From Acidobacteriota bacterium (lineage in GTDB: Bacteria > Acidobacteriota > Thermoanaerobaculia > Thermoanaerobaculales > Sulfomarinibacteraceae): a stretch of DNA of 38,348 bases. Positions 1-38,348 of this stretch are shown in pieces (position 1 is the first letter of the stretch; every line of letters begins with the position of its first letter). The stretch lies in contig WGCW01000145.1 in the NCBI GenBank assembly GCA_015493585.1, forward strand, positions 1 through 38,348, given 5' to 3'. Position numbers and translations under genes: made by a program. Under the pieces are notes generated by a model. The model did not search any database. It had not been told where the DNA came from and saw only the letters and a list, made by a program, of their open reading frames with translations.

Positions 1-655
1 ATTCAACACTGTCCCCTACTCTCCGTTCTTCAAGACTGTGGAGCAAAGGAGTCAGAGGACAGTGTTGAATTTATGAGCCTTCCTCTGCGAACCCCTGCGG
101 TCGTTGCCCCCCGCCCAGATCCTTCGCGGTGCGCCTGCGGCACACCGCGAAGGATGACAGGGGGGAGGGAACCCCGAGTAGGGGACAGTGTTGAATTCAT
201 CTCAGCCTTGCTCTGCGAATCTCTCCGACCTCCGCGGTTGCCTTTTTCTCGCGGTCGTTCCTCCGCCCAGATTCTTCGTCGGCTGCGCCTCCTCAGAATG
301 ACATTGGGGGAAGAGCTGCGCCGTGGCAGAACACGAGTAGGGGACAGTGTTGAATAGTTGCTGCGAACGAAACGGGGTGACAGAAAGGCGATTCCCCCGC
401 CCAAATCCTTCGCGGTGCGCCTGCGGCACATCGCTCAGGATGACATGGGGGAGGGTGCGTTCGCCTTGGGTACAGCGTTCAGGATGACAGGGAGAGGGCG
501 GCTTCGCTTTCGGCACACGGCTCGGGATGACACGGAAAGTGGATGGGCTCAGGATGACAGGGGAGGTGAAGCAGCCAAGGATGACAGGGGAGGGAGTGAG
601 CGGCTCAAGAGGACAGTGGGGAGGCCATCCGAAGGAGGGGTTGCTCAGGCTGAGG
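1..655. repeat. Gene-free composite repeat region
   Basis: No convincing gene lies here; the ORF-track entries are repeat-derived. The 16-mer ATTCAACACTGTCCCC is at 1-16, and its reverse complement, GGGGACAGTGTTGAAT or a one-base variant, is at 55-70, 181-196 and 340-355. These inverted copies head three diverged tandem units of about 125-160 bp. Each unit then has CCGCCCA(G/A)AT(C/T)CTTCG and a GGATGACA/GAATGACA box. Unit 1 contains a long hairpin (ATCCTTCGCGGT at 119-130 pairing with ACCGCGAAGGAT at 144-155). From about 437 to 620 short boxes of the form aGGATGACAnGGGag recur at irregular spacing. The same 16-mer and boxes return at 24689-24972 and 38134-38348. I read this as non-coding, non-autonomous repeat DNA. 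Confidence 0.75.
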
Positions 656-1816
656 TTAGACGAGCTCGCGGAACAGCTCGTTGGAGAGGAGCCAGCCCCG
701 GGGGGTCAGGTGAACGCCGCCGGTCTCATCGGCGACGGCCAGGCCAAGCTCGAGGAACTCGCTCAGTTTGTCAGCAAAGGTGGGAAGTGCTTGCCGGACG
801 GCGGCAACGAGCCCCCCAGGTGCGCCCTCTGCGAGCCGAAGCTGGAGCATGACCTTCTGAGCGAGCTCATCCTTGGGGCTGAGGTGGTTGGACCAGGCCA
901 AGGGCCTCGTGCCTTGGCTCAGGGAGAGCAGATACCCGTGCAGGTTGTCGAGGTTGGCCCAGTGCCGTGGGCCGTCGAGCCCGTGTGCCGCGACACCCAG
1001 GGCATGAACCGGCGCACTGCGCCAGTACCGGATGTTGTGGCGTGCCATGTGTCCCGGAAGCGCGAAGTTGGAGATTTCGTAGTGAAGGTAGCCTGCCGAG
1101 GTCAACCAATCGTGCACCTGAAGGTACAGTCCGGCGGCCTGCTCATCGGTCGGGAACGCTTCCGGATGCCGGTTTGCATAGGTCCGGAGCCGGTGCGGCT
1201 TGTCCATTTCGAGCAGGTAGATCGAAATGTGATGGGGTCTGTAGGTCAGGATCTTGTCAACGGAGATCCGGAGCGATGCAACGGTCTGACGTGGAATCGC
1301 CAGCATGAGGTCCGCGTTGACCTGAAACCTTCCGTCTGTCAGGACCATCTCGAGCGCATTGGCCGCGGTCTGAGCCGTGTGACGCCGGTCGAGCAGCTCG
1401 AGCTCGGCGGGAACGAACGACTGGATGCCCATAGACAGCCTGTTGATGCCCGCGGCTGCCCAACGCTCCAGCAAGTGGGGAGAGAGATCTTCGGGGTTTG
1501 CCTCCGCCGTCACCTCCGCACCAGAGGCCAGTGGATACCGGGCCGAGAGGGTTGCAACGAGCCGTTCAAACAGTGGGATAGGGACCTGGGACGGTGTGCC
1601 ACCGCCGAAGTACAGTGTGTCAAGGCGGGTTCCGGCTTCGAGGTCGATCAGGCTGCTCTCCTGCTCGAGCGCTTCGATGTACGGCTCGATCAACCTGCTG
1701 TGTGTCGTCACGACGAACGTACAGTAGGAACATCGCGAGGCGCAGAAGGGGAGATGGACGTACAGTCCGGTACCCCGGCCGGACGAAGACCCATGTTCGT
1801 GCCGCTCACCGGGCAT
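656..1816 (-). CDS. hemW: HemW-like radical SAM protein (heme chaperone family)
   Basis: The 386-aa product begins its core with LYVHLPFC and has the radical-SAM cluster motif CASRCSYC (CX3CX2C) followed by T-F. That pattern fits HemW rather than the oxygen-independent coproporphyrinogen oxidase HemN, which has a further cysteine (CXC). The family signature YFGGGTPS and a HemW-type HNIRYWR segment follow. Family members bind a 4Fe-4S cluster and SAM, and HemW is thought to insert heme into respiratory proteins; older annotations call it coproporphyrinogen III oxidase. Length is normal for the family. The ATG at 1816 is the first available start and has no clear Shine-Dalgarno. A large hairpin lies just upstream. 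The gene is divergent from the TonB operon, which may be coincidental. Family membership is secure; heme-chaperone function is inferred from the family. Confidence 0.9.
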   Translation of the reverse strand: MPGERHEHGSSSGRGTGLYVHLPFCASRCSYCTFVVTTHSRLIEPYIEALEQESSLIDLEAGTRLDTLYFGGGTPSQVPIPLFERLVATLSARYPLASGAEVTAEANPEDLSPHLLERWAAAGINRLSMGIQSFVPAELELLDRRHTAQTAANALEMVLTDGRFQVNADLMLAIPRQTVASLRISVDKILTYRPHHISIYLLEMDKPHRLRTYANRHPEAFPTDEQAAGLYLQVHDWLTSAGYLHYEISNFALPGHMARHNIRYWRSAPVHALGVAAHGLDGPRHWANLDNLHGYLLSLSQGTRPLAWSNHLSPKDELAQKVMLQLRLAEGAPGGLVAAVRQALPTFADKLSEFLELGLAVADETGGVHLTPRGWLLSNELFRELV

Positions 1817-1832
1817 ACGGCATCATCCACAT

Positions 1833-1871
1833 GGTGGAGCCATTCTCCGTGGCGCGGGGAGGGGCGCCACC
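1833..1871 (-). promoter_or_regulatory. Hairpin just upstream of hemW
   Basis: GGTGGAGCC (1833-1841) pairs with GGCGCCACC (1863-1871) with one mismatch, enclosing a second short CTCC/GGAG pairing. It lies 17 nt before the hemW start codon on the minus strand, so it would fold in the 5' leader if transcription starts upstream. There is no T-run, so it is not a normal terminator. A role in controlling hemW translation is speculation. The rest of 1872-2193 shows no gene or clear signal. Confidence 0.35.
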
Positions 1872-2193
1872 TTGGCTTCGAGAGTCTGCCACGGCGGCAT
1901 TCCAAATGCCCGGGATCGAAGGGGGCTCGTGATGGGCCTCTGCCACACCATACGCCCAGTCTACCGCACGTCATGCCAGGAAGACGTACGCGCACTGCTT
2001 TTGAGCGAGCCCGCATGAGATTGATGAGGGTTTGTGACGAAAGGGGCGATGCTGTGCGTGGCGGCGTCCTCGCACGACCAGGGAATGAAGGCGCACTCGT
2101 GGTACGTCGAGCAATCGAATCGAGAAGACGCCGCGAGGCGCTGTGCATCGCACCTTGCAGGAAAAGACTCATGAATCGTGCGGGCCAAGCCTG

Positions 2194-2222
2194 TTCCAAA
2201 TAGGCACGCGAATTGCTATTGT
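2194..2222 (+). promoter_or_regulatory. Possible leaderless promoter of tonB-exbB-exbD
   Basis: A -10-like TATTGT (2217-2222) sits 7 nt before the GTG at 2230. A weak -35, TTCCAA (2194-2199), is 17 bp upstream. There is no Shine-Dalgarno before 2230. The geometry matches several other genes in this window and would place +1 at the start codon. Confidence 0.35.
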
Positions 2223-2229
2223 CGAACGC

Positions 2230-3165
2230 GTGCGAGATGATGCTGGCCCGTTTCGCAGGGCGTTGGAGCTCTCTGTACTCCTTCACCTCCTGCTCATTTT
2301 TCTCTTGATCCCCTCGGTGGGGAAGGTGTGGCCGGTGGCATCCGCGCTCTCGCACAAGCTTGCCTTACACCCCGTTGCCAAGGAAAAGCCGCTGAAGTTT
2401 GAGCTGGTCAACCTGCCCAACGACCGGGAAGAAAAGCCGTCTAAGCCAAAGGCGGCGTTGTCAGATAAGAACCGGCGGGCCCACGGCGGTCAAGGGCGTC
2501 CTGGCGCGGTGCGGCCTGGGACACACGGCAACACTCCCGAGATCGTCAAGTCGCAGGGTGCAAACTTTCTGGGGCGGGGGGCGCCCGCCAACCGTTCGGT
2601 CCCGCGTCCCCTTCGAAGGCGTCCGGTCCAGCCCAGGCAGGTTCCACCGCACGTGACAAAACCGCAGAGGGCGCCCAGTGAGAATCGGGCGGAGGGTGCC
2701 GGCAAGCGGGCGCAACCGGCGAGGCCGAGACCCCCGGCCATTCAGCTGCCGCCGCCAAATGCATGGGCCTTGCCGCCCGATGCAGGCGGGATCCCGGAAG
2801 CGCCGGATCGCAAGGGTGGTTCCGTCGATACGGGCGGACTCTCGTTCGACACCCAATGGTACAACTGGGGGCCGTACGCTGCCGCGATGCTGCGGAAGAT
2901 TCGCCGTCACTGGCGGATTCCGGAAATCGCGCGTCTCGGTGTTCCGGGCGTTGCGAAGATCCGTTTTTACATCGAGCGGGATGGAACCGTGACCGGTCTG
3001 AAGATCATTGGAGAATCGGGAAAGCCTCCGATGGACTTTGCAGCGCGGGACGCCATCGCCACTTCATCGCCCTTCGAGCCGCTCCCCAAGGATTTGGCTG
3101 GTGTCGACCGGGAGGGTGTGACGATTACCTTTTTCTATAACATGCGTCCTCCGGATGAGGAATAG
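2230..3165 (+). CDS. tonB: TonB-family energy transducer
   Basis: The product is about 311 aa. It has a short cytoplasmic N-terminus, one membrane helix (VLLHLLLIFLLIP), a long periplasmic linker rich in Pro, Arg and Lys, and a C-terminal TonB domain (YAAAMLRKIRRHW, then RDGTVTGLKIIGESG). TonB proteins carry proton-motive-force energy from ExbB-ExbD in the inner membrane to outer-membrane receptors for siderophores, heme, vitamin B12 or sugars. ExbB and ExbD follow directly, which supports the assignment. The ORF is open from a GTG at 2143, but the segment 2143-2229 adds no recognisable signal. I prefer the GTG at 2230, which leaves the helix near the N-terminus and has a -10-like box 7 nt upstream. 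No TonB-dependent receptor is in the window, so the cargo is unknown. A TolA-like role is possible but no TolB or Pal is adjacent. Confidence 0.8.
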   Translation: MRDDAGPFRRALELSVLLHLLLIFLLIPSVGKVWPVASALSHKLALHPVAKEKPLKFELVNLPNDREEKPSKPKAALSDKNRRAHGGQGRPGAVRPGTHGNTPEIVKSQGANFLGRGAPANRSVPRPLRRRPVQPRQVPPHVTKPQRAPSENRAEGAGKRAQPARPRPPAIQLPPPNAWALPPDAGGIPEAPDRKGGSVDTGGLSFDTQWYNWGPYAAAMLRKIRRHWRIPEIARLGVPGVAKIRFYIERDGTVTGLKIIGESGKPPMDFAARDAIATSSPFEPLPKDLAGVDREGVTITFFYNMRPPDEE

Positions 3166-3178
3166 AAAGGACAAACAG

Positions 3179-3805
3179 ATGATTGATGTTCTCGTGTCAG
3201 GCGGCCCCGTGATGATCCCGTTGCTGCTGCTGTCTCTCCTGGCAGTGGCGATCATCATTGAGCGGTTATGGGCGCTCCGGCGGAAGAACTTTCTCGATGA
3301 ACGGACGGTTTCAACCCTTTCGCAACTCCTTGTCCAAAGGGATTTCGGCCATGCGGACGAGTTTTGCAGACGCCATCCAGGTCCGTTCACGCAGCTCGTT
3401 TCGACACTGATCCAGTACCGCGATGCGCCGTACGAGGAGGTCAAGGAAGCGCTTGAAGATACGGGCAGGAGAGAGCTCAAAGGGCTGGAACGGGGACTGC
3501 CGGCCCTTTCGACGGTGGTGGCCGGGGCGCCGCTCCTCGGTCTCCTCGGAACCGTGCTCGGCATGATCAAGATCTTTTCCGTGGTGGCAACGACGGGAAG
3601 CGGGGTTGCGGAAAAGCTCTCAGAAGGGATCGCCGAAGCCCTGATTACGACGGCGACTGGGCTGATCATCGCCATCCCCGTTCTGTTCGTCTACGCGTAC
3701 CTCGAAGCGCGCGCCGAGAACATCCTCTCGGATATCGAGGAACGAATTGCAGACTTCACACATCTCGTTCGGAAACCGGCCGGACACAACGAAGGGAGCT
3801 CGTGA
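3179..3805 (+). CDS. exbB: ExbB/TolQ-family proton channel subunit
   Basis: This 208-aa inner-membrane protein has an N-terminal helix (VMIPLLLLSLLAVAIIIERLW), a cytoplasmic helical domain, and two further helices starting near ALSTVVAGAPLLGLLGTV and ITTATGLIIAIPVLFVYAYLE. The LLGLLGTVLGMI segment is typical of the MotA/TolQ/ExbB family. With ExbD it forms the proton-driven motor that powers TonB. The start is the ATG at 3179, preceded by AGAAAGGA at good spacing. The ORF-track start at 3155 lies inside tonB and is less likely. It begins 13 nt after tonB and its stop overlaps the start of exbD, so the three genes are translated as one operon. The short N-terminus resembles many non-enterobacterial ExbB proteins. 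Confidence 0.92.
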   Translation: MIDVLVSGGPVMIPLLLLSLLAVAIIIERLWALRRKNFLDERTVSTLSQLLVQRDFGHADEFCRRHPGPFTQLVSTLIQYRDAPYEEVKEALEDTGRRELKGLERGLPALSTVVAGAPLLGLLGTVLGMIKIFSVVATTGSGVAEKLSEGIAEALITTATGLIIAIPVLFVYAYLEARAENILSDIEERIADFTHLVRKPAGHNEGSS

Positions 3806-4233
3806 TGCGGTTGGCAAAGCTGGGCAGGCACAGCAAGCCGGAGATCCAGATGTCGTCCCTGATTGACGTGGTCTTCTTGCTGCTGCTCTTCTATGCCGTC
3901 ACGACGCAGTTTGTCAGCAATCAGCGCCTGAAGCTCAAGCTTCCTGAGGCCAAGACATCTCAGGCGGTCGGCCGGAACGAGGCGCAGAAAATGCCCGTGG
4001 TCACCGTGGCCAAGGATGGCAGTATCTGGATCGATGGCAGGCGCGTTTCAGATGCCGATCTTGAGCGCACGCTCAAGACGGCACTGGCGAACCGGCCGAA
4101 GAAGGCCATTGTCTTGAAGGGTGACCGCGGAGCGGATTACGGAATTGTCGTGCATGTGTTGGACGTCGCCCGTTCCATTGGAGCTACGTCCATTCAGATG
4201 TCGACCGTCAAACCTCAGAAAGCGCCAGAATGA
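3805..4233 (+). CDS. exbD: ExbD/TolR-family motor subunit
   Basis: This 142-aa protein has one N-terminal membrane helix (SSLIDVVFLLLLFYAVTTQF) and a periplasmic ExbD domain. Asp21 lies at the start of the helix and matches the conserved proton-carrying aspartate of ExbD/TolR. The sequence KPEIQMSSLIDVVF is characteristic of the family. The ATG at 3805 overlaps the exbB stop (TGATG), with GGGAG upstream; an in-frame GTG lies one codon earlier. The gene ends 5 nt before the convergent arsR gene, and I see no terminator between them. Confidence 0.92.
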   Translation: MRLAKLGRHSKPEIQMSSLIDVVFLLLLFYAVTTQFVSNQRLKLKLPEAKTSQAVGRNEAQKMPVVTVAKDGSIWIDGRRVSDADLERTLKTALANRPKKAIVLKGDRGADYGIVVHVLDVARSIGATSIQMSTVKPQKAPE

Positions 4234-4238
4234 AGCGG

Positions 4239-4610
4239 CTAGCCTTCGTTGGCGTGAACGACGCCGGTGTCCATCAGGTGACGAACGTGCTCGTCGGCGA
4301 GGCTGTAGTGGACCATGCGTCCATCGCGTCTCGCGCGGACGAGATCACGATCGCGGAGGAGCCTCAGCTGATGGCTGACCGCCGAGACCGAGAGATCGAC
4401 GACGATGGCGAGATCGCACACGCACAGCTCCTTGGAGATTGTCAGGGCATGCAGGATCCTCAGCCGCGTCGGATCGCTCAGCGCGGAAAACAGCCTACTC
4501 AGCCGCTCGATGTTCCGGGCGGGCAAGGCGTGCTCCTTGGCATATTTGACCGCTTCAGGGTCGATCTCGTGGACAGTACAAACGTCGCCATCGAGCCTGG
4601 TCGTATCCAT
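4239..4610 (-). CDS. ArsR/SmtB-family metal-sensing repressor, probably Zn(II)
   Basis: This 123-aa winged-helix protein has the ArsR core (ALSDPTRLRIL), the metal-site motif ELCVCDLA (Cys63, Cys65, Asp66), a recognition helix (VSAVSHQLRLL) and the wing RRDGRMVHYSL. Asp106, His108, His119 and Glu122 reproduce the spacing (+2, +11, +3) of the alpha-5 zinc site of SmtB. Cys11 and His14 near the N-terminus could complete an alpha-3N site like those of SmtB, ZiaR and CadC. Such proteins release DNA when they bind Zn, Cd, Pb or Co. The residues seen favour Zn(II), though CVC also occurs in As(III) sensors. No metal pump or metallothionein gene is adjacent, so its targets are unknown. The gene is convergent with exbD and divergent from metK. 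Confidence 0.88.
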   Translation of the reverse strand: MDTTRLDGDVCTVHEIDPEAVKYAKEHALPARNIERLSRLFSALSDPTRLRILHALTISKELCVCDLAIVVDLSVSAVSHQLRLLRDRDLVRARRDGRMVHYSLADEHVRHLMDTGVVHANEG

Positions 4611-4616
4611 GTGAGC

Positions 4617-4645
4617 ATTCTTTCAGATTTGGACCGGTTCGTCAA
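4617..4645 (-). promoter_or_regulatory. Putative sigma70 promoter of the arsR-type gene
   Basis: On the minus strand TTGACG (4640-4645) and AAGAAT (4617-4622) are separated by 17 bp. The ATG follows the -10 by 6 nt, so the transcript would start at or next to the start codon, i.e. be leaderless. A small palindrome TCAATGATTGA at 4671-4681 lies upstream and could be an operator, but it is short. Confidence 0.5.
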
Positions 4646-4820
4646 GGAGCTCTGGGAACCTCTTGAACGGTCAATGATTGATAGGGCCAGGACGACAGCA
4701 ATCGGTGCTGGTTCCGTTCGTTTGTTGCAGCATTTGCGCAAGTCAGTCATCGCGAGTCCAGCGGTGCTGCATCTCTCATTTCCGGAGGAAGCTGTGCGAT
4801 GTTCTGGCGCATCTGCACGA

Positions 4821-4850
4821 TTGACCACTGAGAAGAGAAGGTGCTATTTT
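4821..4850 (+). promoter_or_regulatory. Putative metK promoter
   Basis: TTGACC (4821-4826) and TATTTT (4845-4850) are 18 bp apart. Transcription would start near 4857, just before the metK Shine-Dalgarno. This leaves no room for a SAM riboswitch. Confidence 0.5.
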
Positions 4851-4870
4851 CGAGCGGCAAGGAGGGTCTG

Positions 4871-6022
4871 ATGGCACAGAACGGCATGCATCTCTTTACA
4901 TCTGAATCAGTTACTGAGGGTCATCCCGACAAGATCGCCGACCAAATCTCAGACGCAATTCTCGATGCGGTTCTCGAGGGAGATCCGCATGGACGTGTGG
5001 CGTGCGAGACGATGGTGACGACCGGTCTGGCGTTCATCGCCGGTGAGATTACGACCAAGGTATACGTCGACTTTCCGAGCATCGTCAGGGAGACGATCAA
5101 GAACATCGGGTACACGCGGGCGAAGTTCGGGTTCGATTACGCAACGTGCGCCGTCGTGTCATCGATTGATCCCCAGTCCCCCGATATCGCTATGGGGGTC
5201 GATCAGGGTGGAGCGGGCGACCAGGGGTTGATGTTCGGCTTTGCCTGCAACGAGACGCCGGAGCTCATGCCTTATCCGATCATGATGGCGCACAAGCTGA
5301 CCATGCGGCTGACCGAGGCGCGAAAGACCGGGGAGCTCGACTGGCTGCGTCCCGATGGCAAGAGCCAGGTGACCGTCGAATACGAGGGGAATACGCCCGT
5401 ACGGATTGAGGCGGTCGTGGTCTCCTGTCAACACTCAGACCTGATCCCGATGAACGAGCTGCGCGAGGATATCCGTGAAACCGTCATCAACCGGGTGCTT
5501 CCGGCCTCGATGATCGACGAGCACACGAAGATCTACATCAATCCAACGGGGCGCTTCGTTGTAGGCGGCCCTCAGGGCGATTGCGGTCTGACCGGGCGGA
5601 AGATCATCGTCGATACCTACGGGGGCGTCGGCTCTCATGGCGGCGGTGCCTTCTCCGGCAAGGATCCCAGCAAAGTCGACCGGTCGGCCTCGTACATGGC
5701 GCGCCATGTCGCGAAGAATATCGTTGCGGCCGGTCTTGCCGAACGGGTCGAAGTCCAGTTGGCCTATGCGATCGGCGTTGCCGATCCCGTTTCGATCATG
5801 ATCGATACGTTTGGTACGGGAAAGGTGCCAGAGGACACGCTCAAGAACGCGATTCGAAACGTTTTTCCGCTTCAGCCGCGGGCGATCATTGAGTACCTCG
5901 ATCTGTTGCGGCCGATCTACAGAAAGACCGCTTCATACGGGCATTTCGGACGTCTGGATCCTGATTTTACGTGGGAGCGGACGGATCGGATCGATGATCT
6001 TAGGACGGCATGTGGCCTGTAA
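4871..6022 (+). CDS. metK: S-adenosylmethionine synthetase
   Basis: This enzyme makes SAM from ATP and methionine in the cytoplasm. The 383-aa length matches bacterial MetK (about 384 aa). The N-terminus [13 protein letters not shown] carries the ATP-binding histidine. The [12 protein letters not shown] loop and the [17 protein letters not shown] segment are family signatures of the active site. The ATG at 4871 follows GGAGGG; the ORF-track start at 4841 has no ribosome site and lies inside the promoter. A sensor kinase gene follows after 27 nt on the same strand, so the two are probably co-transcribed. I see no broken or missing catalytic motif. Confidence 0.97.
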
Positions 6023-6049
6023 TGGGCCTTGGGAACGGGGTGGATCCGG

Positions 6050-7462
6050 ATGATGGCCCGGCTGCTTCGCCGGATGCGCCGGGTGCCGGACGGGCAGGGT
6101 GAAAGTGCGAAGTCCGGCCGTCATAGCCTGCGATTCCAACAGCAGTACATGCTGGCAGCCGGTGTCTTTGCCCTGGCCGTCGTTGCCATCATCCTGCTTT
6201 TCGGTCATCTGATCTCACGGTCTCTTTCAAAACGATACCTTGAAGATGTCCTGATTGCGGGCCGTGAGGATGCGAATCAGTTAGCAAAAGAGATGGCGAA
6301 GCAGGGCGGGACGAACGTGTACGACGTCATCGAGAAAAACCGGGAGGTTCTGCAACAGCACGTTGCGGGGCTTGCCCAGAAGCTGGTTTTCCAGTCGATT
6401 ACGGTGACGGACAAGAACGGTAAAGTCGTCTACAGGGCGTCCTTCCGGTCTCAGGAGAATATCCCGTCCAGCCTCGCGACGAAGGAGCTGGAGGTCGGTG
6501 GAAACCTCTCCGATCAGGTCGTCAAGGAAACGCAGGATAGCTATCAAATCCCGGCCCCGATCGGAAAGATCGGCGAGGTCATTCTGTCTGTCAGCAAGGG
6601 CAAGCTGGCCAAGCGCGTCGTCCGACTGCGGCGGCAACTCTTGCAACAGACGATGACCGTAGCAGGAGCCACGCTTCTGACCCTGATCGGCGCGTTCTTC
6701 TTCGTGTGGCACCTCGTCGAGCGCACCCAGAGACTCGAAGCGAAGAAGAAAGAAGCAGAAGAGCTGGCGGCTCTCGGCTCGTTGGCGGCGAATCTGGCGC
6801 ACGAGATCAGAAACCCGCTGAACTCTATCAACCTCAATCTCGAGATGCTGGAGGAGGATCTCCAGGCTCAAGACGCCGGCACGCGCGAATCGCTCGTCTC
6901 CACGCGGCGTGAAGTTGGCCGCCTCTCCCGGCTCATGACCGATTTCTTGACGTACGCACGCCCGCAGGGTGCGCTCCGGGAACAGGTCCGGCTGGCGCCG
7001 CTCCTCCACAACATGGAAGCATTCCTCCGGGCGGAGGCCGCCGAGGCGAAGGTTCATTTACGTTTGGCGCAGGACCTGCCGGATGTGACGATTCGCGGTG
7101 ACGAGGGCCAGCTGCGCCAGGTGCTGATCAACCTCGTGCTCAATGCGGTTCAGGCGGTCAAGGACCTTGAACCGGCCCGGCGGGTCGTCGAGCTGGTGAT
7201 GGAGGTTCGCGAACATGAGGTTGCACTGTTGGTCAGAGACAGGGGAGAGGGCGTGCCCAACGAGGAGCTCGGACGGATCAAAGAGGCCTTCTATACCAAA
7301 CGCCCCGGTGGAACGGGTTTGGGACTGGCCGTTGCCGAGCGGGTGGCCAGGAACCACGGCGGGCGTTTGAGCCTGCGCAACCTGGATTCTGAGGGTTTTG
7401 AAGCTGGTGTTGTGTTGCCCTTGCCCGATGAGGATGTCAAGATAGACGGGGTTGGGGGCTAA
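6050..7462 (+). CDS. Membrane sensor histidine kinase, orphan
   Basis: The product is about 470 aa. Its order is a short basic N-terminus, a first membrane helix (YMLAAGVFALAVVAIILLF), a periplasmic sensor of about 135 residues, a second helix (TLLTLIGAFFFVWHLV), a short helical linker without a clear HAMP domain, a HisKA domain (LAHEIRNPLNSI, phospho-acceptor His) and an HATPase domain (N box NLVLNAVQAV, then DRGEGVP and GTGLGLAVAERVARNHGG). The catalytic part resembles the NtrB/ZraS group, which usually signals to sigma54 activators. No response regulator is next to it. I chose the ATG at 6050, preceded by GGGGTGG; a TTG at 6029 is the alternative. It lies directly after metK; the link may be transcriptional only. 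The signal sensed is unknown. Confidence 0.9.
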   Translation: MMARLLRRMRRVPDGQGESAKSGRHSLRFQQQYMLAAGVFALAVVAIILLFGHLISRSLSKRYLEDVLIAGREDANQLAKEMAKQGGTNVYDVIEKNREVLQQHVAGLAQKLVFQSITVTDKNGKVVYRASFRSQENIPSSLATKELEVGGNLSDQVVKETQDSYQIPAPIGKIGEVILSVSKGKLAKRVVRLRRQLLQQTMTVAGATLLTLIGAFFFVWHLVERTQRLEAKKKEAEELAALGSLAANLAHEIRNPLNSINLNLEMLEEDLQAQDAGTRESLVSTRREVGRLSRLMTDFLTYARPQGALREQVRLAPLLHNMEAFLRAEAAEAKVHLRLAQDLPDVTIRGDEGQLRQVLINLVLNAVQAVKDLEPARRVVELVMEVREHEVALLVRDRGEGVPNEELGRIKEAFYTKRPGGTGLGLAVAERVARNHGGRLSLRNLDSEGFEAGVVLPLPDEDVKIDGVGG

Positions 7463-7529
7463 GATTCCAAAGCCGTTGTATGATGCGTAGGATGAAAGAG
7501 GCGGGCGTGCAACCCGCTAGGAGGACTGA

Positions 7530-8657
7530 ATGAACCGATGGAAGGTAGCTTTTGCCCTGGCGGCGGTGGGATGCGTGCTCTTCGGTGGTGCGCTCTCGGC
7601 CCAGTTCATGGCGGCGGACTTGATCTATGTTCCCGCCGTTGCGCACACCGAGGGGGCGAACGGGAGCGTGTGGAAGACGGATTTGACGATTACGAACGTT
7701 GATTCGACGCCGGTCAGTGTTGGCATTTTTTTCGTGCCGACCGGACGCAGCGATCACTCGAGCTTCCTGGCTGGCCGAGACATGGCCCTTGGCGGAAGTG
7801 AAGATCAGGGTTTCGGTTTTGTCGATGACTCGCTCGCGGGCATCCCCCCCGGTGGCACAGTGACGATCCCCGACATTGTCGGTCAGTACTGGTTTACGAA
7901 GTTTGGAGCCTCAGCGGCGAACGGGGCGTTGGTTATTTTCGCATGGGAAACGGGTACGCTCGATGACGACGGCAACAGAACCTACCGGAATGTTGTCGTG
8001 ACGAGCCGGACGTACAACACGGCCAAGATTAAGATCCAGGATCCGAACGACAACACCAAGTTCATCGAAACAGATGCCACCTTTGGACAGACCATGCCAG
8101 GGGTGCCTTGGTACAACCTCGCGGATGCCAGCGTCAAGAACGATCAGCGTGATCTGACGTACGAAGTCCTTGCGGGCGGCCAGGACAACGATACCTACCG
8201 GTTCAACGTGGGCGTCTTCAATACATCTGACCTGCAGACTTCGATTGCGCTCGTTATCCAGCCATTTGATGCGACCGGTACCCAGCTGACCGATGACAAC
8301 GGCGCGCCAAAGAGCGAATTGTTGCTTCTTCCGCCTCTGGCCCACGTGCAGCTCTACCGGGTCCTGAATTCCAGCTTTGGCTTGAGCGACGTCAGCAACA
8401 TTCTCCTGCGGATCAAGTTTCTGAATTGGACAACACTGGGGACGCAACCAGTTCCAACGTTCACCTGTTACGGATCGTTGATCGACAATCGCAGCAACGA
8501 TGCGACGACGATCCTTCCATCCTTTGGGTATTCGTACGATCTTGACAAGGTTTGGGCGCCGCCGTCCACGGATACGTCGGCTCAGAGTGTTTCACGCTGG
8601 GGATTCCCCGAGCGCGGAGGTCCAGCCCGGCGGCCGGTGAGGATGCCGCGCCGCTGA
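7530..8657 (+). CDS. Secreted protein of unknown function
   Basis: This 375-aa protein starts with a signal peptide (basic MNRWK, hydrophobic FALAAVGCVLFGGAL, likely cut after LSA). The mature part is beta-rich and low in Lys and Cys. It opens with YVPAVAHTEGANGSVWKTDL, which resembles repeated secreted proteins I associate with Thermoanaerobaculia-type Acidobacteriota (recollection, not a search). The region contains LTITNVDSTPVSV and NVGVFNTSD, which look like two immunoglobulin-like beta modules. The C-terminal 30 residues are Pro/Arg rich and look disordered. The ATG follows AGGAGG by 5 nt. A short GCGGG...CCCGC hairpin sits in the leader (7501-7517). No enzyme motif is visible; an adhesive or surface role is a guess. 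Confidence 0.8.
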   Translation: MNRWKVAFALAAVGCVLFGGALSAQFMAADLIYVPAVAHTEGANGSVWKTDLTITNVDSTPVSVGIFFVPTGRSDHSSFLAGRDMALGGSEDQGFGFVDDSLAGIPPGGTVTIPDIVGQYWFTKFGASAANGALVIFAWETGTLDDDGNRTYRNVVVTSRTYNTAKIKIQDPNDNTKFIETDATFGQTMPGVPWYNLADASVKNDQRDLTYEVLAGGQDNDTYRFNVGVFNTSDLQTSIALVIQPFDATGTQLTDDNGAPKSELLLLPPLAHVQLYRVLNSSFGLSDVSNILLRIKFLNWTTLGTQPVPTFTCYGSLIDNRSNDATTILPSFGYSYDLDKVWAPPSTDTSAQSVSRWGFPERGGPARRPVRMPRR

Positions 8658-8674
8658 ATAGGAACGACAACTGA

Positions 8675-8702
8675 TTGACAACGTCAAAGCGTGTGTTAGC
8701 AT
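8675..8702 (+). promoter_or_regulatory. Ferredoxin gene promoter
   Basis: A consensus -35 TTGACA (8675-8680) is followed after 16 bp by TAGCAT (8697-8702). Transcription would start near 8709, giving a leader of about 40 nt that contains the strong AAAGGAG ribosome site. This suggests high expression. Confidence 0.6.
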
Positions 8703-8748
8703 GCGCGCGGATGAACCCCGGTTCACCCGGGGGAAAGGAGAAACAGCC

Positions 8749-8988
8749 ATGGCAGATTGTAACGACAAGGTTGAAGAAAACGTCCCAGGGAAGTACTACG
8801 TAGATTCGAACTGCATCGACTGCGATGTGTGCCGGACCACCGCGCCGGCAAACTTCAAGGCGAACGAAGAAGAAGGGTATTCGTACGTCTACAAGCAGCC
8901 GGAGAACGAAGAGGAAGAGGCTCTGTGCCAGGAGGCGATGGAGTCCTGCCCGGTCGAGGCGATCGGCGACGACGGAGAAGAGTGCTGA
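8749..8988 (+). CDS. Small acidic 4Fe-4S ferredoxin
   Basis: The product has 79 aa. Cys22, Cys25 and Cys28 (CIDCDVC) plus Cys67 in the SCP motif form a single 4Fe-4S site of the CX2CX2C...CP type. The second cluster motif of clostridial 2[4Fe-4S] ferredoxins is absent. Three extra cysteines (4, 60 and the C-terminal 79) are present; Cys60 could join a disulfide as in some single-cluster ferredoxins. The protein is strongly acidic. Such ferredoxins carry electrons to cytoplasmic redox enzymes. The ATG at 8749 has AAAGGAG 8 nt upstream, so the ORF-track start at 8701 is rejected. It has its own promoter and terminator and is monocistronic. The electron partner cannot be told from the neighbours. 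Confidence 0.92.
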   Translation: MADCNDKVEENVPGKYYVDSNCIDCDVCRTTAPANFKANEEEGYSYVYKQPENEEEEALCQEAMESCPVEAIGDDGEEC

Positions 8989-9013
8989 GCGGATCGAGCG
9001 TGAGATATTCGAG

Positions 9014-9041
9014 GCCGGCGCCTTCCGGGCGCCGGCTTTTT
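9014..9041 (+). terminator. Rho-independent terminator after the ferredoxin gene
   Basis: A perfect 9-bp stem, GCCGGCGCC (9014-9022) with GGCGCCGGC (9028-9036), has a 5-nt loop and is followed by TTTTT (9037-9041). It lies 26 nt after the ferredoxin stop codon. Confidence 0.93.
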
Positions 9042-9056
9042 GGTATCCTGCCCGCC

Positions 9057-9085
9057 GTGACGGCATCGGCAGATCGGGTTATGAT
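9057..9085 (+). promoter_or_regulatory. Putative trpS promoter
   Basis: GTGACG (9057-9062), 17 bp, TATGAT (9080-9085). It directly follows the ferredoxin terminator. The leader to the ATG at 9104 is only about 12 nt and includes AGGAGGT, so no T-box or other riboswitch fits. Confidence 0.55.
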
Positions 9086-9103
9086 CCCCCGCCAGGAGGT
9101 GTC

Positions 9104-10072
9104 ATGAGGGTTTTGTCAGGGGTTCAACCGTCAGGAACGCTACATATTGGGAATTACTTCGGCGCAATCAGGCAGTTCATCGAGCTTCAGCATGAGCACG
9201 AGTGTTTCTACTTTCTTGCCGATCTTCATGCGCTGACGACGGTCCATCGTGGAGAGGATCTGACGGGCTTTACACGGGACCTGGCGGCTGGCTTTCTCGC
9301 GCTCGGGCTCGATCCCGAAAAGGCCGTGCTGTACCGCCAGTCAGATATCCCGGAGATCCCCGAGCTGATGTGGATCCTCTCGACGGTGACCTCGATGGGT
9401 CTGCTGCAACGGTGCCACTCGTTCAAGGACAAGGTGGCCCAGGGGATCGTGCCAAATCATGGTCTCTTCGCGTATCCGGTTCTGATGGCGGCCGACATCC
9501 TGATCGTCGACGCCAACCTCGTTCCGGTTGGGAAGGACCAGAAACAACACCTCGAGGTGACGCGGGATATCGTCGCCTCGTTTCATGCGACGTACGGCGC
9601 CGAGGCGTTCACACTTCCCGAGCCGCTCATTCTCGATGACGTCGCCGTCGTTCCCGGTCTCGATGGCCGCAAGATGAGTAAGTCATACGGGAATACGATC
9701 GATCTCTTCGGCCCGGAGAAGGCGGTGCGGAAACGGATCATGTCAATCGTGACCGATTCGACTCCGGTCGAAGCGCCCAAGCCGAAGGAGGGCAGCGCCC
9801 TTTATGAGCTGTTGAAACTCTTCGCGCCGGCCTCGGATCGCGAATGGGTTGAGAAGGCGTTCGATGAAGGCGGCGTCGGGTACGGGGAAATGAAGAAGCG
9901 GCTCTTCGGCTACTTCATCGAGCAATTCGGACCGGCACGAAGCCGTTTCAACGAGCTGAGGGCCGATCGTGGAGAGGTCGAACGGATCCTTTCCGCCGGA
10001 GCGGCCCGCGTGCGTGAGGTCATCGCACCGCTGATGGATCACGTCCGCCGGATCGTCGGGATCACGCACTGA
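9104..10072 (+). CDS. trpS: Tryptophanyl-tRNA synthetase
   Basis: This class I synthetase charges tRNA-Trp. The 322-aa product starts MRVLSGVQPSGTLHIGNYFGA, with the HIGH-type motif HIGN, and has a perfect KMSKS loop (GRKMSKSYGNTI) near residue 193. Length is typical for bacterial TrpRS. The ATG at 9104 has AGGAGGT just upstream. The ORF-track start at 8825 would run through the ferredoxin gene and terminator and is rejected. The 3' end overlaps the convergent aroD-aroE gene by 11 bp. Confidence 0.97.
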   Translation: MRVLSGVQPSGTLHIGNYFGAIRQFIELQHEHECFYFLADLHALTTVHRGEDLTGFTRDLAAGFLALGLDPEKAVLYRQSDIPEIPELMWILSTVTSMGLLQRCHSFKDKVAQGIVPNHGLFAYPVLMAADILIVDANLVPVGKDQKQHLEVTRDIVASFHATYGAEAFTLPEPLILDDVAVVPGLDGRKMSKSYGNTIDLFGPEKAVRKRIMSIVTDSTPVEAPKPKEGSALYELLKLFAPASDREWVEKAFDEGGVGYGEMKKRLFGYFIEQFGPARSRFNELRADRGEVERILSAGAARVREVIAPLMDHVRRIVGITH

Positions 10073-11546
10073 GGGAAGCGAGCATCGCCTCTCGCGGGGG
10101 CGTGTGAGAGGTCATCGCTGCAAACTGAGAGATCCCTTGGTAGAAAAGAACGGTTCGGCCGCCGATATACGTCACCCCCGCCCTGGTGGCGAGTGATTCA
10201 AGGTGTGTCTGGGCCGCCGCATAGACCATGTCAACGACGGCCCGCCGGCCGGCGATCTCGTGCCCGGTGAAGGGTGATGGATCCTCGTGCCGGGAGCCGA
10301 GCGGCGTGGCGTTGACCAGGATCGTGACGCCGTTAGGCAGGTCATCCGGGCCACACGAGTGGACCTGGATCTCCCGCGCAACCTGTGCAGTACGTGTGGC
10401 ATCCCGGCCCCGAAGGAAGACGTGGGCGCCGGCGAGATCCAGGCCGATGGCGGCGCCGCGAGCTGCCCCTCCAGTCCCCTGAATCAACGCGGTCTGTCCC
10501 TGCGGATTGAGGCCGGCGGCGATGAGGGCACCGGCGATGCCATCCGCGTCGGTTGTGTCTGCGAGGATCTGGTTTTCCTTGAGGATCAGGGTGTTCGCCG
10601 CCCGTGCCCGCCACGCCCGAGGTGCGGCGATCGTCGCCTGCTCGAGCGCCAATCCCTTGTAGGGCCTCGTAACTGCGAGCGCCTGAAGCGTCAAACCGCT
10701 CTCATCGAAGAGCTCCGCACCCCCCGTGCCGAGCAGGACTCGGGCCTCGGCAGGATCCGGCACCGAGAATGGGAGCATCGCGTACGGAAGCTGCGCTGCC
10801 CGGTATCCGGCGCCGTGGAGCTGGGGGCTCAAGCTCCCCGTGACGTTCGCCCCAACGACGCCGAAGAGCCGTCGTGGAGGTCCGGAAAGATGGCCAATCG
10901 CTCCGTCGAGCTGCTCAAACGTTAACTGACCGGGGGCCGCGGCGGCATGCCGGCTCCATGCGACGTAGGTCAAGGGAGCGTTGAGCAGCGGCGACAGGTA
11001 CCGGCTCGGGACCCCGGATGGTCCCATGGCAAAGGCGATGAGCCGGGCCTCCCGGCGTGAGCGGGACCGGAAGCGTGTGTGAACCGAGAGAATGCGTGCG
11101 AGGTCAGCCAGCGACTGAGCGGTTGGAACGATCTTGACCCAGCGCGCCCGGCTTTCGAGCGCCCGCCGGACGACTGAGAAGATGTCTTCCGGAGTTTGTT
11201 GAGGATCGTGCCAGGAGAGGATGATCCGCTCCGGATCGATGCCAAGCTCGTCGATCAGGGCGAGGTCACGGTCAAGCTCGAGATCGATCAGGTGCGCACC
11301 GCTCTCCCACGCCCGCCTCAGGACGTGCCTCCGTGTTTCCGGGTCGCTGCTCCCCCGGCCACCCTCACGTTGCGATCGATAGGTCACGAGCACCGGGAGT
11401 GGGCAGAGGCTGATCGCGCGTGCGAGATCGAGATCCGGTACGAGATCTGCACGAATTTCGACGAGCGAAGGGCCAGAAGGTGGACGTTCGAGGGCGCGGA
11501 GCGGGTCGTCCGGGACGAGATCGGTGAGCGTCACGATGGCATCCAT
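10062..11546 (-). CDS. aroDE: Bifunctional type I 3-dehydroquinate dehydratase / shikimate dehydrogenase
   Basis: The 494-aa fusion catalyses steps three and four of the shikimate pathway: 3-dehydroquinate to dehydroshikimate, then to shikimate with NADPH. Residues about 1-215 are a type I dehydroquinase, with the active-site His in ILSWHDPQQTP and the Schiff-base Lys in RWVKIVPTAQS. Residues about 222-494 are AroE-like: GSLSPQLHGAGY (shikimate site), VTRPYKGLAL (catalytic Lys), GTGGAARGAA (cofactor loop) and NATPLGS. Some usual residues vary: the common SPxxHN Asn is Gly here, and NTDG is TTDADG, though the key Lys and Asp remain. The same domain order occurs in plants and some bacteria. The start is the ATG at 11546; the ORF-track extension to 11681 runs into a terminator. 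A -10-like TACCCT ends 6 nt before the ATG, suggesting a leaderless mRNA. Confidence 0.92.
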   Translation of the reverse strand: MDAIVTLTDLVPDDPLRALERPPSGPSLVEIRADLVPDLDLARAISLCPLPVLVTYRSQREGGRGSSDPETRRHVLRRAWESGAHLIDLELDRDLALIDELGIDPERIILSWHDPQQTPEDIFSVVRRALESRARWVKIVPTAQSLADLARILSVHTRFRSRSRREARLIAFAMGPSGVPSRYLSPLLNAPLTYVAWSRHAAAAPGQLTFEQLDGAIGHLSGPPRRLFGVVGANVTGSLSPQLHGAGYRAAQLPYAMLPFSVPDPAEARVLLGTGGAELFDESGLTLQALAVTRPYKGLALEQATIAAPRAWRARAANTLILKENQILADTTDADGIAGALIAAGLNPQGQTALIQGTGGAARGAAIGLDLAGAHVFLRGRDATRTAQVAREIQVHSCGPDDLPNGVTILVNATPLGSRHEDPSPFTGHEIAGRRAVVDMVYAAAQTHLESLATRAGVTYIGGRTVLFYQGISQFAAMTSHTPPREAMLASLSA

Positions 11547-11552
11547 TCCCGA

Positions 11553-11582
11553 AGGGTACCACGGGCTTGGAGGGGCTTTCGA
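11553..11582 (-). promoter_or_regulatory. Putative leaderless promoter of aroDE
   Basis: On the minus strand TCGAAA (11577-11582) and TACCCT (11553-11558) are 18 bp apart. The ATG begins 7 nt after the -10. It lies between the upstream terminator and the gene, which is where a promoter is needed. Confidence 0.4.
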
Positions 11583-11588
11583 CTGGCC

Positions 11589-11612
11589 AAAAAAGTGGCC
11601 CCCGAGGGGGCC
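11589..11612 (-). terminator. Rho-independent terminator after the glycosyltransferase gene
   Basis: On the minus strand a GC-only stem (GGCCCC paired with GGGGCC, four-base loop) is followed by ACTTTTTT. It lies about 105 nt past the glycosyltransferase stop and about 43 nt before the aroDE start. It separates the two genes; an attenuator role for aroDE is possible only if transcription reads through. Confidence 0.85.
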
Positions 11613-11716
11613 TGAGGAAGGAGGAGGTTGTCGGAAAATGCGGGCTTCTTCTGTCCCGCTCACTTCTATTACGGATCTCAATCTTCATCTGTTGATACGC
11701 CCGGGAGCCGGAAAGG

Positions 11717-13294
11717 TTACATCTGACGCCGGATGATCAGGATCTTTGTGTGACGGTAGGGGACGGCCGCAGCCACATTCCAATTCAGGTGCGTCTTCCT
11801 CCGGATTTGTCCGGCCGTCCTGATGTTGATCGCCACCGCCCGTCCGGATGCGAGGGCCTGGGAAAGTTGGGGCACCGACGTGAGGACCTTGAACGGCCGT
11901 TTCGTGTACAGCACGAAGCCCGGCTCGAACCGGCCGTAGGCCAGCCCGGGCAATGCGGGCGATCTGTCCACCTTGGCGTACGCCGCCGCAACGGGGCGGG
12001 TTGAGAGGAGGCGGTCAAACGGCGGAACGATCTGCGGGAGCCCGGCCGCGGCGAAGAGCGGAATACTCAGGGCCAAAAGCGCAGTTGCCGCCTTCATCCT
12101 GATGAGCAGCACGGCCATGATTGAGACGAGAACCGGGAGGATGAGAGCGCCCCCGGCCACCATCCGTTGCCACGGTGCCAGCGCCATGTCCGGCCTCGGC
12201 CCAACGATGAAGATGATTCCAAGACCGAGGAGGGCTGGGAGAAGCCCGGAGAGCCCGAGGACGATGCGCTGAGCGGTGTGCTCCGGACTTCCGTCAAGCC
12301 ACCACGCGGCGGCAAGACAGGCCGCCGGGAAGAGCGGGAGGGGGTAGAGGAATGTTTTTCCCGACAGGAGGGAAAGGAAGATCAGACCGGCCAGCGGATA
12401 CGCGGCGATTAATCTGAGTCCGGCATCGAGTGTTTGGTACCTGGAAAACGCGGCGATCAATCCGGCGAGCGCGAGGAGTGACCATGGCATCAGCGTCAAT
12501 GGGATCGTGGCGAGGTGGTACCACCACGGCGCTTGGTGCGCGAACGAGGACGTGATCCTCCCGGCGCTCTGATGGATGACGATCGTATTCAGCCACGTCA
12601 TCCCACCGGTCAGCGCTGCAGGAAACAGCCACGCGCACACGATGGCGACGGCCAGGAGTGGGCCCCACCCGCGAAAGATGCGCTTGAATGTGAACCATCC
12701 GTTCCTGCCGGTGAAGAGGAGCGCAATCAGGGGGAAGACCAGCGCCAGTGGGCCTTTGGTCAGAATGCCCAGAGCGATCCAGAGCCAGAAGAAGAGGTGA
12801 TGCCTCCGTTGTGGTTCGCTGGGATCGGCCAGGCGGATGAGGCGCTCGAGCGCAAGCGCGCACCAGACGGCGAAGAGCATGTCCATGCGGCAGCCGCCGG
12901 AAAGGAGCGCCGGCAGGAGCGAGGACATCAGCATGACCGGGCCCCAGCGGATGACACCGATCGAGCATCGGGCCGCCTGCGCGATTCTTCGTGTCGCCAG
13001 GCCGAGCACCAGCCACGCCAGCAGCGATGGGAGCGCGCCGGCGAGCGCCGAATCCACGCCGAAGATCATGACGAACGGAGCCAGCATCCAGAAGAAGAGA
13101 GGCGGCTTGTCCGTGTAGGGCTCGGCGTCGAATGTGAGGAAGAAAGGATTCCCGGAGTGAATCATTTCCCGGGTCACTTCGAGATAGCGGGTTTCGTCGG
13201 GATCCCAGGGGTCCCTCGACAACGATGCCCACAACGTTCCGGCGATCACCAGACAGATCAACACGAAGGTCAAACCACGAGGCGTGGACATCAT
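11717..13294 (-). CDS. ArnT/PMT-like membrane glycosyltransferase (GT-C fold)
   Basis: The product has about 525 aa and roughly 11-12 hydrophobic helices. The first periplasmic loop carries DPWDPDETRYLEVTREM, matching the catalytic Asp/Glu region of ArnT-type enzymes that use undecaprenyl- or dolichyl-phosphate sugars. EPYTDKPPLFFWMLA is the other PMT family signature, and LGILTKGPLAL follows. ArnT adds aminoarabinose to lipid A, but related proteins glycosylate other lipids or proteins, so the acceptor is open. The ORF track begins at 13870, but that extension is Arg/Pro-rich antisense sequence over lhgO. The ATG-ATG at 13294/13291 comes right before the first helix. TACAAT ends 4 nt before the first and 7 nt before the second ATG, so the mRNA may be leaderless from 13291. 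Confidence 0.87.
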   Translation of the reverse strand: MMSTPRGLTFVLICLVIAGTLWASLSRDPWDPDETRYLEVTREMIHSGNPFFLTFDAEPYTDKPPLFFWMLAPFVMIFGVDSALAGALPSLLAWLVLGLATRRIAQAARCSIGVIRWGPVMLMSSLLPALLSGGCRMDMLFAVWCALALERLIRLADPSEPQRRHHLFFWLWIALGILTKGPLALVFPLIALLFTGRNGWFTFKRIFRGWGPLLAVAIVCAWLFPAALTGGMTWLNTIVIHQSAGRITSSFAHQAPWWYHLATIPLTLMPWSLLALAGLIAAFSRYQTLDAGLRLIAAYPLAGLIFLSLLSGKTFLYPLPLFPAACLAAAWWLDGSPEHTAQRIVLGLSGLLPALLGLGIIFIVGPRPDMALAPWQRMVAGGALILPVLVSIMAVLLIRMKAATALLALSIPLFAAAGLPQIVPPFDRLLSTRPVAAAYAKVDRSPALPGLAYGRFEPGFVLYTKRPFKVLTSVPQLSQALASGRAVAINIRTAGQIRRKTHLNWNVAAAVPYRHTKILIIRRQM

Positions 13295-13395
13295 GAGGAT
13301 TGTACCGCGGCCCGGCCATCGGGTATTGGCGGAAGAGTGAGGGGTTGTCCGCCCGTTCGTCATCCGGTTGCAGTACCATGCGCGCGGAGGTTGCG

Positions 13396-14634
13396 ATGGG
13401 GGATACATGGGATCTCGCGGTGATCGGCGGGGGGATCGTCGGGCTTGCGGTCGCACGTGCCTTGCTCGACGCGTTCGGCCTTCGCGTCGTGGTGCTTGAG
13501 GCCGAAGAGAAGCTCGCGGCGCATCAAACCGGCAACAACAGCGGCGTTGTGCATTCCGGCCTCTACTACCGGCCGGGATCGTTGAAGGCACGCAACTGCG
13601 TCGAGGGCCGGCTCGCGTTGGAAGCGTACTGCCAGGAACGTGGCATCGCCTGGGAACGCTGCGGGAAGGTCGTTGTGGCCACGCGTGAGGATCAGCTCGA
13701 AGAGCTCGAGAAGCTCGAGCGGCGTTCCGGAGAGAATGGGTTGGAAGGCGTCCGGAGGATCGGCCCGGCTGAGATCCACGAGCTCGAACCGCATGCGGCC
13801 GGGATCGCTGGCCTTTATGTCCCCGAGACCGGCATCGTCGATTACGTCGAGGTTGCAACGTCGTTTGCACACGATATCGAGGAAGGTGGCGGCACGATCC
13901 GGACCGGCTCCCGGGTGCTCAAGATCATCCAGAAGACGGATCACCTTGAGATCGAGACCGCCAGCGGGGCCGTCCATGCGGAATATCTCGTGGCGTGCGC
14001 CGGGCTCCAGGCCGACCGTGTCGCCCGTATGGCTGGGCTCAAGCCCGAGATCAAAATCGTGCCGTTTAGGGGGGAGTACTACACACTGGCGCCTGAAGCC
14101 CGGCACCTGGTCCGCAACCTGATCTATCCCGTACCGGATTCCAGGTTCCCATTCCTCGGGGTGCATTTCACCCGGCGGGTCAACGGAACGGTCGAGGCCG
14201 GTCCCAACGCTGTGCTGGCCTTCAAGCGGGAGGGGTACACACGGACGTCTTTCTCGCTTGGCGACACGTTCGACACGATGACCTATCCCGGCTTCTGGAA
14301 GCTTGCTCTGACGTACTGGAAGACCGGGATCAAGGAACAGTTTCGTTCGCTCAGTAAGGCGGCGTTCGTGCGCTCGCTCAAGGAGCTGGTCCCCGAGATT
14401 ACCTCGAACGACGTGACTGCGGGGGGTGCCGGCGTCCGCGCCCAGGCGATGGCGCCGGACGGAACGTTACTCGATGACTTTGCCATCCTCAGCGCGGAGA
14501 GGATGATCCACGTCCTCAACGCACCCTCGCCGGCGGCGACGGCATCGTTGGCGATCGGCAAGACGATCGCCGGGCGGGCTGGCCGTGACTTCGGCTGGCT
14601 CGATGAGACCGCCGTCGTGCAGAGCAGCCGCTGA
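13396..14634 (+). CDS. lhgO: L-2-hydroxyglutarate oxidase/dehydrogenase
   Basis: This 412-aa FAD protein belongs to the DAO family. The N-terminal FAD motif is AVIGGGIVGLAVARAL. The segment HQTGNNSGVVHSGLYYRPGS is characteristic of LhgO, which oxidises L-2-hydroxyglutarate to 2-oxoglutarate and passes electrons to the quinone pool. Further LhgO-like segments are GIVDYVEVA, PFRGEYYTL, YPVPDSRFPFLGVHFT and GPNAVLAF. The ATG at 13396 has GGAGG 5 nt upstream; the ATG at 13378 is an alternative. The gene is divergent from the glycosyltransferase. No csiD or other glutarate gene is adjacent, so here it probably acts in metabolite repair. Confidence 0.93.
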   Translation: MGDTWDLAVIGGGIVGLAVARALLDAFGLRVVVLEAEEKLAAHQTGNNSGVVHSGLYYRPGSLKARNCVEGRLALEAYCQERGIAWERCGKVVVATREDQLEELEKLERRSGENGLEGVRRIGPAEIHELEPHAAGIAGLYVPETGIVDYVEVATSFAHDIEEGGGTIRTGSRVLKIIQKTDHLEIETASGAVHAEYLVACAGLQADRVARMAGLKPEIKIVPFRGEYYTLAPEARHLVRNLIYPVPDSRFPFLGVHFTRRVNGTVEAGPNAVLAFKREGYTRTSFSLGDTFDTMTYPGFWKLALTYWKTGIKEQFRSLSKAAFVRSLKELVPEITSNDVTAGGAGVRAQAMAPDGTLLDDFAILSAERMIHVLNAPSPAATASLAIGKTIAGRAGRDFGWLDETAVVQSSR

Positions 14635-14639
14635 CTGGC

Positions 14640-14668
14640 ATGACGAATCAGGGACGAGCTGGTATCCT
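14640..14668 (+). promoter_or_regulatory. Possible promoter of sat-cysC
   Basis: ATGACG (14640-14645), 17 bp, TATCCT (14663-14668). A short hairpin, GGCCAC CCA GTGGCC (14680-14694), lies in the leader before GGGGAGG. The match is moderate. Confidence 0.35.
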
Positions 14669-14716
14669 CTGCGCGTTCCGGCCACCCAGTGGCCACAACA
14701 CCGGGGAGGAAATACC

Positions 14717-16447
14717 GTGCCAAATCATCTCAACCCGCCGCACGGCGGCGTTCTTGTCGATCTGATGGCCGATCCGCAGCGACAGATCGAACTGAAAACA
14801 GCATCGAGAGACTGGCCCTCGTTGGACCTCAACGAGCGCCAGCTCTGCGATCTCGAACTGCTGCTCAACGGTGCGTTCTCGCCGTTGACTGGCTTCCTGA
14901 CGAGGCGGGATTACGAACCTGTTGTCAAGAACATGCGGCTGGCTGACGGGACGCTCTGGCCGATTCCCATCATGCTCGATGCCGGACAAGAGCTGGCTCA
15001 GACCCTGTCGCCCGGAGATCACCTTGCCCTCCGTGATCCTGAAGGCGTCATGTTGGCCGTTCTCCATGTCGAGGACGTCTGGAAGCCGGACAAGCGGGCC
15101 GAGGCTACCGGTGTTTTTGGAACGGACAACCCCGAGCATCCGGGCGTGGCCTACCTGATGCAGCGCACCGGCGACTGGTACATCGGGGGGCGTTTGGAAG
15201 GGTTGACGCTGCCGGCGCACTACGACTTCAAGCCGCTGCGGTTGACACCGGCCGAGCTCCGTGCCGACCTGGCCGAGCTTGGCTGGCGCCGGGTCGTGGC
15301 GTTTCAAACGAGGAACCCAATGCACCGGGCCCATCAGGAGCTGACGCTGCGTGCCGCGCGGGAGGTCGAGGCAAACCTGCTCATCCATCCGGTCGTTGGG
15401 ATGACCAAGCCCGGCGATATTGATCACTTCACACGTGTCCGGTGCTACCAGGCGCTCCTGCCCCGCTATCCGCACAATACCGTCAAGCTCTCGCTCCTGC
15501 CACTTGCGATGCGGATGGCGGGACCGCGCGAGGCGGTCTGGCACGCGATCATCCGGAAGAACTACGGCTGTACGCATTTCATCGTGGGACGTGATCATGC
15601 GGGGCCCGGGTCCGACTCCTCTGGAAAACCGTTCTACGGCCCGTACGAAGCCCAGGAGCTCGTTCGTCAGGTTGAGAAGGAGATCGGGGTCGAGATGGTC
15701 CCGTTCAAGATGATGGTGTACGTCGAGGACAAGGACGCCTACATGCCGGTCGACGAGGTCCCGGAGGGCAGCCGTAGCTTGAGCATCTCCGGAACCGAGT
15801 TGCGCCAGCGGCTCGCAGAGGGGCGTGACATCCCCTCCTGGTTCACCTACCCCGAGGTTGCCAAAGAGCTCCGGCGGAGCCATCCTCCGCGCAACAAACA
15901 GGGTTTCACCGTGTTCTTCACGGGGCTTTCCGGCGCCGGGAAATCGACGGTTGCACGTGTGTTGATGATCCATTTTCTCGAGATGGGTGGACGTCCGGTC
16001 ACGTTGCTGGACGGCGACATCGTGCGGAAGAACCTGTCGTCGGAGCTCGGTTTCTCAAAGGAGCATCGCGACCTCAACATCCGGCGGATCGGCTTCGTCG
16101 CCTCGGAGATCACAAAGAACGGGGGTATCGCGATCTGTGCGCCAATCGCACCGTACGACGCCGTCCGGAAGGAAGTTCGTGCCATGATCGAGCCGCTCGG
16201 GGGCTTTACGCTCGTTCATGTTGCAACGCCGCTTGAGGTGTGCGAGCAACGGGACCGGAAGGGGCTTTACGCAAAGGCGCGCGCCGGCATCATCAAGGAG
16301 TTTACCGGGATTTCGGATCCGTACGAGGCTCCGGACGATGCCGAAGTCGTCCTCGATACCACAGATATGACGCCTGAGGAGGCCGCTCAGGCGGTGATCC
16401 TGCATCTTGAACGGCTCGGCTATGTTGGCTCCCGCTCGGCGGAGTAG
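14717..16447 (+). CDS. sat-cysC: Bifunctional ATP sulfurylase / APS kinase
   Basis: The 576-aa fusion activates sulfate: ATP plus sulfate gives APS, then APS is phosphorylated to PAPS. Residues about 1-390 are Sat, with VAFQTRNPMHRAH (nucleotide-binding HXXH), the RDHAGPGSD loop and FYGPYEAQEL. Residues about 400-576 are CysC, with the P-loop FTGLSGAGKST, LDGDIVRKNL and the GLYAKARAG region. Both catalytic sets look intact. Fusions of this order occur in Aquifex and other bacteria; the fungal enzyme has the same order but a degenerate, regulatory kinase domain. The GTG at 14717 has GGGGAGG 7 nt upstream. The ORF-track start at 14585 overlaps lhgO and is rejected. A probable sulfate permease follows after 33 nt. 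No APS or PAPS reductase is in the window. Confidence 0.95.
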   Translation: MPNHLNPPHGGVLVDLMADPQRQIELKTASRDWPSLDLNERQLCDLELLLNGAFSPLTGFLTRRDYEPVVKNMRLADGTLWPIPIMLDAGQELAQTLSPGDHLALRDPEGVMLAVLHVEDVWKPDKRAEATGVFGTDNPEHPGVAYLMQRTGDWYIGGRLEGLTLPAHYDFKPLRLTPAELRADLAELGWRRVVAFQTRNPMHRAHQELTLRAAREVEANLLIHPVVGMTKPGDIDHFTRVRCYQALLPRYPHNTVKLSLLPLAMRMAGPREAVWHAIIRKNYGCTHFIVGRDHAGPGSDSSGKPFYGPYEAQELVRQVEKEIGVEMVPFKMMVYVEDKDAYMPVDEVPEGSRSLSISGTELRQRLAEGRDIPSWFTYPEVAKELRRSHPPRNKQGFTVFFTGLSGAGKSTVARVLMIHFLEMGGRPVTLLDGDIVRKNLSSELGFSKEHRDLNIRRIGFVASEITKNGGIAICAPIAPYDAVRKEVRAMIEPLGGFTLVHVATPLEVCEQRDRKGLYAKARAGIIKEFTGISDPYEAPDDAEVVLDTTDMTPEEAAQAVILHLERLGYVGSRSAE

Positions 16448-16480
16448 GTTGCCGCTGGCCCCAGGAGGACGAGCGCAGTC

Positions 16481-18208
16481 ATGACGGTTGCGGGATGGGT
16501 GACGCTGGCCGTCTTTACGGTCATCGTGGGCCTCTCGATCTCTGACCGGGCCGATCCCGCATTTCTGCTCTCGGGTGGCGTGGGGGTTCTGTTGCTCACC
16601 GGCATTCTGACGCCGGCAAGAGCGCTCGATGGGTTCGCCAACCCCGCCGTCGTCGCCATTGGGTGCCTCTTCGTTCTCGTCCGGGCTGTGGAGCGCTCGA
16701 CGTTCCTGGAACATCTGGCACACCACCTCTACGGGGGGTGCCCGGGGGGCGTAAGGCCGTTGGGGATCATCGCCTCGATCTCGGCGTTCATCCCGAATGC
16801 GACGGTCGTCGCAGTCGTGTTACCGGCCGTCCGGCAGTGGGCACGAAAGCTGAAGCTCACACCATCCCGCCTGCTGATGCCCGCCGGTTTTGCGGCGACG
16901 CTTGGGGGGGTGCTGACACTGATCGGGACATCATCGAACCTGGTCGTCAATGGCATGCTCCAGAGCCGGGGCGATCCGGGGTTCGGGTTCTTCGAGTTGG
17001 CACGGGTGGGCCTGCCCGTCGCCATCGCCGGGATCCTCTACCTCGCCGCCGCAGGCCCCAAGCTGCTCCCGGACCGTCCTGGCCCGATTGAAGATCTGAG
17101 CCAGAACCCGCGGGAGTACGTTGGCTGGTTGCGGGTCGTGCCTGGCGGACGGTTCGATGGGGAGCGCGTCAGTGTGTTGAGGAGCCTTGAAGATCTCTTC
17201 GTTGCGGGGATCGAGCGCAATGGCCGGAGCGTGACTCCGGTCGATCCGTCGGAACGGATCCACGGGGGCGACATCTTGATGCTCGTGGGCCGCATCGGCG
17301 GGATCGCAAAACTCGCCTCGAGCGAGGGGCTCGCTCCGGTGGATGGGGAGGAGCCCGGGCTTGATCTCGTTGAAGCCGTCGTCTCGCCGTCATCCCCGAT
17401 TGTGGGCCGCAACATCCGGGAGGCCGGTTTCCGGGGGCGTTATGACGCCGTCGTCCTCGCGGTTCACCGGCACGGTGAGCATCTTCGTGAGAAGATCGGG
17501 GACATCGTGGCCCAACCCGGCGACATGGTCCTCGTCGCCGCCGGCCCCGATTTTCTCAACCGCTGGCGGTACGCACGCGATTTCTACATTGTCTCGCCGA
17601 CCGGTCAGATGCCCGCCGCTGCCGGGCGCGGTGGATGGCTGGCTCCTCTCGTGTTGACCGCAGTCGCCGTGTCGGTTGCAGCCGGCGCACTGAGCCTGCT
17701 TCAAGCAGCCGTCGCCGGCGTCCTCGTGGTCGTTCTCAGCGGACAGCTCCGGCCTTCGGAGGTCTGGGCGGCGCTTCCACTGCCAACTCTGGTGATGATC
17801 GCGGCGTCGATCTCGTTGAGCCACGCCATGGTCGACAGCGGGTGCGCACGCACGCTCTCCGGCCTGATGCTTGGCTGGATCCACCAGGCTGCCCCGGCGC
17901 TCGTCATCGCGATCATTCTGGTCGCTGCGGCTCTCGTGACCGAGATCATGGACAACCCGGCGGCTGCGGCGATCATTTTTCCGCTTGCGGCCGCAGCAGC
18001 GGCCGGCGGCCATGTACCGCTCCACGCGGCGGCGGCTGCCGTGGCCGTTGGCGTGTCGACCTCGTTTCTGACTCCGTTCGGGTACCACGCAAACCTGATC
18101 ATCGCCGGTTCCGGCGGCTACCGGTTCCGGGATTTCGTGCGTTTTGGCTTGCCGTTGAAGCTTCTCTGCCTCGGGATCGCCTCGGCGGTCATCCCGTTCG
18201 TCTGGTAG
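16481..18208 (+). CDS. SLC13-type permease with two TrkA-C domains, probable sulfate transporter
   Basis: The 575-aa membrane protein has an N-terminal set of about five helices including IGTSSNLVVNG. A soluble section from about 195 to 370 follows, holding two TrkA-C/RCK-C-like repeats (DLFVAGIERNGRSVTP...GDILMLVG and YDAVVLAVHRHGE...PGDMVLVA). A second helix set has MDNPAAAAIIFP and TPFGYHANLI. This layout matches the SLC13/ArsB-like family with cytoplasmic TrkA-C domains, whose members include algal and cyanobacterial sulfate transporters. Its place 33 nt after sat-cysC makes sulfate the likeliest substrate; this is inference. AGGAGG lies 12 nt before the ATG, a slightly long spacing. Base composition matches its neighbours. 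Confidence 0.85.
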   Translation: MTVAGWVTLAVFTVIVGLSISDRADPAFLLSGGVGVLLLTGILTPARALDGFANPAVVAIGCLFVLVRAVERSTFLEHLAHHLYGGCPGGVRPLGIIASISAFIPNATVVAVVLPAVRQWARKLKLTPSRLLMPAGFAATLGGVLTLIGTSSNLVVNGMLQSRGDPGFGFFELARVGLPVAIAGILYLAAAGPKLLPDRPGPIEDLSQNPREYVGWLRVVPGGRFDGERVSVLRSLEDLFVAGIERNGRSVTPVDPSERIHGGDILMLVGRIGGIAKLASSEGLAPVDGEEPGLDLVEAVVSPSSPIVGRNIREAGFRGRYDAVVLAVHRHGEHLREKIGDIVAQPGDMVLVAAGPDFLNRWRYARDFYIVSPTGQMPAAAGRGGWLAPLVLTAVAVSVAAGALSLLQAAVAGVLVVVLSGQLRPSEVWAALPLPTLVMIAASISLSHAMVDSGCARTLSGLMLGWIHQAAPALVIAIILVAAALVTEIMDNPAAAAIIFPLAAAAAAGGHVPLHAAAAAVAVGVSTSFLTPFGYHANLIIAGSGGYRFRDFVRFGLPLKLLCLGIASAVIPFVW

Positions 18209-18247
18209 TGTCCCGGTTCGAGGCCGGTTCCGTGAAGAAGGTTCGTG

Positions 18248-18253
18248 TATACT
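18248..18253 (+). promoter_or_regulatory. -10-like box upstream of the FKBP gene
   Basis: TATACT (18248-18253) matches the -10 consensus in five of six positions, but no clear -35 lies at 16-18 bp. The leader would be about 115 nt and contains a GC-rich palindrome (GGCGGCGCGCCG). A similar cgTATACTcc occurs before the rhomboid gene. Confidence 0.3.
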
Positions 18254-18374
18254 CCGCCCTTCAAGCGAGGATCGTTGATGGCCGGCGGCGCGCCGTGCCG
18301 GCGTCCAAGCAGAGATGCTTCATCATGCCGTTCCCCGAAAGAAGGACTCAGGCGCGTCAATCAAGGAGAAGACA

Positions 18375-18833
18375 ATGAGCGAAGGACAGAAGGTCGCCGA
18401 GGACATGGTGGTTTCCATTGCCTACACACTGACGGATGATGAAGGTGCCGTGATTGACAGCAGCGAGGGCGCGGATCCGTTGTCATACGTGCATGGGCAC
18501 GGTCAGCTCATCCCTGGGCTGGAGAAGGCCCTTGAAGGACACGTCGCTGGCGATTCGGCCAAGATCGACATCCCCGCGAGCGAAGGATACGGCGAGCACG
18601 ATCCGCAACGGGTCCTGACGGTTTCCCGGGAGATGTTCGGTTTTGATGTCACCGAGGGTGATTACGTGCAAGCCGAGCAGCAGGATGGAACAAAGATTCC
18701 CTTTCAGGTCGTTGGCTTAACCGACACCGAGGTCACGCTCGACGGCAATCATCCGCTGGCCGGTAAGAACCTGCACTTTGCGGTCACAGTCGTCGACGTG
18801 CGAAACGCCACCGAGGAGGAGCTCGCCGGCTGA
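18375..18833 (+). CDS. SlyD-like FKBP-type peptidyl-prolyl isomerase
   Basis: The 152-aa cytoplasmic protein has the FKBP core with SYVHGHGQLIPGLEKALEG, where the lid or IF domain is inserted, then ASEGYGEHDPQRV, and the closing NHPLAGKNLHFAVTVVDV. This is the SlyD arrangement: a folding helper that isomerises prolyl bonds and has chaperone activity through the insert. Unlike enterobacterial SlyD it lacks the His/Cys-rich nickel-binding tail; it ends NATEEELAG. The ATG at 18375 has AAGGAG 6 nt upstream; the ORF-track start at 18315 is rejected. It is convergent with priA, with 29 nt between the stops. Confidence 0.93.
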   Translation: MSEGQKVAEDMVVSIAYTLTDDEGAVIDSSEGADPLSYVHGHGQLIPGLEKALEGHVAGDSAKIDIPASEGYGEHDPQRVLTVSREMFGFDVTEGDYVQAEQQDGTKIPFQVVGLTDTEVTLDGNHPLAGKNLHFAVTVVDVRNATEEELAG

Positions 18834-18862
18834 GCGCTGCGGGTTGCCGGTTGAAGCCGGGG

Positions 18863-21280
18863 TTACAGCGTGGAGAGCGGATCGACGTCGATCACTCTGC
18901 GGACCTTGGGAGCGACGCGAACAGCCTCAATCTGTTCAAGGATTTTTCGGAGCCCGGCCCGGTTGGGCGCGCTGATGAGGATCTGCCAGCGCCAGTATCC
19001 CCGGAGCCGTTCCAACGGCGCTGGCGAAGGGCCGCGCAGGCGGATGCCAGGCGGCAGGGGACCGGCGACCTGAGCCGCGGCTTCTGCGGCCGTCCGGGCT
19101 GCCTCCGCTGCCTCAGATTCAAAACGCACCAGCGCCATCCTGACCGCCGGCGGGTAGAAGAAGCTCTTCCTGAACACGAGCTCCTCGCGGTTGAACCCAT
19201 CGACATCGTGCGACGAGGCGCACCGGATCGCCGGATGATCGGGGTAGTACGTTTGGATCACGACGTGGCCCGGGCGTAAGCCGCGGCCCGCCCTCCCCGC
19301 GACCTGGGTCAAGAGCTGGAACGTTCGTTCGCCGGCCCGGAAATCAGGCAGCCCGAGGAGGGAATCCGCTGAGATGACGCCGGTCAGCGTGACGTTTGGG
19401 AAGTGATGGCCTTTGGCGACCATCTGCGTCCCGATCAGCACCTGTGTTTTCCCCGAAGCGAACGAGCCGAGTGTCGCCTCGAGCCCGTTCTTTCGCCGCA
19501 CGGTGTCGCGGTCGAGAATGGCGGCCGTGACGTCCGGGAAGTACCTGGCGAGATGGTGGGCAACCTTTTCGGTGCCTGCCCCGACCGCGTCCAGCAACGT
19601 TCCTCCACAGATGGGGCATGCGTCGGGGACGGGCTCGAAGTGGCCGCAATAGTGGCACCTGAGCCCGCCGGTTCTCCTGTGGAGCACGAGGGGGACCGAG
19701 CATTCGGGACACTCCATCTTGTGGCCGCAGTCACGGCACAGAAGGATGGGAGCCCACCCACGCCGCTGGATCAAGAGGATGATCTGCTCGCCCCGTTCGA
19801 GCGTTTCGTGCATCAGCTCCTTCAGGCGGCGGGAGAAAATCGTGCGCCCCTGTTCTCCGGGTTCGGGTGGCTCCTGGCGCAGATCGACGACCTCCACCTC
19901 CGGGAGTGATCCACCGGCAACCCGGTGGCGGAGCACGAGGCGGCGTGCAAGTCCACGCTCAACCAAGGCAGCTGCCTCGACCGAAGGGGTCGCGGAGCAG
20001 AGCAGGACGGGGATCCGGAGACGGCTTCCGAGCACGAGCGCGAGGTCCCTGGCCTGGTACCGTGGGCTTTCACCCTGTTTGTAGGCGGCGTCGTGCTCCT
20101 CGTCGACGACGATCAGTCCAAGCCGCTCCAACGGTGCAAACAACGCGGAGCGCGGACCAATGACAATGTCCGCTCCGCCATCCTCGACCAGTTTCCACTG
20201 CCGCCAGCGTTCCGAATCGGACTGTGCTGAATGCAGCACGGCCACACGCTCGCCGAATCGCCGCTCGATAGCTCCGACCGCGGCGGGCGTCAAGCCGATC
20301 TCCGGCACGAGAACGAGGCCGGTCTTGCCAGCGGCAATGACGCGCTCCAGGCAGCGGAGATACACCTCGGTCTTGCCGGATCCGGTGACGCCTTCAAGCA
20401 GGAATGGGGCATATTCCTGCGCATCCATGATCGAAGCGATGGCGTCGACGGCCCGTTGTTGCTCGTCCGTCAGCACGGGGCGATCCGCCTCCGGACGGAG
20501 TGCCCACCGGGGACGTTCGGGGGGGAGCTGGGTAAATTTCTCCACAACGCCCTTGCGGACCATCTCGCGGATCACGCCGGTGCTACATCCAACGCGTTCC
20601 AACACGTCACGGACGAGAACCGCAGGACCCTCGGTGTGGAGCAGCTCGAGGACCTCGCGTTGGCGTGGGCTTCGCGCACAGAGAGTCTGAAGCTCGTCGT
20701 GCGGCCGGTCCGCCAGGCGGATGGCGGCGACCTCGACGTTCGGAGGGCGGTCACGACGGCGGCGCCGGATCGTGACCAGACCATCGTCGACGAGGCGTTC
20801 GAGCGGCACCCGGGTGGAGCATCCGGCCTTGACGAGGAGCGATGGGACTCGCATCGGACCCTTTTCGCTTAGAAGCTCGAGAATCGTCCGCTGACGCGCG
20901 GGCCGGGTGTCCGGCTGAGTTGCAGCGCCGCTCAGCGTGAGCGCGGCGATCTCGGCATCGGTGCGGAGCAGTTTGGCGGGCAGCATAGCCGCAAAGGTAT
21001 CGCCGGGCGGACACCTGTAGTAGGCCGAAATGAAGGAGCCGAGCGTCAGGAGGTGAGGAGGTAGCAGAGGCCGGGAATCGAGGACCTCGATGAGGTCGCG
21101 AACGATGGCAGGGTTCAGGCTGGTGGTCTCCGAGACGGTCAGCACCAAGCCCGTCACAGTGCGTCCTTTGAGCGGGACGCGGACGCGCATCCCAGGTTGG
21201 ATGAACGTTTCCAATGGGCCCGGCACAGAGTAGGTCAGCGCATCCGGAACACCACGCGGTACGGCTACCTCAACGTACAC
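18863..21280 (-). CDS. priA: Primosomal replication-restart helicase PriA
   Basis: This 805-aa 3'-5' DNA helicase reloads the replisome at stalled forks. It has an N-terminal DNA-binding domain (YSVPGPLETFIQPGMRVRVPL), a winged-helix section, helicase lobe 1 with Walker A GVTGSGKTEVYL and Walker B VVDEEHD, the eight-Cys zinc section (CRDC, CPEC, CHYC, CPIC), and lobe 2 with IGTQMVAKGHHFPNVT and QVAGRAGRG. All motifs are complete. Length is a little above E. coli PriA (732 aa). Start is a GTG at 21280, with GGTGGGA 8 nt upstream inside the preceding gene. Only 3 nt separate it from the alpha/beta hydrolase, so they share an operon. Confidence 0.97.
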   Translation of the reverse strand: MYVEVAVPRGVPDALTYSVPGPLETFIQPGMRVRVPLKGRTVTGLVLTVSETTSLNPAIVRDLIEVLDSRPLLPPHLLTLGSFISAYYRCPPGDTFAAMLPAKLLRTDAEIAALTLSGAATQPDTRPARQRTILELLSEKGPMRVPSLLVKAGCSTRVPLERLVDDGLVTIRRRRRDRPPNVEVAAIRLADRPHDELQTLCARSPRQREVLELLHTEGPAVLVRDVLERVGCSTGVIREMVRKGVVEKFTQLPPERPRWALRPEADRPVLTDEQQRAVDAIASIMDAQEYAPFLLEGVTGSGKTEVYLRCLERVIAAGKTGLVLVPEIGLTPAAVGAIERRFGERVAVLHSAQSDSERWRQWKLVEDGGADIVIGPRSALFAPLERLGLIVVDEEHDAAYKQGESPRYQARDLALVLGSRLRIPVLLCSATPSVEAAALVERGLARRLVLRHRVAGGSLPEVEVVDLRQEPPEPGEQGRTIFSRRLKELMHETLERGEQIILLIQRRGWAPILLCRDCGHKMECPECSVPLVLHRRTGGLRCHYCGHFEPVPDACPICGGTLLDAVGAGTEKVAHHLARYFPDVTAAILDRDTVRRKNGLEATLGSFASGKTQVLIGTQMVAKGHHFPNVTLTGVISADSLLGLPDFRAGERTFQLLTQVAGRAGRGLRPGHVVIQTYYPDHPAIRCASSHDVDGFNREELVFRKSFFYPPAVRMALVRFESEAAEAARTAAEAAAQVAGPLPPGIRLRGPSPAPLERLRGYWRWQILISAPNRAGLRKILEQIEAVRVAPKVRRVIDVDPLSTL

Positions 21281-21283
21281 GGT

Positions 21284-22114
21284 TCACGTCCCACCGTGTC
21301 CAACGGGCAGCTGTTGCACCAGACTGAGCTCGTGAGAGATGATCGTTGAGATCTCCCGGGCTCGGGTTTTTTGCAGATGGTGACCACCCGTTTCGAACGT
21401 GTGGAGGGTGGCGCGGGGTATCGTCCCGGCCAGGCCAGCGGCAATGTCCGGTTCGACGAGGGGATCGTCCTGAGCCTGAAAGACGATCGCCGGTGCGGTG
21501 ATGGCAGCGGTTGCCCTTCTGATGGCGCCAAAGTTGATGGAGCCGGTCAACCGCAGGTGGCGATAGAGGTCGCGCCAGTTCGAGGGAAAGGGGAGCCGGC
21601 GTGACCGGTAGCCGCGCCGGGCTGCGCCGATGGCCAGATGTCTCGATGGGGGAAAGGCAACGAGCGAAGCGAACGCTCTCCAGACCCAAGGAGGTCCGGT
21701 GAGAGCGCGATGCCGTCTGATGCCCATGGACGCAATCAGGACGAGCCCGCTCAGTCTGTTGGGCAATCTCCCCGCTGCGAGCAGGGCGGCGCCACCGCCG
21801 AATGAGTGCGCCAGGAGGATGAACCGCTCGAGGCCGAGGGCATCGGCCGCAGCGTCAATCATCCGGGCCCAGCCGTCGATGGATCTGACAGGCCCGGCCG
21901 GTGCAGCGCCGAACCCCGGCATTTCGAGGCGCAGAACCCGGGAATGGTCCGCAAGCAACGGCCCAAGGTACCGGAAATCGCGGCTTGAACCAGGGAGGCC
22001 ATGAACGCAAAGGATTGCGGGAGCATTGGACGGCCCTTCTTCAGCAACGGCGCACGCTCCTAAAGGCGTGTTGAGTTGGCGTGGAGGAGGGTCCGAGGTC
22101 GGATGGTTCTTCAC
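21284..22114 (-). CDS. Alpha/beta-fold hydrolase
   Basis: The 276-aa product has the alpha/beta hydrolase layout: oxyanion motif CVHGLPGSSRDF, nucleophile elbow LAHSFGGGAA, acid residue in FQAQDDPLVEP, and catalytic His in ETGGHHLQ. The full Ser-Asp-His triad is present, so it should be active. The substrate cannot be told; MhpC/BphD/MenH-like and esterase members share these motifs. It lies between mqnA (31 nt upstream gap) and priA (3 nt gap). GTG at 22114 is the start; TACAAT (22122-22127 on the minus strand) ends 7 nt before it, so an internal leaderless promoter is possible in addition to read-through from mqnA. Confidence 0.87.
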   Translation of the reverse strand: MKNHPTSDPPPRQLNTPLGACAVAEEGPSNAPAILCVHGLPGSSRDFRYLGPLLADHSRVLRLEMPGFGAAPAGPVRSIDGWARMIDAAADALGLERFILLAHSFGGGAALLAAGRLPNRLSGLVLIASMGIRRHRALTGPPWVWRAFASLVAFPPSRHLAIGAARRGYRSRRLPFPSNWRDLYRHLRLTGSINFGAIRRATAAITAPAIVFQAQDDPLVEPDIAAGLAGTIPRATLHTFETGGHHLQKTRAREISTIISHELSLVQQLPVGHGGT

Positions 22115-22144
22115 ATCTTGGATTGTAGCGCCCCCTGAAATCGG

Positions 22145-22975
22145 CTACACCAGAGATACCGTGTGGCGCGGCTGGCGCCAGGGTCGAGCGGTGGGGATGA
22201 GCCCGAGACTGGCGCACTCCCTCCAGAATCGCTCGACGGCCTCCCGTTCCCGCGGACCGATCCGGTAGCTCAGGATGTTGCCAAGATACTCGGTTGCGAG
22301 GTCGCGGGGCCACCCGGCCTGCCCGGCACGCTGGGCGGCGAGCGCAGAAATCTTCTTTCTGTTCGTTTCGAGCGTGTGGGCGAGGATCGCTGGAAGCGGA
22401 CCCAGATCCGCACCGGAGCGGGCCATCCATACGGCGAAGACGAAGGGGAGGCCGGTGAGCTCTTTCCAGGATTCGCCCAGGTCGAGCTGGTACGGATACT
22501 CGATGGAGCTGGGCTGGCGGGTGATGACTTTGTCACCGATCAGGAGCACGGCCCGGGCGCTATCGGGGAATGCTGAGGCATCGGTGGCGATGAGCTCGAG
22601 ACGCCTGCCAAAGCGCTTCTTGAAGAGGATCTGCAGCAGCGCGACGGACGTATGGCTGTCCCCGTCCACGGCAATGGCATGGATCTCGGGCAGAGGCACC
22701 CGGCTGAACACGCGAACGGTCAGTGTGGGGCCGTCGCTGCAGATGCCTCCAGCAGGAATGATCTCAAGCACCTCTGGAGACGTTTGATAGTCGATGACGG
22801 GGCAGAGGGCCAGATCGACGTTTCCGGAGATCAGGTGGTCAAGCAGGCGGCTCGGCACGTCTGGAACGAGACGGAGACGTGGATCGGCGGCCAACCCTTC
22901 GATCAGGGGAGCCGCGTTGAGGTAGCTGACGACGCCGAGGGAGAGCATGTGTGGGTCTTTGTTGATTGAAGGCAT
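22145..22975 (-). CDS. mqnA: MqnA-type chorismate dehydratase (futalosine pathway)
   Basis: The 276-aa product begins LGVVSYLNAAPLIEGL, the signature of MqnA/MqnD-type proteins with a periplasmic-binding-protein fold. MqnA converts chorismate to 3-enolpyruvylbenzoate, the first step of menaquinone synthesis by the futalosine route. Further family segments are GNVDLALCPVIDY, CSDGPTLTVRVFSR, LIGDKVI and WKELTGLPFVFAVW. It therefore links to the shikimate product of aroDE elsewhere in the window. mqnB-E are not adjacent. The ATG at 22975 has GGAG 6 nt upstream; an ATG at residue 10 is less likely. It is first in an operon with the hydrolase and priA. Confidence 0.9.
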   Translation of the reverse strand: MPSINKDPHMLSLGVVSYLNAAPLIEGLAADPRLRLVPDVPSRLLDHLISGNVDLALCPVIDYQTSPEVLEIIPAGGICSDGPTLTVRVFSRVPLPEIHAIAVDGDSHTSVALLQILFKKRFGRRLELIATDASAFPDSARAVLLIGDKVITRQPSSIEYPYQLDLGESWKELTGLPFVFAVWMARSGADLGPLPAILAHTLETNRKKISALAAQRAGQAGWPRDLATEYLGNILSYRIGPREREAVERFWRECASLGLIPTARPWRQPRHTVSLV

Positions 22976-23140
22976 GGACGCTCCGTAGAAGGCGGCCGGC
23001 CTGTGGAAGACCGTCCTTCGCGCCGGTAGACTTTACCACTCACCGCGCCGTTCTTTGCAATACAACGGTCCTTCCCGTCATGAGCAGAACATTGTTGGCC
23101 ACCGCTCTGGCAATTTCCGGGGCCGTGATCCTGCCGGCGT

Positions 23141-24613
23141 TCAGCTGACCATCGGGAACACCAACGGGCCAAGGATCAGCACGAGGAGCACAACGATCAA
23201 TGCGGCGATCAAGTTGAGCCGGACGCCCTCACGGAACATATCCGTTGCACTGACCTTGCCCGACGCCATGACGATGGCGTTTGGAGGCGTTGCAACCGGG
23301 AGCATGAACGCGCATGAGGCAGCGACGGTAGACGCAACCATCAGGAGGTACGGAGGCTCATCGATGGCGAGGGCGAGCGCAGCCATGACCGGCATCATCA
23401 GTGTCGCGGTTGCCGTGTTCGACGTCAGGTTCGTTACGAAAATGGTAACCAGGACAACCACGAGGATGATGAGAATGACGGGAAGATGTTGGAGCCCGTG
23501 CAGCTCGTGTGCCATCCACACGTCCAGCTTTGATGCATGAACTCCATCGGCGAGGGCAAAGCCGCCACCGAAGAGGAGCAGAACGCCCCACGGAATGCCG
23601 TGCCGGACTTCGTCCCAGGTAACCAGCGGGTTCCCCGATCCATCACCGCGAGGGATCATCGTGGCTGCAATGGCGGCGGCGATGGCGGGAACGGCATCCG
23701 AGACCAGCTTAGGATTGGACAGGAGGCGGCTCCATCCTGGAATGACCAGACTCCCAAAACGAAGGTCAGCACGGAAGATCCAGAGCAATGCCGTCACGAG
23801 CAGCAGAAGGAGCGCACGCCGTTCGGCGGGCGTGACAGAGCCGAGCGACGCCGCTTCCCGTTCCAGGACCTCTCCGGCCGATCCGCCGCCACTGAGTCCA
23901 CGGGCAAGCAGCAGCCCGGCAATCGGGAGCAGACAAATCACCGCCGGCACTCCGAACAGCATCCAGCTTCCGAACGTGATTTGAGGAAGGTTTGGGACGA
24001 GATCTGGCGCCATGCCTGCGAGAACCAGGTTTGGCGGGGTGCCGACGAGGGTGCCGAGACCCCCGATCGATGCACCGAAGGCGACGGCGAGAAAGAGGCG
24101 CATCGGTCCCTTTGGATCATCGATTTTGGACGCAACTCCGGCCGCAATAGGTAACATCATGAGTGTGGTTGCGGTGTTGGAGAGCCACATGGACAATACG
24201 GCCGTTGCAATCAAGAAGGCCCAAATCAAGCGGCGCGGCGAGCTCCCGATGGCCCGTACCGTGGTAAGCGCGATGCGGCGGTGCGCACCGGAACGTTCGA
24301 TGGCCAGCGCCATGACGAAGCCGCCGAGAAAGAGGAAAATCATGTGATTACCGTAATTCGGGGCAACCAGGCGAACACCTTCGACGCCAGCCAGTGGAAA
24401 GAGGACGAGCGGGAGAAGGGATGTGACGGCGAGCGGTACGGCTTCCGTGACCCACCAGATCGCCATCCACAGCGCGACCCCCGAAACGAGCTTTGCGTGA
24501 ACGGTCATGGATGAAATCGGAATGACGAGGAGGATGATGAAGATGATGGGTCCCAAGAGACGTACAACGGTTTTTGATGAGTGCTCGCTGGGTGACGCGT
24601 CTTGATGTGCCAT
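23141..24613 (-). CDS. DASS/SLC13-family sodium:dicarboxylate symporter
   Basis: The product is about 490 aa with 11-12 membrane helices. The two substrate- and sodium-binding signatures are present in each half: WLSNTATTLMMLPIA and NLTSNTATATLMMPV. Each is paired with a loop near LVGTPPNLVLAG and PVATPPNAIVMAS. This matches VcINDY-type transporters of succinate, malate or other C4-C6 carboxylates; sulfate transport in the family is less likely with this motif pair. It lacks TrkA-C domains, unlike the other SLC13-type protein in the window. I place the start at the ATG 24613, behind GGGGG, because the ATG at 24640 coincides with the predicted transcription start. If the transcript is leaderless the protein gains nine residues. 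Confidence 0.92.
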   Translation of the reverse strand: MAHQDASPSEHSSKTVVRLLGPIIFIILLVIPISSMTVHAKLVSGVALWMAIWWVTEAVPLAVTSLLPLVLFPLAGVEGVRLVAPNYGNHMIFLFLGGFVMALAIERSGAHRRIALTTVRAIGSSPRRLIWAFLIATAVLSMWLSNTATTLMMLPIAAGVASKIDDPKGPMRLFLAVAFGASIGGLGTLVGTPPNLVLAGMAPDLVPNLPQITFGSWMLFGVPAVICLLPIAGLLLARGLSGGGSAGEVLEREAASLGSVTPAERRALLLLLVTALLWIFRADLRFGSLVIPGWSRLLSNPKLVSDAVPAIAAAIAATMIPRGDGSGNPLVTWDEVRHGIPWGVLLLFGGGFALADGVHASKLDVWMAHELHGLQHLPVILIILVVVLVTIFVTNLTSNTATATLMMPVMAALALAIDEPPYLLMVASTVAASCAFMLPVATPPNAIVMASGKVSATDMFREGVRLNLIAALIVVLLVLILGPLVFPMVS

Positions 24614-24645
24614 ACTGCCCCCAATCCGTATATGACCCATTGGTG

Positions 24646-24674
24646 ATTATAGGTCCGGGCCGGGAGCATGTCAC
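24646..24674 (-). promoter_or_regulatory. Strong sigma70-like promoter of the DASS transporter gene
   Basis: GTGACA (24669-24674) and a perfect TATAAT (24646-24651) are 17 bp apart on the minus strand. Transcription should start near 24639, about 27 nt before the preferred start codon. Confidence 0.75.
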
Positions 24675-24688
24675 GAAACGGCTGAGAT

Positions 24689-24972
24689 GAGGTTGTTGCG
24701 CTGTGCGCCCCTTCTTTGCGGGACAGGTGGGAAGAGGAATGAAACGCAGAGCCGCGAGGGGGCGGCGGCGTAGCCATCCCTCTGTTGTCATCCTGAGCCC
24801 ATCCCTTTTTCGTGTCATCCTGAGCCTATCCCTTTTTCGTGTCATCCTGAGCCGGAGGCGAAGGATCTGGGCGGGGGAACGGCCGCAGGGAGAGCGAACC
24901 TGCCTTCGCCATCGTACGCCGCATTCTGCGCGTGGGTCGGCTATTCAACACTGTCCCCATTTCGTGAAGATC
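24689..24972. repeat. Dispersed intergenic element, copy 1
   Basis: The left 63 bp (24689-24751, GAGGTTGTTGCGC to AACGCAGAG) and the right 30 bp (24943-24972, starting ATTCAACACTGTCCCC) match the element at 38134-38348 at nearly every base except a short central patch. The interior differs and holds GTCATCCTGAGC repeats. Both copies sit upstream of a minus-strand gene in the same orientation. No protein is encoded. Confidence 0.75.
24787..24854 (+). repeat. 27-bp tandem repeat, two and a half copies
   Basis: Two 27-bp units (24787-24813 and 24814-24840) differ by one base, and a third begins at 24841. Each starts GTCATCCTGAGCC and ends CCCTTTTTCGT. It lies inside the dispersed element and looks like recent slippage. 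Confidence 0.85.
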
Positions 24973-25284
24973 CATCTGGAGCATCTAACCGGGGAGATCG
25001 CGGCAGCGCAGAGAGAAGAGGAGGAGAGAGGGACAAGGGGGGTAGAGACAGTTTGCCTGGCCGTGCGAGTTGCTCCGCGTGGGGTGAAAGTCGCCATCTC
25101 GGCCGCCTTCTGGGGGAAAACTTGCAATTTCGGCCATTTCTTGGGGTGAAGCCGAAGCTGCGGCCTTCGAATCTCTCGATCCTCGTTGGCCTTAGCGGCA
25201 GCGCAATGCCCGCGAGATCTCGTCCGCATCAGCAATGAGCGAGTATCACACCGGGTGGAGGAGACCCCAGGTCTATCGCCTGGG
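24973..25284. other. Intergenic region without a gene; 31-bp degenerate repeats
   Basis: I see no supported gene. Two imperfect 31-bp units, 25081-25111 and 25112-25142, share GGGGnnAAAnTnGCnATnTCGGCC, and a third diverged unit may follow at 25143. A hairpin CCCAGG...CCTGGG (25266-25284) lies right behind the diguanylate cyclase stop codon; it has no T-run, so it is at best a weak terminator or RNA 3'-end stabiliser. Confidence 0.5.
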
Positions 25285-27603
25285 CTATTCGTGTCCGAGA
25301 TCTGGAACGATCTGATTTCTGCCCTGACGTTTTGCCGTCAGGAGCCGTTCATCAGCCTCGTTGATGATCTCAAGTGGGGTCGGCATGGTTTGACCCTCTT
25401 TGGGAGACACCACAGCCACGCCGATTGAGATCGTCATCTGAAGAGTGTGCTCCGGAGAGATCACGATCCGCATTTCCTCGATGGCGACCCGCAGCTTGTT
25501 GGCGACGGCACATGCCTGGGGCAACGTGCTTTCCGGAAGCACCATGAGAAACTCCTCGCCCCCGTACCGTCCAATCGAATCGGTGCTTCGAAGATTCCGC
25601 TTCAACGCAGTCGCAACCTGCTTGAGAACCGCATCTCCAGCGAGGTGGCCGTGACGGTCGTTGACTCTCTTGAAGTGATCCAGATCTGCCATGGCAACCG
25701 AGAGGGGACGCTGGTAGCGGTCGGCACGTTCGAGCTCACGTCCTAAAACATCGAGAATAGCCTCACGGCGAAGGAGGCCGGTGAGCCCCTCATACGTCGC
25801 CGAATGAAAGAGCCGGACGTTTTGGAGAATCGTTGCCGCGTGGCGGGAAAAGAGGCTCAGCAGGTCAATTTCTTCAGCACTGAATGGCTCGTGGTCCCGT
25901 TTTTCTCCGAGTGTGAGGAGACCAACGAGCTGATTGCCGGTGACGAGCGCCGAGACGACAGCCGCATTGAGCGGTGCGAGGCGTATCCCGAGAGACGGGC
26001 TGAGCGAAGCAACATGCTGTGCCTTCAGGGGCCGGTCTGTTGTTTTGAGGAGCTGGAGACCTGGATCCTCGGAATCGATGAGGAGGGAACTTTCGAGTAA
26101 GAGATCCGCGTTGGGAGCGTCTGAAGCCAAGGCCACGACAACGCCCGACCTCGGGTCAGCGATGAAGAGGGCCGTCGACGTCACACCAAACGCTGAAGTG
26201 ACTTCGTGGACGAGGTGTTTCCCAATGGCAGAGATGTCACCCAGGGCGGGAACGTCGGCCGCCACCTGAACGAGCCTCTGACGCAACGCCATGCGCTCAG
26301 GGAAGAGACGGCGGTCGATGATTTCTTGGATTTTCTTTCGCATGGGCCAAAAGAGGAGCCCCAACAGCAGGGTTGTCGCCGAGATGACCCAAACCGACGT
26401 GACCCCCGCTGTCGTCTGGGACAGGAACATGCCTGCCAAGCTCAGCACCCCATAGAACAGGCCGATCATCAGGATGGTGAGCGTGGAATACACGAGGCTC
26501 CGCTTGATCACGAGCTCGATATCGAAAAGGTGGAGCCGGTAGATGGCGATGAAGATGGCGATGGGACAGGGGAGGAGGACGAGCAGCTGAACAATGTTCA
26601 ACCACTGGCTCGTGGTATACCCAGTTCGACCCACGAGCTCCAAAATCAACGAGAAGAGCGCCCACGGCATGAGCCCGATCAGGACCAGCATGGCATGTTG
26701 ACGTTCGATGGGTCCAACGGCGCGATGGGCCTGATACGCCAGAATCGCAATGATGGCAAATGCCCAGACCGTGATCCCAGTGTTGAACGTTTCCAAAATC
26801 TGATCAGATGTCCATGGGAGAACCTGCTTCCAAAACACCTCGGTAAACAAGGAAAGCGGCCCCAGTATGGCGAATCCAATCCCAATCCAGTAGTAGGCGC
26901 GGACAATCCAGGGGTGCCGTTTGATCCACGGGGCCGGTTTGGGAATGACGGAAGCTAGATGGAAGAGGAGGCCGATCTGCAGGCCGTTGATCAGATAGAA
27001 CCATAGATTGCCGAAAACCCACCAGGCAATAGATCCATACGCACCGGCTGGTGCAGCAAGCTCCAGGGCAACAGCGGCCGAAAAGGCAGCGAGGAGGCGT
27101 GCCCGCGGGTCCGCTGGAACTTGGAACCACGCGACCAGGGCGATCAGGAGATAGGCGAGCGTCGTCAGGAACGTGGCAAGCGCAAAGATCCAAGGGAACG
27201 GGATGCCCGGTGTAAGGGTGACGCTGATGTGCTTCTTTCCTCTTAGGATCTCCATATGGAGCGGCTTGCCGTTCTTCTCGGCTGGGATCACCGCGGCATC
27301 GTAATCCTTAAATGAATGGATCCGATGTCCGTTCACGCTGATCAGGAGATCTCCTGACCGGAGACCTGCTCGAGCGGCCGGCTGATCAGGGTTCACCGAC
27401 GAAAAGAGAAGGCCCTTGTGGGTCACGTCGATTGTTACTCCGATCCCGTGCGCATTGAACTGTGCAATTTGAAGAAACTGGATCAGAAACAGAACGAGAA
27501 CAGCCGTAGAGACGAGGATGCCGATCGCCCGATGCCATACAGCCCATCTCGCATTCTGAGAGCGTGCTGAAGTGAGACGTGCCATACCAGTGCTCTGGCT
27601 CAT
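25285..27603 (-). CDS. Membrane diguanylate cyclase with PDZ, GAF and GGDEF domains
   Basis: The 772-aa protein has one N-terminal helix (about 28-47), a periplasmic PDZ-like domain (about 55-130: PDQPAARAGLRSGDLLISVNG), about eight further helices to residue 420, a GAF domain (about 455-605) and a C-terminal GGDEF domain. The membrane part ends with YRLHLFDIELVIKRSLVY and KIQEIIDRRLFPER, as in ComP/LiaS-like kinases, but the kinase is replaced by a cyclase. The active site is GGEEF in RYGGEEFLMVL. An RSTD five residues earlier is a canonical I-site for product inhibition. It should make cyclic di-GMP from GTP in response to an envelope signal sensed by the PDZ or membrane part; the signal is unknown. 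No strong ribosome site decides between Met1 and Met7. Confidence 0.9.
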   Translation of the reverse strand: MSQSTGMARLTSARSQNARWAVWHRAIGILVSTAVLVLFLIQFLQIAQFNAHGIGVTIDVTHKGLLFSSVNPDQPAARAGLRSGDLLISVNGHRIHSFKDYDAAVIPAEKNGKPLHMEILRGKKHISVTLTPGIPFPWIFALATFLTTLAYLLIALVAWFQVPADPRARLLAAFSAAVALELAAPAGAYGSIAWWVFGNLWFYLINGLQIGLLFHLASVIPKPAPWIKRHPWIVRAYYWIGIGFAILGPLSLFTEVFWKQVLPWTSDQILETFNTGITVWAFAIIAILAYQAHRAVGPIERQHAMLVLIGLMPWALFSLILELVGRTGYTTSQWLNIVQLLVLLPCPIAIFIAIYRLHLFDIELVIKRSLVYSTLTILMIGLFYGVLSLAGMFLSQTTAGVTSVWVISATTLLLGLLFWPMRKKIQEIIDRRLFPERMALRQRLVQVAADVPALGDISAIGKHLVHEVTSAFGVTSTALFIADPRSGVVVALASDAPNADLLLESSLLIDSEDPGLQLLKTTDRPLKAQHVASLSPSLGIRLAPLNAAVVSALVTGNQLVGLLTLGEKRDHEPFSAEEIDLLSLFSRHAATILQNVRLFHSATYEGLTGLLRREAILDVLGRELERADRYQRPLSVAMADLDHFKRVNDRHGHLAGDAVLKQVATALKRNLRSTDSIGRYGGEEFLMVLPESTLPQACAVANKLRVAIEEMRIVISPEHTLQMTISIGVAVVSPKEGQTMPTPLEIINEADERLLTAKRQGRNQIVPDLGHE

Positions 27604-27816
27604 TGGGGAGCTCGATGAGACGAGTGCGCACGCAAACGAACCTTCGGGATTTGCAGCACTCCGTTACCTGCTTTCCGGACCGGTTTGCGGCCGCCAGAGT
27701 TTTTCGTCATTTCCCACGCTTTCGCCGCTCCTTCATGGGAAGTTTGACCGGGAACGCTGGCGATTTCAAGTGATTCGTCTCACAACTGGTGTTGATCAGT
27801 CCTGCGACACAATATC

Positions 27817-27840
27817 AAAAACCCCGCCGAAGCGGGGTTT
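27817..27840 (-). terminator. Rho-independent terminator after icd
   Basis: On the minus strand AAACCCCGC TTCG GCGGGGTTT is followed by TT, giving a run of five T in the 3' arm. The stem is 6 GC pairs plus 3 A-T with a stable TTCG tetraloop. It lies 25 nt after the icd stop codon and may also work on the plus strand. Confidence 0.9.
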
Positions 27841-27865
27841 AGAAGAACGAGTTGAGATTCCGGTT

Positions 27866-29209
27866 CTACATGCGATCGATGATCGCCTGCCCGAATCCCG
27901 AGCACGAAACCTCGGTGACGTCCTCACGTCCCTCCCGCCGCATCAAACGTGCGAGGTCGTACGTGACGACGGCATCGTGAATGGCCTTCTCCATCCCGTT
28001 GATAATCAAGTCTCCCGCTTCGCTCCAGCCCATGTGGTTGAGCATCATGACCGCAGAGAGAATGATCGATCCCGGATTGACCTTGTCCATTCCCGTGTAC
28101 TTCGGTGCCGTGCCGTGTGTGGCCTCGAAAAGGCCGATCTCGTCGGACATGTTAGATCCCGGTCCGAGCCCGAGGCCGCCGACGAGCGCAATCGCCGCAT
28201 CTGACAGGAAGTCGCCCTCGAGGTTGGGAAGAGCCAGGACGCTGTACTCGTCGGGGCGCGTCTGGATCTGCTGGAAGATGGAGTCAGCGATCCTGTCTTT
28301 GATCAGGATCTTGCCTTCCGGAACTTTTCCGTCAAAGTTGTCCCAGACTTCCTTCTCCGTGATGGTCTTATCGCCAAACTCCTCGGCGGCGACCTCGTAC
28401 GCCCACTTTTTGAAGGAGCCTTCGGTGAACTTCATGATGTTGCCCTTGTGCACGATGGTCACCGAAGGGAGGTTCTGCTGGATGGCCCACTTGAGAGCGG
28501 CTCGCATCAGCCGTTTGGATCCAAACTCCGAGATCGGCTTGACGCCGATGCCGGAATCGGAACGGATCTCGCGGCCGGTCATGTCTTTGATGAGTTTGAT
28601 AATCGCCGTGGCGACTTCACTGCCGCGCTCGTAATCGTAGCCTGCGTATACGTCTTCGGTATTTTCACGGAAGAGGATGAAGTTGACTTTACTAGCGTAC
28701 TTGTTAGGGGAGGGAACGCCTTCGAAGTAGCGGACCGGGCGGACACAGGCGTAGAGATCGAGACGCTGGCGGAACCGGACGTTGATCGAGCGGAACCGCT
28801 TCGTGACACCATCTTCCCGGCCGCATTTGTCGCATTTGCCGCCGTGGTACTGCTGATGGGCGCAGTAGAGACAGACGTGGGTCTCTTCTCCGATCGGCGT
28901 CGTAAACGGTCCCTTGATCGCGACCTTGAGGTAACGAATCGCCTCGACGGTCTCGTCAGGGAACTCCGTTCCATAATGGTGCAGCCCTTCCAGACCGGCG
29001 TACAGAGGGCACCATGCAATGCCCCTCTGACCACCGTATGCCTTGTTGACGGCTTCATCGACGACGTGCTGCATGACGGGTGTGATGTCGAGGCCGATCC
29101 CGTCTCCCCTCAGCACCCCGATGATCGGATGGTCACCGGCTTCAATCTTCCCATTTTTCGTCTGGATGAGATCCCCTTCTGGGATCTTGACTTCTTTGAA
29201 CTGGACCAT
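27866..29209 (-). CDS. icd: NADP-type isocitrate dehydrogenase with a four-Cys insertion
   Basis: The 447-aa enzyme converts isocitrate to 2-oxoglutarate in the TCA cycle. It has GVLRGDGIGLDITP, AIKGPFTTPIG, the substrate serine in RSINVRFRQRLDLYACVRPVRY, FRENTEDVYAGYDYE, NLEGDFLSDAAIALVGGLG and ATHGTAPKYTG. The fold matches E. coli Icd (416 aa). Between TTPIG and RSINVR lies an extra segment of about 28 residues (109-137) with Cys113, Cys116, Cys126 and Cys129 (CLYC and CDKC), a zinc-ribbon-like knuckle. It sits directly before the serine loop that binds isocitrate and that E. coli IDH kinase phosphorylates. The coding frame is intact, so this is not a frameshift. NADP use is inferred from overall similarity. 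The ATG at 29209 follows AGGAGGTGTGGC. Confidence 0.95.
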   Translation of the reverse strand: MVQFKEVKIPEGDLIQTKNGKIEAGDHPIIGVLRGDGIGLDITPVMQHVVDEAVNKAYGGQRGIAWCPLYAGLEGLHHYGTEFPDETVEAIRYLKVAIKGPFTTPIGEETHVCLYCAHQQYHGGKCDKCGREDGVTKRFRSINVRFRQRLDLYACVRPVRYFEGVPSPNKYASKVNFILFRENTEDVYAGYDYERGSEVATAIIKLIKDMTGREIRSDSGIGVKPISEFGSKRLMRAALKWAIQQNLPSVTIVHKGNIMKFTEGSFKKWAYEVAAEEFGDKTITEKEVWDNFDGKVPEGKILIKDRIADSIFQQIQTRPDEYSVLALPNLEGDFLSDAAIALVGGLGLGPGSNMSDEIGLFEATHGTAPKYTGMDKVNPGSIILSAVMMLNHMGWSEAGDLIINGMEKAIHDAVVTYDLARLMRREGREDVTEVSCSGFGQAIIDRM

Positions 29210-29250
29210 GCCACACCTCCTGGTTTCATTGCGGCGTTCGCCACGGGGGA

Positions 29251-29279
29251 ATGATACGCTAGGTTGGATGGCTTGTCAC
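29251..29279 (-). promoter_or_regulatory. icd promoter with overlapping inverted repeat
   Basis: GTGACA (29274-29279), 17 bp, TATCAT (29251-29256) on the minus strand, with start near 29244 and a 35-nt leader. The -35 is covered by an inverted repeat GGCTTGT (29270-29276) / ACAAGCC (29287-29293), a plausible operator. Confidence 0.6.
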
Positions 29280-29311
29280 GGTTTTCACAAGCCCACGGTG
29301 GTGACGGTACC

Positions 29312-31372
29312 GTGATTAATCGCGCGGCGGTGACGCGCCGGATGGTGGCTTGCATGGTGATCGCCACACTGAGCCTTGCGCACATTGCATGTGTGCGGCG
29401 GTCCAACAGCATCGCCGGCCTTGCTGCCGTCAAGGCGTCCGGTCAGCTTCGTGTTCTCGTGCGTCCCGGTTTTTTTCAAAGCCGGGTCGTGATGGCTAAT
29501 GGAGAAAGCCCGCGGCTCATACTTGAGCACCTCGCCCGGCGCCTCGGCGTGCGTCTGTCGTGGGTTCAGACCTCGCGGAACGATCAGCTCCTCAACTGGC
29601 TCGCACGTGGCCGGGGCGATCTCGCCGTTGGCCGGTTCTCACCCAGCGCGTTGAGACGGCTCGGTTTCAGCTCCTCCACGGCGGTGGATTGGGCTGACGA
29701 TCTGGCCGTCGCAGCGCCGGGAAGCGGCATAAGGTCACTGGCTGACGTTGGATCGGACGATATTGATGTGCAACGTTCGAGCCTGGAGGGGCGCTTTTGG
29801 GACGAGATACCGGGGGCTTTCCCCAGGGCGCCACAGATCATGGCGGTCCCTGAAGAAACGCCGCTCGAAGAGGTTTTGAGACGGGTCGCCGGGGGCAGGT
29901 ACCGGGTGACGTTGACCGATTCAGGGCTGCTGGATGCGTTTCCAGGAAGGTACGGGCTCAAGATTCTTGGAACGCTTGGCACGTCAAGACCGGTGGTGTG
30001 GGCCGTGAGGCGGCGTGACGCGGCCTTGAGAACAGCGATTGACGATTTTCTCTTTGCAGAGAAGGTGCTGTCTCCAGGCACCGGCGTCCGGGCCTGCAGG
30101 ACTCTCCGGGAGATCCGTCAGGCGGGGGTGTTGAGGCTGATCACGTGGAACTCGCCGACGACATGCCGGATCGCGAGCGGCGGGTTAGGCGGATTCGAGT
30201 ATCGTCTCGCAACAAACTTTGCCCGGGTCCTGCGCGTGCGTTTGGGGCTGAGGATTCCGCCACCTGGGACGGATCCTCTGACGTGGCTCGACGAAGGCTA
30301 CGGAGATATCGCTGCGCTTCATCAGCCGTTGCCACCCGCAGTTAAACGAGCGTTTCCGGTGACAATGCCCTACCAACAGGTGGATCTCATTGCCGTTACC
30401 TCAACCGCTTCAGGGTTGTCGGGAGTTCCGGAAGATCTCAGCGTGGCGCCTGTCGCGGTCGACCCCCTGACTGCTGGGATCCTCCGGTTGATGCCGTTTT
30501 CCAAACCGCCCTCTCTGATTCCCCCGCAAGCGGGAAGTGACATGCTACATTCCTTGCTCGCGGTGGCGCGCGGTACGGCGGGCATCGCCGTGGTCGATAG
30601 TGACACTGCACGGCTTGAGCTCGGGGATTGGCCAAGCCTCCGGAGGGGATCTGTCATTGTGCCCGCCTGTGCGCTCAGGTGGGTCGTGGGGGCCGGAGCG
30701 CCTGCGCTGCGCCGCGCAGCGAATCGTTTTCTCAAAGAAGCGATCCACTCCGGCTTGATCCGGCAACTCAGGCAGAATGAGCTGGTTCAGGTGGGAAGCT
30801 CGTGGCACCAGAAAATTGACATTCCTCCCGGGCATCTGACGCCGTTCGATGGTCTTCTCGAGGCTGCAGGCCGTGAGTACGGCATCGACTGGCGCTTGCT
30901 GGCTTCGATCATGTACGAGGAGTCGCGGTTCAACCCGCGAGCGGTCGGCCCAGGAGGATCAGCCGGCCTGTTTCAGTTCATGCCGGCCACATGGGAAGGG
31001 TTAGGCATCCACGATCCGATGGATCCGCGGGAAGCCATCCCCGCCGCGGCCCGTTATTTGAAACAGTTGATGGACCAGTTTTCGGGCGTTCCCTTCGCAT
31101 CACGTGTGGCGATGGCGATCGCATCGTATAACGTTGGCCCACGGCACGTCGCCGACGCGAGAAGACTTGCCCTTGAGATGCACCTTGACCCCAAGCTCTG
31201 GAGCGGAAACGTGGAAACTGCGATGCTCATCCTGGACAACCCGGATGTGGCGAGCCGGTTTCCGGCCGGAGTGTGCCGCTGCCGCCGGGCGGTTGGGTAC
31301 ACGCGGAGGATCTTGCGCCGTTATCAGGCGTACCGGGAAGAGTTCTCCGTCCTGGGCGCTGCCGGGCTGTAG
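29312..31372 (+). CDS. MltF-like lytic transglycosylase with two solute-binding domains
   Basis: The product is about 686 aa. A basic N-terminus and hydrophobic stretch (MVACMVIATLSLAHIAC) suggest a signal peptide, perhaps of a lipoprotein, though the lipobox is imperfect. Two SBP_bac_3-type domains follow: one from KASGQLRVLVRPGFF (about 45-270) and one from REIRQAGVLRLITW (about 275-500). The C-terminal SLT domain has the catalytic Glu in MYEESRFNPRAVG, then AGLFQFMPATW and AIASYNVGP. It should cleave murein glycan strands to 1,6-anhydro ends in the periplasm. E. coli MltF has one SBP domain; this protein has two. The start is uncertain: TTG 29264, GTG 29312 and ATG 29342 are all possible, and none has a strong ribosome site. 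It is divergent from icd. Confidence 0.88.
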   Translation: MINRAAVTRRMVACMVIATLSLAHIACVRRSNSIAGLAAVKASGQLRVLVRPGFFQSRVVMANGESPRLILEHLARRLGVRLSWVQTSRNDQLLNWLARGRGDLAVGRFSPSALRRLGFSSSTAVDWADDLAVAAPGSGIRSLADVGSDDIDVQRSSLEGRFWDEIPGAFPRAPQIMAVPEETPLEEVLRRVAGGRYRVTLTDSGLLDAFPGRYGLKILGTLGTSRPVVWAVRRRDAALRTAIDDFLFAEKVLSPGTGVRACRTLREIRQAGVLRLITWNSPTTCRIASGGLGGFEYRLATNFARVLRVRLGLRIPPPGTDPLTWLDEGYGDIAALHQPLPPAVKRAFPVTMPYQQVDLIAVTSTASGLSGVPEDLSVAPVAVDPLTAGILRLMPFSKPPSLIPPQAGSDMLHSLLAVARGTAGIAVVDSDTARLELGDWPSLRRGSVIVPACALRWVVGAGAPALRRAANRFLKEAIHSGLIRQLRQNELVQVGSSWHQKIDIPPGHLTPFDGLLEAAGREYGIDWRLLASIMYEESRFNPRAVGPGGSAGLFQFMPATWEGLGIHDPMDPREAIPAAARYLKQLMDQFSGVPFASRVAMAIASYNVGPRHVADARRLALEMHLDPKLWSGNVETAMLILDNPDVASRFPAGVCRCRRAVGYTRRILRRYQAYREEFSVLGAAGL

Positions 31373-31412
31373 TGGGGATCGTTGCGACAGGAACGGCCAC
31401 TGACGATCTTGC

Positions 31413-32438
31413 TTACAGCTGATTTTTCTGGAACATGTCCCGGAGGGCCAGCAGAATCTTGGCGAAATTGTGTTCCTTGAGGAAAGCTTGGAGCTCATCC
31501 TTGGCCAGCCCTTTGTGCATCCGAACGTGAATGGCATCGATCACGTCGTAGAAATCTGAAAGGGGTTGCAGTCCGAGAGGGGAAAAATTGTGTTCGTACC
31601 ACGGATGCTCACGGACCTTCAGCCACACGGCCGGCGTTGGAGGTACCTCGCGCTCCCATAGGCCTTCGGCGATGGCTGTCACCTCACGGTATAAGGCGTC
31701 GAGCACGGACTTCGTATCGCCGTCATCCATGGCGGCGACAACGGGATGCCGATCGTCGGCCGGTGGTGCGACAGGTTCGGCCTGCTTTTTTGAAACCGGG
31801 GTTGTTGGCGGGGACGCTGGCTTTGGTTCTTTCGCTGGCTTTTTTGACGTTTTGGTTTTTGGGGCCCTGGCTGTCTTTGATGCGGGGGGATGCGTGACGT
31901 CCGGAGCCGGCGGTTCGCTTCGCGACTTCTTGGGCTCATGTGCTTCCACCGGGGCCATTTCTTCCTTCGTTGCCTCTTGCGTACGACCCGACGAGCTTTT
32001 TGCGGCAGATTCCATGACTTTCCGGAACCGGAGGTGGAAGGTGCCCAGGAAAACGAGCTCGTTTTCGCTGATCATCCGTGCGAGCGCGAGTTTTTGCCGC
32101 ATCGTTTCCATCTCCATCATGCGGGCGTGAAGGAGAGGAGCGCTCGGTGCAAGTTCCCTGAGCTGGGGAAGCAGGGTTGAGTCTGATTCGAGGACCTCAA
32201 GGAGATCCTCGAACGAGGCAAAATCGATGATCTGCTGGTACTCGCTCTCGTACCAGTCGATCGCCTGCTCGTGTTCCTTTCGATCGATGAGCCGGGTGAG
32301 GACATGCTGCGGGAACCCGTTTCGAAACCACTCTTGGCCATAGTGATTCTCAAGCTCAGCATGAAGGGCGGAGCGAAGATCCAACAAGATCTGCGCGAGG
32401 ATTCGGTACGCGTCCAGATTCTGTTCGAGATTGACCAT
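31413..32438 (-). CDS. HEPN-like protein of unknown function with a basic linker
   Basis: I do not recognise this 341-aa protein firmly. The N-terminal 145 residues are helical: AYRILAQILLDLRSALHAEL, EQAIDWYESEYQQIIDF, then METMRQKLALARMISENEL. The last piece resembles the HEPN pattern R-x4-6-H before LSxxEL (Swt1-like group), but Leu/Ala stand where the His is expected. A Lys/Pro/Ala-rich linker (about 150-225) follows. The C-terminal 110 residues are again helical, and WYEHNFSPLGLQPLSDFYDVIDAI echoes the first half's WYE...FEDLLEVLE, suggesting a diverged duplication. There is no signal peptide. It is downstream of trmJ on the same strand but has its own promoter. The ATG at 32438 follows GGAGG. 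A nuclease role is unlikely if the motif is lost. Confidence 0.75.
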   Translation of the reverse strand: MVNLEQNLDAYRILAQILLDLRSALHAELENHYGQEWFRNGFPQHVLTRLIDRKEHEQAIDWYESEYQQIIDFASFEDLLEVLESDSTLLPQLRELAPSAPLLHARMMEMETMRQKLALARMISENELVFLGTFHLRFRKVMESAAKSSSGRTQEATKEEMAPVEAHEPKKSRSEPPAPDVTHPPASKTARAPKTKTSKKPAKEPKPASPPTTPVSKKQAEPVAPPADDRHPVVAAMDDGDTKSVLDALYREVTAIAEGLWEREVPPTPAVWLKVREHPWYEHNFSPLGLQPLSDFYDVIDAIHVRMHKGLAKDELQAFLKEHNFAKILLALRDMFQKNQL

Positions 32439-32515
32439 ACCTTTCTGCCTCCAGTGTTCCCGGCGTCGTTCTCAACACCGGTTGCTCACATACAAACTCC
32501 ATCCCTGTTCATTGA

Positions 32516-32544
32516 ATTATAAACCGGAACGAACGCAAAATCAC
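32516..32544 (-). promoter_or_regulatory. Promoter of the HEPN-like gene
   Basis: GTGATT (32539-32544), 17 bp, perfect TATAAT (32516-32521) on the minus strand. The -35 overlaps the trmJ stop codon. The leader would be about 70 nt. Confidence 0.65.
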
Positions 32545-33311
32545 ACGTCTTCCGATTCGAGGTCCTCCGATTCGACTTTTCCGTCGCCGTAACGGGGGAG
32601 ATGTGTGGGGTCGGCATGCGCCGCCCACTCCATCTGACGGCAAATCCCGTGGAGAATTGCGATCTCGTTTTCGGTTACGCCGGCTCGTCCAAGCATGCGC
32701 CGGATTTTCCGGAGGGTCCGTTCTGGGTTGACCGGGTCGAGAAACCCGATGGTCAGGAGGCTCTTCTTGAGGTGATCCATGAGCCGGCCCAGGGCCGACT
32801 GCGGTGCAGGGACGGGTCCGGTCGGAGGGCCTGGTTCGAGGGCGCTTGTCAGTGTGCCAAGTGAAATCGCGATGGCTTGCGTGAGGTTGAGAACCGGAAA
32901 CTCAGGGACGGTCGGGATCCGAACGGCCATGTCACACCGGTCCAGGTCTTCCCGCCGCATCCCCCGTGTCTCATTTCCAAAAACGAGCGCCGTTTCGTTG
33001 AGGGGGCGGGTGGAGAGAGCCGTTGCGGCCTCGGAAGGCGTCAGGACGGGAAGGTTGCTCCGGCCGCGGCCTGACGCCGTACCGACGAGCACCCGGTACC
33101 GTCCGGCTGCCGAGGCAAAATTGTCATGGATCCTGATCGAGAGATGGAGATGGGCGCCGCAGGCCCATTGGCGGACCTCGGGTGCATCGGGATCGATACC
33201 CGGCCGGACGAGATCGAGCACCGGGACCCCGAAGTTGGCGGCGACCCGCATGGCGGATCCCAGGTTGATTGGAAAAGCGGGCTCGACCAGGATGACCGAG
33301 GCAAAGGGCAT
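32541..33311 (-). CDS. trmJ: TrmJ-like tRNA (cytidine/uridine-2'-O-)-methyltransferase
   Basis: The product is about 256 aa and belongs to the SPOUT (SpoU/TrmH) knot methyltransferases. Motif 1 is EPAFPINLGSAMRVAANFG; motif 2 is ETALVFGNETRGM; motif 3 is FPVLNLTQAIAISL. With the C-terminal helical extension (TLRKIRRMLGRAGVTENEI), this is the TrmJ layout, which methylates the ribose of tRNA position 32 using SAM. The preferred start is the ATG at 33311 (MPFASVILVEPAFP). TATAGT (33318-33323, minus strand) ends 6 nt before it and there is no Shine-Dalgarno, consistent with a leaderless mRNA. The ORF-track start at 33401 adds 30 residues of no visible homology. Confidence 0.9.
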   Translation of the reverse strand: MPFASVILVEPAFPINLGSAMRVAANFGVPVLDLVRPGIDPDAPEVRQWACGAHLHLSIRIHDNFASAAGRYRVLVGTASGRGRSNLPVLTPSEAATALSTRPLNETALVFGNETRGMRREDLDRCDMAVRIPTVPEFPVLNLTQAIAISLGTLTSALEPGPPTGPVPAPQSALGRLMDHLKKSLLTIGFLDPVNPERTLRKIRRMLGRAGVTENEIAILHGICRQMEWAAHADPTHLPRYGDGKVESEDLESEDV

Positions 33312-33370
33312 GAAGCAACTATACCCGACCTCACCTGAGGCCTGGGTTTCGGGTAGAAGAATGAGCGGCG

Positions 33371-33376
33371 TATACT
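33371..33376 (+). promoter_or_regulatory. -10-like box upstream of the rhomboid gene
   Basis: TATACT, flanked gcg...ccc, lies 57 nt before the rhomboid ATG. No convincing -35 is visible. The promoter would be divergent from the trmJ one, about 50 bp away. Confidence 0.3.
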
Positions 33377-33433
33377 CCCCGGAAGAAAGCTGCGGCCTCA
33401 ACGTAAGGAAGGGAAGAAGGCAAGGAGGGCCGG

Positions 33434-35413
33434 ATGATCATTCCCATTGGACCAGAGGATACGTCGGTCAGACGCCTGCCCTGGGTCACGATCACGATTA
33501 TGATTCTCTGTGTCGCCGTGTTCTTGATGACCCTTCCGGTAAAAAAACGCATCGCTCAGAAAGCAGGAGCAGAGCTGAGCCAAGCCGTCCGCTACTACAT
33601 GGAGCATCCGTACCTCGAGCCTCCCTCCGAGCTCAAGCGAATCCTTGGGAGCGGGAACAAGGAGAAGGATGCGGCCTTGCGGGAGCTGGTGAAACAGTTC
33701 GGAAAGAAGCCGCCCGAAGATTCTGCCGTCAGAAAAGAGCAGCAACAGCGGCTGGAACGGCTCGTGAAGGTCGTCTTTACAACGATTCACCAGATGCCCG
33801 CCTACCGGTTTGGCCTCATCCCGGCGAACATCAGGCCGGCATCGTTGATCACCCACATGTTCATGCACGCAGGTTGGATCCACCTGTTGGGCAACCTGTT
33901 TTTCTTGTACCTGACCGGTCCGTTCGTCGAGGATGAGTTGGGGCGGCCGATCTTTGCTGCCTTCTACCTCGTCGCTGGTGTGTTCGCGGGGCTGATGTTT
34001 GCGATCCATTACCCGAACTTTCAGGGTCCGCTCATTGGGGCTTCAGGCGCCATTGCAGGTGTGATGGGAGCGTTTGCAGTCCTTTTCTGGAAGAGAAGAA
34101 TCCGATTTTTCTACTGGATTGGTGTGATTTTCACCGGTACCTTTTCGGCGCCTGCCTGGCTGATGATCGGGCTTTGGTTCTTGAGGGAGCTCGTCTTTGC
34201 TCAGGGGATGGATGCACTTGGCATGTCCGGAGGTGGAGGCGTTGCGCATTGGGCCCATGTGTGGGGGTTCGGGCTTGGGTTCGTGACGGCGGGAGCGCTT
34301 CGTCGCTTCGGGATTCTTGAAAAGTATGTCAGCCCGGCTATCGAGTCCAAGGTGACGTTGGTGGACAACACCATCATCGACGATGCGATGGAGATGTTTC
34401 GTGCCGGCGACACCGATGGGGCGATTGCGCATCTGAAAGAGGCCATCCAGAGCGACCCCGGGAACGTCGATCTCAAGCTCGCTGCGTGGCACCTGTACGT
34501 GGAGAGTGGCAGGATCGAACAGGGCTCGGCCATCGCCGTCGATCTGATCCGCCGCAGCTTGAGACAGGGAGACGGCGAGATGGCACTGATGGTGTGGTCC
34601 GAGCTGAAGAAGTCGGGTGGAGACCTTTTTCTCGACGCCGTAAGCATCATCCGGCTTGCCGGCCTTCTCCGTGACGAAGGCCGTCTCGATGAGGCCCGCG
34701 AGACGATTCACGATCTCATGCTGGCCGGGGATCAGGCGGTGCCGGTTGGCGCTGCCGTCCGGGCAGCCCGTCTTGCCCACGATCTCAATGCGCCGGATGC
34801 CGCGGCGCTGATCGAGCGGGCACTTCGCATGCCTGAACTTGCGCCGGAGGCGCGGGCTGAACTCTCAAAAATACGTGATGAGGCCGCGGCGCCAGTTGTC
34901 CCAACTGCTGTCCCATCATCCCCTCCGGAAGCACCCGTCAAAGAAGAGGAGGCCACCCCACAGGAGCGGGCTCCCGTTGACCTTGTCGCAGCCGTTCACA
35001 CGCTCAAGGTCATGCGGGCCATCCCTCTCCGCTTCACGGCTGAAGGGCTCATGATTCGGGTAGGGGAGAAGGAGCACCAGCTTGGAAACGCACAGGTGGA
35101 AGCGGTGGCCGTCGCTGGGATCAAGGAGGGACCGCGGCCCTATCTCCTCATCGATCTGCTGCTCGACGGCCCGTGGAGCGATCAGCCGGAGCTCCGGATC
35201 GTTCGCCTCGATAGCCGGACCTTCAACCCCCGCACCGTGCTTGGCAAAGGCGAGGAAAATCCAACCCAGGCTCTGAGGGCGATCCTTGATGAGTTGCTCC
35301 GCTCAACCGGGGCCGTGCCGCTCCCCGATCCGGACGCGGCCCGTGGCAAGCCGTTTGCCATGTTCGCCAGTGAACAGGAGTACGAGCGAACCGTCTTGTC
35401 TGTGGCATCGTGA
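33434..35413 (+). CDS. Rhomboid-family intramembrane protease with TPR-like C-terminal part
   Basis: The 659-aa protein has one helix (about 17-35), a charged loop of some 90 residues, and a rhomboid core of six or so helices (about 130-300). The core shows HAGWIHLLGN (Asn154), the nucleophile Ser204 in IGASGAIAG, and the partner His275 in AHVWGFGLG, so the catalytic dyad is complete. The cytoplasmic C-terminus has TPR-like helical repeats (about 315-470, AMEMFRAGDTDGAIAHLKEAIQSDPGNVDLKLAAW), a Pro/Glu-rich linker and a small domain (about 520-655) of unknown type. Rhomboids cut membrane helices; the TPR part probably binds partners. Start ATG at 33434 follows AAGGAGG by 5 nt. It has tail-to-tail contact with the AMMECR1 gene (9 nt gap). 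Confidence 0.92.
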   Translation: MIIPIGPEDTSVRRLPWVTITIMILCVAVFLMTLPVKKRIAQKAGAELSQAVRYYMEHPYLEPPSELKRILGSGNKEKDAALRELVKQFGKKPPEDSAVRKEQQQRLERLVKVVFTTIHQMPAYRFGLIPANIRPASLITHMFMHAGWIHLLGNLFFLYLTGPFVEDELGRPIFAAFYLVAGVFAGLMFAIHYPNFQGPLIGASGAIAGVMGAFAVLFWKRRIRFFYWIGVIFTGTFSAPAWLMIGLWFLRELVFAQGMDALGMSGGGGVAHWAHVWGFGLGFVTAGALRRFGILEKYVSPAIESKVTLVDNTIIDDAMEMFRAGDTDGAIAHLKEAIQSDPGNVDLKLAAWHLYVESGRIEQGSAIAVDLIRRSLRQGDGEMALMVWSELKKSGGDLFLDAVSIIRLAGLLRDEGRLDEARETIHDLMLAGDQAVPVGAAVRAARLAHDLNAPDAAALIERALRMPELAPEARAELSKIRDEAAAPVVPTAVPSSPPEAPVKEEEATPQERAPVDLVAAVHTLKVMRAIPLRFTAEGLMIRVGEKEHQLGNAQVEAVAVAGIKEGPRPYLLIDLLLDGPWSDQPELRIVRLDSRTFNPRTVLGKGEENPTQALRAILDELLRSTGAVPLPDPDAARGKPFAMFASEQEYERTVLSVAS

Positions 35414-35422
35414 TCGCCGTTT

Positions 35423-35989
35423 TTACCTAAGCCCTTCAGAAGCCTCTGAAAAGACTTCCGCTGAGAAGACCAGGATGCGGGTGACCGGATCCTTCCAGCA
35501 CCCGGGTCTGAGGCCGGCCTTACGGCACGTGTAGTCGAGAAATGTCTCGCGATCCCATCCATACTCTGTTGCGACCTGAGGGAGCAGGAGGCCACGATAC
35601 AGCCCCCGTTCGATCATCACGCCGTGCACCCCAACCTGGACCTCTTCCGGAGAGGCCACCTCCTGAAGCGGCGTCAGCGCTGAAACCTCAATCTCAACGT
35701 TAGGGAGCTCATTGGAGCTCAGCGGGTTGAAACGGGGGTCGTGAAAGGCCGCATTGATCGCATTGGATCGGACCGATTCCCACAACGGTTCGACGCCGGC
35801 GACGTGTCCAATGCAGCCGCGAAGCTGTCCACCCTTCTTGAGCGTGACGAACGCTCCCCGGATTTCACTCAATGGGCCAGCCGGAGGATCGAGCTCGGGA
35901 AGCGCCTCGCCGCTGAACTTCGCCTCTAGTGTCTGGCGTGCCAGGTAAAGAAGGCGGCGTTTCTCCTCACCTGTCAACGGTCTTGCCAT
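35423..35989 (-). CDS. AMMECR1-domain protein (AmmeMemoRadiSam protein A type)
   Basis: The 188-aa product is a single AMMECR1 domain. It has the conserved motif LRGCIG in KGGQLRGCIGHVAG, then AINAAFHDPRFNPLSSNELPNVEIEVSAL and GLLLPQVATEYGWDRETFLDYTCRKAGL. AMMECR1 proteins often occur with a Memo-like dioxygenase and a radical SAM enzyme; neither is here, so this copy stands alone. The biochemical role of the family is unsettled. The ATG at 35989 follows GGAGGTGAGCC. It lies 44 nt after the Crp/Fnr gene on the same strand and is probably co-transcribed. Confidence 0.92.
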   Translation of the reverse strand: MARPLTGEEKRRLLYLARQTLEAKFSGEALPELDPPAGPLSEIRGAFVTLKKGGQLRGCIGHVAGVEPLWESVRSNAINAAFHDPRFNPLSSNELPNVEIEVSALTPLQEVASPEEVQVGVHGVMIERGLYRGLLLPQVATEYGWDRETFLDYTCRKAGLRPGCWKDPVTRILVFSAEVFSEASEGLR

Positions 35990-36033
35990 GGCTCACCTCC
36001 CTGTGTTGACGATGGGTCGCGGCGGCCAAGCTG

Positions 36034-36738
36034 TCAAGGCCAGGTTGGTTCTGTCGATCCGGCAATCCTGAGCAGCCCGGGAGGATCGGTGAGGGTGATC
36101 TTTCTGCGGCCGATCTTGATGATGCCGCCCTCCTCCAGCTTGCGCAGCGTGCGTGAGAGGACCTCGGGTGCCGTCCCAAGAATGCCGGCGATGACGTGCA
36201 TGGGAATGGTCAGTGGGATTTCCGTGCCTGGCTCCACTGGCCGGTCGCCGCCGAGTCCAAGGAGGAAAAGCGCGAGCCGTTCCTCGACTTTCCGGTGGGT
36301 CAGCAGCTCCATCTTCGTCACGAGGGTGCGGGTCCAGGCAGACAATGCACCCAAGAGTGCGACGCTCAGCTCGGGGGTCGCTGTCAGGAGGTGAACGATG
36401 TTGTCTCGTGGCCACAACCAGAGCGAGGTCTCTTCGAGGGCGATCGCCGTGGCCGGGTACGTCCGTTGTCCGAACAATCCGACGGCGGCGAACGTCTCAC
36501 CTCCTTCGACGAGATGGAGCACGAGCTCCTTGCCGTCTGGGGAGCTCCGGACCAGCTTGATTCTGCCGTCGAGCACGGCCCAGAGACCCTCGCACGGGTG
36601 CCCGGCCAGGAAGATCAGCTCCCCCTTGTTCGCCCGGCGTGGCAACCCGGCCTGGATCATCGCATGCCGGTCTGCCGCATCAAGCCCCGCAAGCAGGGGG
36701 AGGGAGTTGAGCTCCTGAGGGTACCCGCCGTTCGTCAT
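36034..36738 (-). CDS. Crp/Fnr-family transcription regulator
   Basis: The 234-aa product has an N-terminal cyclic-nucleotide-binding-type beta barrel (GELIFLAGHPCEGLWAVLDGRIKL, GGETFAAVGLFG), a dimer helix (LLGALSAWTRTLVTKMELL) and a C-terminal winged helix (VIAGILGTAPEVLSRTLRKLEEGGIIKI). The recognition helix APEVLSRTL resembles Crp/Fnr type. The barrel lacks the Fnr 4Fe-4S cysteines; only one Cys is seen there. The ligand is therefore open. The ATG at 36738 is preferred; TACAAT (36747-36752, minus strand) ends 8 nt before it. The ORF-track start at 36867 lies inside a mobile-element-like repeat. The AMMECR1 gene follows. Confidence 0.9.
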   Translation of the reverse strand: MTNGGYPQELNSLPLLAGLDAADRHAMIQAGLPRRANKGELIFLAGHPCEGLWAVLDGRIKLVRSSPDGKELVLHLVEGGETFAAVGLFGQRTYPATAIALEETSLWLWPRDNIVHLLTATPELSVALLGALSAWTRTLVTKMELLTHRKVEERLALFLLGLGGDRPVEPGTEIPLTIPMHVIAGILGTAPEVLSRTLRKLEEGGIIKIGRRKITLTDPPGLLRIAGSTEPTWP

Positions 36739-36784
36739 CGCCGCCGATTGTACCCTGCCTAGGGGCACCCGTTTGATCAGGCCT

Positions 36785-37017
36785 GTATTGAGGGCGTTAC
36801 GCTGTGCCGCATCGTTCGGAGACAGCCTTGGAGCGCGGACTTCAGTCCGCATCTTTTTCTGCCACAACGCGTTGAGCGCGCAATGCGGACTAAAGTCCGC
36901 ACTCCCTCAGGCGCTCTCGCCGCGAGCGATCGCCTTGGCGTTGGGGTGAGCATGCTTCGATCGTGGTTGGATCCACTGGAACCACACGGGTTCCGCACAG
37001 CGCAACGCCCTCGTATT
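36785..37017. mobile_element. MITE-like element, 223 bp, with target duplication
   Basis: GAGGGCGTTACGCTGTGC (36790-36807) and its reverse complement with one change (36995-37012) form 18-bp terminal inverted repeats. GTATT directly abuts both ends (36785-36789 and 37013-37017), as expected for a 5-bp target-site duplication. The 223-bp interior has no transposase gene. It fills most of the 301-bp gap between the Crp/Fnr gene and the flavoprotein gene. Confidence 0.6.
36830..36905. repeat. BIME/REP-like double palindrome
   Basis: Two 21-bp arms (36830-36850 and 36885-36905) are inverted copies with 19 of 21 matches. Each arm itself contains a perfect palindrome around TTCA or TAAA: GCGGAC-TTCA-GTCCGC and TGCGGAC-TAAA-GTCCGCA. 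Similar GCGGACTNNAGTCCGC palindromes are widespread REP-type repeats (recollection). It lies inside the MITE-like element. Confidence 0.75.
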
Positions 37018-37039
37018 GCATCGCGCGGCACAGAACGCG

Positions 37040-38023
37040 TTATGACACCACGAGGGAGGGGAGGCGTGTGGCGAGAATGTCATGCGCCTCGGTCACGGTT
37101 CGTTCGATCAGCTCGGCCACGGGCGGAATGTCCTCGATGAGGCCCACAGACTGGCCGACCGGAAGCAACCCCGCCTCGAGATCGCCCTCGGAGAGGAGCC
37201 GGAGCCCGTTCTTGCCGCTGATCAGCGGAGCGAGCTGCTCGATACCTGCCCCCTCCCGTTCCATGGCAGCAACCCGCTCGGCGAGCGCGTTGCGCCAGAC
37301 ACGTTCCGTGTTCTTGAGCGACCGGAGGAGGAGGATCGTCTCGGTTTCGCTCATCTCGACGAGCTTCTGCTTGACGGCCGGATGCACCGGAGATTCTTCG
37401 GTGGCCATAAACCGCGTTCCCATGTTGATGCCATCCGCGCCGAGCGCGAGCGCAGCGGCCAGGCCACGCCCGTCGCCAAAGCCACCTGAGGCGATCACGG
37501 GCACCTTGAGCCCGGACGCGGCGAGCGGAGCCAAGATCAACGAGGTAACGTCGTCCTCGCCTGGGTGGCCCGCGCATTCGAACCCGTCGATGCTGATGAT
37601 GTCGCAGCCGATCGATTCGGCCTTCTTGGCGTAGCGCACGGCCGTGCACTTGTGAATGACCAGCGCTCCGCCTTTCTTGATCCGATCGAGCCATGGCTCC
37701 GGGTTCCGGCCGGCCGTCTCGACGACAGGGATCCCCTCACCAGCGATCACGTCGATCAGCGAACCGTAATCCTTCGGAACGAGCGTTGGCAGAAACGTCA
37801 CATTGACACCAAACGGTTTGTCCGTCAGCTGACGCGTGCGGGCGATCGCCTGCTCCAAGCCCTTCGCATCCCCAAAGGTCAGCGCGGTCATGATCCCGAG
37901 ACCGCCGGCGTTGGATACGGCCGCTACGAGCTCGGGTTGGGCGACCCACATCATCCCCCCCTGGACGATCGGATGCTCAATCTGCAGCATCTCGGTCACA
38001 CGTGTGCGAATCAGCTGTGTCAT
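37040..38023 (-). CDS. Nitronate monooxygenase-family FMN protein
   Basis: The 327-aa TIM-barrel flavoprotein starts with HPIVQGGMMWVAQPELVAAVSNAGGLG. It also has VIHKCTAVRYAKKAESIGCDIISIDGFECAGHPGEDDV and IASGGFGDGRGLAAALALGADGINMGTRFMAT. These are signatures of the nitronate monooxygenase / 2-nitropropane dioxygenase family, which also includes NADH:quinone reductase PA1024 and FabK enoyl reductases. The GFECAGHPGEDD motif resembles the PA1024 type as I recall it, so quinone reductase is a serious alternative to nitronate oxidation. The ATG at 38023 follows GGGGAGG. The ORF-track extension to 38206 runs through a promoter and a repeat and is rejected. It stands alone. Confidence 0.88.
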   Translation of the reverse strand: MTQLIRTRVTEMLQIEHPIVQGGMMWVAQPELVAAVSNAGGLGIMTALTFGDAKGLEQAIARTRQLTDKPFGVNVTFLPTLVPKDYGSLIDVIAGEGIPVVETAGRNPEPWLDRIKKGGALVIHKCTAVRYAKKAESIGCDIISIDGFECAGHPGEDDVTSLILAPLAASGLKVPVIASGGFGDGRGLAAALALGADGINMGTRFMATEESPVHPAVKQKLVEMSETETILLLRSLKNTERVWRNALAERVAAMEREGAGIEQLAPLISGKNGLRLLSEGDLEAGLLPVGQSVGLIEDIPPVAELIERTVTEAHDILATRLPSLVVS

Positions 38024-38083
38024 CGTCAACGCCTCCCCGGAGCACGTTCCGAACGGCCGGTATCGCACTCCACCGTGCGACGG

Positions 38084-38112
38084 ATCATAACGTGACGCTG
38101 AGGCGACGTCCA
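38084..38112 (-). promoter_or_regulatory. Promoter of the flavoprotein gene
   Basis: TGGACG (38107-38112), 17 bp, TATGAT (38084-38089) on the minus strand. A perfect inverted repeat TCGCAC / GTGCGA (38063-38080) starts 3 nt after the -10, over the expected transcription start near 38077, and may be an operator or leader hairpin. Confidence 0.55.
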
Positions 38113-38133
38113 GGAACGCATCACGACCTGTTG

Positions 38134-38348
38134 GAGGTTGTTGCGCGGTGCGCCGCTTCTTTGCAAGATTGGTGGGAAGAGGCATGAAACGCAGAGGAGC
38201 AGCCACCCCTTCCTTGTCATCCTTCGCCTCCGGCTCAGGATGACAGCGGGAGAATATGGCGGCTGAGGATGACCAGGGAAGAGCATGGCTCAGGATGACA
38301 TTGGGGGGCGTTCCGATGATTCAACACTGTCCCCATCTCGTGAAGATC
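38134..38348. repeat. Dispersed intergenic element, copy 2 (runs to the window edge)
   Basis: Its first 63 bp and last 30 bp match the element at 24689-24972. The interior holds several (T)CAGGATGACA boxes and a hairpin GTCATCCTTCGCC...GGCTCAGGATGAC. The last base of the window is inside the conserved GTGAAGATC end, so the true end may lie beyond. No gene is visible from 38113 to 38348. Confidence 0.75.

Follow-up and report, generated by a model that had tools for sequence, protein, structure and literature searches.

What could a protein with the outline of a HEPN domain, and without the histidine of its catalytic motif, be doing in a bacterial cell? The question is raised by an open reading frame in a 38,348-nucleotide stretch of DNA from an Acidobacteriota bacterium (hereafter the window; features are collected in Table 1). 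A sequence-only reading of the window had described the product as HEPN-like in its N-terminal half, with a lost histidine, a possible internal duplication and a strong promoter of its own, and had left a scaffold, an RNA binder or a neutralised toxin-like protein as its possible roles.

Table 1. Features of the locus, with coordinates in the window
Feature	Coordinates	Strand	Remarks
Whole gene	31413..32438	-	341 aa: degenerate HEPN domain, variable linker, novel helical domain
N-terminal domain, residues 1-150	31989..32438	-	Swt1-type / PDC-M34B-like HEPN by profile; seven helices
Putative former HEPN active site, residues R114-R121 (RQKLALAR)	32076..32099	-	From alignment to RNFIAH and RNPAKH of relatives
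Linker, residues 151-225	31764..31988	-	Pro/Ala/Lys-rich, 52% P+A+K; variable in length, sequence and charge
C-terminal helical domain, residues 226-341	31416..31763	-	AlphaFold2 pLDDT 87.5
Possible -10 element, TATAAT	32516..32521	-	Exact match, 83 nt upstream of the ATG, between trmJ and the gene
TrmJ-type SpoU RNA methyltransferase gene	32541..33401	-	Upstream, co-directional; PF00588; TIGR00050 below its cut-off

The open reading frame, which begins with ATG, is a genuine gene: it has homologues throughout its order, and dN/dS relative to a congener is approximately 0.06 in the N-terminal domain, 0.05 in the C-terminal domain and 0.08 overall, values that are rough given a dS of approximately 1.8, near saturation. 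An alignment of the family shows two conserved blocks separated by a stretch of changing length and sequence, and nonsynonymous divergence is much higher in this linker than in either domain. The gene is strongly constrained, though not at its former catalytic site.

To judge from the agreement of several profile searches, residues 1-150 are a diverged HEPN domain of the Swt1 type, nearest to PDC-M34B, a phage-defence candidate in PADLOC-DB. The window protein matched the PADLOC PDC-M34B profile (PDLC04592) at 39 bits (E 1.5e-10, profile positions 60-176 of 192), far below the 226.7 bits of its relative L097. Profile-profile alignment (hhalign) of the family with seven PDC-M34B-type relatives gave a probability of 97.9% (E 6.5e-13, 116 columns), and alignment of the family's N-terminal domain with a mixed HEPN_Swt1 set, made up of PF18731 members collected across the phylum, gave 95.5%. 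When the N-terminal and C-terminal domains were used in separate phylum-wide searches, the N-domain profile matched just four proteins among 149 genomes: two members of the family, plus L097 and L098. L097 is a curated HEPN_Swt1 protein (PF18731, 49.8 bits; E 9.8e-12 in the genome-wide N-domain search), the N-domain profile scored 46-47 bits against one PF18731 member (L092/L097), and L097 and L098 both match the same PADLOC PDC-M34B profile as the window protein. These concordant results bear out the HEPN-like character first proposed for the N-terminal half.

Curated libraries gave no such signal. PF18731 matched neither the window protein nor 31 of its homologues, and searches of Pfam, NCBIfam and PHROGs returned no reliable match, many of the weak ones falling on the low-complexity linker. 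The AlphaFold2 model of the N-terminal domain is confident (pLDDT 87.9, pTM 0.82) and all-helical, with seven helices of which the first and last are long; a Foldseek search of the PDB with this model found nothing significant, the HEPN structure 4nqf appearing at rank 14. The HEPN assignment therefore rests on sequence profiles that agree in register and on the helix layout.

PDC-M34B and related solo Swt1-like HEPN proteins are homologous to residues 9-129 of the window protein, and they have in common with it R22, W37 and the helix that leads into the active site. They differ in keeping the R-N-x3-H motif, in being sporadic and in having neither the linker nor the C-terminal domain, whereas the window family has no catalytic pair in any member and is core to an order. 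The likeness to HEPN_Swt1 (PF18731) is one of profile against profile, and the window protein differs in having no match to the Pfam model itself; most PF18731 members in the phylum are about 1,100 residues long and have an intact RN-x3-H. PDC-M34 was not mentioned in the literature that we searched. One of the relatives, a PDC-M34B-type protein with the motif RNPAKH (L098:766-1899), adjoins a gene for a SIR2-like protein that matches PADLOC PDC-S65 and the SIR2 of Argonaute systems, and this gene content makes the L098 locus a likely defence locus.

The segment RQKLALARMISENEL aligns to the R-N-x3-H region of HEPN domains, with R114 in the place of the arginine, Q115 in that of the asparagine and L119 in that of the catalytic histidine (columns R114-Q-K-L-A-L119). 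The histidine is indeed missing, as had been noticed, and its loss reaches well beyond the window: all seven active-type PDC-M34B relatives keep the motif (RNFIAH, RNPAKH, RNVVAH, RNTICH, RNTVCH, RNIVGH and RNLVGH), versus none of the 39 family members with arginine and histidine together. The histidine column is occupied by L, M, R, Y, G, A, T, S or D in the family and by histidine in two members only (L031:4703-5755 and L057:4866-5933, both of family f2, one of the two families of the order, f1 and f2, that carry the gene), both of which have no arginine. The arginine is retained in 22 of 39 members, mostly in f1, with L or F in its place in most f2 members.

Conservation elsewhere in the domain follows a different pattern. 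By entropy, the site columns R114, Q115 and L119 rank 63, 126 and 110 of 136, versus R22 and W37, which are invariant (39/39), L131, also invariant, and R106 and E109, which are nearly so. Since R22 and W37 are also found in the active-type relatives, the hallmarks of the domain have been kept while the catalytic pair has not. The best reading of these alignments is that the family consists of HEPN proteins without the catalytic pair, which are probably catalytically dead. We infer that an active ancestor preceded this loss; the tree is not rooted.

A separate helical domain, with no match in the libraries searched, makes up the C-terminal half. It carries the conserved motif W-x2-V...WY...F-x2-L-x-L-x-PLSDFY, its model found nothing significant by Foldseek in the PDB or BFVD, and neither Pfam nor PHROGs matched it. 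Across the 149 phylum genomes, the domain was not found outside the order and is confined to the family. A match to a connected cytochrome c555 trimer in a search of PDB sequences (E 3.8e-6) was set aside, as it amounts to a single short helix that aligns three times to a chain built of repeats. The proposed internal duplication did not survive comparison of the two halves: hhalign of N against C gave a probability of 0.85% (E 0.065). Nor is the WYE...DVIDA-like pattern on which it was based a repeat, as the WYE of the N-terminal half is not general and most f2 members have WNLS at that position; the WYE common to both halves is best read as a chance triplet. The linker that had been called basic is so in the window species (net charge +6), but not as a trait of the family, in which charge ranges from -29 to +6 with a mean of -6.4. 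The N-terminal domain has a negative net charge in 37 of 39 members, and both globular domains are acidic in most.

Whole-genome search found homologues in 33 of 60 relatives. All belong to f1 (17 of 20 genomes) or f2 (16 of 17), the two families of the order (33/37 in total); the 23 other genomes of the class have none. The named relatives are Acidobacteriota, several of them labelled Thermoanaerobaculia, Thermoanaerobaculales or Holophagae. The order is represented by 25 high-quality genomes, of which 24 have the gene, and N- and C-terminal domains occur together in every genome that carries it except one in which the gene ends at a contig edge. Several genomes have a second, diverged copy. 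In the tree, the main copies group by family and genus; 82% of bootstrap trees place those of f2 together on one side of a branch, and most of the second copies stand apart. No relative was found on plasmids or in phages. This tree structure, together with the lack of plasmid or phage relatives, speaks for a core gene of the order passed on by vertical descent, and not for a mobile toxin or defence gene. Second copies of f1 (L032, L034, L035, L036 and L039) lie near a gene for a protein with PLD-like domains (PF13091 and DrmC-type PADLOC matches, from a scan of L035), and an FxsA-like gene was noticed by eye near some of them.

Evidence from the neighbourhood is specific to each lineage. A perfect TATAAT occurs twice in the window, once upstream of the gene, and the congener L062 has one at -87; the -35 region matches at three of six positions at best, and a scan for sigma-70 promoters found none. 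The claim of a strong promoter is borne out in part, by a possible -10 element that is shared with the congener. The upstream trmJ gene was rejected as a functional partner, as the two genes are adjacent in one genus only (the window and L062). In f1, the family gene is often convergent with a gene for an MltF-like protein and lies near genes for a multihaem cytochrome c and NapC-type proteins; the MltF-like SLT gene is a frequent neighbour there but, being convergent, was not accepted as a partner. In most f2 genomes, the gene closes a run of ccmB, ccmC, ccmE, ccmF and a gene for a LON substrate-binding domain. Twelve f2 genomes carry this LON-domain gene, and in all 12 it adjoins the family gene; where the spacing was measured, 1-13 nt separate the two. 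The LON-domain gene is not a universal partner, as f1 lacks it, the window's genome included. Conserved partners were looked for, and none is common to f1 and f2.

PADLOC matched none of the seven window neighbours scanned. Other genes in the window drew attention in passing: a diguanylate cyclase (25285-27603) in which an N-terminal PDZ domain is followed by GAF and GGDEF, a combination of PDZ and GGDEF that looked unusual; an isocitrate/isopropylmalate-dehydrogenase-type protein (27866-29209) with a Cys-rich stretch, VCLYCAHQQYHGGKCDKCGREDG, that resembles a small insertion of the zinc-ribbon type; and a rhomboid protease (33434-35413) fused to TPR repeats and a C-terminal extension.

Inactive HEPN domains are known from part of the MtlR family and from eukaryotic Swt1, and a non-catalytic role, RNA binding, has been proposed for them (Anantharaman et al., 2013; PMC3710099). 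The present family resembles these cases in that the catalytic motif has been lost from a retained domain for which a non-catalytic role can be proposed. It differs in having no PIN domain, in lying outside mannitol operons, in its unique C-terminal domain and in being a core gene throughout an order. By its sequence, it would add to a known superfamily a new branch that is catalytically dead and novel in architecture.

How should these observations be explained? That the N-terminal half is a generic helical domain with a chance similarity to HEPN might be argued from the missing Pfam match and the insignificant Foldseek results, but the profile matches agree on one family and one register, and the sole matches outside the family in 149 genomes are HEPN-type proteins; we consider this reading very unlikely. 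An active RNase with a displaced or alternative site seems equally improbable. Strings that fit R-x4-6-H do occur elsewhere in the N-terminal half of the window protein (RNGFPQH at 39-45 and RLIDRKEH at 49-56), and L031 has a pair, R116...H121, displaced by two; however, no such string is conserved in the family or located at the HEPN site, the columns of which are among the more variable of the domain.

Two further possibilities accept that the domain is dead. It could be an antitoxin-like or immunity partner of an active HEPN toxin encoded elsewhere in the genome, since HEPN domains dimerise and pairing with a dead copy could, in principle, inhibit an active one. We give this little credence: the window's genome has no match in a PF18731 search and no other homologue, and the gene is core and stands alone, with no PADLOC match among the neighbours scanned. 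A more serious contender, possible although we think it unlikely, is a non-catalytic regulator of the kind proposed for MtlR, its dead domain binding RNA and blocking translation or elongation. It has in its favour the published proposal for motif-less HEPN domains (PMC3710099), the conserved arginines near the former active site (R106, R121 and R137) and the position of the gene after an RNA methyltransferase gene in the window's genus. Against it stand the acidic character of the two globular domains in most members, a basic linker that is not conserved, and an adjacency to trmJ that is limited to one genus; no RNA-related neighbour is conserved. The acidity of the N-terminal domain and the unconserved charge of the linker favour a scaffold over an RNA binder. 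Of the roles first suggested, the toxin-like one fits the kinship with PDC-M34B, and RNA binding is weakened by the acidic domains and by a basic linker that is not a family trait.

With moderate confidence, we read the protein as a domesticated HEPN protein that is catalytically dead and acts as an adaptor, not as an enzyme. Some HEPN proteins without the motif have been reported to be effective toxins (PMC3710099), so its absence is no proof of inactivity. The HEPN domain is permanently fused, by way of the variable linker, to a lineage-specific helical domain, and the protein would work without cleaving RNA, as an adaptor or regulatory scaffold. HEPN domains are generally dimeric; the dead one would provide a docking surface, probably as a dimer, and the C-terminal domain may bind a second partner through its conserved aromatic WY...F...PLSDFY segment. 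In most f2 genomes the gene comes straight after the LON-domain gene and closes a cytochrome-c maturation cluster, a placement hinting that its function there lies close to protein quality control or to the assembly of cytochrome c. A fuller history is more tentative, and we offer it as a possibility held at low confidence: a phage-defence-type HEPN toxin may have been captured in the ancestor of the order, lost its active site, been fused to a new helical domain and become an important non-enzymatic adaptor in essentially every member.

The gene represents an unannotated core family in a bacterial order whose members are known mainly through metagenomes. It is a clear case of a toxin-type RNase domain under strong selection without its active site, and it makes the non-catalytic role proposed for dead HEPN domains directly testable. 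In this order, a former defence domain seems to have been turned into a non-enzymatic housekeeping part.
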